NCBI RefSeq assembly: GCF_029714365.1
Contig: NZ_CP121659.1
Location: 3,020,501 to 3,084,500 of the forward strand
Reading direction: 5' to 3'
Origin: Sinorhizobium terangae
Lineage (GTDB): Bacteria > Pseudomonadota > Alphaproteobacteria > Rhizobiales > Rhizobiaceae
DNA length: 64,000 bases
Position 1 is the stretch's first letter. The number at the start of each line of letters is the position of its first letter. Made by a program: the position numbers and the translations under genes. The notes beneath the pieces were generated by a model. The model ran no database searches, had not been told where the DNA came from, and saw nothing but the letters and a program-made list of their open reading frames with translations. Of the stretch, positions 1 to 64,000 are shown one piece after another.

Positions 1-1671
1 GCCAATGAGACCTATTTCGAACACGCCTATATCGCCCGTTACCTCGGCTTCATGCTGCTCGAAGGCGAGGACCTGACGGTCGTCGGCGGCCGTGTCATGG
101 TGCGCACGGTTGCCGGCCTCAAGCCTGTCGGCGTGCTGTGGCGCCGGCTCGACGCGGCCTTCGCCGATCCGCTCGAACTCAACCAGTCTTCCCATATCGG
201 CACGCCCGGGATCGTCGAGGCGCTGAGGGCCGGCTCCGTCTCGATCGTCAATGCGCTCGGCTCTGGGATCCTGGAGACCCGCGCCCTTCTCGCCTTCATG
301 CCGGCGATCTGCCGCCACCTGCTCGGCGAGGAGCAAAAGCTGCCGTCGATCGCCACCTGGTGGTGCGGGCAGCAGTCCGAACGCGACAATGTCGCCGGCA
401 ATGTCGAGCGCATGGTGATCGGTCCAGCCTATTCGACCCGCCCCTTCTTCGACGACAACGGACAGTCGGTCCTTGGCACGTCGCTCTGCGAGGACGGCAC
501 CTCGGTTTCGGAATGGCTAGGGACCGGCGGCGGCAAGCTGGTGGGACAGGAGGTCGTCACGCTGTCGACGACCCCCGCCTGGGTGCGCGGACGGCTGACG
601 CCGCGGCCGATGAGCTTGCGGGTCTTCGCTGCGCGCACGCGCGACGGCTGGCAGATCATGCCAGGCGGTTTCGCGCGTATCGGTTCCGGCGACGACGTGG
701 CGGCTATCGCGATGAAGGCGGGCGGGACGGCCGCCGATGTCTGGATCGTCAGCGACAAGCCGGTCGAGCGCACGACACTGCTCCCGGCCGAGGAGAGCTT
801 CACGCGCAACATGCCGGGCAGCCTGCCGAGCCGCGCGGCTGACAATCTCTTCTGGCTGGGCCGCTATATCGAGCGGTCGGAAGGTGCACTCAGGATCCTG
901 CGAGCCTGGCACGGGCGCTTCGCCGAGGCCGCCGATCCGAAAATGCCGCTTCTGAAGGACGTCACGGACTATCTCGCGGCCCTCGACATCAACACGCGCC
1001 AACCGGTACCCGACAGCCTGCTCGCCAATATCGACAGCGCGCTCTTCAGCGCCGGCAATATCCGCGACCGGTTTTCGCCCGACGGCTGGCTGGCCCTCAA
1101 CGATCTGTCGAGGACGGCGCGGAAGTTTCATGCGACCGTGCAGGCCGGCGACGACGCCACGCATGCGATGACCATTCTGTTGCGCAAACTTGCCGGCTTT
1201 GCCGGTCTCGTCCACGAAAACATGTACCGCTTCACCGGCTGGCGGTTCCTGACGATCGGTCGCTATATCGAGCGCGGCCTCCACATGACCCGCTTGCTTG
1301 GGCATATGTCTGGACCCGAAGCTCCGGACGGCGCCTATGACATGCTGCTCGAGATCGGCGACAGCGTCATGACCCACCGCCGCCGCTACAACGTCAACAC
1401 GGCAGCGCTGACTGTCACCGACCTCCTCGCCCTCGATCCGCTCAATCCGCGCTCGGTTCTCTATCAGTTGAACGAGATCAAGACCGAGGTGGAGCTCTTG
1501 CCGAACGCTTTCGTCAACGGTCAGATGTCACCCTTCTACCGCGAGACGATGCGGCTTCATTCCGGCCTTGCGGTGATGACGCCGGAGGCAATGACGGCGA
1601 CCGTCTACAAGCAGCTCGAACGGGATCTCGAAAGGCTTTCGGACCTGCTCGCGCAAACCTATCTCGGCTAG
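1..1671 (+). CDS. Circularly permuted ATP-grasp / alpha-E fusion protein, 3' part
   Basis: The reading frame is open from base 1, so the gene starts upstream and only its last 556 codons are present. The first ~265 visible residues resemble the C-terminal half of the circularly permuted type 2 ATP-grasp fold (old DUF404/DUF407). From about residue 272 an alpha-helical alpha-E domain (old DUF403) begins with the typical run LPSRAADNLFWLGRYIERSE, and it continues to the stop. In this family the ATP-grasp half is thought to ligate amino groups to carboxylates. It usually sits beside a transglutaminase and an NTN-type hydrolase as a peptide synthesis or modification cassette, and the transglutaminase gene does follow here. 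The domain call is firm. The substrate is unknown. Confidence 0.88.
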   Translation, partial: ANETYFEHAYIARYLGFMLLEGEDLTVVGGRVMVRTVAGLKPVGVLWRRLDAAFADPLELNQSSHIGTPGIVEALRAGSVSIVNALGSGILETRALLAFMPAICRHLLGEEQKLPSIATWWCGQQSERDNVAGNVERMVIGPAYSTRPFFDDNGQSVLGTSLCEDGTSVSEWLGTGGGKLVGQEVVTLSTTPAWVRGRLTPRPMSLRVFAARTRDGWQIMPGGFARIGSGDDVAAIAMKAGGTAADVWIVSDKPVERTTLLPAEESFTRNMPGSLPSRAADNLFWLGRYIERSEGALRILRAWHGRFAEAADPKMPLLKDVTDYLAALDINTRQPVPDSLLANIDSALFSAGNIRDRFSPDGWLALNDLSRTARKFHATVQAGDDATHAMTILLRKLAGFAGLVHENMYRFTGWRFLTIGRYIERGLHMTRLLGHMSGPEAPDGAYDMLLEIGDSVMTHRRRYNVNTAALTVTDLLALDPLNPRSVLYQLNEIKTEVELLPNAFVNGQMSPFYRETMRLHSGLAVMTPEAMTATVYKQLERDLERLSDLLAQTYLG

Positions 1672-1702
1672 AGCGGAATGAGTCACGCGGCACGCGAATG
1701 CT

Positions 1703-1862
1703 ACCCCTCCCCAACCCCTCCCCGCGAGGGGGAGGGGCAGTCTTTGCCGCACCGTCTCCCACTCCACGTCACCCTTGCGCCTGAAGCGAGGCTTGGAAAC
1801 GACAGGAGATCGCAGCTGGCGCCTGGCCCCTCCCCCTCGTGGGGAGGGGTTGGGGAGGGGTC
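1703..1862. repeat. RIME-like GC-rich palindromic repeat pair
   Basis: Two C-run/G-run palindromes (about 1703-1740 and 1825-1862) of the form CCCCTCCCC..GAGGGGAGGGG face each other across about 85 bp between the ATP-grasp and transglutaminase genes. The same unit recurs near 42.8 and 61.9 kb. This matches the rhizobial intergenic mosaic element type. Because it lies inside a probable transcription unit, the transcript would carry a strong hairpin between the two genes. Confidence 0.7.
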
Positions 1863-1901
1863 TATCCACCTCGAAACGCCCAACGAAGGCGGCACTTGCC
1901 A

Positions 1902-2780
1902 ATGCTCTACGACATCAACCTGACGATCACCTACGGCTACGAGGCCCCGGTTGCCGGCGGACGCCACCTCGTACGTGTGCTGCCGGCCTCGATCCCCGGT
2001 CGTCAACGGCTTGTCGTCGGCTCGATAAGCTGCCAGCCGACTCCGGGCGAACGGGTCGAAAGCGTGGATTTCTTCGCGAACCCCACCACGTCCATCCTTT
2101 TCCGTTCGGTGCACGACAGCCTCGCCATTCGCATGCAGGCACGCGTTCAGGTGGAAGCGCAGGCGCTCACCGCCGATCTTACCCCGCCTCTTGCCGGTTT
2201 GCCGTCGCAGCTTGCCGCGTGCTGGTCGGTCGATGCGGAGTCCCCGCACCATTTTGTCGGGCCGAGTCCGCTCCTGCCGGACGCCCCGGAGATTGCGGCC
2301 TACGCGCGGGCGATCGCCGACGAAGGAATGACCGTGCGCCAGATTGGGACGGCGATCTGCGAGCGCGTCCACCGCGACTTCGTCTACGATACCGAGGCGA
2401 CGACCGTAAACACGACGGCTGCCGAAGCCTTCAAGCTCAAGCGCGGCGTCTGCCAGGACTTTGCACATGTGATGATCGTCGCCCTTCGCAGCCTCGGCAT
2501 TCCGGCGGGCTATGTCAGCGGGTTCCTCAGAACCTTGCCGCCGCCAGGCAAGGAACGGCTGGAAGGCGCCGACGCAATGCATGCCTGGGTTCGCTTCTGG
2601 TGCGGCACCGCGAGCGGCTGGATGGAACTCGACCCGACGAACAATATTCCGGCCGGCACGGATCACATCGTCGTAGGCCACGGCCGCGACTACGGCGACG
2701 TCGCGCCCGTAATCGGCATACTCAAGAGCTATGGCAGCCATACCACGGAACAGGCCGTGGACGTCGTTCCCGTTGGCTGA
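1902..2780 (+). CDS. Transglutaminase-like cysteine protease family protein
   Basis: 292-residue protein with a bacterial transglutaminase N-terminal beta domain and a papain-like catalytic core. The Cys-His-Asp triad is visible: Cys184 in RGVCQDFAH, His227 in DAMHAW and Asp244 in ELDPTNN. The frame is open further upstream, to an ATG at 1839, but that part is translated palindromic repeat (GRGWGGVYPP). The MLYDINLTITYGY start at 1902 matches the family N-terminus. It follows the ATP-grasp/alpha-E gene on the same strand, which is the usual pairing. Relatives are proposed to cleave or transfer peptide bonds made by the ATP-grasp partner. The reaction here is unknown. Confidence 0.9.
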   Translation: MLYDINLTITYGYEAPVAGGRHLVRVLPASIPGRQRLVVGSISCQPTPGERVESVDFFANPTTSILFRSVHDSLAIRMQARVQVEAQALTADLTPPLAGLPSQLAACWSVDAESPHHFVGPSPLLPDAPEIAAYARAIADEGMTVRQIGTAICERVHRDFVYDTEATTVNTTAAEAFKLKRGVCQDFAHVMIVALRSLGIPAGYVSGFLRTLPPPGKERLEGADAMHAWVRFWCGTASGWMELDPTNNIPAGTDHIVVGHGRDYGDVAPVIGILKSYGSHTTEQAVDVVPVG

Positions 2781-2957
2781 TCCGAATTGGTACAGTCGGG
2801 TCCCATATCCGGTCAACCAGTCCCGGGCAAATCATTGGAAACCATGGAACTTCTTCCAAAATTCATTAAAATTCAAGCAATTGGCTGAACGAGATAGTAA
2901 TTCGTCGCCGCTAATGCTCGCCCCAAGCTTGCAATGTATTTCTTGGGGTGCGCGAAG

Positions 2958-4223
2958 ATGGGAAGACGATCCATGAGGGGCCGGTCCTTCGGCATGATGC
3001 TGAAGGACCGCGGCGGTAATTTCGGAATGATGACGGCGCTGGTGGCACCGCTGCTGCTGGCAGCGGGTGGTGTCTCCATCGACATGGCCAACATGCTGAT
3101 GACCAAGAACCAGTTGCAGGACGCCACCGATGCCGCCGCGCTCGCCGCTGCTTCCGCGCTGGTCTCGAACGAGCAGCCCAACATTGAAGAGGCCAAGGCG
3201 ATTGCGCGCAAATTCCTGAAGGCGCAGATGGCAAGCTCGAGCTCGGCGGACACCCCGGCCGATGGTGACCAGACGCCAACAGCAACCGCCCAGTCGGCGG
3301 ACAGCGCAGCGGCTGCCTCCGAGGCGCCAGATTGGGACGATGTCAATACCTCGGAAGTTAATATCATCGAGACGCCCAATGGCGTGAAGGGGAAGTCCTT
3401 CAAGGTTTCGATCGTCAACAAGCATCTGATCCAGTTCAACGCGATGACGCGCCTCCTGGGCACGGATTCGATCGAACTCGAAACCAGGGCAACGGCGGAA
3501 AGCGCAACCGAGAGCAAGAACGCCTTGTCCATGTATCTCGTGCTCGACCGCTCCGGATCGATGGCCTGGAAGACGAATACGATCGACACGACGAAGTCCA
3601 AGTGCTCCAATTACACGGAGGCGAACTGGGACAGGTATCCGAACCTCAAGGCGACCAGCCCGTGCTACGTCACAAAGGTCAATGCTCTGAAGACGGCCGC
3701 TGACGACCTGTTCGCCCAGCTGATGCTCGCCGATCCGGAGCAGATCTATGTGCGCACCGGCGCCGTTTCCTACAACGCTTCGCAGGATCCCGCGGGCAGC
3801 CTCGCCTGGGGAACGACGGGCGCGTCAGCTTACGTCAATGCGCTGGTCGCGACAGGCGGAACGGCTTCCGGCAACGCCTTCAAGACCGCCTACAACAAGG
3901 TGACCGCATCGACGGAAGACACGGCGCACAACAGCAAGAACGGTCAGGTTCCGACGAAATACATCGTCTTCATGACCGATGGCGAGAACAACTACGCCAA
4001 CGACGATACGGTCACCAAATATTGGTGCGACGTCGCCAAGGCCAACAAGGTTCAGATCTACAGCGTCGCGTTCATGGCACCGGACCGCGGCCAGGCCCTC
4101 TTGAAGTATTGCGCTTCCTCCACCGCGCATTATTTCGAGGCCGAGGAAGCAGCCGACCTCGTTGCCGCCTTCAAGGCGATCGGCGAACGGGCCTCTGCCA
4201 TGGTCTCCCGGCTTACCGAATAG
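2958..4223 (+). CDS. TadE/TadG-type pilus-assembly-like protein with von Willebrand A domain
   Basis: 421 residues. A short basic N-terminus is followed by one hydrophobic segment (about residues 22-45) in the TadG/TadE style: GGNFGMMTALVAPLLLAAGG, then a DxxNMLMTKNQLQDATDAAALAAA stretch. A vWFA domain follows with a MIDAS motif DRSGS at about 197-201 and a later FMTDGENN. It is probably anchored in the inner membrane with the vWFA domain outside. ATG 2934 is in frame, but ATG 2958 is better placed behind GGGGTG, and ATG 2973 is also possible. No other tad/cpa pilus genes lie nearby, so an orphan role in surface structure or stress sensing is as likely as pilus assembly. A good terminator follows. 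Confidence 0.85.
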   Translation: MGRRSMRGRSFGMMLKDRGGNFGMMTALVAPLLLAAGGVSIDMANMLMTKNQLQDATDAAALAAASALVSNEQPNIEEAKAIARKFLKAQMASSSSADTPADGDQTPTATAQSADSAAAASEAPDWDDVNTSEVNIIETPNGVKGKSFKVSIVNKHLIQFNAMTRLLGTDSIELETRATAESATESKNALSMYLVLDRSGSMAWKTNTIDTTKSKCSNYTEANWDRYPNLKATSPCYVTKVNALKTAADDLFAQLMLADPEQIYVRTGAVSYNASQDPAGSLAWGTTGASAYVNALVATGGTASGNAFKTAYNKVTASTEDTAHNSKNGQVPTKYIVFMTDGENNYANDDTVTKYWCDVAKANKVQIYSVAFMAPDRGQALLKYCASSTAHYFEAEEAADLVAAFKAIGERASAMVSRLTE

Positions 4224-4246
4224 TCCGACGCCAAACCGCTCCGTTC

Positions 4247-4280
4247 ATGCCGTCCGGCCCCGCTGGGCGGCATTTTTCTT
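4247..4280 (+). terminator. Rho-independent terminator after the TadG-like gene
   Basis: A 9-bp stem (4247-4255 with 4265-4273, one G-T pair) with a 9-nt loop is followed directly by a T-rich run (TTTTTCTTT). It lies 24 bp past the stop codon of the vWFA gene and separates it from the glg operon. Confidence 0.8.
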
Positions 4281-4328
4281 TATGCGCAAGTACATGTTGC
4301 AAGCGCTTCGGATCGATGCATAAATTGC

Positions 4329-4433
4329 CCTAAAGCGCGTTGCGTTCAATCGGACTCATGCGACGCGCTTTAGGTCATTGTTTTTATGCATGTCGTTGTC
4401 CAAAAACCGCTGCACACTTTTGGGCGACATGCA
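4329..4433. repeat. Composite intergenic repeat upstream of glgP
   Basis: The first part is a perfect 12-bp inverted repeat (CCTAAAGCGCGT at 4329-4340, its complement at 4363-4374). The second part (4386-4433) is a palindromic unit running from ATGCATGTCG to CGACATGCA. A nearly identical copy of the second unit lies in the opposite orientation at 32162-32210. It occupies most of the gap between the TadG-like terminator and glgP, so the glg promoter is either inside it or in the short stretch after it. Confidence 0.75.
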
Positions 4434-4497
4434 CTAACTCCCGGTCGGCGCCGGCCCGCGGTCTCCCACACGCGAAAAGGGCAAACAGAAAAAGGTA

Positions 4498-6971
<2,474 letters not shown>

Positions 6972-6975
<4 letters not shown>

Positions 6976-9182
6976 CGGATTCGCCCGGCAAGGACCCAGC
7001 GCCCGATCCGTCCGGTGTGCTGCCAGCGGCGGATATCGCGGCAATACTTTCCGGCACCCACGACAATCCCTTCGCTGTTCTCGGCGTTCATGCCGCCGGC
7101 AAGGACTATGTTGCCCGCTGCTTCATCCCCGGCGCCGAGGCCGTGACGGCAGAAACCCTCTCCGGCAAGGAAATCGGCACGCTCAACCGGCGCGACGACG
7201 CCGGCTTCTTCGAGGGCGTCGTGTCGCTGCGCAAGGAGCAGCCCGTTCGTTATCGCGCCGTCAACAGCGGCGGTGAATGGGTCATCGTCGATCCCTATAG
7301 CTTCGGCCCCGTTCTCGGGCCGATGGACGACTACTATATTCGCGAGGGCTCGCATCTCAGGCTCTTCGACAAGATGGGCGCCCATCCGATCTTGCACGAC
7401 GGCGCGGAAGGCTTCCACTTTGCCGTCTGGGCCCCGAACGCGCGACGGGTGTCGGTGGTCGGCAGTTTCAACGACTGGGATGGACGGCGGCACGTCATGC
7501 GCCTGCGCGCCGATACCGGCATTTGGGAGATATTCATTCCCGGTATCCCGGCTGGCGCGCCGTACAAATATGAAATCCTCGACAGCGAAGGGACGCTCCT
7601 GCCGCTGAAAGCGGATCCGTTCGCCCGCCGCTCGGAACTGCGCCCCGATACGGCTTCGATGACGACGGGCGAGATTGCGCAGATCTGGGAGGACGAAGCG
7701 CATCGCCGGCATTGGGCCGAGGTCGATCCGCGCCGGCAGCCGATCTCCATCTACGAGGTGCATGCCGGTTCCTGGCAGCGGCGCGACAATGGCGAGATGC
7801 TCTCCTGGGACGAGCTGGCGGACCGGCTCATTCCCTACTGCGTCGACATGGGCTTCACTCACATCGAGTTCCTGCCGATCTCCGAATTTCCGTTCGACCC
7901 ATCCTGGGGCTATCAGACCACCGGCCTCTACGCCCCGACGGCCCGTTTCGGCGAACCGGAGGGTTTCGCCCGCTTCGTCAACGGCTGCCATAAGGTCGGC
8001 ATCGGCGTCATCCTCGACTGGGTGCCGGCGCATTTCCCGACAGATGAGCACGGCCTGCGCTGGTTCGACGGCACTGCGCTCTACGAGCATGCGGACCCGC
8101 GCCAGGGATTTCATCCCGACTGGAACACGGCGATCTACAATTTCGGCCGCCAGGAGGTTCTCGCCTATCTCGTCAACAATGCCCTCTATTGGGCCGAGAA
8201 GTTCCACGTCGACGGTCTGAGGGTCGATGCGGTCGCGTCGATGCTCTATCTCGACTACTCGCGCAAGTACGGCGAGTGGGTGCCGAACGAATATGGCGGC
8301 AACGAAAACCTGGAAGCCGTCCGCTTTCTGCAGACGATGAACACCCGCCTCTACGGCATCCATCAAGGGGTGCTGACGATCGCCGAAGAGTCGACCTCTT
8401 GGCCGAAGGTTTCGCATCCGGTGCATGCGGGCGGTCTGGGCTTCGGCTTCAAGTGGAACATGGGCTTCATGCACGACACGCTGCAATATCTCTCGCGCGA
8501 ATCCGTGCACCGGAAGTTCCACCACAACGACATGACCTTCGGGCTGCTTTACGCCTTCAGCGAGAATTTCGTGCTGCCGCTGTCACACGATGAGGTGGTG
8601 CACGGCAAGGGATCGCTGATCGCCAAGATGGCGGGCGACGACTGGCAGAAGTTCGCCAATCTCAGGGCCTATTACGCCTTCATGTGGGGCTATCCCGGCA
8701 AGAAACTGCTCTTCATGGGCCAGGAATTCGCCCAGTGGCGGGAATGGTCGGAGGATCGCGCGCTCGACTGGAACCTGCTCGAATACAATATGCACGAGGG
8801 AATGCGCCGCCTGATACGCGACCTGAACGGCACTTACCGCTCGAAGGCGGCGCTGCATGCGCGAGACTGCGAGGGCGAGGGTTTCGAGTGGCTGATCGCG
8901 GACGACCGGGACAATTCCGTCTTCGCTTGGCTCAGAAAGGCTCCGGGACAAAAACTCGTCGCGGTCGTCACTAATTTCACCCCGGTCTATCGCGACCACT
9001 ATGACGTGCCGCTTCCCATCGCGGGGCGCTGGCGGGAGATCCTCAACACCGATGCGGAAATCTATGGAGGGAGTGGCAAGGGCAACGGCGGCGCCGTTTA
9101 TGCCGAGACGAAATCGAACGGAGAGACGATCGCCACCATCACGCTGCCGCCTCTGGCGACGCTGATGCTGGAGCAGGACTAG
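6972..9182 (+). CDS. glgB: 1,4-alpha-glucan branching enzyme
   Basis: 736 residues, GH13 subfamily 9. It cuts alpha-1,4 chains and re-attaches them as alpha-1,6 branches. An N1 domain (about 30-110) and a CBM48 domain (FAVWAPNARRVSVVGSFNDW, about 150-240) precede the catalytic barrel. The nucleophile is about Asp419 in DGLRVDAVASMLYLDYSR, the acid/base is about Glu472 in TIAEESTSWP, and LSHDEVVHGK is the third conserved site. The long N-terminus with both N domains is of the E. coli type. The start overlaps the glgP stop by 4 bp. Confidence 0.97.
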
Positions 9183-9280
9183 CCGTCCCGTACGAGGGGC
9201 GGGGCAGGAGGACGTCATCTGGACCGCGAGGCGTCGCAGGAGCCGCCGAGCAGTCCTCGAACTGGTAATGGGGAGGACAA

Positions 9281-10543
9281 ATGGTGGAAAAGCGTACACA
9301 ACCCCTGGCCCGCGATGCCATGGCCTATGTTCTCGCCGGCGGCCGCGGCAGTCGACTGAAGGAATTGACCGACCGCCGCGCAAAGCCCGCCGTCTATTTC
9401 GGCGGCAAGGCGCGCATCATCGACTTCGCGCTCTCCAACGCGCTCAATTCCGGCATCCGCCGCATCGGCGTCGCCACCCAATACAAGGCACATTCGCTGA
9501 TCCGGCATCTGCAGCGCGGCTGGAACTTCTTCCGGCCCGAGCGCAACGAGAGCTTCGATATTCTGCCGGCAAGCCAGCGCGTGTCCGAAACGCAATGGTA
9601 TGAGGGTACCGCCGACGCCGTCTATCAGAACATCGACATCATCGAGGATCACGGCGTCGAGTACATGGTCATCCTCGCCGGCGATCACGTCTACAAGATG
9701 GACTACGAACTGATGCTGCAGCAGCACGTCGATTCCGGCGCCGACGTGACAATCGGCTGCCTCGAGGTGCCGCGGATGGAGGCGACCGCCTTCGGCGTCA
9801 TGCATGTCGACAAGACGGACCGCATCATCGCCTTTGTCGAGAAGCCGGCCGATCCGCCCGGCATTCCGGACAGCCCGGACCTGGCGCTCGCCTCGATGGG
9901 CATCTACGTGTTTCACACCAGGTTCCTCATGGACATGCTGCGCCGGGATGCCGCCGATCCAAAGTCGAGCCGTGACTTCGGCAAGGACATCATCCCCTAT
10001 ATCGTCGAACACGGAAAGGCGGTCGCCCACCGCTTCACCCGGTCCTGCGTCCGCTCGGATTTCGAGCGGGAGGCCTATTGGCGCGATGTTGGCACGATCG
10101 ACGCCTATTGGCAGGCCAATATCGACCTTACGCACGTGACACCTGAACTCGACATCTATGACAACACCTGGCCGATCTGGACCTTTGCCGAAATCAAGCC
10201 GCCGGCGAAATTCGTGCATGACGACGAGAACCGCCGCGGCTCGGCGACCTCCTCGCTCGTTTCGGGCGATTGCATTATCTCGGGCGCCGCGCTCAACAAA
10301 AGCCTTCTGTTCACCGGCGTCCGGGTCAATTCATACTCCAGACTCGAAAATGCCGTAGTTCTCCCCGACGTGACAATCGGGCGGCACTCGACGCTGCGCA
10401 ATGTGGTCATCGACAGCCGCGTCGTCATTCCTGAAGGCCTGGTCGTCGGCGACGATCCGGAACTTGACGCCAAGCGCTTCCGCCGCACGGAAAGTGGCGT
10501 CTGCCTGATCACCCAATCGATGATCGACAAGCTGGGAATGTAG
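9281..10543 (+). CDS. glgC: Glucose-1-phosphate adenylyltransferase (ADP-glucose pyrophosphorylase)
   Basis: 420 residues. It makes ADP-glucose from ATP and glucose 1-phosphate, the committed and usually allosterically controlled step of glycogen synthesis. The N-terminal nucleotidyltransferase signature [20 protein letters not shown] contains the Rossmann G-rich loop. The sugar-phosphate site FVEKP and a C-terminal left-handed beta-helix ([12 protein letters not shown] onward) are clear. The ATG follows GGGGAGGAC at good spacing. A gap of 98 bp to glgB is the widest within glgPBCA-pgm, so a secondary promoter is possible there. Confidence 0.97.
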
Positions 10544-10549
10544 CCGCGT

Positions 10550-13625
<3,076 letters not shown>

Positions 13626-13672
13626 GGTGTATGCCACCCGGTCGCTCCGGGCGACGCTCTGCTGCTCCGCTA

Positions 13673-13841
13673 CCCCCCTCTGGCCTGCCGGCCATCTCCC
13701 CCACAAGGGGAGATTGGACGTGGCCCGCTAAGTGCCTCCAATAGGAGGCTCCGCAATGCGAGCGTTCCTGTTGGAGGATGGGATTGCAACGAGTCGATCT
13801 CCCCCCTTGTGGGGGAGATGCCCGGCAGGGCAGAGGGGGGT
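13673..13841. repeat. Large inverted-repeat element between pgm and glgX
   Basis: Two arms of about 42 bp (13673-13713 and 13797-13841) are near-perfect inverted copies of a CCCCCTCTGCCCTGCCGGGCATCTCCCCC-type unit. They enclose about 85 bp that hold a second inverted pair (CCTCCAATAGG with CCTGTTGGAGG). One arm sequence recurs near 61878-61919. The whole could fold into one long hairpin that separates glgX from the upstream glg genes. Confidence 0.75.
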
Positions 13842-13889
13842 GCCAGGGACACTAACTTGAACAGCAATACCAACAAGAGGCACGCCTTC

Positions 13890-15854
13890 ATGCCGACGAC
13901 CGGAATTCCACCCCTCGGCGTGACGCGCACGCCAGACGGAACGCGCTTCGCGGTCTGGTCCCGCCATGCCGCCCGCGTCGATCTCTGCCTGTTTGACGAG
14001 AGCGGGGCGAAGGAATTGCGCCGCCTGCCGATGCTGCGCGACGGTGACGTTCACAGCCTGACGCTTGCCGATGCACCCGTCGGCACTCGCTATGGCTTGC
14101 GGGCCGACGGCATCTACTCGCCCGATCATGGGCTCTGGTTCGATCCGTCGAAACTCTTGGTCGATCCTTACGCGATCGAGCTCGACCGTCCCTTTCGCCA
14201 TGATCGTCGCCTGACGATCTTCGGTGAGGAGACCGCCGATCTGGTGCCGAGAGCGATCGTGACCGAAACAGAGGCGGTGAAGGTGGAGCCGCCGCTGTTT
14301 GAGCCTGGCGGATTGATCTACGAGGTGGCGGTCAAACCGTTCACCATTCTGCACTCGGATATTCCCGAGAAAAAGCGGGGCACTGTCGCCGCCCTGGCGC
14401 AACCGGTGATCATTGACCACCTGAAGCGCCTTGGCGTCTCGGCCGTCGAACTGATGCCGATCGTCGCCTGGATCGACGAGCGGCATCTGCCGTCGCTCGG
14501 CCTTCACAACGGCTGGGGCTACAATCCGATCGTCCCAATGGCGCTCGATCCGAGGCTCGTGCCCGGCGGCGTCAAGGAACTGCGCAACACTGTCGAGACG
14601 CTGCACAAGGCCGGCATCGGCGTCATCCTCGACCTCGTCTTCAACCATTCCGGCGAGAGCGACCGCCTCGGCACGACCCTTTCCATGCGCGGGCTCGACA
14701 ATCTTACCTATTACCGCCATGTGACCGACCAGCCCGGAGAACTCATCAACGACACCGGCTGCGGCAATACGATAGCCTGCGACCATCCGGTGGTCCGGGA
14801 TCTCATTCTCGCCAGCCTCCGCCATTTTGTGCTTGCCGCCGGCGTCGACGGCTTCCGCTTCGACCTCGCCTCGATCCTCGGGCGTGATATGAGCGGCTTT
14901 CACCGCGACGCCGCTCTCTTTGCGGCGATCGCCGCGGATTCGGTCCTTGGCGACCGCATTCTCATCGCGGAGCCCTGGGATACCGGTCCCGGCGGCTACC
15001 AGCTCGGCAACTTCCCCGAACCCTTCCTCGAATGGAACGACCGCACGCGGGACGACATTCGCCGCTACTGGCGCGGCGACCGGCATGCGATCGGCGCGCT
15101 CGCGACCGCACTCGCCGGCTCCTCCGATACGTTCTCGCGGTGGGGCGAGACGGCGACCCGCAGCGTCAACTTCATCGCCGCGCATGACGGCTTCACGCTG
15201 ACGGATCTCACCGCTTATGCGCGCAAGCACAACGAGGCGAACGGCGAAGACAATGGTGACGGCCACAACGAGAATTATTCGTGGAACAATGGCGCCGAAG
15301 GCCCCATTGACGATCCGGAAATCGCGACAGCGAGGCAGGCAGACGCCATGGCGCTGATCAGCACGCTTTTCGCTTCGCGCGGAACGATCATGCTCACCGC
15401 CGGCGACGAAGGCGGGCGCAGCCAGGGCGGCAACAACAATGCCTATGCGCAGGATAACGGCCTCACCTGGCTCGATTGGACAAAGCTCGACCGGAAGCTC
15501 ATCGACCACACAGCCGCGCTCTCAGCGATGCGGCGGCGTTTCGATGTCTTCGCGGAGACGCACTTCCTCACCGGGAAGGGCGACGTCGCCTGGCTGCGTC
15601 TCGACGGTCATCCAATGACGGTCGAGGATTGGGAACACCCGGCGACTGACAATCTCGTCATGATGCTTGCGACCGGCGACCGGGCGCAGCGACGGGCGAC
15701 CCGGCTCGCGGTAGTCATAAACCGCGGTCACGCACCGCATCCCTTTCAGCTTCCCGCAAGCCTCAACGGCAAGTGGTGCGATGCGCTTTCCGGGACGGCG
15801 GCAACCCCGTCCGTCGCCCCCCGCTCGGTCACCTTCTTTGTCGAAGTTTTCTGA
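13890..15854 (+). CDS. glgX: Glycogen debranching enzyme
   Basis: 654 residues, GH13 subfamily 11 (isoamylase type), which hydrolyses alpha-1,6 branches of limit dextrins left by GlgP. A CBM48 domain is at the N-terminus (FAVWSRHAARVDLCLFD). The nucleophile Asp is in DGFRFDLASILGRD, the acid Glu in IAEPWDTGPGGYQLG, and the conserved HD in AAHDGFTLTDL. The frame is open upstream to 13809, but that part encodes the palindromic repeat, so I start at MPTTGIPPLGVTRTPDGTRF. It is cut off from pgm by the repeat and may depend on readthrough or its own promoter. Confidence 0.95.
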   Translation: MPTTGIPPLGVTRTPDGTRFAVWSRHAARVDLCLFDESGAKELRRLPMLRDGDVHSLTLADAPVGTRYGLRADGIYSPDHGLWFDPSKLLVDPYAIELDRPFRHDRRLTIFGEETADLVPRAIVTETEAVKVEPPLFEPGGLIYEVAVKPFTILHSDIPEKKRGTVAALAQPVIIDHLKRLGVSAVELMPIVAWIDERHLPSLGLHNGWGYNPIVPMALDPRLVPGGVKELRNTVETLHKAGIGVILDLVFNHSGESDRLGTTLSMRGLDNLTYYRHVTDQPGELINDTGCGNTIACDHPVVRDLILASLRHFVLAAGVDGFRFDLASILGRDMSGFHRDAALFAAIAADSVLGDRILIAEPWDTGPGGYQLGNFPEPFLEWNDRTRDDIRRYWRGDRHAIGALATALAGSSDTFSRWGETATRSVNFIAAHDGFTLTDLTAYARKHNEANGEDNGDGHNENYSWNNGAEGPIDDPEIATARQADAMALISTLFASRGTIMLTAGDEGGRSQGGNNNAYAQDNGLTWLDWTKLDRKLIDHTAALSAMRRRFDVFAETHFLTGKGDVAWLRLDGHPMTVEDWEHPATDNLVMMLATGDRAQRRATRLAVVINRGHAPHPFQLPASLNGKWCDALSGTAATPSVAPRSVTFFVEVF

Positions 15855-15912
15855 GTTTTTACTACCACTTGCCAGTATTCCCCCGACCAGCCTATAGATC
15901 GGTTGGGCGCTA

Positions 15913-15985
15913 TGAGTGGGATGAGGAATGGTGCGAGCGGTTTTTCCGCCCGCGTCCCGCTCTAAATCATTCTAGAGGCGATCGG
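15913..15985. repeat. Divergent GGATGAGG..TCCCGCTC intergenic repeat, copy 1
   Basis: A unit of about 70 bp with the order GGATGAGG, GCG-CGGTTTTTCCG, TCCCGCTCTAAATCATT, GATCGGGAC. A more diverged copy lies at 33250-33322. It fills most of the gap between glgX and the MaoC-like gene. Confidence 0.5.
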
Positions 15986-15994
15986 GACAAGCAT

Positions 15995-16483
15995 ATGCCG
16001 CACGACATTTCGCTTTCAGAGATCAAGGGGCTGATCGGCAAGGAGCTCGGTGTCTCCGACTGGATTACCGTGACGCAGAAGACCATCGATAGTTTTGCCG
16101 AGGCGACGGGCGACTTCCAGTTCATCCACACCGATCCGGAGCGCGCCGCGGCAGAGACGCCCTTCGGAGGCACGATCGCCCACGGCTTCCTGTCGCTGTC
16201 GCTGCTTTCAGCGATGAACTACAATTGCCTGCCGAAGATTCGCGAACAGACGATGGGCATCAATTACGGCTTCGACAAGGTCCGCTTCATCGCGCCGGTA
16301 AAGAGCGGCGCCAAGGTGCGCGGCCGGTTCGCCATGGCAGACGCCCGCTTTCGCGGCGCCGGAATGTTGATGATTACCTATGACGTAACCGTCGAGATCG
16401 AGGGCGAGCGCAAGCCCGCCCTGACGGCGACATGGCAGACAATCATCCAGTTCGACCCGAAGGACCGGCCGGCGGATGCCTGA
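15995..16483 (+). CDS. MaoC-like / NodN-like hot-dog fold dehydratase
   Basis: 162 residues, single hot-dog domain of the MaoC (R-specific enoyl-CoA hydratase) family. The hydratase motif is recognisable: DFQFIHTDPERA followed by PFGGTIAHGFLSLSL, with the catalytic Asp and His. Rhizobial members are often called NodN-like. They act on acyl-CoA or acyl-ACP substrates, but the exact substrate is not known. The frame is open upstream to 15773, but that part overlaps glgX and a repeat. ATG 15995 (MPHDISLSEI) fits the family. It overlaps the next gene by 8 bp. Confidence 0.88.
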   Translation: MPHDISLSEIKGLIGKELGVSDWITVTQKTIDSFAEATGDFQFIHTDPERAAAETPFGGTIAHGFLSLSLLSAMNYNCLPKIREQTMGINYGFDKVRFIAPVKSGAKVRGRFAMADARFRGAGMLMITYDVTVEIEGERKPALTATWQTIIQFDPKDRPADA

Positions 16484-17549
16484 GAAAACGGGGGCCGAGG
16501 AGCGGGTCCGTCGGGCCTTTCGTAGCCAGGGCAAGGCCTGCGAAGAACTCGACTCGCCTTTCATGGCCCGGCTCTGCCGGTTGGCGGCCGAGCGCCTTGA
16601 TGGTGAACGTGCGGTCGGCAGCCGCGTCCTGAGCTGGGAGGGCAATCCGCGGCCCGAGGCAGACTCCGTACCGCTGCGGCTGTGCGGTGCGCTTCATGCC
16701 CTTGTGTTGTCGAGACGCGACGACAGGCTGACTTCATGTTATCCGCCGAATGTCACAGACGACGAAACGCTCTGGGCCGCGTGCGAAGCGGCCTTTCGGA
16801 CGCACGCCGATTTTATCCTGGAGCGGCTCACTTCCGCACCGCAGACGAACGAAGTGCGCCGCTCAGGTGCGCTGCTTGCCGGCTTTCTCACGGTCGCACG
16901 CGGCTTTGGCAAACCACTTGTCCTTTCAGAAGTTGGTGCCAGTGCCGGTCTCAACCTGCACTGGGATCGCTACGGCTACGACCTTTCCGGCGGGCAGTGG
17001 GGCGACATGGAATCCGGCGTCGTCATCTCGCCCCAGTGGTCCGGAGCAGCGCCGCCCGACGGATCGGTCGAAATCGTCGGACGCGCAGGATGCGACATCA
17101 ACCCGCTTGACCCGGCGAGCGAGGAGCACCGGTTGCGCCTGCTCTCCTACATCTGGGCCGACCAGCCGGACCGGCTCGAGCGCACCCGAAATGCGCTGGC
17201 GATCGCGGCTGCTCATGGCAACCTTGTCGAGCGTAGAGACGCTGTGGACTGGCTGAAACAGCGCCTCGCCCATCCCTTCCCCGGTGCGGTCCATGTCGTT
17301 TATCATTCGGTCGCCTGGCAATATCTGTCTCTGTCCGCCCAGCAAGAGGGCGAGGCCCTGATCGCTGCTGCAGGAAGGGCGGCAACAGCAGACGCGCCGC
17401 TTGCTTGGCTGCAGATGGAAGCGGATGGTTCAAGACCCGGCGCTGCGCTAACGCTCCAGACGTGGCCCGGCGGCGGGAAACATCTGATCGGTCGGGCGGA
17501 CTTCCATGGTCGATGGATAGAGTGGACCGGCTTGCGGAAAGAAGGGTGA
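16476..17549 (+). CDS. DUF2332 family protein
   Basis: 357 residues of a family of unknown function found in alphaproteobacteria and actinobacteria. The conserved core runs from FARLCRLAAERL-like sequence through SEVGASAGLNLHWDRYGYDL, a glycine-rich loop that looks like a Rossmann or SAM-type nucleotide loop, to VVYHSVAWQYL. No signal peptide or membrane segment is seen. It overlaps the MaoC-like gene by 8 bp and is likely co-translated with it. I cannot assign a reaction. The glycine loop is only suggestive of a methyltransferase-like fold. Confidence 0.85.
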   Translation: MPEKTGAEERVRRAFRSQGKACEELDSPFMARLCRLAAERLDGERAVGSRVLSWEGNPRPEADSVPLRLCGALHALVLSRRDDRLTSCYPPNVTDDETLWAACEAAFRTHADFILERLTSAPQTNEVRRSGALLAGFLTVARGFGKPLVLSEVGASAGLNLHWDRYGYDLSGGQWGDMESGVVISPQWSGAAPPDGSVEIVGRAGCDINPLDPASEEHRLRLLSYIWADQPDRLERTRNALAIAAAHGNLVERRDAVDWLKQRLAHPFPGAVHVVYHSVAWQYLSLSAQQEGEALIAAAGRAATADAPLAWLQMEADGSRPGAALTLQTWPGGGKHLIGRADFHGRWIEWTGLRKEG

Positions 17550-17649
17550 TCGCGAAGCCACAAGTTCAGAACGTGATCACGTGGCGGATAACCCGCCCCT
17601 GATCGAGAAGATCGAACGCCTCGTTGATCTCTTCAAGCGGCCCCGTGCT

Positions 17650-18690
17650 TCATAGCAGCCGGTCGACAGGCAACTTGCCGCGCTGGTAGAGGGCAATGAA
17701 TCGCGGGATATCGCGGCTCGGCACGCAGCTTCCCATGTAACTGCCGCGGATCGTGCGCTCCTCGGCGACGAGGCTGACCGCAGGGATGGCGATCTGGCTT
17801 GAGGGGCGGGCAAGTCCTGCCGAGGCCGTCAAGCCACCGCGCCGGGTGATCCGGTAGGCGAGCTCGAAAGCCCTGACCGAACCCGCCGCCTCCACCGCAT
17901 GGTCGACGCCGCCGCGGGTCGCCTCGCGGATCTTTTCCGCTGCATCCGGATCGCCAGCGAGGAATGCATCCGTCGCGCCCAGTTGGAGCGCCAGCTTCAG
18001 TTTGTCCTCAGACAGATCGACTGCCACGACCCGTTCGGCGCCAGCGGCGATCGCGCCTAGAACCGCCGCCAACCCGACGCCGCCGAGACCGACAACGGCA
18101 ACCGATTGGCCGGGCTTGACCTGGCAGGCGTTGACGACTGCACCGACGCCGGTCAGCACGGCGCAACCGAACAGGGCCGCTTCCACCATCGGCAGATCCG
18201 CCTCGATCCTGACGGCCGAGTGGCGCGAGACGACGGCATAATCGGCAAAGGCGGAAACGCCGAGATGGTGATGCACCGGAACCGCATCACAGCGCAGGCG
18301 GCGCTCGCCTGAAAGCAACGTTCCCTTACCGTTTGCCTCCGCGCCCGGAATGCAGAGCGCCGGCCTGCCTTCCGCACAGGGCAGGCAATGACCGCAGCTC
18401 GGCATGAAGCTCATCACTACGCGATCACCGGGCGCGATATCGCGCACGCCGCTCCCGACCGCCTCCACCGTGCCCGCCGCCTCGTGGCCAAGCGCCATCG
18501 GCACCGGACGTGGCCGATCGCCGTTGATGACCGAAAGATCGGAGTGACAGAGTCCGGCTGCACCCATTCTGACCAGAAGCTCGTCCGGTCCGGGCGGATC
18601 GAGGTCGACGGTCTCGATCGATAGAGGCCGTGTGTTGGCATAGGGCCTCTCGACCGGTGATTTCCTCAGCACCGCCGCGCGTGTCTTCAC
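17650..18690 (-). CDS. Zinc-dependent alcohol dehydrogenase, C-terminus truncated by in-frame stop
   Basis: Medium-chain dehydrogenase/reductase. Catalytic zinc ligands are in GLCHSDLSVI and GHEAAG, the structural-zinc Cys4 is CGHCLPCAEGRPALC, and the NAD loop is GLGGVGLAAVLGA. A GTG at 18690 sits behind GGAGGGG at good spacing; the upstream ATG at 18717 has no clear ribosome site. The stop TGA is at 17650-17652, but the same frame then reads STGPLEEINEAFDLLDQGRV and on to a second stop at 17566. That is the normal C-terminus of this family (LEEINEAFDLL..G..IR). The gene therefore lacks about its last 27 residues through a nonsense change, unless read through or a sequencing error. It may be a recent pseudogene. 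Confidence 0.85.
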   Translation of the reverse strand: MKTRAAVLRKSPVERPYANTRPLSIETVDLDPPGPDELLVRMGAAGLCHSDLSVINGDRPRPVPMALGHEAAGTVEAVGSGVRDIAPGDRVVMSFMPSCGHCLPCAEGRPALCIPGAEANGKGTLLSGERRLRCDAVPVHHHLGVSAFADYAVVSRHSAVRIEADLPMVEAALFGCAVLTGVGAVVNACQVKPGQSVAVVGLGGVGLAAVLGAIAAGAERVVAVDLSEDKLKLALQLGATDAFLAGDPDAAEKIREATRGGVDHAVEAAGSVRAFELAYRITRRGGLTASAGLARPSSQIAIPAVSLVAEERTIRGSYMGSCVPSRDIPRFIALYQRGKLPVDRLL

Positions 18691-18776
18691 GCTCACCCCT
18701 CCGCTTCTCACGCTCATGCTCGACCGAATCGAGTCAAAAGTTAACGTGATCGGTTCTGGGAAGTCGAGACGCGAGA

Positions 18777-18899
18777 TTGCCCCTCACCCTTACCCTCTCC
18801 CCGCAGGCGGGGAGAGGGAACCTAGGCGGCGCGGCATATCCCTTCTCCCCGTCAAAACGGGGAGAAGGTGGCCGGCAGGCCGGATGAGGGGCCATACGC
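18777..18899. repeat. RIME-like palindromic repeat, CCCTCACCCTTACCCTCTCCCC type
   Basis: A CCCTCTCCCCGC/GCGGGGAGAGGG palindrome (about 18793-18820) and a second one CTTCTCCCC/GGGGAGAAGG (about 18842-18868) are joined by about 20 bp and closed by GGCCGGCAGGCCGGATGAGGGGC. The same two-palindrome layout occurs at 28016-28165. It fills the gap between the sox operon terminator and the alcohol dehydrogenase start. Confidence 0.7.
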
Positions 18900-18908
18900 A
18901 TTCCTACA

Positions 18909-18938
18909 ACAGAAAAGCGGCGGATCGCTCCGCCGCTT
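18909..18938 (-). terminator. Rho-independent terminator of the sox operon
   Basis: On the minus strand a perfect 10-bp stem (AAGCGGCGGA, 4-nt loop, TCCGCCGCTT) is followed by TTCTGTT. It lies 25 bp after the soxG stop codon, at the end of the soxBDAG unit. Confidence 0.85.
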
Positions 18939-18962
18939 GCAAAGTTCGAGGAAAACGCCTCT

Positions 18963-19517
18963 TCAGTGCCCTGCGCCTTCCGCCCCCTCCGACAGAAGGC
19001 CGAAGACAAAGGGCGAAAACGACCGCCAGCACTCGACGCGGAACGTATCCTCGGCCGTGCGGAAGAGCACGATTTCCGCCTTGCCCAGTATCGTCCGCGA
19101 ACAAGCGCCGACCGGGAAGATCGCGAGCGAAAGGTCCTGCGGGCATCCGCTGTTGACCGCCACCTCGGCGCCCGGACCGCTGATGATGACGGCCGTGTTG
19201 CGATGGGAAATGTCGACCGCCGAATGCATGACGCCACTGGACGCGGCTGCCGCCATCAAATCCTTGCCGTCTTCGTCGATCACCAGCCACTCGTCCGGAC
19301 CGAGCCAGAGCGCGTGGCGCTTTCCGGTCGAGGCAGAGGTCTTCGGCCGCGTCGGCAGCGTGACCCCGAGTGCCGCGGAGAGAGCCGCAACGGCGTCCGG
19401 TGCCGCGCGGAGGGATATCCGCGAGGCGGGCGCCGCGGGCGTCAGGATCGCCGCCGGCGAGCCGCCACGGAGCCCGGCGAGCGGAGCATTGCGGATTGCA
19501 GTTGCCTGGTCAGCCAT
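18963..19517 (-). CDS. soxG: Sarcosine oxidase gamma subunit
   Basis: 184 residues, the usual length of the gamma subunit of heterotetrameric sarcosine oxidase. This subunit has a GcvT-like fold and is needed for assembly of the complex rather than catalysis. Recognisable stretches are ALWLGPDEWLVI and HSAVDISHRNTAVIISGPGA, then VECWRSFSPFVFGLL near the end. I use ATG 19517 (MADQATAIRNAPL), which is preceded by GGAGGTCGCC. The in-frame ATG at 19541 lies inside soxA. It overlaps the soxA stop by 8 bp, as last gene of soxBDAG. Confidence 0.93.
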   Translation of the reverse strand: MADQATAIRNAPLAGLRGGSPAAILTPAAPASRISLRAAPDAVAALSAALGVTLPTRPKTSASTGKRHALWLGPDEWLVIDEDGKDLMAAAASSGVMHSAVDISHRNTAVIISGPGAEVAVNSGCPQDLSLAIFPVGACSRTILGKAEIVLFRTAEDTFRVECWRSFSPFVFGLLSEGAEGAGH

Positions 19518-22503
19518 GGAGGCGACCTCCTTCCTTGTCAAAGAACACCATATCGCTCACCTCGACGGCGATCGTCCGGTCGGCCATCGGGATATAAAGG
19601 GTCTGCCCGAGGCGCTCCCGTCCACCGGCGACCATCGCCAGCGCGATCGACCGGCCGCAATTTGACGACCAATAGGACGAGGTGACATGGCCAAGCATGG
19701 TCATCGGCTTCGGCTCGTTCGGATTGGCAACGATCTGCGCGCCCTCCTCCAGAACCACCTTCGGATCCTTGGTGAGGAGACCGACAAGCTGCTTGCGACC
19801 GTCCTTGACGAGGTCCGGGCGCTTCAGCCCGCGAATGCCGACGAAATCCGGCTTCTTCTTCGACACCGCCCAGGAAAGGCCGGCATCGTCCGGAGTGAGG
19901 GTCCCGTCCGTATCCTGACCGACGATGATGTAACCCTTCTCGGCGCGCAGCACGTGCATGGTCTCAGTGCCATAGGCGCAGGCGCCCATTGGTTCAGCCC
20001 GAGCCCAGATCGCCTCCCATACGGCCTGGCCGTAGTCCGCAGGGACGTTGACTTCGAAACCGAGTTCGCCGGTGAACGACATACGGAAGAGCCGCGTCGG
20101 CACGCCGCAGATCCGCCCCTCGGCAACGCTCATGTGCGGGAAGGCTTCGTTCGAAAGATCTATGCCGTCGACGAGCGGCGCGATGATCTCGCGCGCCTTC
20201 GGACCCTGCACCGCAATGACCGCCCACTGCTCGGTGGTCGAGGTGAGCCAGACTTTCAGATGCGGGAACTCCGTCTGCAGATAGTCTTCCATGTGGTGCA
20301 TCACGCGCGGCGCGCCGCCGGTCGTCGTCGTTACGTGGAAGCGGTCCTCGGCCAGGCGGCCGACGACGCCGTCGTCATAGACGAAGCCGTCGTCGCGCAG
20401 CATGATGCCGTAGCGGCAGCGGCCGGGTTTCAAGTTATCCCAGGCGTTCGTATACATCAGATTGAGGAACTTGGCCGCATCGGGGCCAACCACCTCGATC
20501 TTGCCGAGCGTCGACGCATCGAAGACGCCGGCCACCTCGCGTACGGTCTTGCATTCGCGCGCAACCGCTTCGTGCATGGACTCGCCGGCCTTCGGATAGA
20601 ACCAGGCGCGCTTCCAGTTGCCGACATCCTCGAATTCGGCGCCCTGCGCCTCTTCCCAGGCATGCATCGGTGTCTTGCGGGCCGGATCGAAGAGGCTGCC
20701 ACGAGAATGGTTGACGATCGCGCCGAAGGTCACCGGCGTGTAGGGCTGGCGGAAGGTTGTCAGCCCGACCTCCGGGATACCCTTGCCGAGCGCTTCCGCG
20801 GCGATCGCGAGCCCGTGCATGTTGGAGAGCTTGCCTTGGTCGGACGCCATGCCGTTGGTGGTGAAGCGCTTGATATGCTCGACCGAGTGCATGCCCTCGC
20901 GCACGGCGAGGCGAATGTCCTTGGCGCAGACGTCGTGCTGGAAGTCGATGAAGGCCTTGACCGTCGTGTCCGGCCCCGCCCCTTCCGCTGCGCCGATCAT
21001 GCCGCCCGTCCAGGCGAAGGCATTTTCGCCGGAGATTGCGAGCTGCGATCCGTTTTCAGCACCCGCAGCGCGGGCTGCCAGTTCACCGGCCGCAAGCGCC
21101 TCGTCGATCGTCGCCTGGAGATCGTCCGTGCCGTTGCATGCACCGATCGAGAGGCAATCCTGCGCGTAGGTGCCCGGCAGGAAGCGCTCCGTTGCGGCGT
21201 CGAATTTCACCTTGCCGCGCGATTGCGAGAAGAGGTGCACCGATGGTGTCCAGCCGGCGGAGACGAGGAGCGCATCAACGGCGATCTTGCGTGCCGCACC
21301 GCCGCCCCGTCGGGCAACGCTGATCGACGAGATCCTGAGCTTGCCCGTGGTGTTGACGACCGAATGGCCGGTCAGCACCTCGATGCCGAGCCGGCGTGCC
21401 TCGGCCAACACCGCCTCGCCGGGCTTCTCGCGGCTGTCGACGATCGCCGGCACGGAAATACCCGCCTTCCTGAGGTCAAATGCGGCCTCATAGGCGGAAT
21501 CGTGCGCCGTATAGATGCCGACCTTGGTACCGACGGCGACGCCGAAGTGGTTGAGATAGGTGCGCCCCGCCGACGCCAGCATGATGCCCGGCCGGTCGTT
21601 GTTGGCAAAGACCATATGACGCTCGATCGCGCCGTTGGCGAGAATGACCTTCTTCGCCCGCACCTGCCAGAGCCGCTCGCGCGGCAATGCCTTGTCCGGT
21701 GCAGAGAGATGATCCGTGACCCGTTCGACGAGCCCGACGAAATTGTGGTTGTAGTAGCCGAACGCGGTCGTGCGGGTCAGCACGGTGACGTTGTCTCTCT
21801 CCGCGAGCGCCCTGCCGGTCGCCTGCGCCCACTCGTAGCCCGGCTTGCCGTCGATGACCGTGCCGCTGTCATAATGGAGCGCGCCGCCCATTTCCGACTG
21901 CTCGTCGCAGAGGATGACCTTGGCGCCGGCCTGCGCGGCCGCAAGCGCCGCTGAAAGACCGGCAACGCCCGCACCAATCACCAGCACGTCGCAATGGACA
22001 TACCGGCTCGCATAGTGGTCCGGATCGGACTCCGTCGGCGCAACGCCGAGGCCGGCCGCGCGGCGGATGAAAGGCTCGTAAAGCTTGTGCCACGCCGCCT
22101 TCGGCCACATGAAGGTCTTGTAGTAGAAACCGGCGGCGAAGAAGGGCGAGAGCAGATCGTTGAACCCGCCGACATCGAAGGCGAGCGACGGCCAGCGGTT
22201 TTGCGACGAGACCTTCATTCCGTCGAAAACTTCCTGCACCGTGGCGCGCACGTTCGGCTGTCTGCGTGCCGCGTCGCGCGATATGTCGAGCAGCGCATTC
22301 GGCTCCTCGGCGCCGGCGGAAAGAATGCCGCGCGGACGGTGGTACTTGAACGACCGGCCGACAAGGTGGATGCCGTGGGCAAGCAGCGCCGAGGCGACCG
22401 TATCGCCCTCGAGCGCCGTCAGCGTCCGACCGTCGAAGGTGAACCTCGCGGTGCGGGCGGGCGTCAGGCGTCCCGCACCCGAAATGCGATTGACCCCGCT
22501 CAT
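19510..22503 (-). CDS. soxA: Sarcosine oxidase alpha subunit
   Basis: 997 residues, typical for the alpha subunit. An N-terminal 2Fe-2S-ferredoxin-like fold domain (about 15-100) is followed by an NAD-binding flavoprotein domain (VLVIGAGVAGLSAALAAA at about 174). A C-terminal aminomethyltransferase domain (about 610-990) binds tetrahydrofolate and traps the formaldehyde unit as 5,10-methylene-THF. The complex converts sarcosine, oxygen and THF to glycine, hydrogen peroxide and methylene-THF. The start overlaps the soxD stop by 4 bp (ATGA). A 755-codon open frame on the opposite strand is a codon-usage shadow. Confidence 0.97.
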   Translation of the reverse strand: MSGVNRISGAGRLTPARTARFTFDGRTLTALEGDTVASALLAHGIHLVGRSFKYHRPRGILSAGAEEPNALLDISRDAARRQPNVRATVQEVFDGMKVSSQNRWPSLAFDVGGFNDLLSPFFAAGFYYKTFMWPKAAWHKLYEPFIRRAAGLGVAPTESDPDHYASRYVHCDVLVIGAGVAGLSAALAAAQAGAKVILCDEQSEMGGALHYDSGTVIDGKPGYEWAQATGRALAERDNVTVLTRTTAFGYYNHNFVGLVERVTDHLSAPDKALPRERLWQVRAKKVILANGAIERHMVFANNDRPGIMLASAGRTYLNHFGVAVGTKVGIYTAHDSAYEAAFDLRKAGISVPAIVDSREKPGEAVLAEARRLGIEVLTGHSVVNTTGKLRISSISVARRGGGAARKIAVDALLVSAGWTPSVHLFSQSRGKVKFDAATERFLPGTYAQDCLSIGACNGTDDLQATIDEALAAGELAARAAGAENGSQLAISGENAFAWTGGMIGAAEGAGPDTTVKAFIDFQHDVCAKDIRLAVREGMHSVEHIKRFTTNGMASDQGKLSNMHGLAIAAEALGKGIPEVGLTTFRQPYTPVTFGAIVNHSRGSLFDPARKTPMHAWEEAQGAEFEDVGNWKRAWFYPKAGESMHEAVARECKTVREVAGVFDASTLGKIEVVGPDAAKFLNLMYTNAWDNLKPGRCRYGIMLRDDGFVYDDGVVGRLAEDRFHVTTTTGGAPRVMHHMEDYLQTEFPHLKVWLTSTTEQWAVIAVQGPKAREIIAPLVDGIDLSNEAFPHMSVAEGRICGVPTRLFRMSFTGELGFEVNVPADYGQAVWEAIWARAEPMGACAYGTETMHVLRAEKGYIIVGQDTDGTLTPDDAGLSWAVSKKKPDFVGIRGLKRPDLVKDGRKQLVGLLTKDPKVVLEEGAQIVANPNEPKPMTMLGHVTSSYWSSNCGRSIALAMVAGGRERLGQTLYIPMADRTIAVEVSDMVFFDKEGGRLHG

Positions 22504-22841
22504 TGTGCTGCTCCTTCAAGGGCCTCGTAGGTTTCGACCTGTGCGCTCGTCTTCGGCTCTGCGTTGAGATCGGGCTTCGGCTCGCCGGCCTTGTAGGTGG
22601 TGAGGAACCGGTCGGTGACCGTGTCACGCGCCGCATTGAAAAAACGGCCGCAGCCATGGATGTGCCGCCATCTCTCGAAGATCACACCCTTCGGATTGTC
22701 GCGCAGGAAGAAATAGGCCTCGAACTCTTCGTCGCTGATCTCGGCGATATTGGTCGGGCGGGCGATGTGGGCATCGCCGGCATTGCGGAATTCGAGCTCG
22801 GAGCGCTCTTCTTCGCAATAGGGGCAGTAAATCAGAAGCAT
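22500..22841 (-). CDS. soxD: Sarcosine oxidase delta subunit
   Basis: 113 residues. The small delta subunit binds one structural zinc. The ligands are visible in YCPYCEEERSE and in the downstream His and Cys of the HGCGRFFNAARDT region. It sits between soxB and soxA, as in other heterotetrameric sarcosine oxidase operons, and shares an ATGA overlap with soxA. The upstream gap to soxB holds a half repeat. Confidence 0.95.
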   Translation of the reverse strand: MLLIYCPYCEEERSELEFRNAGDAHIARPTNIAEISDEEFEAYFFLRDNPKGVIFERWRHIHGCGRFFNAARDTVTDRFLTTYKAGEPKPDLNAEPKTSAQVETYEALEGAAQ

Positions 22842-22858
22842 CTGGATGTCCTCGCATT

Positions 22859-22900
22859 AGAGCGCCGCGCATTCCGTGGGACGCGCAAAGGTCGCTCTAC
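22859..22900. repeat. Half-length GCGCCGCGC..ACGCGCAAAGG repeat inside the sox operon
   Basis: This is a hairpin-forming unit (AGAGCGCCGCGC..GTGGGACGCGC..GGTCGCTCT) of the same family as the left half of the repeats near 39.0, 50.1, 52.1 and 56.0 kb. It occupies most of the 66-bp gap between the soxB stop and the soxD start, so it is transcribed within the operon. Confidence 0.65.
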
Positions 22901-22907
22901 CTTCCTT

Positions 22908-24161
22908 CTAGTGCGCAACGGCGGCAGCGGCCGCCTCGTCGATGAGCCGCCCGGTGCGGAACCGCTCGAGCGTCAGGCCGGCAGCGAGCCTGTGCGGTTC
23001 GCCACGTGCGATGAGATGGGCAAAGAGGTTGGCCGAGCCCGGCGTCGCCTTGAAGCCGCCCGTTCCCCAACCGGCGTTGAGGTACAGCCCCGGCACCGGC
23101 GTGACGCCCTGGATCGGCGAGCGGTCCTGCGTCACGTCGACGATACCGCCCCATTGCCGCATCATCTTGACGCGGCGGAACATCGGGAAGAGTTCGCAGA
23201 TCGCGTCGAGCGTATGGGTGATGATCTGCAAGCCGCCGGTCTGCGAATAGGAATTGTACTGGTCGGTGCCGGCGCCGATGACGAACTCGCCCTTGTCCGA
23301 CTGCGATATATAGGCATGCACCGAGTTCGACATGACGACGCAGGGGAAGATCGGCTTCAGCGGCTCCGAAACGAGCGCCTGTAGCGGCTGGCTCTGCAGC
23401 GGCACGCGCACGTCGGCCATCTGCATTAGTACCGACGAGTGGCCGGCCGCAGAAATGCCGATCTTTTTCGCGCCGATATAGCCGCGATTGGTGTCGACGC
23501 CGATCACGCGGCCGGTCGCATCGCGGCGAATGCCGGTCACTTCGCAGTTCTGGATGATGTGAACGCCGCGGTCTGAAGCGCCGCGCGCGTAGCCCCAGGC
23601 GACCGCGTCATGGCGCGCCGTGCCGCCGCGCCGCTGCAGCGCCGCGCCATTGATCGGATAGCGGGCGGTCTTGGAAATGTCGAGCGGCGGACAATAGGCC
23701 TTGGCCTGTTCCGGCGTCAGCCACTCGTTATCGATGCCGTAGAGTCGGTTGGCGTTGATGTGCCGCTTGAAGGACTGCTGGTCGTGGATGTTGTGCGACA
23801 GCATCATGACGCCACGCGGCGAATACATGACGTTGTAGTTCAGATCCTGCGACAGGTTCTCCCAGAGCTTCAGCGAATGCTCGTAGATGTCCATGCTCTC
23901 TTCATAGAGATAGTTGGACCGGATGATCGTCGTGTTGCGGCCGGTGTTGCCGCCACCGATCCAGCCCTTTTCGAGCACGGCGACATTGGTGATGCCATGC
24001 TCCTTGGCGAGGTAATAGGCAGCGCCCAGGCCATGCCCGCCCCCGCCGATGATGATGACGTCATATTCCTTGCGCGGCTCCGGCGAGGCCCATTGCGGCC
24101 CCCAGCCCTTGTGGCCGCGCAGCGCCTCGCGCGCCACGGCAAAAACAGAATATTTGCGCAT
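22908..24161 (-). CDS. soxB: Sarcosine oxidase beta subunit
   Basis: 417 residues, FAD-dependent amine oxidoreductase (DAO family). The dinucleotide-binding loop is DVIIIGGGGHGLGAAYYLA near residue 38. RHDAVAWGYARGA is the likely region of the His that carries covalent FMN in characterised homologues. WGGIVDVTQDRSPI and NAGWGTGGFKATPGSA are C-terminal flavin contacts. I start at ATG 24161 (MRKYSVFAVAREAL), the family N-terminus. The frame is open for another 77 codons upstream, with no homology. It is the first gene of soxBDAG. Growth on sarcosine, creatine-derived or betaine-derived methylamines is the likely setting. Confidence 0.96.
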   Translation of the reverse strand: MRKYSVFAVAREALRGHKGWGPQWASPEPRKEYDVIIIGGGGHGLGAAYYLAKEHGITNVAVLEKGWIGGGNTGRNTTIIRSNYLYEESMDIYEHSLKLWENLSQDLNYNVMYSPRGVMMLSHNIHDQQSFKRHINANRLYGIDNEWLTPEQAKAYCPPLDISKTARYPINGAALQRRGGTARHDAVAWGYARGASDRGVHIIQNCEVTGIRRDATGRVIGVDTNRGYIGAKKIGISAAGHSSVLMQMADVRVPLQSQPLQALVSEPLKPIFPCVVMSNSVHAYISQSDKGEFVIGAGTDQYNSYSQTGGLQIITHTLDAICELFPMFRRVKMMRQWGGIVDVTQDRSPIQGVTPVPGLYLNAGWGTGGFKATPGSANLFAHLIARGEPHRLAAGLTLERFRTGRLIDEAAAAAVAH

Positions 24162-24506
24162 CCGCCTGCTACTCCATGAACCCCGAGAAAACATGTTGTT
24201 GGCGTTAGAAATCGCAAATCTGAGAGCCGTGCAACGTTTCTTTTGCGACGCGATTCGGCGAACTTGGACGGACTTGCGACATCGTGTTAAACACCCCGAA
24301 AAGCCGCCATTCAGGGCCGGCAGCGCAGAAGAAACCCGAACTTGTGTTTTTTCCGACCCGCTCGCGCTGTCGTCACTGGACTTTGCCCGCACGATCTGTT
24401 ATCCGATTTTTCAATCGTCGAGCTGTCAGCTCAGCGAACGCAAATTTTTTGCCTCCCCTTACCTGGCGGTGGGGCTTACAACTCGAAACAAAGGAACGGG
24501 ATTCAC
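24162..24506. promoter_or_regulatory. Divergent promoter region of soxB and rpsU
   Basis: 345 bp between two divergently transcribed genes, so it must hold promoters for both. It contains a perfect 13-bp palindrome (GAGCTG T CAGCTC at 24420-24432) about 75 bp upstream of the rpsU start, which could be an operator or part of a leader hairpin. I cannot place -35 and -10 boxes with confidence. No additional gene is visible. Confidence 0.4.
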
Positions 24507-24719
24507 GTGCAGGTACTTGTCCGCGATAACAATGTCGACCAGGCGCTCCGCGCTCTCAAGAAGAAGATGCAGCGGGAAGGCATTTTCCGCGAAATGAAGA
24601 TGCGTGACTTCTACGAAAAGCCGTCCCAGAAGCGTGCGCGCGAAAAGGCCGAGGCCGTCCGCCGCGTTCGCAAGCTGGCTCGCAAGCGCGCACAGCGTGA
24701 AGGCCTTCTGGCTCGCTGA
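24507..24719 (+). CDS. rpsU: 30S ribosomal protein S21 (GTG start)
   Basis: 70 residues, basic, with the family sequence [24 protein letters not shown] at the N-terminus and an Arg/Lys-rich tail ending [12 protein letters not shown]21 is a small-subunit protein involved in initiation on structured messages. The start is GTG at 24507 behind AAAGGAACGGG. Longer in-frame ATGs upstream (24342) are not conserved. Rhizobia often carry more than one rpsU copy, and this one stands alone, not in the usual rpsU-dnaG context. Confidence 0.95.
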
Positions 24720-24755
24720 TTTGTCGTTTTTTCGACGTTTTCTAATGTAAGTCGT

Positions 24756-24787
24756 GGCGGGGGCGAGATATCGCCGCCGCCTTTTTG
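24756..24787 (+). terminator. Terminator after rpsU
   Basis: An imperfect GC-rich stem (GGCGGGGGCGA, short loop, TCGCCGCCGCC) is followed by TTTTTG. It lies about 35 bp downstream of the rpsU stop. Confidence 0.65.
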
Positions 24788-24976
24788 TATGGACACCATG
24801 TCCGTCGGCAAGCTAGCGTGATGCGTCAGCTTGCGACGGTCAGCCGCCCGGACGGGATAAGCCGGTCGGATCGCCGGAGGATCTGATGAACCCTGGCTGG
24901 AGCCCCGCGTATTCGCCGGTCTCCGTAAACGGAAAGCCCGAGGCTTTCGGGACCTTGTCGCATTGAGGGATCGACT

Positions 24977-25858
24977 TTGACATTTGCTGCCATGACTGCG
25001 GACGTCTCCGCCATCCGTGAGGCGCACCGCCGCCACCAGCGCAGGCCGAAGCTTGCTGCCATGCTCATCCTCGGCTCCGCCCTGCTGCTTGCAGGCTGCC
25101 AGACCGACAACTCCGAATCGATGATCCGCGTCGAGCGGGCGCAGGGCTCGGAGGAAAACATCGCCTCGCTGTCGAGCGTCATCGCTTCCAACCCGAGTGA
25201 TCCGGAAGGATATAATGTGCGCGGCTCGGCCTATGGCCGTGCCGGCGAATTCCGCCGTGCACTCGCCGATTTCGACAAGGCGATCGAGCTCAATCCGCGC
25301 TTCTACCAGGCCTATGCCAACCGCGCGCTCGTCCAGCGTAACATGGGCAACCAGCAGGCCGCCCTCTCGGACTACAATACGTCGCTGCAGCTCAACCCGA
25401 GCTACGACGTCGCCTATATCGGCCGCGGCAATCTCTATCGGCAGGCGGGCCAGCTCGACTCTGCCTTCAACGATTTCAACAAGGCGATCCAGCTCGACAC
25501 GACCGACCCCCGCGCCTATCACAATCGCGGCCTGATCTATCAGGCGCGTAACGAGCATGGGCAGGCGATCGAGGATTTCTCGACGGCGATTTCGCTCTCG
25601 CCGAGTTCGCCGGAACCCTATAACGGCCGCGGCATTTCCTATGTCGCACAGGGCGACGACGACAATGCCTTTTCCGATTTCAACACCGCCATCAACCTGA
25701 ATGGCAAAGTAGCGGAATCCTGGGCAAACCAGGCTCTGATCTACGAGCGCCGCGGCGACAAGGCCAAGGCGTCGAAGTCCTATTCGCACGCGCTTTCGCT
25801 CGATCCCAAATACGAGCCGGCCCGGGCTGGTCTCGCCCGTGTGAAATCGATGTCCTGA
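24977..25858 (+). CDS. TPR-repeat lipoprotein (NlpI/NrfG-like)
   Basis: 293 residues. After a basic N-terminus comes a hydrophobic segment (about 28-40) ending in a lipobox LLLAGCQ with Cys41, so it is probably lipidated. Five or six tetratricopeptide repeats fill the rest (GYNVRGSAYGRAGEFRRALA, AYANRALVQRNMGNQQAALS and so on). TTG 24977 has GAGGGA at good spacing. ATG 24992 is the nearest alternative, and a start at ATG 25061 would give a more ordinary signal length. TPR lipoproteins act as scaffolds in the periplasm. No partner is evident from the neighbours. Confidence 0.88.
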   Translation: MTFAAMTADVSAIREAHRRHQRRPKLAAMLILGSALLLAGCQTDNSESMIRVERAQGSEENIASLSSVIASNPSDPEGYNVRGSAYGRAGEFRRALADFDKAIELNPRFYQAYANRALVQRNMGNQQAALSDYNTSLQLNPSYDVAYIGRGNLYRQAGQLDSAFNDFNKAIQLDTTDPRAYHNRGLIYQARNEHGQAIEDFSTAISLSPSSPEPYNGRGISYVAQGDDDNAFSDFNTAINLNGKVAESWANQALIYERRGDKAKASKSYSHALSLDPKYEPARAGLARVKSMS

Positions 25859-25878
25859 TCGGACTTTCCGATCTTCGG

Positions 25879-25908
25879 CGCCCGCGACAGGCTCGCGGGC
25901 GTTTTTTG
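25879..25908 (+). terminator. Rho-independent terminator after the TPR lipoprotein
   Basis: An 8-bp stem CGCCCGCG/CGCGGGCG with a 7-nt loop is followed by TTTTTT, 20 bp past the stop codon. Confidence 0.88.
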
Positions 25909-26000
25909 TGCTCACTTGGGTGCGAAGGGACATCGCACGGGCGGAACCTTCACAGTTTCAAATCCGTTTGACCCATGGCTTCAATAACGGAAACTGAGCC

Positions 26001-26480
26001 ATGATCAAGCAAACCTTTATCGCAGCGGCCGCCCTTGCGGCCCTTTCGGGTGCTGCACCCGCAGCTGCGCAAAGCTATGTCACGCTCGGCCGCCTCACCT
26101 GCGGTTCGGAAGGTGGCACCGGTCTCATCATCACGTCGACGAAGAACCTGATGTGCACCTACAGGCCTGCCAACGGCGCGCCGACGGCCGTCTATGCGGG
26201 CATGATCCGGAAATTTGGCCTCGACGTCGGCACGACTGGCAAGAGTGTGATGGTCTGGGATGTGCTGGCCAAGACCGGCACGCCGGTAACCGCATACGCC
26301 CTTGCAGGCGAGTATTACGGCCTTGGGGCCGATGCGAGTTTTGCGGTCGGCGGCGGTGCCAAGGTGATTGCCGGTGGCACGAACAAAGCCTTCATGCTGC
26401 AGCCGGTGAATGTCCAGGTCCAGGAAGGGCTGAACCTTGCCCTCGGCGTCGAGCATTTGACGCTGGCGCCCGCAGGCTGA
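26001..26480 (+). CDS. DUF992 family exported protein
   Basis: 159 residues. A Sec signal peptide (MIKQTFIAAAALAALSGAAP, cleavage probably after PAAAQ) precedes a small domain typical of DUF992: LGRLTCGSEGGTGLIITSTKNLMCTYRP, with two conserved cysteines, and a late glycine-rich LGADASFAVGGGAKV. The family is nearly confined to Rhizobiales and related groups and has no known function. It is probably periplasmic and monocistronic, as terminators lie on both sides. Confidence 0.88.
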   Translation: MIKQTFIAAAALAALSGAAPAAAQSYVTLGRLTCGSEGGTGLIITSTKNLMCTYRPANGAPTAVYAGMIRKFGLDVGTTGKSVMVWDVLAKTGTPVTAYALAGEYYGLGADASFAVGGGAKVIAGGTNKAFMLQPVNVQVQEGLNLALGVEHLTLAPAG

Positions 26481-26520
26481 CCATCACGCCGGAAATCCGC
26501 GATGTAGCGGAAAAGAGATC

Positions 26521-26551
26521 AAGGCCCCGGTCAAACGGGGCCTTTGTCGTT
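26521..26551 (+). terminator. Terminator after the DUF992 gene
   Basis: A perfect 9-bp stem AAGGCCCCG/CGGGGCCTT with a 6-nt loop ends in TTGTCGTT. The U-run is short but the stem is strong and sits 41 bp after the stop. Confidence 0.7.
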
Positions 26552-26742
26552 CCGCACCCGGATGCTCGCAGCCGGTCAGACACAGCGAACCGCAACTGGC
26601 CGAACGATCAAATGTCGAATAGTTTATCGCATCGGTCATTTGCCCCGCAGGTGCCGGCAGCAATTCAAAGTCCTCCAGCGAGCCTTGCGCATCCGATTGG
26701 ACGCGCGGCGCTCAGAAGCAGATGTCGTCGACAGGTAGAACG

Positions 26743-28011
26743 ATGAACGACCAGCAGATCCGCGAGCTAATACTGTGGACATCCGAGCAGGGGATCCGTG
26801 GGAGTGAGGAGCCCGAGTTGCTCGCCGGCTTCTGCGACAGGTGCAAACAGGCCGGACTCCCGATCGAGCGCGCGCTCGGCCTGATCGACACGCTTCATCC
26901 TGAAATCGAAGGCCGTTCGTTCACTTGGGACAGCGCAAGCGGGGAAGCCCCCGAGGTCACTCCCTATGGATCGACCGCCACCGGCGAAATGCAGGCGAGC
27001 TGGCAACGCTCGATCTTCTATCACATGCTCGTGGAACGCCAGGCAGAGCGACGCATTCGGCTCGCCGCTGCAACGTCCGTTCCCTACAATTTCCTCGATA
27101 CGCTGAAGGCGGACGGCTACACCGACTGCATCAGCATGATCCACTATTTTACCGACCGGGGCCGCGTCGGCGAGATGGACTGCTTTTACTCCTATTGGAC
27201 GACGAAGAGGACGGACGGATTCAGCGACGATGAGATCGACGCGTTAAGGGTGCTGTTGCCGACGCTCGCACTCGCCGTCAAGGCGGCCTCCTGTGTGCGC
27301 ATCATCAGCACGCTTGCCGATGTCTATCTCGGTCAGGACGCCGGCCAGCGGGTCGTCAAGGGCAGCATCGAGCGCGGTGCGGCGGAGAAGATCGAGACCG
27401 TGATGTGGTTTTCCGATCTGCGCAACTATACGCGGATATCCGAGACGGTTGCTCCGGAAGAGGTCATTCCACTTCTCAACGACTATGCCGGCACCGTGAT
27501 CACCGCGATACACGACCATGGCGGCAGCGTCCTGAAGCTGATCGGCGACGGCGTTCTGGCGATCTTCAATGCCGGCGACCGCGCCAGCGCCTGTGCCTCG
27601 GCGGTCGCTGCCGAGCGGCAGTTGCGCCTGATGCTGAACGAGCTGAACGCAAAGCGGCGCGATGATGGAAAGCCGACGACCGACATCTACCTGGGCCTGC
27701 ATATCGGCGAGGTCTTCTATGGCAATATCGGCAGCCAGAACCGGCTAGACTTCACCGTCGTCGGTCCGGCAGTCAACGAGGTGAGCCGGATCGCATCGAT
27801 GTGCCGGTCGGTCGAACGGCATGTTGTCATGTCCTCGGAATTTGTCGAGGCCTGTCCGGCCGTGTTGCGTGCCGACGCCGTTTCACTTGGCCGTTTCGCG
27901 CTGCGCGGCATCGCCCGGGCAAAAGAGCTGTTTACCTGGGACCCGGAGATTGCGGCCGCAATCGATTCGAATGATCAAACCGGGCCGGCCCCTCGCTACA
28001 CAGCGTCGTAG
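26743..28011 (+). CDS. Class III adenylate/guanylate cyclase
   Basis: 422 residues. The C-terminal half (about 215-410) is a class III nucleotide cyclase domain. The metal-binding aspartates are Asp225 in WFSDLRNYTRISE and Asp269 in LIGDGVLAIF, with LDFTVVGPAVNEVSRI carrying the substrate and transition-state residues. The ~200-residue N-terminus has no transmembrane segment and no domain I can name. Rhizobia encode many such cyclases with different input domains. I take ATG 26743 (MNDQQIREL); ATG 26722 is also in frame. The sequence favours cAMP over cGMP only weakly. Confidence 0.9.
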   Translation: MNDQQIRELILWTSEQGIRGSEEPELLAGFCDRCKQAGLPIERALGLIDTLHPEIEGRSFTWDSASGEAPEVTPYGSTATGEMQASWQRSIFYHMLVERQAERRIRLAAATSVPYNFLDTLKADGYTDCISMIHYFTDRGRVGEMDCFYSYWTTKRTDGFSDDEIDALRVLLPTLALAVKAASCVRIISTLADVYLGQDAGQRVVKGSIERGAAEKIETVMWFSDLRNYTRISETVAPEEVIPLLNDYAGTVITAIHDHGGSVLKLIGDGVLAIFNAGDRASACASAVAAERQLRLMLNELNAKRRDDGKPTTDIYLGLHIGEVFYGNIGSQNRLDFTVVGPAVNEVSRIASMCRSVERHVVMSSEFVEACPAVLRADAVSLGRFALRGIARAKELFTWDPEIAAAIDSNDQTGPAPRYTAS

Positions 28012-28015
28012 CTGC

Positions 28016-28165
28016 CCCTCACCCTAACCCTCTCCCCGCGCGCGGGGGACACCGTCGGCGTGGTGCGGGTGGCGTCCACGGCTGCCAGGAACGAGAGTGG
28101 GCGCCGCGAGTCCCTTCTCCCCACCTGCGGGGAAAAGGTAGCGGCAGCCGGATGAGGGCGGACAC
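28016..28165. repeat. RIME-like palindromic repeat after the cyclase gene
   Basis: The same two-palindrome layout as at 18777-18899: CCCTCACCCTAACCCTCTCCCC, a GC-rich middle, then CCCTTCTCCCC..GGGGAAAAGG and GCCGGATGAGGG. The middle section is longer here. It begins 5 bp after the cyclase stop and may serve as its transcript end. Confidence 0.7.
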
Positions 28166-28201
28166 AAGCGGGCGGGCTGCACGAGCCTTCCTCATCTCGC
28201 C

Positions 28202-28307
28202 TACAGCGCCGTGCGTCCTTTAGGACGCACAAAGGACGCTGTAACTCTTTGATTCCACGCATCGTGCTTTCCGAAAATCGGGTCCGATTTTCGGGCCGAT
28301 GTGCTAG
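28202..28307. repeat. 106-bp two-hairpin repeat, left copy flanking pnt
   Basis: Hairpin 1 is TACAGCGCCGTGCGTCC/GGACGCAC..GGACGCTGTA and hairpin 2 is CCGAAAATCGG/CCGATTTTCGG. By direct comparison it matches the reverse complement of 32056-32161 at 104 of 106 positions. The two copies bracket the pntB-pntAb-pntAa-oxidase IV region in inverted orientation. Confidence 0.85.
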
Positions 28308-28374
28308 AGCGGGATGAGCTTACGTGCGTTCGCGCCGCCGCTCTATCTGTTTGTTTTTGCGGCATTTGTGTGAC

Positions 28375-28394
28375 GTCAGGTGATTCCACCTGAC
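28375..28394. repeat. Short perfect inverted repeat downstream of pntB
   Basis: GTCAGGTG, 4-nt loop, CACCTGAC. It lies 12 bp after the pntB stop and may act as a weak transcript-end hairpin on the minus strand, though no T-run follows. Confidence 0.5.
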
Positions 28395-28405
28395 TGCACA
28401 ATGCT

Positions 28406-29806
28406 CTAGTGATTGATCGCCTTGACGATTTCCTCGGTGACCTTCTTGGCGTCGCCCAAGAGCATCATCGTGCCGTCCTTGTAGAACAGCGTGTTGTCGA
28501 TGCCGGCATAGCCGGAGCCGAGCGAACGTTTGACGAACAGGCAGGTCTTGGCCTTGTCGACGTCGAGGATCGGCATGCCATAGATCGGCGAGGTCTTGTC
28601 GTCGCGCGCCGCCGGGTTGGTGACGTCGTTGGCGCCGATGACATAGGCGACATCCGCCTGGGCAAATTCCGAGTTGATGTCTTCCAGCTCGAACACCTCG
28701 TCATAGGGCACGCTTGCCTCGGCAAGGAGCACGTTCATATGGCCCGGCATGCGACCGGCGACCGGATGGATGGCATATTTGACCTCGACGCCATTCTCCT
28801 TGAGCTTGTCGGCGAGCTCGCGCAGCGCATGCTGCGCCTGCGCCACGGCCATGCCGTAGCCCGGCACGATGATCACTTTCGAGGCGTTCTGCATCAGGAA
28901 GGCGGCGTCGTCGGCCGAACCCTGCTTGACGGTCCGCTGGATGCCGTCGTCGCCGCCGGTGGCCGCCGTCTCGCCGCCGAAACCGCCGAGGATCACCGAG
29001 ATGAACGAGCGGTTCATGCCCTTGCACATGATGTAGGAGAGGATCGCACCCGACGAGCCGACCAGCGCGCCGGTGATGATCAGCGCCAGGTTGCCGAGCG
29101 TGAAGCCGATGCCGGCGGCCGCCCAGCCGGAGTAGGAGTTGAGCATCGAGACGACGACCGGCATGTCGGCGCCGCCGATGGGGATGATGATCAGGACGCC
29201 GAAGATGAGCGACAGAAGAACGATCGCCCAGAAGTCGAAATGACTTTCGGTCAGCGCCAGGCCGACGATGAAGAAGACGACGAGCGCGACCAGCGCGATG
29301 TTGATCGCATGGCGATAGGGCAACAGGATCGGCTTGCCCGACATGCGGCCATCGAGCTTCAGGAAGGCGATGACGGAGCCGGTGAAGGTGATCGCACCGA
29401 TTGCGACGCCAAGCGCCATCTCGACGAGTGCCTGGGCGTGGATCGCACCGATTTCGCCGATGCCGAAGGAGGACGGCGCATAAAGCGCGCCGGCGGCGAC
29501 CAGCACCGCGGCAAGGCCGACGAGCGAGTGGAAGCCGGCGACGAGCTGCGGCATCGCCGTCATCGGGATGCGCTTGGCGATATAGGCGCCGGCGCCGCCG
29601 CCGAGCGCGAGCCCGAGCACGATCAGCAGAAAGCCGCCGATCGAAGGCATGGCGAGCAGGAGCGTCGTAGCGATGGCGATGCCCATGCCGACCATGCCGT
29701 AGGCATTGCCCCGGCGGCTGGTGGTCGGATGCGACAGGCCGCGCAGCGCCATGATGAACAGGACGCCGGAGACGAGATAGAGGAAGGCTGCGAAGTTAGC
29801 GTTCAT
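28406..29806 (-). CDS. pntB: NAD(P) transhydrogenase beta subunit
   Basis: 466 residues. The N-terminal two thirds hold about nine membrane helices of the proton channel, and the C-terminal domain (from about residue 290) binds NADP(H): GYGMAVAQAQHALRELADKL, HPVAGRMPGHMNVLLAEA and YVIGANDVTNPAA. Together with PntAa and PntAb it couples proton entry to reduction of NADP by NADH at the inner membrane. It is the third and last gene of pntAa-pntAb-pntB, 9 bp after pntAb. Confidence 0.97.
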   Translation of the reverse strand: MNANFAAFLYLVSGVLFIMALRGLSHPTTSRRGNAYGMVGMGIAIATTLLLAMPSIGGFLLIVLGLALGGGAGAYIAKRIPMTAMPQLVAGFHSLVGLAAVLVAAGALYAPSSFGIGEIGAIHAQALVEMALGVAIGAITFTGSVIAFLKLDGRMSGKPILLPYRHAINIALVALVVFFIVGLALTESHFDFWAIVLLSLIFGVLIIIPIGGADMPVVVSMLNSYSGWAAAGIGFTLGNLALIITGALVGSSGAILSYIMCKGMNRSFISVILGGFGGETAATGGDDGIQRTVKQGSADDAAFLMQNASKVIIVPGYGMAVAQAQHALRELADKLKENGVEVKYAIHPVAGRMPGHMNVLLAEASVPYDEVFELEDINSEFAQADVAYVIGANDVTNPAARDDKTSPIYGMPILDVDKAKTCLFVKRSLGSGYAGIDNTLFYKDGTMMLLGDAKKVTEEIVKAINH

Positions 29807-29815
29807 CGGCCCGCC

Positions 29816-30226
29816 TCACTTGTCTTTTTTCTTGTACATGGCGAGCATGCGCTGGGTGACGAGAAAGCCGCCGAAGATGTTGACCGAGGCAAGCACCAGC
29901 GCGACGAAGCCGAAGCCGGTGGCAAGGCCCGAGGCCGAGATGCCGACCGCGAGCAGCGCACCGACGACGATCACCGACGAGATCGCATTGGTCACCGCCA
30001 TCAGCGGCGTGTGCAGGGCTGGCGTCACCGACCAGACGACGTAGTAGCCGACGAAGATCGCCAACACGAAGATTGCCAGGCGAAAGACGAAGGGATCGAT
30101 CGCGCCGCCCGTGGCACCATGCGCCACCGCGCCGGCCGCATCCGGCACATATTCGGCCGCGGTCCTGACCGCTTCGACCGCCCGGTCGAGATCGGTCAAT
30201 GCCTTGTCGAGAAGTTCGTTCGCCAT
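29816..30226 (-). CDS. pntAb: NAD(P) transhydrogenase alpha subunit, membrane part
   Basis: 136 residues with three or four hydrophobic helices ([53 protein letters not shown]). This is the membrane portion that in E. coli is fused to the NAD-binding part; in alphaproteobacteria it is a separate gene, as here. It overlaps the pntAa stop by one base and precedes pntB by 9 bp. Confidence 0.95.
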
Positions 30227-31374
30227 TACTTGTCCCCCTCTTTCGCGCCGCCGAAGGCCGGATGCACCACGGCGCCGCCGTGGGTCAGCGCCGTCGCCTT
30301 GACCAGCTCGTCCTCCATGTTGAGCGCCAGTGCCTTCGTCTCCTTGGAGACCATCGTTTCCAGGAACGTGACGAGGTTCTTGGCATAAAGCAGCGAGGCG
30401 GAAGCGGCGATACGACCCGGGACGTTCAGGTGGCCGACAACCTTGATGCCTCCGACCTCGACGACCTTTCCGGCTTCCGCGCCCTCGACATTGCCGCCGC
30501 GCTCGACGGCGAGGTCGACGACGATCGAGCCGGGCTTCATGGAATCGAGCATCTCGCGGGTCACGAGCCGCGGTGCCGGGCGGCCCGGAATCAGCGCCGT
30601 GGTGATGACGATGTCCTGCTTGGCGATATGGTCGGCGACGAGTGCGGCCTGCTTGGCCTGGTAGGCCTTCGACATTTCCTTGGCGTAACCGCCAGCGGTC
30701 TCGGCCGCCTTGAACTCCTCGTCCTCGACGGCGATGAACTTGGCGCCGAGCGAGGCGACCTGTTCCTTGGCCGCCGGGCGGACGTCTGTGGCCGAGACGA
30801 CCGCACCGAGGCGCCGCGCGGTGGCGATCGCCTGCAGCCCGGCGACGCCGGCGCCCATGACGAAAACCTTCGCCGCCGGCACCGTGCCAGCCGCCGTCAT
30901 CATCATCGGCAGCGCCCGGTCGTATTCATAGGCTGCATCGATCACCGCCTGATAGCCGGCAAGGTTCGCCTGGGAGGAAAGCACGTCCATCGACTGCGCC
31001 CGGGTGATGCGCGGCATCAGTTCCATTGCGAAGGCCGTGAGTCCGGCCTCCGCCATCGCCGCGACCGCCCCGTTGTTGCCGTAGGGATCCATGATGGCGA
31101 TGACCATCGCGCCGGACTTGTAGCCGGCGATCTCCTCCGCCGTCGGCCGCCGCACCTTGAGCACCACGTCGGCGCCCTTGGCATCCGCCGACGAGCCGAT
31201 GCGGGCGCCGGCCTTCTCGTATTCCGAATCGGGGATACGCGACCTGAGGCCCGCGCCCGCCTCGACGACGACGTCGAAGCCCAGCGACTTCAGTTTCTTG
31301 ACGCTTTCGACCGAACCCGCGACGCGCCCTTCATGCGCGTCCGTTTCCTTCGCGATAAAAACAATCTCGCTCAC
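30226..31374 (-). CDS. pntAa: NAD(P) transhydrogenase alpha subunit, NAD-binding part
   Basis: 382 residues, soluble domain I of the transhydrogenase, related to alanine dehydrogenase. The NAD loop [22 protein letters not shown] is clear, as are [16 protein letters not shown] and the [17 protein letters not shown] loop. It binds NADH on the cytoplasmic face. It is the first gene of the pnt operon. The 240 bp upstream to the oxidase IV gene hold two hairpins and probably the pnt promoter. Confidence 0.96.
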
Positions 31375-31566
31375 AAGTCCCCTCCCGACTCACAGTCGAG
31401 CCGGAGCGGACCGCGAGCATCTTGTTCGACTGCTGGAGCGACTGGCCTCGCGGCGGGCCGCATCCATGGTGACAGGCACTCTTCCGTCGAAGGCAGGCGC
31501 CGCCTGCCGTCGTAAACGCTCCTCACGCGGTGAGGTAATGCCGGATTGCCTCCGACGGCCGAAGAC

Positions 31567-31584
31567 GGGGCACCCTCCTGCCCC
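31567..31584. repeat. Stem-loop between oxidase IV gene and pntAa
   Basis: A perfect 6-bp GGGGCA/TGCCCC stem with a 6-nt loop lies 30 bp after the oxidase subunit IV stop. A second perfect hairpin, GGCAGGC/GCCTGCC, lies about 70 bp further on. Neither has a clear T-run, so termination is only possible. Confidence 0.4.
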
Positions 31585-31614
31585 GCATTCAGCAAGAAAT
31601 GTCAGAGAAACCGG

Positions 31615-31839
31615 TTAACGAAGAAGGAAGAAACCGGCCACGTTGAGGATGATCAGCAGCACGAGCGAGCTGAAGAAGCCCATTGTTGTGAAAAAGGCTG
31701 CAGCCATCGCAATCAGCATCGTGGCGCAAAACAGCGTGCCGAATTTCGTCGCGTTCAGGAAGAGGTTGTAGGTCTTCTCATGCTCGGAATAGTCCATCGG
31801 AGCGCCCGTTTCGACCGGTCCCGAATGATGCTCTGCCAT
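31615..31839 (-). CDS. aa3-type cytochrome c oxidase subunit IV
   Basis: 74 residues of the small bacterial aa3 oxidase subunit IV family. The N-terminus carries the signature MDYSEHEKTYNLFL, followed by two hydrophobic segments, consistent with a membrane peptide that packs against the oxidase. I start at ATG 31839 (MAEHHSGPVETG); an in-frame ATG 14 codons upstream lacks conservation. Placement next to pntAa is common in alphaproteobacteria, with the main oxidase genes elsewhere. Confidence 0.9.
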   Translation of the reverse strand: MAEHHSGPVETGAPMDYSEHEKTYNLFLNATKFGTLFCATMLIAMAAAFFTTMGFFSSLVLLIILNVAGFFLLR

Positions 31840-32055
31840 CGTCCAATTCTCCCAGAATGCCGCGGCGCGGCCAGTGGCCACGTCCGCCTTTCAACCTTGA
31901 TGCACGAACGGAGCCGCCTGCCAAGCGAGTAAGCAGACAGTCCTTTAGCTCCGCATACACAATGCGAAAGCCATGCGCAACGAAAACTCGCCCGCGGGGA
32001 CTGCGGCATAAACGATATCCCGTTTGCGCCCTTCCGTTGGTTGCGGCCGACGCAC

Positions 32056-32161
32056 CTAGCGCATCGGCCCGAAAATCGGACCCGATTTTCGGAAAGCACG
32101 ATGCGTGGAATCAAAGAGTTACAGCGTCCTTTGTGCGTCCTGAAGGACGCACGGCGCTGTA
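32056..32161. repeat. 106-bp two-hairpin repeat, right copy flanking pnt
   Basis: This is the reverse complement of 28202-28307 with only two differences visible (one in the loop of hairpin 1, one near the end). Such similarity against the diverged repeats elsewhere in the window suggests recent duplication or gene conversion. Confidence 0.85.
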
Positions 32162-32210
32162 ATGCATGTCACCCAAAAGTGTGCAGCGGTCTTGGGACAA
32201 CGACATGCAT
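32162..32210. repeat. ATGCATGTC..GACATGCAT palindromic unit, inverted copy
   Basis: Reverse-complement copy of the unit at 4386-4433 upstream of glgP, with a few substitutions. It follows the 106-bp unit without a gap. Confidence 0.7.
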
Positions 32211-32228
32211 AAAAGCAATGACCTGGAC

Positions 32229-32326
32229 CGCGGCGCGTTTGATCAGGCGCGCAAAGGACGCTGCGGCATTCTAAATTGCCGCATGTTTTATCCTTAAATC
32301 GGGTACGATTTAGGAAAACATGCGGT
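32229..32326. repeat. GCGCGCAAAGGACGCTG / GCATGTTTTATCC repeat
   Basis: Two-part rhizobial repeat: an imperfect hairpin CCGCGGCGCG..GCGCGCAAAGGACGCTGCGG, then TTGCCGCATGTTTTATCCTTAAATCG with its inverted partner CGATTTAGGAAAACATGCGG. Related units are at 38992, 52080 and 55954. It ends 3 bp before the stop codon of the FeeM-like gene. Confidence 0.7.
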
Positions 32327-32328
32327 GG

Positions 32329-33105
32329 TCATCCGCGCGTTGATGCACGGGAGTAAGCGCGGCCGTAGCTGCTTTGCGCAAATCGCGCGGTGGGCAGGAT
32401 CGTCAGCGGTGCGAACGGCACTTCGCTGCGGTCCGCAAACATCATCCGGCGCTCGAACGGTTCGGAATCGAAAACCGGAAAGCGGTCGAGGATCGAGGGG
32501 CGCTGTCCACGAACCCGCGCGACCAAGAGGGCGCCGTCGGCATTGTAGACGCCGAGATTTTCCCGGCACGCCACAACCGTCTCCGAGGCAAAGATGCGCT
32601 TGTAGAAGGCCGTATGACGCGGCCGGCACGCCGTCAGGCAGCGGTCGGCGGAAAAGTATTCACAGGCCATGGCAACCGGCCTCAGCGTCAGATAGGGCAG
32701 CGCCCGCATCTCGTCGCCGATCACCTCGGGATCCACGGCGAGCCGGCCGGGATCGATCAGAACCATGCCCGCATCGAGAAAGGTATCGATCTCCGGACCG
32801 AAGATGATTCCGGACGTGCTTGCCCGATGGTCCGGCGTGACATGGTGGACCCGCACCGTGCTGACCAGGTTCTCGTCAAGGTAGATACCGAAGACATAGG
32901 CGTGGCTGTCGAAGTCGAGGTCGTCTATCAACGTCGATCCCGTCAGCTCCATGAGGTTGACGGCCTTGTAGGCCTTGTATCGGAGCCGCGCGATGTCTTC
33001 CATGTCCTCGCCGGTTTCGACGCGCCTGTATTCGACGCGGTCGAGCAGCTGCATCAGCTTCTCGGAAAAAGTTCCAGGCTCCGCCTGGCGCCCATCAGCA
33101 CCCAT
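32329..33105 (-). CDS. FeeM-like N-acyl amino acid synthase / autoinducer-synthase-like acyltransferase
   Basis: 258 residues. The core (about 25-215) resembles the GNAT-fold N-acyl amino acid synthase family founded on FeeM, which is related to LuxI-type synthases: RLRYKAYKAVNL, DDLDFDSHAYVFGIYLDENLVSTVRVHHV, then a Pro-Gly-Arg-Leu-Ala segment. Such enzymes join an acyl chain from acyl-ACP to an amino acid. No signal peptide or membrane segment is seen. ATG 33105 lies behind GGGGGTAAA. The upstream region has three perfect CtrA boxes. The product is unknown, and an untested signalling or membrane-lipid role is possible. The C-terminus ends at the edge of a repeat, so it may be slightly altered. 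Confidence 0.75.
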   Translation of the reverse strand: MGADGRQAEPGTFSEKLMQLLDRVEYRRVETGEDMEDIARLRYKAYKAVNLMELTGSTLIDDLDFDSHAYVFGIYLDENLVSTVRVHHVTPDHRASTSGIIFGPEIDTFLDAGMVLIDPGRLAVDPEVIGDEMRALPYLTLRPVAMACEYFSADRCLTACRPRHTAFYKRIFASETVVACRENLGVYNADGALLVARVRGQRPSILDRFPVFDSEPFERRMMFADRSEVPFAPLTILPTARFAQSSYGRAYSRASTRG

Positions 33106-33121
33106 AAGTTTACCCCCATAG

Positions 33122-33136
33122 TTAACAAAGGGTTAA
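33122..33136. promoter_or_regulatory. CtrA box 1 (TTAA-N7-TTAA)
   Basis: TTAA at 33122-33125 and 33133-33136 with exactly seven bases between (CAAAGGG), the alphaproteobacterial CtrA consensus. It is only 17 bp upstream of the FeeM-like ATG, so it may overlap the transcript start, which could make it repressive. Confidence 0.65.
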
Positions 33137-33185
33137 CCTATTGACGGCTGATGAGCTGGCAACCACAAAATGATACAGACTGCAC

Positions 33186-33217
33186 TTAACCTTTTGTTAA
33201 CCTTAACAGAAGGTTAA
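33186..33217. promoter_or_regulatory. CtrA boxes 2 and 3, tandem TTAA-N7-TTAA
   Basis: Two further perfect TTAA-N7-TTAA sites, 33186-33200 and 33203-33217, separated by 2 bp, about 80-110 bp upstream of the FeeM-like ATG. Three exact sites in under 100 bp is a strong cluster. CtrA is the master cell-cycle response regulator in this group. Confidence 0.7.
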
Positions 33218-33249
33218 ATTTTATGGTGAATCCGGCGCTTGAGGGTGAC

Positions 33250-33322
33250 TCAGAGCAAGATGAAGGAAAGTGTGCGCGGTTTTCCGTCGGCATCCCGCTC
33301 AACTTATTGGAATCGATCACGA
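33250..33322. repeat. Divergent GGATGAGG..TCCCGCTC intergenic repeat, copy 2
   Basis: Same order of elements as at 15913-15985: AAGATGAAGGAAAGTGTGCG, CGGTTTTCCG, CATCCCGCTCAACTTATTGG, GATCACGATG. It lies between the CtrA-box region and the end of the GGDEF-EAL gene. Confidence 0.5.
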
Positions 33323-33389
33323 TGAAAGCCTGATGCGGGGCGAAGCGGCGGAAGAGACTCCTGCCCTGCGGAAAACGGCAGGCGGGTCG

Positions 33390-35700
33390 TCAGGCGATGC
33401 GCTGGCTGGACGACTTGGTGGTTCGTTTCCGTGCACCTTGCTTGCACAGGGCGTCGATCGCGGAGGCCGGCATCGGCGCTGCGAAGACAAAACCCTGTAT
33501 CAGATCGGCGCAGTTGAATTCGTTGATTAGCTGGAGCTGGTCCGCTGTCTCTACCCCTTCGACGACCGTCTTCAGGCCGAGCGCGCGGGCAAGATTGACG
33601 GTTCCGCGCAAGAGCTTGAAGCGCCGCGCGTCTTCGCGAATGTTGCGGACGAAAGACCGGTCAATCTTGATGATACCGGCAGGCAGCGTATCGAGATAGC
33701 TGAGGCTCGAATAACCGGTGCCGAAATCGTCTATGGCGATGGTTATGCCTCGCTCGTGCAGGTCGCTGAGAATGCCTTGAACCTTGGCCGGCTCGTCCAT
33801 CAGGCAGCTTTCCGTCACCTCGAGGTGCAGCCGCGCCGGATCCAGCCCCGTTTCCTTGAGCGCCTCGGTGACCATCGAGACGATCTCGTCGCCCCTGAGA
33901 TCGAGGACCGAGAGATTGACCGACACAGACATGTCCGACGGCCAGTTCGTGCAGTCCCTGCACGCCTGCCTTAAAACATAACGGGTGATGTGGGTCACTA
34001 GACCCATTTCTTCGGCAAGCTGAATGAACACATTCGGCGGGACAGGCCCGCGCTCGGGATGCGTCCAACGCGCCAATGCCTCACAGCATTCGATCCGCGA
34101 TCCATCCGGCGTGAACATTGGCTGGTAGGACAGGCTCAGGCCATTTGCATTGAGTGCCTCGCGCAGATCGCTCTTGAGCTTCTGGCGGTCGAGATAGCGG
34201 GCGTCCATCTCGCTTTCGAAGGCCGTGCAGCCCCCCCTTGTTCCTTGCCTTGGTTTCCGAGAGCGCCAGGTCCGCCTTGATCTGCAGGTCTTCGAACCGG
34301 AAATCGCCACTCGGCACGATGACGAAACCGGCGCTCATGGTCATATTGAATGTGAAACCGCCAGCAACGTAAACGCCGCGCAGCCCGGCATGCACGGCGC
34401 GGATCCGTTGCTCCAGATCGGAGGCATCTGCCCTGTTGGGGAAGAAGACCACGAATTCGTCGCCCATCAGGCGGGCGGCTATCGCATCGTCGCCGGTCAG
34501 GGACTTCAGGCGTTCGGCGACCGCCTGAAGTAATTTGTCGCCGACCACATGCCCTCGCGTATCGTTGACATGCTTGAATTCCGCCACGTCGATAAGGAGA
34601 AAGCCTATGTTGCGCCCGTGCCCGCCGTTGGCAGCCATGGCATGGTGGGCAAGTTCGGCAAAATAGTCCCGGCTCGGCAGGCCTGTCAGCGTGTCGAAGC
34701 GTACCATCTGCAGGATCTTCTTTTCCGCCTGCACACGCGCGGTCACATCCTCGAAGGTCAACACGATCTCGCCGTTCTCGCGGCGATTTGCCGAAAATTC
34801 GAGGAAGCGGTCTTGTGACGTCGAAATCAGCGCGCGCGAGTGCTTTCCCTCGATCAGCAGGTCGAGCTGTCGCGCAATCGTCTCCTTGTTCTCCGTGCCG
34901 AGCGCCATGCGGTCGGCCGCTTGTTCAAGGACTTCGCTGAGCAGGCGCTCCTTGAGAACGGCCTTGTCGCCAAGGCCGAGGAGTTCGCAGGCGCGTTCGT
35001 TCGCGACCACGATGCGATGGTCGCCGTCGAGCATGAAGAGCCCATGCGTCATATTGTTGAGCGCGGCGTCGAACTGCCCGGCGATTGTCGAGATTTCCCG
35101 TGCGGCGAGGACATTCTCGTAAAGAAAGGCGCGCACATTGTTTGCCATCGTCCAGGTGGTCAGGATGAACGGCAGTATCAGCACCGCCAGGACGAGCATG
35201 TAGGGATCCCGCAAGGTCAAGAGACCGATCACGATCGGCAGGCAGGCCGACGATGACAACAAGAGAACCGCCCGCTCGGAACCATAGTTCCGGCCGACGA
35301 GCGAAATCATCGATGCCAGCGTCACCGAAATGCACGCAAGTTCCGCGAAGGAATCCTGACTGATGACGATTGCATATCCGCAGGCAATGCCGCAGGTCAG
35401 CGTCACGCTGACGCCGCCGACGATGTACCGGTTTTCCCATTTTCTGACCATCGCGTTGTCGGCGTCGGAAAAGTCCTGCCGGTCGAACCGGGTCATGTCG
35501 AGATTGCGGAGCGCCCAAACGACGACAATGGTCGCGGCGCAGATCAGATAGAAGGGATCGGAGGTCTTGAGAAAGACAAGCAGGAAGGTCACGACGTGCG
35601 ACAGCATGCCGATTACCAGCGTCCGGCGATGTTCATAGAGCGAACTCACAGACGACAGGTAAACATCTGTCGGAAGAGCGCCCCGTTCATTGGGCATCAT
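33390..35700 (-). pseudogene. Membrane GGDEF-EAL protein split by a one-base frameshift in a G7 run
   Basis: Two overlapping frames make one protein of about 770 residues. The first (35700 to 34081) has about five or six membrane helices (30-190), a PAS-like segment (about 205-315) and a GGDEF domain whose signature reads MGDEF, so cyclase activity is doubtful. The second (to 33390) has an EAL domain with EALARW, LEVTES, DDFGTGYSSL and KIDRSFV intact, so phosphodiesterase activity is plausible. The frames meet at a seven-C run on the plus strand (34231-34237). Removing one base restores ARNKGG-CTAFESEMDARYLDRQ. It could be a recent mutation, phase variation, slippage during transcription or a sequencing error. 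Confidence 0.85.
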
Positions 35701-36131
35701 GAACCAAGCTCCGGGTTTGCCGGATTGTTAGAGTCGAGGACTTAACGAAAGATTTCGTCTAAACCCCCGAAAGATCTATCGAATTGCCAGACAGTAGCAA
35801 AACGGCACTGGGCTACGCGCACCGATTCAACCCAATATTGCAGAAGACTCGTAATAATAGCCGCATTATACAACCACGCATAGGTATTTCTACGCCGGGA
35901 AACTCGGACTGCGACTTGGACATTTCTTCAATTGAGGCAGGCGCCCCCGGCCGTTTTCCGGATGAGATGGTTACCCGACCTTGAACAAATCCCCTTAATT
36001 CCTTCCACCTTCTTACCTTAGCCTGCCAGAAAAGCCCAGTCACCGGTAGCGGATCGTCGAGCGCGAATCTCGCAGTTGACTTTCACCGATATCTGGCTGC
36101 AAGGCTTTCGGAACGGAAACGGAGATTGATG
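35701..36131. other. Divergent promoter region, GGDEF-EAL gene and C26 amidotransferase gene
   Basis: About 430 bp, noticeably richer in A and T than its neighbours, with no convincing gene and no repeat of the families seen elsewhere. It must contain promoters for both divergent genes. I cannot assign -35/-10 boxes with confidence. Confidence 0.45.
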
Positions 36132-36884
36132 ATGTCGAAACCTGTCGTTGCGATCCCTTGCGATTTTCGCGAATTCGACGGCAATGTCTGGCATGTTGCC
36201 GCAAATCAATATGTGCGCGCGGCCGTCGAAGGCGCCGGCGTCATGCCGTTTCTCATTCCGGCACTCGAAACCGGTAATGACATCGACGAGATCCTCGACC
36301 GTGTGGATGGCGTTCTCGCCAGCGGGGCACGCTCCAATGTCCACCCTTCGCTGTATGGAAGGCAAGCGACGGATGCCGACGGTCCGTTCGATCCCGGCCG
36401 TGATGCCACCAGCCTGCCGTTGATCCGCCGTGCGCTTGATCGCGGCGTTCCGCTGTTTGCGATCTGCCGCGGCATTCAGGAGCTCAATGTGGCGCTTGGC
36501 GGCACGCTCGCGACCGAAATTCAGGACCAGCCCGGTATCTGGGATCATCGCAAGCCGGACGTGCCCGAACTCGACATCGCCTACGGCATTCGCCAGGATG
36601 TGATCGTCAAGGAAGGAAGCTGCCTGGCGCCCGTTCTCGGCGCCGGCCGTATCAGGGTCAACTCGCTGCACCGGCAGGCAATCGCCGCGACCGCGCCGCG
36701 CCTCGCCGTCGAAGCGGTTGCCGATGACGGCACGATCGAGGCGGTGTCGGTCATCGGCGCCAAAGCCTTCGCGGTCGGCGTGCAATGGCATCCGGAATAT
36801 TGGGTCAGAACCGACGCGCCTTCCGCCTCGCTTTTCAAGGCCTTCGGCGATGCGGTGCGTGCCTATAGAGAGGCAAAGGGCTGA
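36132..36884 (+). CDS. Peptidase C26 / gamma-glutamyl-GABA hydrolase-like glutamine amidotransferase
   Basis: 250 residues, class I glutamine amidotransferase fold of the PuuD group. The nucleophile is in LFAICRGIQELNVALGG and the His-x-Glu of the triad is in GVQWHPEYW. RVNSLHRQAI is also typical. Characterised members hydrolyse gamma-glutamyl-GABA in putrescine breakdown or related gamma-glutamyl amides. No other puu genes adjoin, so the substrate is inferred only. GGAG at 36121-36124 is best spaced for ATG 36132; ATG 36129 and TTG 36126 are alternatives. It ends 3 bp from the convergent dehydrogenase gene. Confidence 0.88.
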   Translation: MSKPVVAIPCDFREFDGNVWHVAANQYVRAAVEGAGVMPFLIPALETGNDIDEILDRVDGVLASGARSNVHPSLYGRQATDADGPFDPGRDATSLPLIRRALDRGVPLFAICRGIQELNVALGGTLATEIQDQPGIWDHRKPDVPELDIAYGIRQDVIVKEGSCLAPVLGAGRIRVNSLHRQAIAATAPRLAVEAVADDGTIEAVSVIGAKAFAVGVQWHPEYWVRTDAPSASLFKAFGDAVRAYREAKG

Positions 36885-36887
36885 ACT

Positions 36888-37853
36888 TCACCCTTTGCGC
36901 CGGAACGGTGTTTCAACGACCGGCGTAAGGGCCTCTCCCGTCGAAAACCAGGCCTTCAGATTGTCGACGACGAGATCGGACATCGCATTGCGGGTTGCCA
37001 CCGAAGCGGAGGCCACATGCGGCAGAAGCGATACGTTCGGAAGGGTCAGCAATGCCTCCGGCACGTGGGGTTCATTTTCGAAGACGTCGAGCCCCGCCCC
37101 GGCGATGACGCCATTCTGAAGAGCGGCAACGAGCGCCGCCTCGTCCACGGTCGAGCCGCGGCCGACATTGATCAGCACACCCTCAGGCCCGAGCGCGGCC
37201 AGGATGTCGGCGTTGACGGCCTTCAGCGTGCTTGGCGTGCCCGGCACGATCACGATCATCGTGTCGACGGCTTCGGCGAGGCTCTTGAGGCTCGAATGAT
37301 AGGCATAGGCAAGCCCCTCGCGCGGCGAGCGCGTGTGGTAGGCGATCGGAACAGCGAAGGCCTCCAGCCTCCTGGCGATCGCAAGGCCGATCCGCCCGAG
37401 GCCGAAAAGTCCAACCTTGCGCCCCCGGAGCGAAAGCGGCGATAGAGGAAACGCCCCTTCCCGCACCCAGCGGCCCTGCCGCAGCCATTGCTCGGCCTGC
37501 GGCAGGCGCCGCAGCGTATTGAGGAGCAGTCCGACCGCCGTGTCGGCAACTTCTTCGGTCAGGACATCGGGCGTATTGGTGACGACGATCCCTCGTGCCG
37601 CCGCCCGGGCGACATCAACCCCGTCATAGCCAACGCCGAAATTGCCGATGATCTCGAGGCGGGGTAACGCATCCATCAGCTCCACCGGCAGGCGGCCGGA
37701 AACCGCCACGCCGGCGACGTCCGCCATCTCCGGCGTCACCAGTTCCACATCGGCCCGCTCGATGCGCACGGTCTCGAACATTTCCGGAAGCCGGTCGAGA
37801 ATGCGCTGGTTGATCTTGCCGGGCACGAGAATTCTGGGGCGAGCCTCCGACAT
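36888..37853 (-). CDS. D-2-hydroxyacid dehydrogenase (glyoxylate/hydroxypyruvate reductase type)
   Basis: 321 residues with the two-domain fold of D-isomer hydroxyacid dehydrogenases. The NAD(P) loop is VGLFGLGRIGLAIARRLEAF, and the catalytic Arg is in INVGRGSTVDEAALV. The Glu follows in GLDVFENEP and the His in LLPHVASAS. The probable reaction is NAD(P)H-linked reduction of glyoxylate, hydroxypyruvate or a sugar-derived 2-ketoacid. The LacI-family gene lies 24 bp upstream on the same strand, so the two are probably co-transcribed. Confidence 0.9.
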   Translation of the reverse strand: MSEARPRILVPGKINQRILDRLPEMFETVRIERADVELVTPEMADVAGVAVSGRLPVELMDALPRLEIIGNFGVGYDGVDVARAAARGIVVTNTPDVLTEEVADTAVGLLLNTLRRLPQAEQWLRQGRWVREGAFPLSPLSLRGRKVGLFGLGRIGLAIARRLEAFAVPIAYHTRSPREGLAYAYHSSLKSLAEAVDTMIVIVPGTPSTLKAVNADILAALGPEGVLINVGRGSTVDEAALVAALQNGVIAGAGLDVFENEPHVPEALLTLPNVSLLPHVASASVATRNAMSDLVVDNLKAWFSTGEALTPVVETPFRRKG

Positions 37854-37877
37854 CGTTACTCCTTTCGGGAGATGCGC

Positions 37878-38900
37878 TCAGGCGGTCACGCGTAGCGGGC
37901 CGGTCGACTGGCGAATGCGCATCTCCGGCTTTATCAAATGGATTCCATCCGGCTCATGGCTGCCGGAAAGTTTGTCGAGCAGCGCTCGCGCAGCGCTGCG
38001 GCCGACATCGGCCTGGCCGTTCCAGACAGTCGTCAGCGCCGGGGTCGCGATCGAGGCTTCCTCGAGATCGTCGTAGCCCGTGACCGAGATGTCGACGCCC
38101 GGCACGAGCCCGGCGCGGGCAATGCCGTTCATCATACCGATTGCCACCAGGTCGTTCCAGCAGACGACTGCCGTGGGCTTTTGCGGCAGCGACAAGAGAT
38201 GCACCGCCGCCTCGAACCCGCCCTGCTTGGAGCGCGGCCCGGGAATGCGCAAGTCCGGATCGACCTGGATATTCGCCTTGCGCAGCGCGTTTACATAACC
38301 CTGGTAGCGATCACGGCCGGTCGACGTCTGGTCGGTGCCGCCGACCATCGCGATGCAGCGGTGGCCAAGGCCGATCAGGTGATTGGTCGCAAGCGAAATG
38401 CCATAGGCGTCGTCGCCACGGAAAATCGGCACGTCGAGTCCTTCGATCGACCGGGCGATCAGGATCGCCGGCATGCCGTTGTCCTCGGCAAGCTGGATGT
38501 CCTCCGGGGGAGTGCCGATCGCCGGCGACATGATGACACCGTCGCCGCCAAGCTGCAGCAGCGTCTCGATGAAGTCGCGCTGCTTCTCGACGGAATCGTA
38601 ATGGTTGGAGAGGATGAAGGTCTGCTTGTCGCGATCGAGTTCCGCCTCGATCGCCTTGAGGATTTCCCCGTAGAACGGGTTCATGATGTCGTGCACGACG
38701 ACACCGATGATGCCGGACCGCGACGTTCTCAAGCTCGCGGCGCGACGATTGTAGATATAGCCGAGCGCGCGTGCCTGTTCCTTGATCTTGTCGCGGGTTA
38801 CGGTCGCCACCAGTGGGCTGTCACGCAATGCCAGGGATACTGTCGCCGTCGAAAGGCCGAGTGTTTCCGCGATTGTCGAAAGCTTGACCTTTTGCGCCAC
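37878..38900 (-). CDS. LacI-family transcriptional regulator
   Basis: 340 residues. The N-terminal helix-turn-helix and hinge are VKLSTIAETLGLSTATVSLALRDSPLVATVTRDKI and IYNRRAASLRTSRSG. A periplasmic-binding-protein-like sensor domain follows (GIIGVVVHDIMNPFYGEIL to GVDISVTGYDDLEEA). Such proteins usually respond to a sugar or sugar acid. It probably regulates itself and the hydroxyacid dehydrogenase downstream. A palindromic operator candidate lies about 50 bp upstream of the start. Confidence 0.93.
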   Translation of the reverse strand: MAQKVKLSTIAETLGLSTATVSLALRDSPLVATVTRDKIKEQARALGYIYNRRAASLRTSRSGIIGVVVHDIMNPFYGEILKAIEAELDRDKQTFILSNHYDSVEKQRDFIETLLQLGGDGVIMSPAIGTPPEDIQLAEDNGMPAILIARSIEGLDVPIFRGDDAYGISLATNHLIGLGHRCIAMVGGTDQTSTGRDRYQGYVNALRKANIQVDPDLRIPGPRSKQGGFEAAVHLLSLPQKPTAVVCWNDLVAIGMMNGIARAGLVPGVDISVTGYDDLEEASIATPALTTVWNGQADVGRSAARALLDKLSGSHEPDGIHLIKPEMRIRQSTGPLRVTA

Positions 38901-38947
38901 TATGTCCCCCCGAATTCACCGATCTCTTCAGCCCGTTTTAAATCCTC

Positions 38948-38962
38948 TTTAAACTGTTTAAA
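38948..38962. promoter_or_regulatory. Candidate LacI-family operator
   Basis: Perfect 15-bp palindrome TTTAAAC-T-GTTTAAA centred 55 bp upstream of the lacI-family start. A single-base centre is less usual for this family than a central CG. A TTAA-N7-TTAA match (38938-38952) overlaps it, so CtrA binding is an alternative reading. Confidence 0.5.
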
Positions 38963-38991
38963 TGATCGCCGCAATCAGGAAGTGTCACCCC

Positions 38992-39095
38992 ACAGCGCCG
39001 CGCGTCTTACCAGACGCGCAAAGGACGCTGTAGCCTTTGAATTGCTGCATGTTGTTGTCCTTTAATCGGCTACGATTAAAGGCGACATGCAGTAG
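38992..39095. repeat. Two-hairpin CAGCGCCGCGCG / CATGTTGTTGTCC repeat
   Basis: Full-length copy of the family: hairpin CAGCGCCGCGCGTC..GACGCGCAAAGGACGCTG, spacer TAGCCTTTGAATTG, hairpin CTGCATGTTGTTGTCCTTTAATCG..CGATTAAAGGCGACATGCAG. It fills the gap between the lacI-family and marR-family genes. Confidence 0.8.
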
Positions 39096-39105
39096 CGGCA
39101 TGGGA

Positions 39106-39603
39106 TCAATCGGGCGCTCTCGCCGCTTGCAGATTGCTGTCGACGGCTCTCAGCAGCTTCAGGAGGGTACGCACCTGCTTGTCGGTCAAACCTCGCGTGG
39201 CGAGCTTTTCGGAATGCTGACCGGCCTCCGCAATGGTCTGCAGCCGTTCGCGCCCGGGCACGGTCAGATAGACCTTGGTCAATCGCGCATCTTCCTCGTC
39301 CGGCCGGCGTTCGAGGAAGCCTTGCGCCTCCATGCGGCCGATGGTGCGTGTCATTGTCGGCGCCTTGACACCCAGCTTTGCAGCGAGCGCCCCTGCCGTC
39401 AGGCCGTCGGTCTCGGCCAGCGCGAGCATGACGCCGTCCTGCCCCGCATAGAGGCCGCTTTCGACGAGATTGCGGGAGAGTACGGTGCGCATCGAGCGCG
39501 CCGCCTGTACAAGAACCGAAGCAAGATCATGCGGCTCGACAGCAAGCTCGTCCCTCTTCTTGCCGTTCTTGCCCTTCTTTTCGGCCTTGCTCTTCTTGCC
39601 CAT
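39106..39603 (-). CDS. MarR-family transcriptional regulator
   Basis: 165 residues. After an unusual lysine-rich N-terminus (MGKKSKAEKKGKNGKKRDE) comes a winged helix domain: LAETDGLTAGALAAKLGVKAPTMTRTIGRMEAQGFLERR and the wing DEEDARLTKVYLT. The basic tail may add DNA contacts. It is divergent from the creatininase-family gene and shares its promoter region, so regulation of that gene is the simplest guess. No ligand can be named. Confidence 0.9.
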   Translation of the reverse strand: MGKKSKAEKKGKNGKKRDELAVEPHDLASVLVQAARSMRTVLSRNLVESGLYAGQDGVMLALAETDGLTAGALAAKLGVKAPTMTRTIGRMEAQGFLERRPDEEDARLTKVYLTVPGRERLQTIAEAGQHSEKLATRGLTDKQVRTLLKLLRAVDSNLQAARAPD

Positions 39604-39641
39604 TGGACCTCCCGCCGAATCCCGTACACGATTTTATAGCA

Positions 39642-39667
39642 ATACAGCTTGTGATTACGAACTGTAT
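39642..39667. promoter_or_regulatory. Inverted repeat in the marR/creatininase intergenic region
   Basis: ATACAG (39642-39647) and CTGTAT (39662-39667) are inverted half-sites with centres 20 bp apart, two helical turns. The position between the divergent MarR-type regulator and its likely target suits an operator. Confidence 0.35.
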
Positions 39668-39715
39668 GACTCAAATAACAATTTTACGACAGAAGGGATG
39701 GAGAACCGAAGAGAA

Positions 39716-40507
39716 ATGTCGATGCCCGAGCCCAACTGGAACGATAACTGCGCCGATCTCGCACCTTCCGAGCGGCGGCAGTGGATCGCGGTGCTGCCGC
39801 TCGGCGCGCATGAGCAGCATGGGCCGCATCTTCCGTTCGAAACCGACCGGCTGATTGCCGAGGGCATCGTTCGGCGCGTCTCACCCGCGCTACCCGCGGA
39901 CATCCCTGTAACGTTCCTGCCGGTCGAGCCCGTCGGCTACTCAATCGAACATATGGATGTGGCCGGCACGCGAACGCTTGCCTTTGAGGAAGCGATCGGC
40001 CGCTGGCTCGGGATCGCCGAAAATCTCCGTAACCTCGGCATCCGCAAATTCGTCATGCTGAACGCCCACGGCGGCAACTCACCGCTGATGACGATCGTCG
40101 CGACGGAGGCGCGGGTGCGCTTCGGCATGCTCGCGGTCGCGACGAGCTGGACGCGTTTCGGGCAGCCGGAGGGCTGGATCAGCGCCGAGGACAAGGCGCT
40201 CGACATCCACGGAGGCGATATCGAGACGTCGGTGATGCTGGCGCTCCACCCCGACAAGGTGGATATGACGCGCGCCGCCCGGTTCCCTTCCCGCCAGAGC
40301 GACTTTATCGCCCGGTTCACGCATTTGCGCGCCTATGGCCCGCATGCATTCGGTTGGAAAATGTCGGACCTCAATCAACAAGGCGTCGCGGGCGATGCCG
40401 GCGCCGCGACCGCCGCGCGCGGCGAAGTCCTTCTTGCACACGCGGTGAAGGGCATCATCGAGCTGCTCGAGGATGTAAACGCCTTCGACGTCGACGAACT
40501 TTCCTGA
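39716..40507 (+). CDS. Creatininase-family amidohydrolase
   Basis: 263 residues of the creatininase / FAPy deformylase / MftE family, metal-dependent hydrolases. The metal ligands are in LPLGAHEQHGPHLPFETD and the later NAHGGNS and DIHGGDIETS motifs. ATG 39716 is preferred; ATG 39698 sits directly on its possible ribosome site, and ATG 39722 is also possible. Creatinine is one known substrate, but other members act on cyclic amides or formamides, so the sarcosine operon 15 kb away is not enough to assume a creatinine pathway. It is divergent from the MarR gene. Confidence 0.87.
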   Translation: MSMPEPNWNDNCADLAPSERRQWIAVLPLGAHEQHGPHLPFETDRLIAEGIVRRVSPALPADIPVTFLPVEPVGYSIEHMDVAGTRTLAFEEAIGRWLGIAENLRNLGIRKFVMLNAHGGNSPLMTIVATEARVRFGMLAVATSWTRFGQPEGWISAEDKALDIHGGDIETSVMLALHPDKVDMTRAARFPSRQSDFIARFTHLRAYGPHAFGWKMSDLNQQGVAGDAGAATAARGEVLLAHAVKGIIELLEDVNAFDVDELS

Positions 40508-40633
40508 TCGGCGAATGGCGGATCGGTTCCGCGCAGCGAATTCGACGGCCGCCATTTGCGCAACGTCGCTTCATCTCCTATATGAGGACGCGACATTGAT
40601 GCCCGCGGCGCATCGCCAATCCTCGAGGCTCCC

Positions 40634-41713
40634 ATGACCGAAACATCCACGCAGAAGCCGATCCCCGTCACCGTGCTCACGGGTTATCTCGGCGCCGGCA
40701 AGACGACGCTCCTCAACCGTATCCTCAGCGAGAATCACGGCCGCAAGTATGCGGTGATCGTCAACGAATTCGGCGAAATCGGCATCGACAACGACCTGAT
40801 CGTCGAGTCGGACGAGGAAATCTACGAGATGAACAACGGCTGCGTCTGCTGCACCGTGCGCGGCGACCTGATCCGTGTCGTCGAAGGGCTGATGCGCCGC
40901 CCGGGCCGTTTCGATGCGATCATCGTCGAGACCACCGGCCTTGCCGATCCGGTTCCGGTCGCCCAGACCTTCTTCATGGACGACGACGTGCGCGCCAAGA
41001 CCGAGCTTGATGCCGTGGTGGCACTGGTCGATGCCAAGCACCTGCCGTTGCGTCTCAAGGACAGCCGCGAAGCCGAGGACCAGATCGCCTTCGCCGATGT
41101 CGTGCTCTTGAACAAGACCGACCTCGTGACGCCGGAAGAGCTGGAGCGGATCGAGGCAACAGTGCGCATCATCAATCCGTCCGCGCGCATCTACCGCACG
41201 CAGCGCTCCGAGATCGACCTGACCAAGGTGCTCGACCAGGGCGCCTTCAATCTCGAAAGGGCGCTCGAAAACGATCCGCACTTCCTCGATCAGGACGAGC
41301 ACGACGATCACGTCTGCGGTCCCGAGTGCGATCACGATCACGATCATCATCATGATCATGACCATGACCACCACCACCATCACCACGACCATGGGCCGTC
41401 ACCCATTCATGACGTGACGGTGCAGTCGATCTCGCTGCGCGGCGGCGAGATGAACCCCGACCGCTTCTTCCCGTGGATCCAGAAGATCACCCAGACCGAT
41501 GGTCCGAATATCCTGCGCCTCAAAGGCATCATCGCTTTTGCCGGCGATGCCGAGCGCTACGTGGTCCAGGGCGTGCACATGATCATCGAGGGCGACCACC
41601 AGCGCGCCTGGAAGGACGGCGAGAAACGCGAGACCCGGCTCGTCTTCATCGGCCGCGATCTTGACCGCGAGAAGCTCGAGCGCACCTTCAAGGCCTGCGA
41701 GGTCCAGGCATGA
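40634..41713 (+). CDS. COG0523 (CobW/ZigA-type) GTPase metallochaperone with His-rich loop
   Basis: 359 residues, G3E GTPase. The P-loop is GYLGAGKTT (17-25), the metal-binding CxCC is Cys70-Val-Cys72-Cys73 (NNGCVCC), and LNKTDLV is the guanine-specificity motif. A dense histidine and aspartate stretch (about residues 223-254, ending GPS) probably binds zinc or cobalt. A CobW C-terminal domain follows. Cobalamin genes are absent nearby, so a zinc-transfer role is more likely than cobalt insertion. The WD40 gene follows after 43 bp, probably as an operon. Confidence 0.92.
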   Translation: MTETSTQKPIPVTVLTGYLGAGKTTLLNRILSENHGRKYAVIVNEFGEIGIDNDLIVESDEEIYEMNNGCVCCTVRGDLIRVVEGLMRRPGRFDAIIVETTGLADPVPVAQTFFMDDDVRAKTELDAVVALVDAKHLPLRLKDSREAEDQIAFADVVLLNKTDLVTPEELERIEATVRIINPSARIYRTQRSEIDLTKVLDQGAFNLERALENDPHFLDQDEHDDHVCGPECDHDHDHHHDHDHDHHHHHHDHGPSPIHDVTVQSISLRGGEMNPDRFFPWIQKITQTDGPNILRLKGIIAFAGDAERYVVQGVHMIIEGDHQRAWKDGEKRETRLVFIGRDLDREKLERTFKACEVQA

Positions 41714-41756
41714 TCCCCGATAAGATCATGCTGAAACAAGAGAGCCTGGCTAACTG

Positions 41757-42746
41757 ATGCCCACAGTCGCTCCGCTCGATCTCGAAGGCCACGTCGTCGG
41801 CGTGGCCTTCCTCAAGGACATACCCTTCTTCGCCGAAGCCTCCGGCGCCATCCATCACCTCGATCATGGTCACAAGACCATCGATGCCCATGACGGCCTT
41901 CTCTCGCTCGACCATGACGAAGCGAGTGACAGCCTCCTGACCGGCGGCGAGGACGGCAAGGTCATGCGGATCTCCGCCGACGGCGCTATAAGCCTCGTCG
42001 CCCAAGCGCCGCGCAAATGGATATCGCAGGTTGCGGCCGGACCTCAGGGCGCCGTCGCCTACGCCTATGGCAAGACGACCCATGTTCGCCTGGCCGACGG
42101 CAAGACAAAGGATTTTCCCGAAGAGCGCACGGTCGAGGGCATAGCCTTTGCCCCCAAGGGCCTGCGCATCGCCGTTGCCCGGTACAACGGCGTGTCCATG
42201 CATTGGGTGGCGATCGCCGGTCAGCCGGCCGACCTCGAATGGAAGGGCGCCCATACCGGCGTCACCTTTTCCCCCGACGGCCGTTTCGTCGTCACCTCCA
42301 TGCAGGAAAACGCGCTGCACGGCTGGAAGCTCGATGCCAAGGCGGGAGCCGAAGCGCGCCACATGCGCATGACCGGCTATCCGGCCAAGGTGAAGTCGCT
42401 GTCCTGGTCCGCCAAGGGCAAGTGGCTTGCATCTTCCGGCGCGCCGGCGGCGATCGTATGGCCGTTCCAGGGTAAGGACGGCCCGATGGGCAAAGCCCCG
42501 CTAGAGCTCGGCACGCGCGGCAACATCATGGTGACGACCGTCGCCTGCCATCCGGCCGAGGACATCGTGGCTATCGGCTACGAAGACGGCATGATCCTCG
42601 CTGCCCGCTTCGCCGACAGCAAGGAAGTGCTGCTGCGCCGACCCGGCAACGGTGCGATCACCGCCATGGCCTGGAGCAGGAACGGCCGCCAGCTCGCCTT
42701 CGGTTCCGCGGCCGGCGACTGCGGCGTCGTGGATCTTGCTGGGTAG
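41757..42746 (+). CDS. WD40-repeat beta-propeller protein
   Basis: 329 residues built of about seven WD40-type blades (for example SDSLLTGGEDGKVMRISADG, GVTFSPDGRFVVTSMQENALHGW, VKSLSWSAKGKWLASSG, AMAWSRNGRQLAFGSAAGDCGVV). No signal peptide is seen, so it is probably cytoplasmic. It lies just after the COG0523 GTPase gene, which implies a shared role, perhaps as a scaffold for metal delivery. No enzyme motif is visible. Confidence 0.88.
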   Translation: MPTVAPLDLEGHVVGVAFLKDIPFFAEASGAIHHLDHGHKTIDAHDGLLSLDHDEASDSLLTGGEDGKVMRISADGAISLVAQAPRKWISQVAAGPQGAVAYAYGKTTHVRLADGKTKDFPEERTVEGIAFAPKGLRIAVARYNGVSMHWVAIAGQPADLEWKGAHTGVTFSPDGRFVVTSMQENALHGWKLDAKAGAEARHMRMTGYPAKVKSLSWSAKGKWLASSGAPAAIVWPFQGKDGPMGKAPLELGTRGNIMVTTVACHPAEDIVAIGYEDGMILAARFADSKEVLLRRPGNGAITAMAWSRNGRQLAFGSAAGDCGVVDLAG

Positions 42747-42782
42747 GCGATCTCGCCTCCCGCATTTTGACGAGATGTCACC

Positions 42783-42905
42783 CCATCGCCACCCCCTCCC
42801 CACAAGGGGGAGGGCTTGGCGCTGCGATCACCTGCCAAATCGAACCCCTCCGCTTGCCGCAACGCGGGTAAGCCACTCCTCCCTTTTTGGGGAGGGGTGT
42901 CCAAG
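42783..42905. repeat. RIME-like palindromic repeat after the WD40 gene
   Basis: CCCCTCCCCACAAGGGGGAGGG palindrome, about 50 bp of spacer, then CTCCTCCCTTTTTGGGGAGGGG. It lies between two convergent genes and may end both transcripts. Confidence 0.65.
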
Positions 42906-42907
42906 CC

Positions 42908-43354
42908 TCACCACTCAAGTTCCAGATGCGGCCGGCCGTCTGAGGTCTTTTCGACCGTCCGTCCGGTCTCGTCTATCGTGGCCGTTACCCTCTGGCGGAA
43001 CGCCGAGAAACTTTCGAAGGTGACAACGTCGACCGGCTCATCGAACTTGAACGTCAGGCGATAGCGCCCCGGCCCAGCGCTTATCGCGTGAACCGAGAGG
43101 ATTTCCGCTTCGAAGGCTTGGCCGAGATAGTGGCCTTTCACCCGCGAACCCAGCATCCACGGATTGAAGGGCGGGCGGTTGCCGACGGCGGCGTGAAGCG
43201 TGTTCCAGTCGCGGTAGCCGTACTGGGCGGCGACGAGTTCGAGCGATCTGGAGTGGCTGATCGCCTCGCCCTCCGCTGCAAGCCGGGACCGCAAGCGCTT
43301 TGCCTGGTCCTTCAGCGCATCGAGTGCGGGGAGCGTCGGTTTTCCATGCGTCAT
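42908..43354 (-). CDS. Small glyoxalase-related domain protein
   Basis: 148 residues of a family common in proteobacteria and annotated as glyoxalase-related. An N-terminal helix LPALDALKDQAKRLRSRLA with SHSRSLELVAAQYGYRDWNTLHAAV is followed by a small beta domain (VKGHYLGQAFEAEILSVHAI). I start at ATG 43354, preceded by GGAGA; a frame extension to 43381 lacks support. No enzyme activity is established. Confidence 0.82.
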   Translation of the reverse strand: MTHGKPTLPALDALKDQAKRLRSRLAAEGEAISHSRSLELVAAQYGYRDWNTLHAAVGNRPPFNPWMLGSRVKGHYLGQAFEAEILSVHAISAGPGRYRLTFKFDEPVDVVTFESFSAFRQRVTATIDETGRTVEKTSDGRPHLELEW

Positions 43355-43766
43355 GACAGGGTCTCCTGTTGCGGCATGCAATTTTGAGGATGGGTGCCCG
43401 CATTGCCATCGGTTCGCATGCCGTTTCGGCGTGACCGTGTCGAAAAGAGGGACTTCACCAAAGCTTCAGCTCGCGGACGGCTGGGGCCCTCACCCGCCGC
43501 CTGCTTATGCGAGACCGTCAGAGCTGTCAAACGAAGAAGCATCGGCCTCAATTAGCCTCTCCCCCGGAAGCAGCATGGAGGGACGTCCCCCTCCCGCCGA
43601 GCCGGCGACGGCAGCGCCGCGAGTGCCTTCTCCCTCACTTGCGGGAAGAAGATGCCCGGCAGGCGGATAAAGAGCCAACCGGCAACGGCCTACCGGTGCA
43701 TGACCAGCCGAGGCTTGCGCGCACGTCAAAGCTGTGGGACGAGTTATCATATCGAGGGAGGGCACC
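43355..43766. other. Gene-free interval with a degenerate palindromic repeat
   Basis: 412 bp between divergent genes. From about 43553 to 43680 it contains a degenerate RIME-like unit (CTCTCCCCCGGAAG.., CCTTCTCCCTCACTTGCGGGAAGAAG, GCCCGGCAGGCGGAT). The rest looks unique and should carry both promoters. Open frames here have no coding character I would trust. Confidence 0.55.
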
Positions 43767-44402
43767 ATGAGCGACTTCACTATTCTTGCATTCGCGCTCG
43801 TTGCTTTCATCGGCATCGCGACTCCGGGTCCAACCGTGCTTCTCGCGCTTACCAACGGGTCACGCTATGGCGTAAAACGCGCGACGGCAGGCATGGTCGG
43901 CGCGGTCCTGTCGGATTTCGTGCTGATCGGTGCCGTGGCGCTCGGTCTCGGTGCGCTCTTGGCCGCGTCCGAATTCTGGTTCACGGTCGTCAAATGGCTG
44001 GGTGCAGCTTATCTCGCTTTCCTGGGGGTCATGCTGCTGCGCTCCCACGGCACGCTGGAAATTGCCACCGAGCGGGAGAGCCAGGGCGGCGTCGCCACGA
44101 CGCGCACAATCTTCCTCAAGAGTTTCCTTGTCGCGGTCACCAATCCCAAGGGCTATCTGTTTTTCTCGGCCTTCCTGCCGCAGTTCATCGAGCCTGCCCT
44201 GCCGCAGGCATCGCAATACACTGTTCTCGCCATCGTCTTCGCTTCGATCGATTTTGCGGTGATGTTCGCTTATGCGCTGATCGGCTCCCAAGCGGTTCGT
44301 TTCCTGAAACGCTCCGGAGCGATCTGGCTCGACCGTGTCTGCGGCGGCGCACTGCTGGCGCTGGCCGGCTCGCTGGCATTCTATCGGCGCGTCACCACCT
44401 GA
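43767..44402 (+). CDS. LysE-family amino-acid / homoserine-lactone exporter
   Basis: 211 residues with about five or six hydrophobic helices, the LysE/RhtB fold. The conserved start FVAFIGIATPGPTVLLALTNGSRYG-like motif (TPGPTVLLAL) and the mid-protein NPKGYLFFSAFLPQF motif are clear. It should export amino acids or related small molecules across the inner membrane. ATG 43767 follows GGGAGGG. The VOC gene follows after 24 bp on the same strand. Confidence 0.92.
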   Translation: MSDFTILAFALVAFIGIATPGPTVLLALTNGSRYGVKRATAGMVGAVLSDFVLIGAVALGLGALLAASEFWFTVVKWLGAAYLAFLGVMLLRSHGTLEIATERESQGGVATTRTIFLKSFLVAVTNPKGYLFFSAFLPQFIEPALPQASQYTVLAIVFASIDFAVMFAYALIGSQAVRFLKRSGAIWLDRVCGGALLALAGSLAFYRRVTT

Positions 44403-44426
44403 CATGCGTGCAGAAAGGAAAACGGG

Positions 44427-44819
44427 ATGATCGGGTACACGATGGTCGGAACAACGGATCTGAGGCGGGCCGAGCGATTTTACGATCCGTTGATGGCCCT
44501 GATCGGCCAGGAGCGCTGCTATTGCGACGAACAGGTTACCTCCTGGGGGCGGAGGGATAACGACAGGGCTCCGCGCTTCTTCACGGGCTATCCTTTCAAC
44601 GGCGAGGCGGCGACCGTCGGCAATGGCGTAATGACCTCGTTTCTTGTCGAAACGGCGGATGTCATAGATCGCCTTTTCCGGATTGCGCTAGAAAATGGCG
44701 GCGGCAGCGAAGGCGAACCTGGCTTTCGCCCGCAATATGGCGAGGGCTTTTATGCGGCCTATGTGCGCGATCCCGACGGCAACAAGCTTGCCTTCGTCTG
44801 CTACGACGCAAGGACCTGA
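44427..44819 (+). CDS. VOC-family (glyoxalase/bleomycin resistance fold) protein
   Basis: 130 residues, single vicinal-oxygen-chelate domain pair: MIGYTMVGTTDLRRAERFYD at the start and the conserved YAAYVRDPDGNKLAFVCYD at the end. Metal-binding residues typical of glyoxalase I are only partly evident, so the activity is open. It is close behind the LysE-type gene and may be co-transcribed. Confidence 0.9.
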   Translation: MIGYTMVGTTDLRRAERFYDPLMALIGQERCYCDEQVTSWGRRDNDRAPRFFTGYPFNGEAATVGNGVMTSFLVETADVIDRLFRIALENGGGSEGEPGFRPQYGEGFYAAYVRDPDGNKLAFVCYDART

Positions 44820-44841
44820 GAAACTGATCTCACAAAAGATT

Positions 44842-44878
44842 ACAGCGCCCCCGCGCCATTCCGGCGCAGGAGCGCTGT
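44842..44878. terminator. Bidirectional stem-loop between VOC and acetyltransferase genes
   Basis: ACAGCGC (44842-44848) pairs with GCGCTGT (44872-44878), enclosing an inner GCGCC/GGCGC hairpin. On the minus strand it is followed by AATCTTTTG, so it can end the acetyltransferase transcript, and it may also end the convergent VOC transcript. Confidence 0.6.
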
Positions 44879-44914
44879 TGGTTGTCCGCCTCCGCAGGGT
44901 TGGAGGCGGCGAAG

Positions 44915-45505
44915 TCAGGCGGCGCGCCTGAGCGGCGGCAGGGCGAGCTTGCGGCCGCTCGCGACCAGCATTCCGGCCGCACCATCGAGCCAGCCGTCCT
45001 TGAGCTCGAGCGCCAGGAAGCGGTTCCGCTCGAACGGTCCCGGCATGACAAGATGCTGTGCCCGCTCGGCGAAGAAGCCGAACCGCTCGTAGTAGGCGGC
45101 GTCGCCGACGAGCAGGATCGCCCCGTGGCCGCGGTTCTTGGCTTCCTGAATTGCCGCGCGCATCAGCATGCCGCCGATGCCCCTGCCCTCGTGCGCCGGA
45201 TCGACAGCAAGCGGACCGAGCAGAAGCGCTGGCACGCCATGGCCCTCCCGGTCGACACCCGCCTCGACATTCCAGAGACGCACCGTGCCGATCACATGAA
45301 CATCCTCGTCGCGTGCGACAAGCGCAAGTCCCTCGGCCGGAACGCGGCCGCGGCGCAGCTTTTCCGACGACTTCCGGCGACGATCCGGCCCCATGGCACG
45401 GTCGAGCAGGTTTTCACGCGCGACGACGTCGCCCGGGTTTTCGGAGTCGATCACAAAGGTGGACGGCGCGAAGAACGCGCGCATGGCATCAACAACAGCG
45501 GCCAT
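44915..45505 (-). CDS. GNAT-family N-acetyltransferase
   Basis: 196 residues with the acetyl-CoA loop LGPLAVDPAHEGRGIGGMLMRAAI (R/Q-x-x-G-x-G/A) and the VGDAAYYERFGF motif of the YhbS-like branch. Substrate unknown; small amines or protein N-termini are both possible. It is followed 88 bp upstream, on the same strand, by the decarboxylase gene, with a terminator between. Confidence 0.9.
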   Translation of the reverse strand: MAAVVDAMRAFFAPSTFVIDSENPGDVVARENLLDRAMGPDRRRKSSEKLRRGRVPAEGLALVARDEDVHVIGTVRLWNVEAGVDREGHGVPALLLGPLAVDPAHEGRGIGGMLMRAAIQEAKNRGHGAILLVGDAAYYERFGFFAERAQHLVMPGPFERNRFLALELKDGWLDGAAGMLVASGRKLALPPLRRAA

Positions 45506-45564
45506 CGGGGCCTCCCGTCATCAAAACCGCTTCAGGCGGACCGGATAAGAATTGTGAAATCGCC

Positions 45565-45585
45565 GCTCCCGCGGTTGGCGGGAGC
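45565..45585 (-). terminator. Hairpin after the ornithine/lysine decarboxylase gene
   Basis: Perfect 8-bp stem GCTCCCGC/GCGGGAGC with a 5-nt loop, 9 bp downstream of the decarboxylase stop. The following sequence on the minus strand has no long T-run, so efficiency is uncertain. Confidence 0.5.
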
Positions 45586-45593
45586 AGGCAGGA

Positions 45594-46727
45594 TCAGATC
45601 ACATAGGCCTTCAGCGGCTCGAAGCCGTTAAAGGCGACGGCCGAGTAGGTGGTCGTGTAGGCGCCCGTGCCCTCGATCAGAATTTCGTCGCCGATCGTCA
45701 GCGAGATCGGCAGCGGATACATGTTCTTCTCATAGAGCACGTCGGCCGAGTCGCAGGTCGGGCCGGCAAGCACGCAGGGCTCCATCTGATCGGCGTCGCG
45801 AGCGGTGCGGATCGGGTAGCGGATCGCCTCGTCCATCGTTTCCGCGAGACCGCCGAACTTGCCGATGTCGAGAAAGACCCAGCGGTGATTGTCGTTGTCC
45901 GACTTCTTCGAGACGAGAACGACTTCCGCCTTGATCACGCCCGCATTGCCGACCATGCCGCGGCCCGGCTCGATGATCGTCTCCGGAATGTTGTTGCCGA
46001 AGTGCTTCTTCAGCGCACCGAAGATCGCCTGGCCGTAAGCTTCCGCCGACGGCACGTCCCTGAGGTACTTCGTCGGGAAGCCGCCGCCCATGTTGACCAT
46101 CTTGAGTTCGATGCCCTGCTTGGCGAGCTGCACGAAGACGCGCTTGGCATCGGCAAGCGCCGAATCCCAGGCATCGAGCTTCGTCATCTGCGAGCCGACG
46201 TGGAACGAGACGCCATAGGAGACGAGGCCGAGCTGATGGGCGTAGACGAGCACGTCGACGGCCATCTGCGGCACGCAGCCGAACTTGCGCGACAGCGGCC
46301 ATTCCGCACCTTCGCCATCGGTGAGCACGCGGCAGAAGACGCGGGCACCGGGAGCGGCACGAGCCACCTTCTCGACTTCCTCATGGCTGTCGACCGCGAA
46401 AAGGGACACGCCCAGCGCATAAGCGCGGGCAATATCGCGCTCCTTCTTGATGGTGTTGCCATAAGAAATGCGTTGGGCGGTCGCACCGGCATCAAGCGCC
46501 ATTTCGATTTCGGCGACGGACGCGCAATCGAAATTGGAGCCGAGACCGGCGAGAAGGCGCAGGATCTCCGGCGCCGGGTTGGCCTTGACGGCATAATAGA
46601 TCGAGCTGTCGGGCAGCGCGTGGCGGAAGGCCTTGAAATTGTCGCGCACGACGTCGAGGTCGACAACGAGGCACGGGCCTTCCGGTCGTCGGGTGTTCAG
46701 AAAGTCGATGATGCGTGCAGTGGTCAT
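45594..46727 (-). CDS. odc2: Ornithine/lysine decarboxylase, alanine-racemase-fold type
   Basis: 377 residues of the PLP fold-III decarboxylases, which make putrescine or cadaverine. The PLP lysine is Lys48 in IYYAVKANP. FHVGSQ, GGGFPTKY and EPGRGMVGNAG are PLP-contact motifs, and the catalytic Cys325 is in PTCDSADVLYEKN. ATG 46727 has GGGG nine bases upstream; ATG 46733 is an alternative. The frame is open a further 128 codons, but that region has no protein homology and folds as RNA. Putrescine supports homospermidine synthesis in rhizobia. Confidence 0.95.
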   Translation of the reverse strand: MTTARIIDFLNTRRPEGPCLVVDLDVVRDNFKAFRHALPDSSIYYAVKANPAPEILRLLAGLGSNFDCASVAEIEMALDAGATAQRISYGNTIKKERDIARAYALGVSLFAVDSHEEVEKVARAAPGARVFCRVLTDGEGAEWPLSRKFGCVPQMAVDVLVYAHQLGLVSYGVSFHVGSQMTKLDAWDSALADAKRVFVQLAKQGIELKMVNMGGGFPTKYLRDVPSAEAYGQAIFGALKKHFGNNIPETIIEPGRGMVGNAGVIKAEVVLVSKKSDNDNHRWVFLDIGKFGGLAETMDEAIRYPIRTARDADQMEPCVLAGPTCDSADVLYEKNMYPLPISLTIGDEILIEGTGAYTTTYSAVAFNGFEPLKAYVI

Positions 46728-46733
46728 AGCCAT

Positions 46734-47117
46734 ATTCCCCAGATCCATTAGACTCCACAACTGTGGAGGACAAAGGGCATACGCGCGCTTGCTCTGGAAC
46801 CAGCCGGTGGAGACCCCGGAACCATGCATGCGCTCGATGCGCGAAACGGTGAATCGAAGCCCGCCAAGGCTAAGATTCGTCTTTGTCTGCCATGGATTGG
46901 AGGGAATATCCCAACCGCACTTCCGGCAATGAAGGTGTGCCTCTTCAGTAACCCCGGCTGTTGGAAAGCCGGCAGACACCAGAAAGGCCCGCACCGTCGT
47001 TGCTTCAAGATGTCCTCGCATTTCCCGGTTGGCCGAAATAGCGACTGGAGGGGTTAGTTCCAGGTACCTTACCGATTTCCTCACCTTATCCGAGGGTCGG
47101 CGGACACCCACAGGCAC
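46734..47117 (-). ncRNA. Candidate structured leader (speF-type) upstream of the decarboxylase
   Basis: Alphaproteobacterial ornithine decarboxylase genes are known to carry a conserved leader RNA, the speF motif. The 384 bp here have no protein homology but contain clear hairpins: CTCCAC/GTGGAG (46753-46768), ATGCGC-type pairing near 46826-46845, and CCGGCT/AGCCGG near 46953-46974. I infer the motif from context and pairing, not from a covariance-model match, and the exact ends are not known. Confidence 0.5.
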
Positions 47118-47427
47118 GTGCGACTTTGGGCAAGGGGTAGGTAAGAAAAAACACTGTCGTAATCAAGAGTTTTTTGCGTTCCGCGGTTGAATTTTTTCCG
47201 AAGCCGACGACATTGTCGGTGTTCACCTTCACTGAACAATCAAACAGGCCGGGAAAAATGCGCCAAGCCTTTGAAGTTAAAAGAAGTTCCTCCGGGTACA
47301 CCGAGCGACGGCGCTGAGAAACCGTGCACCGGTTCGAGCGCGGGCGAGGCGGCGTTATTCATGATCCTTCGACAGGCGAGCGATTGCGGCCGAATCAGCC
47401 CGGCGAACAGACGAAAGAAAATCAGCC
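47118..47427. promoter_or_regulatory. Divergent promoter region, decarboxylase leader and LysR gene
   Basis: About 310 bp between the decarboxylase leader and the divergent lysR-type gene. It is less GC-rich near 47140-47240 and contains no convincing gene. It must hold the promoters of both genes. A T-N11-A type LysR box could not be placed with confidence. Confidence 0.4.
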
Positions 47428-48318
47428 ATGGACACCTTGACCCGTATCCGTGCCTTCATCGACGTCGTGGACGCGGAAGGCTTTTCCGCCGCCGCCCGGC
47501 GCGTCGGAAAATCCAAGGCGCTCCTGTCGAAATATGTGCGTGAACTCGAAGACGAGCTCGGCGCCCTCCTGCTCAACCGCACGACGCGGCAATTCTCCCT
47601 GACCGAGGCCGGCCACACCTACTATCGCACGGCCTCCGAGATCCTGAAGGAGATCGACAACCTCGCCGATCTCGTGCGCGCCAACAATTCCGACCTGCGC
47701 GGCCGGCTGCGCATCACTGTGCCCAGGACATTCGTGGATGCGGATATTGGCCAGTCGCTGATCGATTTCGGCAAGCAACATCCCGAATTGTCGCTCGAAA
47801 TCGTCTCTGACGACCGCTTCATCGATTTGGTGGAAGAAGGCTTCGATGTGGCGATCCGCATCACGCGGCTCGAGGATTCGACGCTGATCGCGCGCAAGCT
47901 CGATGACTTTCAGGTGCTGCTCTGCGCCTCGCCGGACTTCGTGGAGAAGATCGGTCCGCTCAAGCATCCGACCGAGCTTTCGAAAATCTCCTGCATTCTC
48001 GACACCAATGGCCGGTCCTATTCGAACTGGCGCTTCGTCGAGCCGGACGGTTCGCCCTTTACGGTGCCGGTGGGAGGACCGATCGAGGTCAACAGCCCGC
48101 TTGCCTCCGCGCGTGCCGCGGTGACCGGTCTCGGGGTAGCCCCGGTGCCCGATTTCATCGCCCGGCCGAAGATCCAGTCCGGCGAGCTGGTGACGTTGTT
48201 CGATGACTTCTTGCCCAAAGACCGCGGCATCTACGCGATCTACCCGCATCGGCGCTATCTGCCGGCGAAGGTCCGCACCTTCGTCGATTTCCTGCACGGC
48301 TGGTTCCGCGCGCGATGA
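47428..48318 (+). CDS. LysR-family transcriptional regulator
   Basis: 296 residues. The N-terminal helix-turn-helix is FIDVVDAEGFSAAARRVGKSKALLSKYVRELEDELG-like, followed by the LysR substrate-binding domain (LRGRLRITVPRTFVDADIG onward). It belongs to the branch with short leader sequence MDTLTRIRAF. It is divergent from the decarboxylase leader and could regulate it, or genes elsewhere. A DUF1007 gene follows on the same strand after 98 bp. Confidence 0.92.
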   Translation: MDTLTRIRAFIDVVDAEGFSAAARRVGKSKALLSKYVRELEDELGALLLNRTTRQFSLTEAGHTYYRTASEILKEIDNLADLVRANNSDLRGRLRITVPRTFVDADIGQSLIDFGKQHPELSLEIVSDDRFIDLVEEGFDVAIRITRLEDSTLIARKLDDFQVLLCASPDFVEKIGPLKHPTELSKISCILDTNGRSYSNWRFVEPDGSPFTVPVGGPIEVNSPLASARAAVTGLGVAPVPDFIARPKIQSGELVTLFDDFLPKDRGIYAIYPHRRYLPAKVRTFVDFLHGWFRAR

Positions 48319-48416
48319 GCATGCCGGGTGCCGCGCCGCAAGTCCCAATTCCGTCCCATTTGCAGTACATTTCGAAGGCGATTCGCGCGGCTCAGGCCGA
48401 AAAGGATTCCATTCTC

Positions 48417-49061
48417 ATGAAAACTAAATGCCTCGTCATGGCCGGCCTTGCCACGCTCCTCGCGCCCGCCCTGGCTGTCGCGCATCCGCACATTTTCGCC
48501 GAAGCGCGGCTGGAGATCGTTTCCGACGACAAGGGCGAGATCGGTGAATTGCGCAATGTCTGGCGCTTCGACGAGCTGTTTTCCGCAAGTGTCGTGCTCG
48601 ACTTCGACAAGAACTCGAACGCGACCCTCGACCCGGACGAACTCAAGGAGGTTGGCCAAACGGTTCTCGAGTCCCTTTCGGAATACAATTACTACACGAC
48701 GATCTTCGACAACGGCAAATCGGTGAAGGTGTCGAAGCCGGACAGCATTACCGTCGACTACAAGGATAACCAGCTCCTGATGATGTTTGCGGTCAAGCCG
48801 GCCGAAGCGATGCCGCTCAAGGGCAAGCTCTCCTTCGGCGTCTACGACCCGACCATGTACACCGCGATGGACTTCCCGACCGACGACGATCTCACGGTCG
48901 TCGGCGAAAAGATCGAGGCTTGCGAGCATCAGGTGGTCAGGCCGGATCCCGACGAAGTGCTCGCCGAAAACAAGGACACGCTGACCGACGCCTTCTGGAA
49001 CGACCCGACGGGCACCGACATGTCGAAGCTTTTTGCAACCAGGATCGAGGTCAAATGCTGA
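48417..49061 (+). CDS. DUF1007 family periplasmic protein
   Basis: 214 residues. A signal peptide (MKTKCLVMAGLATLLAPALA, cleavage near AVAHPH) precedes the DUF1007 domain, starting with the conserved HPHIFAEARLEIV, where the two histidines may bind metal. The gene typically pairs with NicO-family nickel/cobalt exporters, and here it overlaps the next gene by 7 bp. An in-frame ATG at 48315 overlaps the lysR stop and is not supported. A periplasmic metal-handling partner role is inferred. Confidence 0.9.
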   Translation: MKTKCLVMAGLATLLAPALAVAHPHIFAEARLEIVSDDKGEIGELRNVWRFDELFSASVVLDFDKNSNATLDPDELKEVGQTVLESLSEYNYYTTIFDNGKSVKVSKPDSITVDYKDNQLLMMFAVKPAEAMPLKGKLSFGVYDPTMYTAMDFPTDDDLTVVGEKIEACEHQVVRPDPDEVLAENKDTLTDAFWNDPTGTDMSKLFATRIEVKC

Positions 49062-50086
49062 ACGCACGCAAGATTGGCGGACCGCTGATGGCCGCGCTCT
49101 TCCTGGCGGCCCTTTCCGCAACAGCGGCCGCGGCGCAATCGCCCCTCGGCATCGGCACCGCCGAACCGTCGGTCCAGACAACGGGTTTCCTCGGCAGCTT
49201 CTTTGCCTGGGTCAACATGGAGCAACAGAGCTTCTACCGGCTGCTCACAGGCACGCTCAAGGGCATGCGCGAGAACCCGTGGCAACTCTGGTCGCTGATC
49301 GGCCTCTCCTTCGCCTATGGCGTCTTCCATGCGGCGGGTCCCGGGCATGGCAAGGCGGTGATTTCCTCCTACATGATCGCCAACGAGACGGAACTTCGCC
49401 GCGGCGTCGTCCTCTCCTTTCTCTCCTCGATCCTGCAGGGCGTGGTGGCGATCCTCCTCATCGGCGCCGTCTATCTCCTGTTGCGGGGCTCGTCGATCAG
49501 CATGACGGATGCCACCCGCTCGCTTGAGATCGCAAGTTACGCGCTGATCGCGGCGTTCGGAGGTTGGCTGGTCTTTCGCAAGCTGCGTTCGATGACGCGG
49601 CCCGCTCTTGCTGCAGCCAGCGACGCGCAGGCGGAGCACGGCCATCACCACGATCACCATGACCATGGCGATCATCACCACCATCATCACGCACACGCTG
49701 CCGGCGAGGTCTGCGCGACCTGCGGCCACGCGCATGCGCCGGACCCGACCATGCTGAAGGGTGATCGTTTTGCGCTGAGCGAAGCCTGGTCGGCGATCGT
49801 CGCGGTCGGCCTGCGTCCCTGCTCCGGCGCCTTGATCGTGCTCTCCTTCGCGCTTTTGAACGGGCTCTATCTCGGTGGCGTTCTCTCGGTCTTCGCCATG
49901 TCGATCGGCACGGCCATTACCGTCTCTATCCTCGCGACCATGGCCGTCACCGCCAAGAGCTTCGCGCTCCGCTACGCCTCGAGCGGTTCGGCCGCGGCAC
50001 GCATTTCCAACGGCATCGAGATCGCCGGCGCCGCGATGGTGCTGGTGCTTGGACTTGTGCTGCTGGGCGCTGCGCTTCAGGGATAG
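49055..50086 (+). CDS. NicO-family nickel/cobalt efflux permease with His-rich loop
   Basis: 343 residues. Signal-like first helix, then about six membrane helices. FHAAGPGHGKAVISSYM is the family's His-containing metal motif, and VGLRPCSGALIVLSFALLNG is the second half-motif. Between them a cytoplasmic or periplasmic loop (about residues 193-228) is packed with His and Asp plus a CATCGHAH pair of cysteines, probably for metal capture. It is translationally coupled to DUF1007. Metal efflux (Ni or Co) is the likely role. Confidence 0.92.
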   Translation: MLNARKIGGPLMAALFLAALSATAAAAQSPLGIGTAEPSVQTTGFLGSFFAWVNMEQQSFYRLLTGTLKGMRENPWQLWSLIGLSFAYGVFHAAGPGHGKAVISSYMIANETELRRGVVLSFLSSILQGVVAILLIGAVYLLLRGSSISMTDATRSLEIASYALIAAFGGWLVFRKLRSMTRPALAAASDAQAEHGHHHDHHDHGDHHHHHHAHAAGEVCATCGHAHAPDPTMLKGDRFALSEAWSAIVAVGLRPCSGALIVLSFALLNGLYLGGVLSVFAMSIGTAITVSILATMAVTAKSFALRYASSGSAAARISNGIEIAGAAMVLVLGLVLLGAALQG

Positions 50087-50117
50087 AGCGAGTCCAAGAC
50101 TTGCCCAACTGCCAAGA

Positions 50118-50150
50118 CTACAGCGCCGCGCGTCCAGCTAGACGCGCGTA
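50118..50150. repeat. Half-length CAGCGCCGCGCG repeat
   Basis: Only the first hairpin of the family (CTACAGCGCCGCGCGTCC..AGACGCGCG). It lies between the NicO and small membrane-protein genes, which are convergent. Confidence 0.55.
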
Positions 50151-50154
50151 GTTG

Positions 50155-50370
50155 CTACTCCCCGCGCCGGCGCTGATGGCGGGCGCGGAGCCAGAAAATC
50201 AGGAAGAAGCCGAGGACGAAGAGAGCGCCAAAGGCAGCCGCAAGCCATGGCGAAATATCGCCCAGCCAAAGCATGATCGACGGCAGGGCGAAGAAGCCAA
50301 CGGCGACGACGGCAAGAATGACCGCCGCCGCGATTGCGGCGGATCTTTCCTTTTTCTCAGGCGGTTTCAA
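50155..50370 (-). CDS. Small membrane protein, unknown function
   Basis: 71 residues with two hydrophobic segments (AAIAAAVILAVVAVGFFAL and LAAAFGALFVLGFFLIFWL), basic ends (MKPPEKKERS.., RARHQRRRGE) and no enzyme motif. It overlaps the acetyltransferase stop by 4 bp, so it is coupled to that gene. I do not recognise a family. Confidence 0.75.
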   Translation of the reverse strand: MKPPEKKERSAAIAAAVILAVVAVGFFALPSIMLWLGDISPWLAAAFGALFVLGFFLIFWLRARHQRRRGE

Positions 50371-51065
50371 GCTCGCTCCTTTGCCACTAGATCTGCGCGA
50401 ATAGCCTCGAGGCGCCGCTTCTGCCGGCCGTCACCGTCGAAGTTCTCGGGCAACAGCCAGGCTTCGAATGCGGCCTTGATGAGCGGCCATTCGCCGTCAA
50501 TGATCGAGAACCAGGCGGTGTCGCGGTTAGCGTGCTTCGAAATCATGTGCTGGCGGAAAATGCCTTCGAAGGTAAACCCGAGGCGCGCCGCCGTGGCGCG
50601 GCTCGGCTCGTTCTCGCTGTGGCATTTCCATTCGTAGCGGCGATAGCCCAGGTCCTCGAAAACATGCCTGGCCATCAGATAGTGCGCCTCCGTCGATAGC
50701 GGCGAACGCGCCATGGCCGGCCCGTGAGCCACACCGCCGACTTCCACGACGCCATTGGCCGGGTCCGCCCGCATGTAATTTGCCATGCCGACAACCTTGC
50801 CGGTCGCCTTGTCGCGAAAGACCTCTGTGATCCAACCGGACTTTTCCTGGACCGCGCTCAGCCAAGCGTCGAAATCTTCGACGCCGGAAAAATCGTCCTG
50901 GGTGAAATATTTCAGGAGCGGGTTGATCGCCATGCCGCCGAAGGCGTCGTGCCAGAGCGCTTCGAGATGTGCCGCCCGATCATAGGGCTCCAGCCTGACA
51001 TATCGCCCCTCGATAAGAACCGGCTGCGGCGCCGGACATCCCTTCCAATTGGCAAGATCACGCAT
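50367..51065 (-). CDS. GNAT-family acetyltransferase, RimJ/RimL type
   Basis: 232 residues. It begins with a typical RimJ/RimL start (VLIEGRYVRLEPYDRAAHLEAL) and ends with the acetyl-CoA region (YLMARHVFEDLGYRRYEWKCHSENEPSRATAARLGF). The family modifies ribosomal proteins, antibiotics or small molecules. ATG 51065 sits behind GGGAG at good spacing; ATG 51086 also has a possible site. The small membrane-protein gene follows with a 4-bp overlap. Confidence 0.9.
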   Translation of the reverse strand: MRDLANWKGCPAPQPVLIEGRYVRLEPYDRAAHLEALWHDAFGGMAINPLLKYFTQDDFSGVEDFDAWLSAVQEKSGWITEVFRDKATGKVVGMANYMRADPANGVVEVGGVAHGPAMARSPLSTEAHYLMARHVFEDLGYRRYEWKCHSENEPSRATAARLGFTFEGIFRQHMISKHANRDTAWFSIIDGEWPLIKAAFEAWLLPENFDGDGRQKRRLEAIRADLVAKERA

Positions 51066-51165
51066 CGATTGCTCCCGCGTTTTCATTTGCCCTTCGCAAT
51101 AGGACAGACGCCTGGCCGTTACAAATTCAAACTGGTGATGGACCCATGCAGCGGAACGAATAAGG

Positions 51166-51187
51166 GGGGAGCGAACTCCCGCTCCCC
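51166..51187 (-). terminator. Hairpin after the DUF533 gene
   Basis: GGGGAGCG/CGCTCCCC stem with a 6-nt loop, followed on the minus strand by CCTTATTCGTT. It lies 26 bp after the DUF533 stop. The T content is modest. Confidence 0.55.
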
Positions 51188-51213
51188 AGTGTTCTCAGTC
51201 ACGCGCCGCCGGA

Positions 51214-51918
51214 TCAGGCGGGGACCTTGGCCCCCGAAACGGTTGCCTCGATGTGATCGACGAGCGCATCGGGAAGCCCGAGACGGCCGGCGAGCAGATC
51301 GAGATAGCCGCGTTCCGCCCGGCTCTCCGGCTCGATCGCGAGGCGCGATGCGGTGTAGATCTCCACGCGCTGCTCCTCCGTCGTGGCGGCGGCAACGATC
51401 GCATCTAGATCAACCGGATTGGCGAGTTCCGCCTCGAGGAAGGCGGCCGCATCGGCGGAGAGTCCGGAAACCGACAGCTTGTCCATGATGCGGCCGCGCT
51501 CGGCCTCGTCGATATGGCCGTCGGCACGCGAGGCGGCGATCATGGCACGCACCAGGATCAGGGCAAAATCGTTGCTCACGGCTCCCGGCGCCGTGAAGCC
51601 GGAGTCGGACGGCGGCGGCAGGAGCTCCGGTGTCGACCGTGCAGCCGGTTCGGCGGCCGGCGCCTGGCCGGCCTGATAGTTCTTGTAGGCCTGATAGCCA
51701 AGCCCGGCGATCGCCGCGAGACCGCCCAGCACCGCAGCATTGCCTGCGAGCTGACGACCGGATTTCGTGCCGAGGAGGACAGCAGCGATCGCGCCGGTCG
51801 CAAGCGGATTATCCCTGGCGAGCTTAGTCACTTGGTCCGCGCGATCGCGCACCGTGCCGCCGGCGCCCGGCACCTGCGAACCCAAAAACTGATCCAGCAA
51901 CTTCTTCGCGTCGAACAT
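51214..51918 (-). CDS. DUF533 / TerB-like family protein
   Basis: 234 residues. An N-terminal amphipathic segment (MFDAKKLLDQFLG), a glycine/alanine-rich hydrophobic stretch (about 43-75) and a proline-rich linker lead to a helical TerB-like domain (ALILVRAMIAASRADGHIDEAERGRIMDKL), which has an acidic metal-binding look. E. coli YebE is a relative of unknown function. The ATG follows GAGGAG. No partner is evident in the neighbourhood. Confidence 0.88.
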   Translation of the reverse strand: MFDAKKLLDQFLGSQVPGAGGTVRDRADQVTKLARDNPLATGAIAAVLLGTKSGRQLAGNAAVLGGLAAIAGLGYQAYKNYQAGQAPAAEPAARSTPELLPPPSDSGFTAPGAVSNDFALILVRAMIAASRADGHIDEAERGRIMDKLSVSGLSADAAAFLEAELANPVDLDAIVAAATTEEQRVEIYTASRLAIEPESRAERGYLDLLAGRLGLPDALVDHIEATVSGAKVPA

Positions 51919-52079
51919 GGCTTCGCTCCTCTTCGGTTATCCCGCGACGGCAAAGCAAGAAAGCGCTCTCCCGCACCCGCGTCGTTGTCGGCGGATTGAG
52001 ACATAGGAACGTGGCGAGGAAAATACAAATTGACGTTGAAGATGAACAAGCCGGGCAAACGCCCGGCTGGCGCACACCC

Positions 52080-52180
52080 ACTGCATGTTTCCTTAAATCG
52101 CACCCGATTCAAGGAACATCCAGCAATTCAAAGTGCTACAGCGTCCTTTGCGCGTCTGGTAAGGACGCGCCGCGCTGTAG
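52080..52180. repeat. Two-hairpin CATGTTTCC / CAGCGTCCTTTGCGCG repeat, reverse orientation
   Basis: Full-length member, inverted relative to 38992-39095: CTGCATGTTTCCTTAAATCG..CGATTCAAGGAACATCCAG, then AATTCAAAGTG, then CTACAGCGTCC..GGACGCGCCGCGCTGTAG. It sits between the DUF533 start and the eda stop. Confidence 0.8.
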
Positions 52181-52193
52181 GTGACCCGCAAAT

Positions 52194-52832
52194 TCACCCC
52201 TTGAGGGCATAGGCTTCAGCGGCAAGCTTGGTGATGCCGGCCCAATCGCCTTTCGCCACCAATTCCTTCGGCGCCACCCAGGAACCGCCGACGCAGACGA
52301 CGTTCGGCAGCGAAAGATAATCGCGGGCGTTGCCAAGCGAGATGCCGCCGGTCGGGCAGAACAAGGTGCCGGCAAGCGGCGAGGACAGCGACTTCAGATA
52401 GGCGGCACCTCCGGCCTGCTCGGCCGGGAAGAACTTCATCACCTGATAGCCCTCCTCGCGCAGCCCCATGACCTCGCTCGCCGTCGCCGCCCCTGGCAAG
52501 AGCGGCACTTCGTGATCATTGGCAACATCGATCAGCTCCTGGGTCGTGCCGGGACTGACGATGAACTGCGATCCCGCCTCCACGGCCTGTTCGAACTGTG
52601 CGGCATCGAGAATCGTGCCCGCACCGGCGACGGCACCCTCGACCTCGGCGGCGACCGCGCGGATCGCATCCAGCGCCGCCTGCGTGCGCAGCGTGATCTC
52701 GATCGCCTTGAGGCCGCCGGCGACAAGTGCACGCGCCAAAGGCACGGCGGTTGCGGCATCGTCGATGACCAGGACCGGGACCACCGGTTGCAGCTTGAGG
52801 ATGGAGAGAAGCTTGTCGGTTTTCGCGCTCAT
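52194..52832 (-). CDS. eda: KDPG/KHG aldolase (2-dehydro-3-deoxy-phosphogluconate aldolase)
   Basis: 212 residues, class I aldolase of the Entner-Doudoroff route, cleaving KDPG to pyruvate and glyceraldehyde 3-phosphate. The Schiff-base lysine is in YQVMKFFPAEQAGG, the conserved Glu in AIEITLRTQAAL, and FCPTGGISLGNARDYL binds phosphate. ATG 52832 follows AAAGGGTGACC; a GTG three codons upstream lacks good spacing. It stands alone without edd. Confidence 0.95.
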   Translation of the reverse strand: MSAKTDKLLSILKLQPVVPVLVIDDAATAVPLARALVAGGLKAIEITLRTQAALDAIRAVAAEVEGAVAGAGTILDAAQFEQAVEAGSQFIVSPGTTQELIDVANDHEVPLLPGAATASEVMGLREEGYQVMKFFPAEQAGGAAYLKSLSSPLAGTLFCPTGGISLGNARDYLSLPNVVCVGGSWVAPKELVAKGDWAGITKLAAEAYALKG

Positions 52833-53033
52833 GCCGGTCACCCTTTAAAACGATTGAATGTTGCGTTTCGCATACTCCCCCCGGCCGTTCTTGTCGAGAC
52901 CGAAGGTCGTGAACACACCCTCGCCATATAGTAGCGGAAAATAAAATGTCATCGACCACAGCAAGATGGCTTGAGCCTTGGCAATAAAGCGATAATTTAT
53001 CCGCGGTCCACCTCTCGATATGGCGGGAAATCC

Positions 53034-53507
53034 ATGGCGAAGGAGATAGAACGCAAGTTCCTGGTCGCGTCCAGCGGTTGGAAGGAACATGCGGACAAGG
53101 GCATAAAACTCCAGCAGGCCTACGTCGTCACCATGGAAGACCGCTCCGTGCGCGTGCGAATCCATGGCAGCAAATGGGCCCGGCTGACCATCAAGATCGG
53201 CAAGTCGGCGCTGGTTCGGAACGAATACGAATACGATCTGCCCATGGATGACGCCCGCGAACTGCTGACCCAGGCGGTCGGCATCGTCATCGAGAAGCGG
53301 CGCTACCGCGTGCCGCACAAGGGTTTCACCTGGGAAATCGACGTCTACGAAGGGGCGCTCCAAGGCCTCGTCGTTGCCGAGGTCGAGATGAAGCGCGAAA
53401 CGGATCTGCCCGCGCTGCCGCCATGGCTGGGGCGCGAGATTACGGGAGACCGCCGCTATTCCAACCAGGCGCTTGCCACAGAGGGGCTGCTGGAAGCGCA
53501 ATCATGA
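53034..53507 (+). CDS. CYTH-domain triphosphatase-like protein
   Basis: 157 residues, CYTH (CyaB, thiamine triphosphatase) tunnel fold. The ExExK motif is E4-I-E6-R-K8 at the N-terminus (KEIERKFLV). RVRIHGSKWARLTIKIGK, EYEYDLP and VIEKRRYRVPH supply the basic and acidic lining. Bacterial members hydrolyse inorganic triphosphate or other triphosphates. It overlaps the CHAD gene by 4 bp, a common pairing linked to polyphosphate. ATG 53034 is used rather than the in-frame 52971. Confidence 0.92.
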   Translation: MAKEIERKFLVASSGWKEHADKGIKLQQAYVVTMEDRSVRVRIHGSKWARLTIKIGKSALVRNEYEYDLPMDDARELLTQAVGIVIEKRRYRVPHKGFTWEIDVYEGALQGLVVAEVEMKRETDLPALPPWLGREITGDRRYSNQALATEGLLEAQS

Positions 53508-54412
53508 GTTATGCGTTCAATCCTGGCCGCCCCTTCACCGAGGACTTTCGGGCCGTTGGGGCCGAGCAGATTGAGCGGGCGGTGGCGGTGCTCGAGCACC
53601 AGCCGCAAGGCGTTCACGAGGCAATTCACGACGCCCGCAAGAACTTCAAGCGCCTGCGCTCACTCTACCGTCTGGTCGCTTGCGACGCGCCACTTTTCCA
53701 GAGACAGGAAAACGCCCGCATACGCGCCATGGGGCGGAATCTTTCGACCGTGCGAGATGCCGCCGCACTCGTGGAGAACATCAATTATCTGCGCGGGCAG
53801 ACGAATAGCGACGAACAGGCTGCGGCCCTCGACCGGATCTACACCATTCTGGCGGAGCGCCGCGACCGGATTGCCGAGACCGAGGCGGACATAGAGGGCA
53901 AGATTGCCGCGACGATTGCCAACTGCGAGGAGGCGCTTGCTGCCCTCGCACAGGTTTCCTTCGATGACGGCAAACGAAAATCCGTCGCCCGACTGAAGAA
54001 GGGCTGGAAGCGCACGCTGAAGCGCGCCTCGCGCGCGAGAGCAGCCTGCGAAGCGGACACCGATGCCGCGCTTTTCCACGAGCTGCGCAAGCGAACTCAG
54101 GACTACCGCTTGCAACTGGCACTGATGCGGGCCGCCTGGCCGTCGGCACTGGAGGCAAAGAGGGCAGAAGCCAAGGCGCTCGTCGACGTGCTCGGGCATC
54201 TGAACGACCTCGCCACGTTGACATCGCTCATCAACGAGGAACCGGGACTTGCCGGCAGCAGCCAAAACCAGGCGCACCTCATTTCCGCGGTCATCACGCG
54301 GGAAGAGGCGCTGAGGGCGGAGGCACGGCAAGGGGCGGCGGCTGTCTTCCAAGATAAGCCGAAGAACGAAAGCCGGACAATTGCGCTGCTCTGGCGTGAA
54401 GCCGGGCAGTAG
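53504..54412 (+). CDS. CHAD-domain protein
   Basis: 302 residues, mostly helical, with the conserved histidines of the CHAD domain (VHEAIHDARKNFKRLRSLYRL, FHELRKRTQDYRLQLALM) and many arginines and lysines. CHAD domains bind polyphosphate granules, and the histidines may also chelate metal. It is translated together with the upstream CYTH gene. The trhO gene follows after 96 bp. Confidence 0.93.
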   Translation: MSYAFNPGRPFTEDFRAVGAEQIERAVAVLEHQPQGVHEAIHDARKNFKRLRSLYRLVACDAPLFQRQENARIRAMGRNLSTVRDAAALVENINYLRGQTNSDEQAAALDRIYTILAERRDRIAETEADIEGKIAATIANCEEALAALAQVSFDDGKRKSVARLKKGWKRTLKRASRARAACEADTDAALFHELRKRTQDYRLQLALMRAAWPSALEAKRAEAKALVDVLGHLNDLATLTSLINEEPGLAGSSQNQAHLISAVITREEALRAEARQGAAAVFQDKPKNESRTIALLWREAGQ

Positions 54413-54508
54413 AGCCGGCGGGGATCGTTATTCCGCGTCGCCAGCCGGACAATTCGGTGCGGGCCTCCGCGATTGCGCTTGACGCCTGAAAGCTGTATTG
54501 GCGAGCCC

Positions 54509-55453
54509 ATGACCGACATATCCACGAACCCGCGCCCGGAGACACAAGGCCAGTTTCTGGTGGCCGCGCTTTACCATTTCGTTTCCTTCCCGCGCTTCGC
54601 CGATTTCCGCGAACCGTTGCAGGCGGTCTGCGACGCCAATGGCGTGAAGGGCACGCTGCTCGTCGCGCATGAGGGCATCAACGGTACGATTGCCGGCTCC
54701 GACGAGGGCATTGCCGCAGTGCTCGCCTATCTGCGCGCCCAGCCGGAATTGAACCGCCTTGAACACAAGGAAAGCCGCGCATCGGCGATGCCCTTCCTGC
54801 GGATGAAGGTGCGGCTCAAGAAAGAGATCGTCACCATGGGCGTCGAAAACATCGACCCCAACAAAGTGGTCGGCACCTATATCGAGCCGAAGGATTGGAA
54901 CGCGCTGATCTCAGATCCGGAAACGCTGGTGATTGACACGCGCAACGACTACGAGACGGCGATCGGCCTTTTCCGCGGCGCCGTCGATCCGAAAACCAAG
55001 ACCTTCCGCGAGTTTCCGGATTGGGTGCGCAACAACACCGGCCTGCACAACAAACCGAAGATCGCGATGTACTGCACCGGCGGCATCCGTTGCGAGAAGG
55101 CGACGGCCTTCATGAAGGAGCAGGGCTTCGAAGAGGTCTACCACCTGAAAGGCGGCATCCTCAAATATCTCGAGGAGATCCCCGAGGAGCAGAGCCTCTG
55201 GGACGGTGCCTGCTTCGTTTTCGACGAGCGCGTTTCCGTGACCCACGGCCTCGCAGAAGGCGAGCACACGCTCTGCCACGCCTGCCGCCAGCCCCTGACG
55301 CCGGAAGACCTGTTGTCTCCCCTTCACGAGGAGGGCGTCTCCTGCATCCATTGTCATGAGATCCGCACCGACGAGGACCGCGAGCGCTATCGCGAGCGGC
55401 AGAAGCAGATCGCGCTGGCGAAAAAGCGCGGCGAGCGGCATCTCGGAAGCTGA
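54509..55453 (+). CDS. trhO: tRNA uridine(34) hydroxylase, rhodanese family
   Basis: 314 residues of the YceA/TrhO family, which uses oxygen to make 5-hydroxyuridine at position 34 of tRNA. An N-terminal acylphosphatase-like domain ([18 protein letters not shown]) precedes the rhodanese domain with catalytic Cys189 in [14 protein letters not shown]-terminal zinc-type segment ([24 protein letters not shown]) follows. ATG 54509 is the family start; the upstream in-frame ATG at 54473 is weaker. Confidence 0.95.
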
Positions 55454-55532
55454 GGCGGCGGCAAAAGGCAGGAACGCAGGTGTAGATACCCCCCTTCTGC
55501 CCTGCCGCTCAGCAATCACTCCTCGCGCCAAA

Positions 55533-55931
55533 TCATTCCGGCAGCGTCTCGTACTCGTCCACGCGAACGGCGGACCGATCCCAATCCGGTCGACTGCGGG
55601 TGAAGACCGCGTTGGTGGGCTCAAACAGTGACATATCGTCGAGCGTGCCGGCATAGACCGTCCAACGGTCGGCACCGGACGAGAAGATCTGGCTGCCGCA
55701 GGTGGGGCAGAAGTGGCGGATCGTCACATTGCCGTTTTCGGCGAGCTTCTCGTAGGCCCTGAGCTCGCCGGTGACCTCGACGTCGGCGCGCGAGAAGATC
55801 ATATAGCAGCAGTGTCCGGTACCCGTGGCCCGTTGGCAGTCGCGGCAATGGCAGAAGCCGGAGTAGATCGGCGAGCCCTTGGCTTCGTACCGTACCGCGC
55901 CGCAGAGGCACCCACCCTTCATCGCGCTCAT
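55533..55931 (-). CDS. GFA-family (CENP-V/GFA domain) zinc protein
   Basis: 132 residues with the zinc-binding Cys set: GCLCGAVRYEA, GFCHCRDCQRATGTG and CPTCGSQIF. The founding member was described as glutathione-dependent formaldehyde-activating enzyme, but this broad family has other, mostly unknown roles. It is preceded by ATG 55931 and followed by trhO in convergent orientation. A link to formaldehyde is not proven here. Confidence 0.9.
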   Translation of the reverse strand: MSAMKGGCLCGAVRYEAKGSPIYSGFCHCRDCQRATGTGHCCYMIFSRADVEVTGELRAYEKLAENGNVTIRHFCPTCGSQIFSSGADRWTVYAGTLDDMSLFEPTNAVFTRSRPDWDRSAVRVDEYETLPE

Positions 55932-55953
55932 GGCATGTCCCCCTCAAACTGCC

Positions 55954-56059
55954 TACTGCATGCTTCCTGAAATCGGAGCCGATTTCAGGGCAAAAACATG
56001 CAACAATTCAAAGTGCTACCGCATCCTTGGTGCGCCTGAAAAGACGCATGGCGGTGCAG
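55954..56059. repeat. Two-hairpin CATGCTTCC / CGCATCCTTGGTGCG repeat, diverged
   Basis: Same family and orientation as 52080-52180, with a diverged second hairpin (CTACCGCATCC..GACGCATGGCGGTGCAG). It separates the GFA gene from the metNIQ terminator. Confidence 0.7.
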
Positions 56060-56084
56060 AGGATAGCGAAGCGGCTCGCGTGGT

Positions 56085-56120
56085 CAAAGAAAAACCGCGC
56101 GCCATGTTGCGGCGCGCGGT
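56085..56120 (-). terminator. Rho-independent terminator of metNIQ
   Basis: Perfect 10-bp stem ACCGCGCGCC/GGCGCGCGGT with a 7-nt loop. On the minus strand it is followed directly by TTTTCTTTG. It lies 26 bp after the metQ stop. Confidence 0.92.
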
Positions 56121-56145
56121 CCATATCGGCGTTCAGCGGACAGGC

Positions 56146-56922
56146 TTACCAGCTCGGGATCAGCGCACCCTTGAAAGTATCGACGATGAAGGCTTTGACG
56201 CTGTCGTCGTGATAGGATTCGACGAGCGTCTTCACCCAGGGTGCATCCTTATCCGCGGCGCGCACCGCAATGACGTTGGCATAAGGAGACTTCTCGCTTT
56301 CGATGGCGATGGCGTCCTCCTTCGGATGAAGGTCAGCCTCGAGCGCGTAGTTGGTATTGATCACGGCCGCGTCGACATCGGCGAGCGAGCGCGGGAGCTG
56401 GGCCGCATCGAGCTCGGCGAACTGGATGTTCTTCGGATTTTCCGTCACGTCGGCCGGGGTGGCCTTCAGGCCGACATCCGGATTGACCTTGATGAGGCCC
56501 TTCGACGCGAGAACCAGGAGCGCGCGGCCGCCATTGGTCGGATCGTTCGGGATTGCGATCGTCGCTCCATCCGCCAGCTCATCGAGGCTCTTTACCTTGT
56601 TCGAATAGACGCCCATCGGCGTGGTGATGGTCAGGCCCACGCTGACGATATCGTAGCCCCGATCGGCGATCTGGTTGTCGAGATAGGGCTGATGCTGGAA
56701 GGAATTGGCGTTGAGTTCGCCATCGGCGAGTGCCTGGTTCGGAACCACATAGTCGGAGAATTCGAGGATCTCGATGTCGAGGCCCTTGGGAGCGGCGACT
56801 TCCTTCACTTTCTCCATGATCTGAGCATGCTCGCCCGGGGTGACGCCGACCTTGATGGTCTCCGCAAGCGCGGTGCCGGCCGCAAGGGCGGCGAAGGCCG
56901 CGGCTAGAATGAGCTTTTTCAT
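56146..56922 (-). CDS. metQ: Methionine ABC transporter, substrate-binding protein
   Basis: 258 residues of the NlpA/MetQ family. Signal peptide MKKLILAAAFAALAAGTALA, then ETIKVGVTPGEHAQIMEKV. The binding-protein core has DGELNANSFQHQPYLDNQ. There is no lipobox cysteine, so the protein is probably soluble in the periplasm, unlike the E. coli lipoprotein. It is the last gene of metNIQ and lies 39 bp after metI. Confidence 0.95.
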   Translation of the reverse strand: MKKLILAAAFAALAAGTALAETIKVGVTPGEHAQIMEKVKEVAAPKGLDIEILEFSDYVVPNQALADGELNANSFQHQPYLDNQIADRGYDIVSVGLTITTPMGVYSNKVKSLDELADGATIAIPNDPTNGGRALLVLASKGLIKVNPDVGLKATPADVTENPKNIQFAELDAAQLPRSLADVDAAVINTNYALEADLHPKEDAIAIESEKSPYANVIAVRAADKDAPWVKTLVESYHDDSVKAFIVDTFKGALIPSW

Positions 56923-56961
56923 GGAAGTCTCCTTGTTGCTGTTTGATGTCTTGGGAGAGGA

Positions 56962-57627
56962 TCAGTTCTTGCGGCTGCGTTTGTCGAAGCGGCGGGCGAG
57001 GCGGTCCCCCGCGCTCTGCACCAGTTGCACGAGCACGATCAGCACGACGACGACGACCAGCATCACGTCCGGCCTGAAGCGCTGATAGCCGTAGCGGATG
57101 CCGAGATCGCCGAGACCGCCGCCGCCAACAGCCCCGACCATTGCCGAATAGCCGATGAGGCTGACGATGGTCATGGTAAGGGCCAGCGTCAGCGCCGGAC
57201 GGGCCTCGGCCAGAAGCACCTTGAAGACGATCTGCGTCGGGGTCGCGCCCATGGCGCGGGCGGCCTCGATCAGCCCCTTGTCGATGTCGCGAATCGCCGC
57301 CTCTACCAGCCGCGCGAAGAACGGAATGGTCGCGATGGTCAGGGGCACGATCGCCGCCTTCGTCCCGATCGACGTGCCGGTGACGAGACGCGTGAAGGGG
57401 ATGATCGCAACGACCAGGATGATGAACGGCGTCGATCGCGTGGCATTGACGATGAGCCCGACGATGCGGTTGATGTTGGGCGCCGGAAACAGCTCGCCCT
57501 TGCCGCTGGTCGCAAGGAAAATGCCGATCGGCAGGCCGATCAGCGAGCCGATCAGGCCGGCGATCGCCACCATGCGCAGCGTGTCGAACGTGGCCTTGGC
57601 GATGAGGAGCAGAAGATCAGGCGACAT
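56962..57627 (-). CDS. metI: Methionine ABC transporter, permease
   Basis: 221 residues with five predicted membrane helices and the EAA loop [26 protein letters not shown], which contacts MetN. I start at ATG 57627 ([20 protein letters not shown]); the frame is open further, but that part overlaps metN. The start overlaps the metN stop by 11 bp. Confidence 0.95.
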
Positions 57628-58696
57628 AGCCGAGCACCTCCGTGACCAGTCCGTTCTCGGTAAAGAAGCGTTCCGCCCTCCCCGACGTCTCGTCATCCGC
57701 CGCATAGGCGACCACGAGAGAGCCGTAGGGTTTGCCGCCGATTTCGTCGATCGTGCCGGCAATGATGTTGACCTCGGCACCGACCGACTTGATGAGCTGG
57801 GAAACCAGCGGCCGTTCCGCCGTCGCGCCGAAGAAGGTGAGGCGCACCACCGCACGATCGCCAGCACTCGCGGCCGGCTTCAGCCCACGCGCGACCGCAT
57901 CCGGCAACTTCGAGCCGGCCAGGCCGGACAGGAGCGCCCGCGTCGTCTCGTGCTTCGGATGAGTGAAGACATCGAAAGTATGGCCGCGTTCGACGATCTC
58001 GCCCTTGTCGATAACGGCCACATCCGAGGTTACGGCTTTCACCACTTCCATCTCATGGGTGATGAGGAGCACGGTCAGTCCCAGTTCGGCGTTGATGCGC
58101 TTCAACAGCTCGAGGATGGACTGCGTCGTTTCCGGGTCGAGCGCCGATGTCGCCTCGTCCGAAAGCAGCAGCTTCGGCTCGGTCGCAAGCGCACGGGCAA
58201 TGCCGATGCGCTGTTTCTGGCCGCCCGAGAGTTCGGCCGGGTAGCGAGCGTGCTTGTCGGCGAGACCGACGAGGTCGAGAAGCGGCCGCACGCGCGCTTC
58301 GATGGCGCGGCGATCCACACCGGCAATCTCCAGCGGTAGGGCGACATTGCCGAAAACAGTGCGCGAGGAGAGCAGGTTGAAGTGCTGGAAGATCATACCG
58401 ACCGAACGCCGGAGATTGCGCAAGCCCGCCTCGTCAAGCGCACCGACATCGACGCCATCGACGAGCACCTTGCCGCTCGACGGCTTCTCGAGGCCGTTCA
58501 CCAGCCGGATCAGCGTCGATTTGCCAGCACCGGAGCGGCCGATAATGCCGGTAATGGAGCCTCGCCCGACGTTAAGGTCGACATTGTTGAGCGCGGTAAA
58601 GGCGCCACTTTCGCCGGACGCCGCAAAACGCTTGGAGACGCCCTGGAAGGCGACCGAGACGTCATCGGACGAAGGCTTGGGAACGGAAACGATCAT
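57617..58696 (-). CDS. metN: Methionine ABC transporter, ATP-binding protein
   Basis: 359 residues. Walker [24 protein letters not shown] signature [15 protein letters not shown], Walker [13 protein letters not shown] and the C-terminal NIL (C2) domain that senses methionine (about 270-355). It imports methionine together with MetI and MetQ. I start at ATG 58696 behind GGGGGTGACC; the frame remains open to 58840 without homology. It is the first gene of the operon. Confidence 0.95.
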
Positions 58697-59078
58697 AGTC
58701 CGGTCACCCCCGAAGGAGGGAACTTGGCGATAGGATGAGGATACATGAAAGCTCTCGGAGGTTCGAAATTCTTGTCCCTGGCGTTGCCGGGACGGAAAAT
58801 GCGTCGGGACGGACGAGCGCGGTTTTTTCCCGCACCTCACTTAATCAGGCCGACATTCGACAACGCATTCGAAACACGGAGCAACTCTCTATCATCAGGC
58901 AACCGGTCAGTTCAACGCCGTTGCGAGCATGGCTGCCATGCCGCGCAATCTACATTTCTTATGGCTTTTGTCCGGCCGCTTTCACAGGCAAATTTTTCCG
59001 AAACGACAGGGCTGCGCGCAAAAGGTTGCTCTTTTGAGAAGAGGTCGAGGTTCGCCGCCGCTCCGCCCGATCGCAACC
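58697..59078. promoter_or_regulatory. metN upstream region
   Basis: 382 bp between the metN start and the end of the beta-glucosidase gene, both on the minus strand. It contains a hairpin GTCCC-GGC/GCC-GGGAC (58774-58793, one bulge) in the probable metN leader. No known SAM or methionine riboswitch pattern is obvious to me, and no gene is evident. Confidence 0.45.
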
Positions 59079-60452
59079 TCACGCGCCCTTGTGGTTGCCC
59101 TTCGGGAACTGTTCTGCCAGTTCCTTATACCAGTGGCCGCTCTTCTTGACCGTGCGGACCTGCGTCTCGTAGTCGACATGGACGATACCGAAACGCATCC
59201 GGTAGCCCTCGGCCCATTCGAAATTGTCCATCAGGCTCCAGGCAAAATAGCCGCGCATCGGATAGCCCTTGGCGATCAGATCGGCGGTGACCGACAGGTG
59301 GTCGGAGATGTAATCGAGCCGTGGCTGATCATCGACGACGCCGTTCTCGACACCCATGTTATAGCAGGCGCCGTTCTCGGTGATGTAGCAGTCGGGCAGC
59401 GTGTAGCGGGCATTGAGCGTTTCGACGAGCGCGCCGAGCGCCGGGGCATAGACTTCCCAGCCAATATCCGTCTTCACGTCGCTGACCGGCTTGGCATTGA
59501 CCGTTGCCGGATATTCTGCACCCTCGGACGGGTCATCGGAAACCCGCATCGGCGTGTAATAGTTGAGGCCCCACCAATCGAGCGGCTGCGAGATCGTTAT
59601 CATGTCGCCGTCCTCGATCAGCGGCATACGATCGCCAAGCGCCGATAGAAAGCCTTCAGGATACTCGCCCTTGAAGATCGGGCCGAAGAAGACGCCGTTG
59701 TGGAAGTCGAAAGCACGTTCGGCCGCGGCCTTGTCCTTGTCGCTGGTGCCGCCGGGATAGACCGAATGAGCGTTGATGACGATGCCCGTCGGCAGGTTCG
59801 ATCTCTCGGAACGGATCGCCTCGACGCCAAGGCCGTGGGCGAGATTGGTGAAATGGAGCGCGGCGAGCGCCGCATCCATGTTGCGCTCACCCGGCGCATG
59901 AACGCCATAGAGATGGCTGAGCCAAACCGAGCACCAGGGCTCGTTGAAGGTGGCGACCGCATCGAGCCTGTCGCCGAGGCGGGCGATCACGGTCTTGGCA
60001 TAGCGCTGGTAGGCGTAGGCGGTCGTGCGCGCCGTCCAGCCGCCGTCGCCCATCAGCGCAAGCGGCAGATCCCAATGGTAAAGCGTCGCGAAGGCCTTGA
60101 TGCCGCGCGCCTTCAGCCCGTCGACGAGCCGGTCGTAGAAATCGAGTCCCTTCTCGTTGATCGGCCCGGTGCCTTCCGGAATGATGCGCGGCCAGGCGAT
60201 CGAGAAGCGGTAGGCCTCGACGCCCAGGCTCTTGATAAGGTCGAGATCTTCTCCCAACCGATTGTAATGATCGCAAGCAACGTCGCCGTTGTGGCGCTCG
60301 AAGACGCGGCCCGGCATGTTGGAGAAGGCATCCCAGATGGATGGCTTGCGTCCGTCCGCCTTGCTGGCGCCCTCGATCTGGAAGGAGGCGGTTGCTACTC
60401 CGAAGACAAAGTCACCGGGAAAGCGCTCTGCCAGCTTCTTGGCTTCGATCAT
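59079..60452 (-). CDS. Family 1 beta-glucosidase
   Basis: 457 residues, GH1. N-terminal signature FVFGVATASFQIEGA, acid/base Glu171 in ATFNEPW and nucleophile Glu359 in YITENGA. It should release glucose from beta-linked glucosides such as cellobiose or plant-derived aryl glucosides. No signal peptide is seen, so it is cytoplasmic and would act after uptake. No transporter adjoins it in this window. Confidence 0.95.
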   Translation of the reverse strand: MIEAKKLAERFPGDFVFGVATASFQIEGASKADGRKPSIWDAFSNMPGRVFERHNGDVACDHYNRLGEDLDLIKSLGVEAYRFSIAWPRIIPEGTGPINEKGLDFYDRLVDGLKARGIKAFATLYHWDLPLALMGDGGWTARTTAYAYQRYAKTVIARLGDRLDAVATFNEPWCSVWLSHLYGVHAPGERNMDAALAALHFTNLAHGLGVEAIRSERSNLPTGIVINAHSVYPGGTSDKDKAAAERAFDFHNGVFFGPIFKGEYPEGFLSALGDRMPLIEDGDMITISQPLDWWGLNYYTPMRVSDDPSEGAEYPATVNAKPVSDVKTDIGWEVYAPALGALVETLNARYTLPDCYITENGACYNMGVENGVVDDQPRLDYISDHLSVTADLIAKGYPMRGYFAWSLMDNFEWAEGYRMRFGIVHVDYETQVRTVKKSGHWYKELAEQFPKGNHKGA

Positions 60453-60612
60453 TGTTCAGCCTCGTGGTCTGCGCAGCCGTGCGCCGAAACCGGCGCTGCT
60501 GCACTTCATCGGGTAGAGCGGGGGCCGATGGAAAACCGCACGCGCTTTCCTTCATCCAGCTCTCGTTTTCGAAGGTGGCCTAAACCCACACCAGCAAATG
60601 TCAACCCGCGAA

Positions 60613-60636
60613 AGGGGCAGGTTCCCCCCCGCCCCT
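60613..60636 (-). terminator. Hairpin after the Gfo/Idh/MocA gene
   Basis: AGGGGC/GCCCCT stem with a 12-nt loop, 18 bp downstream of the oxidoreductase stop on the minus strand, followed by TTCGCGG. Weak U-run, so a modest candidate. Confidence 0.4.
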
Positions 60637-60653
60637 GACTTTGCCAGCCGACG

Positions 60654-61838
60654 TCAGACCTTGATCCAGGCGCCGTTGCGCTTCGAGGACTGCACGCAGG
60701 CATCGACGAAGACCATGCCTTTCATGCCGTCGTCGATCGTCGGATAGGTGACGGCCGCATCCACCTTCTCGCCGTTGCGCTTGGCGAAGATCGCCCGTGC
60801 GGCTTCCGAGTAGATATTGGCGAAGCCTTCAAGATAGCCCTCCGGGTGGCCGGAGGGCACGCGCGAGACGCGGGCGGCCGCAGGCCCCGCCCCGGCACCG
60901 GCGCGCGTCAGAAGGCGTTTGGGTTCACCAAACGGCGTGTACCAGAGATAGTTCGGATCCTTCTGCGTCCATTCGAGGCCGCCCTTGGTGCCGTAGACCC
61001 GGACCATCAGGCCGTTCTCATGGCCCGGCGCCACCTGGCTGCACCAGAGCATGCCCTTTGCCCGCGCGCCGTCCTTCGCCTTGAAACGCATCATCACATG
61101 GGCATTGTCGTCCAGTTGGCGTCCACCGACGAAGCTGTCGAGATCCGCGGAAAGTTCCTCGAGTTCGAGACCGGAAACGAAGCAGCCAAGGTTATAGGCA
61201 TGGGTGCCGATGTCGCCGGTGGAGCCGCCGGCGCCGGAGCGGGCCGGATCGGTTCGCCAGGCCGCCTGCTTCTGGCCCGATTGCTCGATATTCTCGGTCA
61301 GCCAATCCTGCGGATACTCCATCTGCACGAGCCGAACCGCGCCTATATCGCCGTTCGCCACCATTTCGCGCGCCTGGCGCACCATCGGATAGCCGGTGTA
61401 GTTGTGGGTGAGCACGAACAGCGCATCGCTTTCGTCCGCCGCCTTCTTGAGCTTTTTCGCATCGGCAAGGGTGGAAGTCAGTGGCTTGTCGCAAATGACG
61501 TGGATGCCGCGCTTCAGGAACTCCTTGGCGGCAGCGTAGTGGACATGATTCGGGGTCACGATTGCAACCGCCTCGATACCGTCCTTGAGCTTCGCCTCTC
61601 GGATCGCCATCTCCTTGAAATCCGAATAGACGCGCTTCGGATCGAGGCCCAGTTCACGGCCGGAGGCTTGCGCCTTTTCCGGCGTCGACGACAGCGCGCC
61701 GGCCACCAGCTCATAATGATCATCAAGCCTTGCCGCGATGCGGTGGACCGCGCCGATAAAGGCGCCGGAACCGCCGCCAACCATGCCGAGCCGGATGCGC
61801 TTTTGACGACTTTCCGTGCTGCTTCCCTCAATTGCCAT
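60654..61838 (-). CDS. Gfo/Idh/MocA-family sugar oxidoreductase
   Basis: 394 residues. The N-terminal Rossmann fold has IRLGMVGGGSGAFIGAVHRIA. The conserved EKP-like loop reads ICDKPLTSTL, with the catalytic lysine. GSTGDIGTHAYNLGCFV carries the catalytic His region. NAD(P)-linked oxidation of a sugar or cyclitol is likely. I start at ATG 61838 behind AGGAGAGG; the longer frame from 61943 translates a repeat. The TIM-barrel gene upstream, on the same strand, is a likely partner. Confidence 0.93.
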   Translation of the reverse strand: MAIEGSSTESRQKRIRLGMVGGGSGAFIGAVHRIAARLDDHYELVAGALSSTPEKAQASGRELGLDPKRVYSDFKEMAIREAKLKDGIEAVAIVTPNHVHYAAAKEFLKRGIHVICDKPLTSTLADAKKLKKAADESDALFVLTHNYTGYPMVRQAREMVANGDIGAVRLVQMEYPQDWLTENIEQSGQKQAAWRTDPARSGAGGSTGDIGTHAYNLGCFVSGLELEELSADLDSFVGGRQLDDNAHVMMRFKAKDGARAKGMLWCSQVAPGHENGLMVRVYGTKGGLEWTQKDPNYLWYTPFGEPKRLLTRAGAGAGPAAARVSRVPSGHPEGYLEGFANIYSEAARAIFAKRNGEKVDAAVTYPTIDDGMKGMVFVDACVQSSKRNGAWIKV

Positions 61839-61869
61839 TCTGTTTTCCTCTCCTGACCAGATTTGCTGT

Positions 61870-61980
61870 CGGGGATGCCCCCTCTGCCCTGCCGGGCATC
61901 TCCCCCACAAGGGGGGAGAAGAATCGCGGCGCTCCCGCGCCAAGCCCCTCCCCCTTGTGGGGAGGGGTGGGGGAGGGGTC
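61870..61980. repeat. Composite RIME-like repeat inside the sugar-catabolism unit
   Basis: The first part (61878-61919) matches the arms of the pgm-glgX element (CCTCTGCCCTGCCGGGCATC). The second part is CCCCTCCCCCTTGTGGGGAGGGGTGGGGGAGGGG, as near 1.8 kb. It fills the 150-bp gap between two genes that otherwise look co-transcribed. Confidence 0.75.
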
Positions 61981-61988
61981 TTGTTTCC

Positions 61989-63041
61989 TCAGATCCCCAA
62001 CATCCGCCGGTTCGCCGCCTCGTCCGTTCCGCTGTCGGCGAAATCGTCGAAAGCCTTTTCCGTGACGCGGATGATGTGCGCCTTGACGAACTCGGCGCCT
62101 TCCCGTGCGCCGTCTTCCGGATGCTTCAGGCAGCACTCCCACTCGACGACGGCCCAGCCGGCAAAATCATTGGCGGCCATCTTCGAGAAGACCGCGCCGA
62201 AATCGACCTGGCCGTCGCCTAGCGAGCGGAAGCGACCGGCGCGGTTCACCCAGCCCTGATAGCCGCCATAGACACCCTGCCGGCCGGTGGGATTGAACTC
62301 CGCGTCCTTGACGTGGAACATGCGGATCCGGTCCTTGTAGATGTCGATATTGTCGAGATAGTCGAGGCACTGCAGCACATAGTGCGACGGATCGTAGAGC
62401 ATGCAGGCGCGGGCGTGGTTGCCGGTGCGTTCCAGGAACATCTCGTAGGTGATGCCGTCGTGCAGGTCTTCGCCCGGGTGAATTTCGTAGCACACATCGA
62501 CACCGCAATCCTCGGCATGATCGAGGATCGGCTTCCATCGCCGGGCAAGCTCGTCGAAGGCAGTCTCCACGAGGCCCGCGGGACGCTGCGGCCAAGGATA
62601 GACGAAAGGCCAGGCGAGCGCACCGGAGAAGCTTGCCATGGCATTCAGGCCGAGATTGCGGGACGCCGTCAGCGCCATCTTCACCTGTTCCACCGCCCAT
62701 TGCTGGCGCGCCTTCGGATTGCCGCGCACTTCCGGCGCGGCAAAGCCGTCGAAAGCCTCGTCATAGGCCGGGTGCACGGCGACCAACTGGCCCTGCAGAT
62801 GGGTCGAGAGCTCTGTGATCTCGACGCCGTTGTCACGCGCTTTCCCGGCGACCTCCTCGCAGTACGTCTTGGACTCGGCAGCCTTCTTCAGGTCGAACAA
62901 CCGCCCGTCCCAGCTCGGAATCTGCACACCCTTGTAGCCGCAGTCGGCGGCCCATTTGGTAATCGCGTCCCAGGAATTGAACGGAGCCGTGTCACCGGCG
63001 AACTGCGCAAGAAAAAGCCCTGGGCCCTTGATGGTCTTCAT
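61989..63041 (-). CDS. Sugar phosphate isomerase/epimerase-type TIM barrel protein
   Basis: 350 residues of the xylose-isomerase-like TIM barrel (AP endonuclease 2) superfamily. Metal and substrate residues sit in YKGVQIPSWDGRLFD, CYEIHPGEDLHDG, LYDPSHYVLQ, FHVKDAEF and VVEWECCLKHPEDG. Such proteins isomerise or epimerise sugars or inosose intermediates. I start at ATG 63041 behind GGGAGGAAAATC. With the downstream Gfo/Idh/MocA gene it forms a two-step sugar or cyclitol pathway of unknown substrate. Confidence 0.92.
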   Translation of the reverse strand: MKTIKGPGLFLAQFAGDTAPFNSWDAITKWAADCGYKGVQIPSWDGRLFDLKKAAESKTYCEEVAGKARDNGVEITELSTHLQGQLVAVHPAYDEAFDGFAAPEVRGNPKARQQWAVEQVKMALTASRNLGLNAMASFSGALAWPFVYPWPQRPAGLVETAFDELARRWKPILDHAEDCGVDVCYEIHPGEDLHDGITYEMFLERTGNHARACMLYDPSHYVLQCLDYLDNIDIYKDRIRMFHVKDAEFNPTGRQGVYGGYQGWVNRAGRFRSLGDGQVDFGAVFSKMAANDFAGWAVVEWECCLKHPEDGAREGAEFVKAHIIRVTEKAFDDFADSGTDEAANRRMLGI

Positions 63042-63257
63042 CCCGATTTTCCTCCCTAGATCACGATTCCGGCCCGCATGACCGGTTGCTGGAAAAGGTG
63101 CGGCCGCACCCAATTTTCGCGATTGCTGATAGACCTGAAACGTTGCAGGAGGCAGAAGCTAACAGATTTTTCACGAGGGGCAATCCCGCTTCTACATATC
63201 GTGCCAGCCGCATTTTCGGTCCTCGCCAAAGCGCATGGCCATGTATTCGAGTGAGAA

Positions 63258-63285
63258 GATGGGCGCTCCGACAGGAGCGCCCATC
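63258..63285 (-). terminator. Strong hairpin after xylA
   Basis: Perfect 12-bp stem GATGGGCGCTCC/GGAGCGCCCATC with a 4-nt loop, 12 bp after the xylA stop. On the minus strand it is followed by TTCTCAC, a short U-rich run. Confidence 0.75.
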
Positions 63286-63296
63286 GCTTGCAGCGG

Positions 63297-64000
63297 TCAG
63301 ACGTAGCGGTTGACCACGTTCTCGAGGAGTTCCTGCTTGCCCGACTTCGGCTGTGGATTGAGGTCGGCCTTGCGCACCCAGGCCTCGATCTCGTCGAGCG
63401 AGAAACCGCCGTCGAGCATCTTCTTGGCCTCCGGCACGTTCCAGCCGGCATAGCGCCTTTCGAGCGGGCCGGAGAGCGCCTTGTCCTCGATCATCTTCGC
63501 CGCCGCCTTGAGACCGCGCGCGCAACAATCCATGCCGCCGATATGGCCGATCAGCAGGTCTTCCGGATCAAGCGACTGACGGCGGAGCTTAGCATCGAAA
63601 TTGGTGCCGCCGGTCTTGAAGCCGCCGCCCGCTAGTACGTGGTAGTAAGCAAGCGACATTTCCGGAACGTTGTTCGGGAACTGGTCGGTATCCCAGCCGG
63701 ACTGGTAGTCGTTGCGGTTCATGTCGATCGAGCCGAAGATACCGAGCGCGTTGGCGAGCGCCAGCTCATGCTCGAAGGAGTGGCCGGCCAGAATCGCGTG
63801 GCCCTGCTCGATATTGACCTTCACCTCGTTCTCGAGGCCGTACTTCTTCAGGAAGCCATAGACCGTGGCGACGTCGAAATCGTACTGGTGCTTCGTCGGC
63901 TCCTGCGGCTTCGGCTCGATCAGGATCGTACCCTTGAAACCGATCTTGTGCTTGTACTCGACCACCAGGTTGACGAAGCGGCCGAGCTGGTCGAGTTCGC
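63297..64000 (-). CDS. xylA: Xylose isomerase, 3' part
   Basis: The frame runs off the right edge of the window; about 234 C-terminal codons are present. Visible landmarks are [32 protein letters not shown] with the metal-binding Glu and Lys, [19 protein letters not shown], and [20 protein letters not shown]. The enzyme interconverts D-xylose and D-xylulose. The gene continues to higher coordinates. Confidence 0.95.

Follow-up and report, generated by a model that had tools for sequence, protein, structure and literature searches.

The closest described relative of the enzyme reported here is FeeM (PDB 2g0b, Pfam family PF21926). Two further proteins, Nas343 and Nas354 from a slaughterhouse biofilm metagenome, each combine a FeeM-like domain with a putative PilZ domain for c-di-GMP in one fusion, and the exchange of Glu103 for Ala abolishes the activity of Nas354 (PMC4897644). 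Control of acyl-signal synthesis by CtrA has been described for the LuxI AHL synthases of Dinoroseobacter shibae and other alphaproteobacteria, in a study whose survey of autoinducer-synthesis and autoinducer-binding Pfam families found a scattered occurrence (PMC4046655). In Sinorhizobium meliloti, the genes for flagellin, RcdA and MinC are bound or directly controlled by CtrA (Pini et al. 2015, PMC4433202); CtrA represses minCD, and its binding can lack a transcriptional effect, as at rcdA (PMC4433202). In Caulobacter, activation is associated with full CtrA sites and repression with half sites located over the -10 (PMC4287350).

Here we describe a FeeM-domain acyltransferase gene of Sinorhizobium terangae that is preceded by three CtrA-type sites and paired with a GGDEF-EAL gene. 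Coordinates refer to the window, that is, the whole stretch of 64,000 nucleotides that was analysed:

32329..33105, minus strand: FeeM-domain acyltransferase ORF, 258 aa (ORF list, profile, predicted fold)
32752..32754, minus strand: codon of Asp118, aligned with the conserved glutamate of FeeM (family HMM alignment with 2g0b, E 0.13)
33122..33136, minus strand: proximal CtrA-type full site, 17-31 nt 5' of the start codon (exact motif; conserved in Sinorhizobium)
33186..33200, minus strand: middle CtrA-type full site (exact motif; conserved in Sinorhizobium)
33203..33217, minus strand: distal CtrA-type full site (exact motif; conserved in most Sinorhizobium loci)
33186..33217, no strand: inverted double box TTAA-N7-TTAA-N2-TTAA-N7-TTAA in a 17-bp register, with a 14-pair stem
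33390..35700, minus strand: membrane-PAS-GGDEF-EAL gene, which a frameshift in this assembly divides into two ORFs, 34081-35700 and 33390-34310
35065..35700, minus strand: N-terminal membrane domain of that gene, seven predicted helices (predicted structure; without a Pfam match in the orthologue at locus L008)
34237..34698, minus strand: GGDEF domain with an MGDEF motif (PF00990, 7.5e-35)
33474..34169, minus strand: EAL domain (PF00563, 5e-66)

The window protein resembles FeeM in its profile, its predicted fold and an HxxFY motif, which is common to FeeM and the family of the window protein and near-invariant across 177 loci. It differs in that its last 50 residues are unaligned and the catalytic glutamate is replaced by aspartate, and the CtrA-type sites and the GGDEF-EAL neighbour are features of the window gene. 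Nas343 and Nas354 are an independent precedent for a FeeM-type synthase with a c-di-GMP link, but there the link is a fused putative c-di-GMP-binding domain, whereas the window has a neighbouring c-di-GMP-type gene and Asp at the glutamate position (PMC4897644); no PilZ domain was matched by Pfam in the acyltransferase. The LuxI genes of Dinoroseobacter also have CtrA sites upstream and encode acyl-signal synthases that share the broad fold of the window protein (PMC4046655), whereas our gene belongs to a different enzyme family and its sites are deeply conserved. The S. meliloti CtrA regulon (PMC4433202) is matched by the same motif before the flagellin, RcdA and MinC genes here, but our search of an S. 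meliloti-labelled genome did not detect the acyltransferase, and the main text of that study makes no mention of GGDEF, c-di-GMP or acyltransferase. In public records, some relatives of the window protein are already named "FeeM domain-containing" and others hypothetical protein; the former are the same proteins under a domain name only, without promoter or gene-pair information. What is new here is the co-directional pairing with a GGDEF-EAL gene. We regard the locus as a real, conserved regulatory feature, attached to a domain family that is known but stands here in a new setting. Searches of the literature available to us returned no paper combining CtrA with N-acyl amino acids or FeeM with GGDEF, none joining CtrA, an EAL domain, an acyltransferase, Rhizobiales and a promoter, and none under the locus tags SMc03940-SMc03943; a search on direct CtrA targets in Bradyrhizobium (ChIP-seq) yielded only papers on other regulators.

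The original prediction had likened the acyltransferase to FeeM/LuxI-type enzymes, and our profile search against these families bore out the FeeM part. In a Pfam scan, the window protein scored 134.7 bits against PF21926, well over the curated cut-off of 27, while the autoinducer synthase family was absent from the three Pfam matches obtained up to E 1 (most of those above 0.1 were filtered out). The best fold match of the predicted structure was FeeM (179 aligned residues, 16% identity). As the Pfam scan gave no autoinducer synthase match and the fold comparison favours FeeM, membership in the LuxI family was dropped. With the single protein as query, a sequence search of the PDB gave no match up to E 1, and a 30-row family profile ranked FeeM first at an E of only 0.13, so the assignment to FeeM rests on the Pfam profile and the fold. 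The search for relatives gave 523 at E 1e-5, and PF21926 was present in all 120 among the matches listed. We also considered the PEP-CTERM-associated acyltransferases, but the NCBIfam scan returned 0 families up to E 1 and thus no match to them.

The glutamate conserved in FeeM-type synthases (PMC4897644) is aligned with Asp118 in the window protein. According to the family HMM alignment, whose placement of Asp118 on the FeeM glutamate is weak, this position is Asp in 168 of the 177 loci, Cys in 4, Asn in 3 and Glu in 2, and with such a replacement the chemistry may differ from that of FeeM. The seven relatives with Cys or Asn (L107, L108, L110, L113, L119, L197 and L200) indicate that an acidic residue is not universal here, even among paired genes.

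The three perfect TTAA-N7-TTAA sites lie exactly where the original prediction had placed them, with the gene directly downstream, and this motif is, as it had also stated, the published CtrA full site (PMC4287350, PMC7200025). The window contains four perfect sites against 0.03 expected, a number reached by none of 100 shuffles. Genome-wide we counted 35 perfect sites versus 32 for a reversed control pattern, which means that the exact motif by itself is not enriched. What sets the acyltransferase promoter apart is the clustering: it holds three of the 35 sites within 96 bp, the only other pair closer than 300 bp being 276 bp apart, and nowhere else in this genome are perfect CtrA full sites packed as densely. 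The clustering of these three sites, together with their conservation in relatives, is not due to chance.

Among the 32 other perfect sites of the genome, we examined 31 (the one left out being the fourth window site, 38938-38952), and 28 of these fall outside long ORFs. The ten proteins scanned behind such sites include flagellin, RcdA (two sites) and MinC; the remaining seven were outer-membrane, porin or transglutaminase-like proteins or unmatched. A ctrA orthologue was found in the genome (83% identity to a CtrA query sequence), and over 1.5 kb its promoter region shows no more than a single near-site and a single TTAACCAT. The fourth window site lies about 38 nt 5' of ORF 37878-38900 on the minus strand, by its look a LacI-type regulator. 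Elsewhere in the genome, at L269, a perfect site sits between a divergent gene for a transglutaminase-like protein (PF06035) and an ORF without a Pfam match. A weak match to the FeeM profile (18.1 bits, below the cut-off; L004/L244, G000:C1 about 27233-28957) is followed, after some 470 nt, by another perfect site and by an ORF that Pfam does not match.

In 15 aligned Sinorhizobium promoters, the TTAA positions were 98% conserved (20 of 24 invariant) and the N7 spacers 78% (6 of 21 invariant), with values of 77% for other promoter bases, 55% upstream of the sites and 81% for the first 30 coding bases. At the level of sequence, the sites thus form a conservation footprint upstream of the acyltransferase. 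We extended the comparison to loci from named genomes (L007-L069), from relatives (L070-L134) and from wider searches, with start codons in fetched loci picked by script; the first two sets draw on overlapping genomes and are not independent. A perfect site precedes the acyltransferase in 58 of the 63 named loci (the misses being L051-L055). The same is true for 42 of the 65 relatives' loci, with 79 sites in all and 23 loci without one; these loci come from 66 matched genomes, with the window genome (G000) and a fragment (G074) excluded and G083 contributing two. In this set, shuffling gave a mean of 0.54 loci (maximum 3), and of 182 regions preceding other ORFs in the same loci, only 2 carried a site. 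The 49 further loci comprise one from the class search and 48 from the order search; 26 of them have a perfect site and 23 do not. Even among acyltransferase loci below 50% identity, 20 of 41 keep a site (shuffle mean 0.34, maximum 4), and there a spacer of 7 was far ahead of all others from 3 to 12. The neighbouring GGDEF-EAL gene, in contrast, is preceded by a perfect site in only 1 of 135 cases.

The inverted double box, allowing at most 3 mismatches in 16 positions, was detected in 56 of 63 named, 36 of 65 relatives' and 4 of 49 further loci, versus 2 of 60, 0 of 30 and 0 of 45 control regions that precede the GGDEF-EAL gene, while shuffling produced it in 1 of 3540 regions; the arrangement therefore fades in distant families. 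The plurality letters of 57 double boxes from loci below 70% identity read TTAACCATTTGTTAACCTTAACAAATGGTTAA, although these boxes were picked for their TTAA letters and the spacer letters reach only 35-74%. A simple sigma-70 scan of the upstream region of the acyltransferase found no promoter, and we therefore claim no transcription start. A TATCAT 10 nt past the middle box (hand count), not conserved among the aligned Sinorhizobium promoters, would put that box near -38, similar to the -39 of a full CtrA site in Caulobacter (PMC4287350).

The second gene of the pair encodes a membrane-PAS-GGDEF-EAL protein. It is a single ORF in S. terangae USDA4894 (L007). Over 2435 aligned bases, that sequence and the window are free of mismatches and differ in one gap only; the frameshift is either a sequencing error or a strain difference. 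In 170 of 177 acyltransferase loci, a GGDEF-EAL gene running in the same direction is found upstream within 2.5 kb (all 63 named loci, 61 of the 65 from relatives and 46 of the 48 from the order search, but not the one from the class search), counting any GGDEF-EAL match that ends at most 2.5 kb upstream and permitting intervening genes; in L093 and L096, there is too little upstream sequence to judge. In 140 of the 170, the partner alignment begins in the first 60 query residues, many of the others being short loci. For the 136 full-length partners, the median gap is 211 nt, with 117 within 400 nt; all 136 have intact EALxRW and DDFGTG motifs, and 119 carry GGDEF or MGDEF as their GGDEF motif. 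The N-terminal 200 residues of the partner are a predicted helical membrane bundle, whose model found no match in the PDB at E 0.001. Among 297 genomes of the order, 54 have the acyltransferase and 82 the membrane domain, which is present in 52 of the 54 genomes with the acyltransferase (not in G141 and G723) versus 30 of the 243 without it; this is a hand comparison of lists, and some of the 30 are weak matches within shorter proteins. Beyond the pair, ORF clustering across 85 loci found none in more than 24 loci among the 12 largest clusters listed, and the most frequent (24 loci) sits upstream of the GGDEF-EAL gene.

Also near the locus, we observed a further cyclic-nucleotide enzyme, an adenylate/guanylate cyclase-type protein (26722-28011; PF00211, 3.3e-12). 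By eye, positions 27996-28262 and about 32100-32165 seem to contain a common stretch that reads GIKELQRPLCVLKDARR in one of the frames; it flanks the pnt genes on both sides and looks like an intergenic repeat element.

In a class-wide search, 3 of 385 genomes matched, two being the window's own genome and another of the order, versus 54 of 297 in the order-wide search, which indicates that, with the thresholds used, the family is largely restricted to this order. Within the genus, the acyltransferase was not found at E 1e-10 in 13 of the 31 other genomes (G009 being 70% complete). Five of the 13 keep the GGDEF-EAL orthologue, and at all five of these loci the 8-9 kb fetched contained no perfect site, which argues that the sites go with the acyltransferase. 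The other eight gave only partial, 33-39% identical matches to GGDEF-EAL proteins, pointing to the absence of an orthologue of either gene. Among the eight is G031, whose chromid shows identity along 6001 bp with NZ_CP141213.1, a record deposited under the name S. meliloti, and S. meliloti data therefore cannot simply be transferred to this locus.

We consider it moderately probable that a single explanation, comprising a FeeM-type acyltransferase, direct control by CtrA and a functional link to the GGDEF-EAL enzyme, accounts for these observations. The acyltransferase would most likely couple an amine, for instance an amino acid, with a fatty acyl group whose donor is probably acyl-ACP, giving an N-acyl amino acid or a similar aminolipid. 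CtrA would control transcription directly by binding the inverted double full site and the proximal full site; we infer both this binding and the direction of control, and under this proposal the output of the acyltransferase would follow the CtrA-P phase of the cell cycle. A functional link would connect the making of this product with the upstream membrane-PAS-GGDEF-EAL enzyme, which would bring lipid production and c-di-GMP turnover into one pathway.

Each part of this explanation has a competitor. Adjacency of the pair may partly reflect shared ancestry, since pntA too keeps its place in the gene order at many loci; that ancestry alone keeps the two genes together, with CtrA controlling only the acyltransferase, is a real possibility that we nevertheless doubt. 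It fits with the sites tracking the acyltransferase rather than the GGDEF-EAL gene, with the five Sinorhizobium genomes that retain only the latter, with the perfect site kept at two (L126 and L238) of the five partnerless loci with enough flank, and with pntA and cox4 being neighbours in many of the loci listed. Nevertheless, the pair is kept at 31-45% identity in many of the listed loci that have no pntA nearby, and its presence in nearly all order-sample loci likewise speaks against ancestry as the sole cause. With regard to the enzyme, the change from Glu to Asp could mark a CtrA-controlled GNAT of FeeM fold with shifted chemistry that does not make an N-acyl amino acid, for example an acetyl- or short-acyltransferase acting on a small metabolite or protein, which we regard as unlikely. 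It appears very unlikely that the dyads are instead operators of another regulator of TTAAC inverted repeats, such as MucR or an unknown factor: the double box is indeed an inverted repeat, and MucR is reported to repress CtrA-activated genes in Caulobacter (PMC4287350), but the motif is that published for CtrA and is also borne by the flagellin, RcdA and MinC genes of this genome.

The suggestion in the original prediction that an acyl-amino acid or signal may be tied to the cell cycle is partly supported; its extension to bacteroid differentiation found no support. A further proposal is an order-wide loop in which CtrA drives a lipid signal that the membrane-PAS-GGDEF-EAL protein would sense, changing c-di-GMP and feeding back on the CtrA pathway. 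We find this loop improbable; if true, it would be a previously undescribed lipid messenger loop gated by the cell cycle. Work focused on S. meliloti may overlook the locus, since the S. meliloti-labelled genome that we examined yielded neither gene. Taken from sequence comparison, our results suggest that lipid production may be tied to the cell cycle in rhizobia and relatives, and the combination of a FeeM-type gene, CtrA sites and a c-di-GMP partner would give this family a concrete role, that of making a lipid at a set time of the cell cycle.
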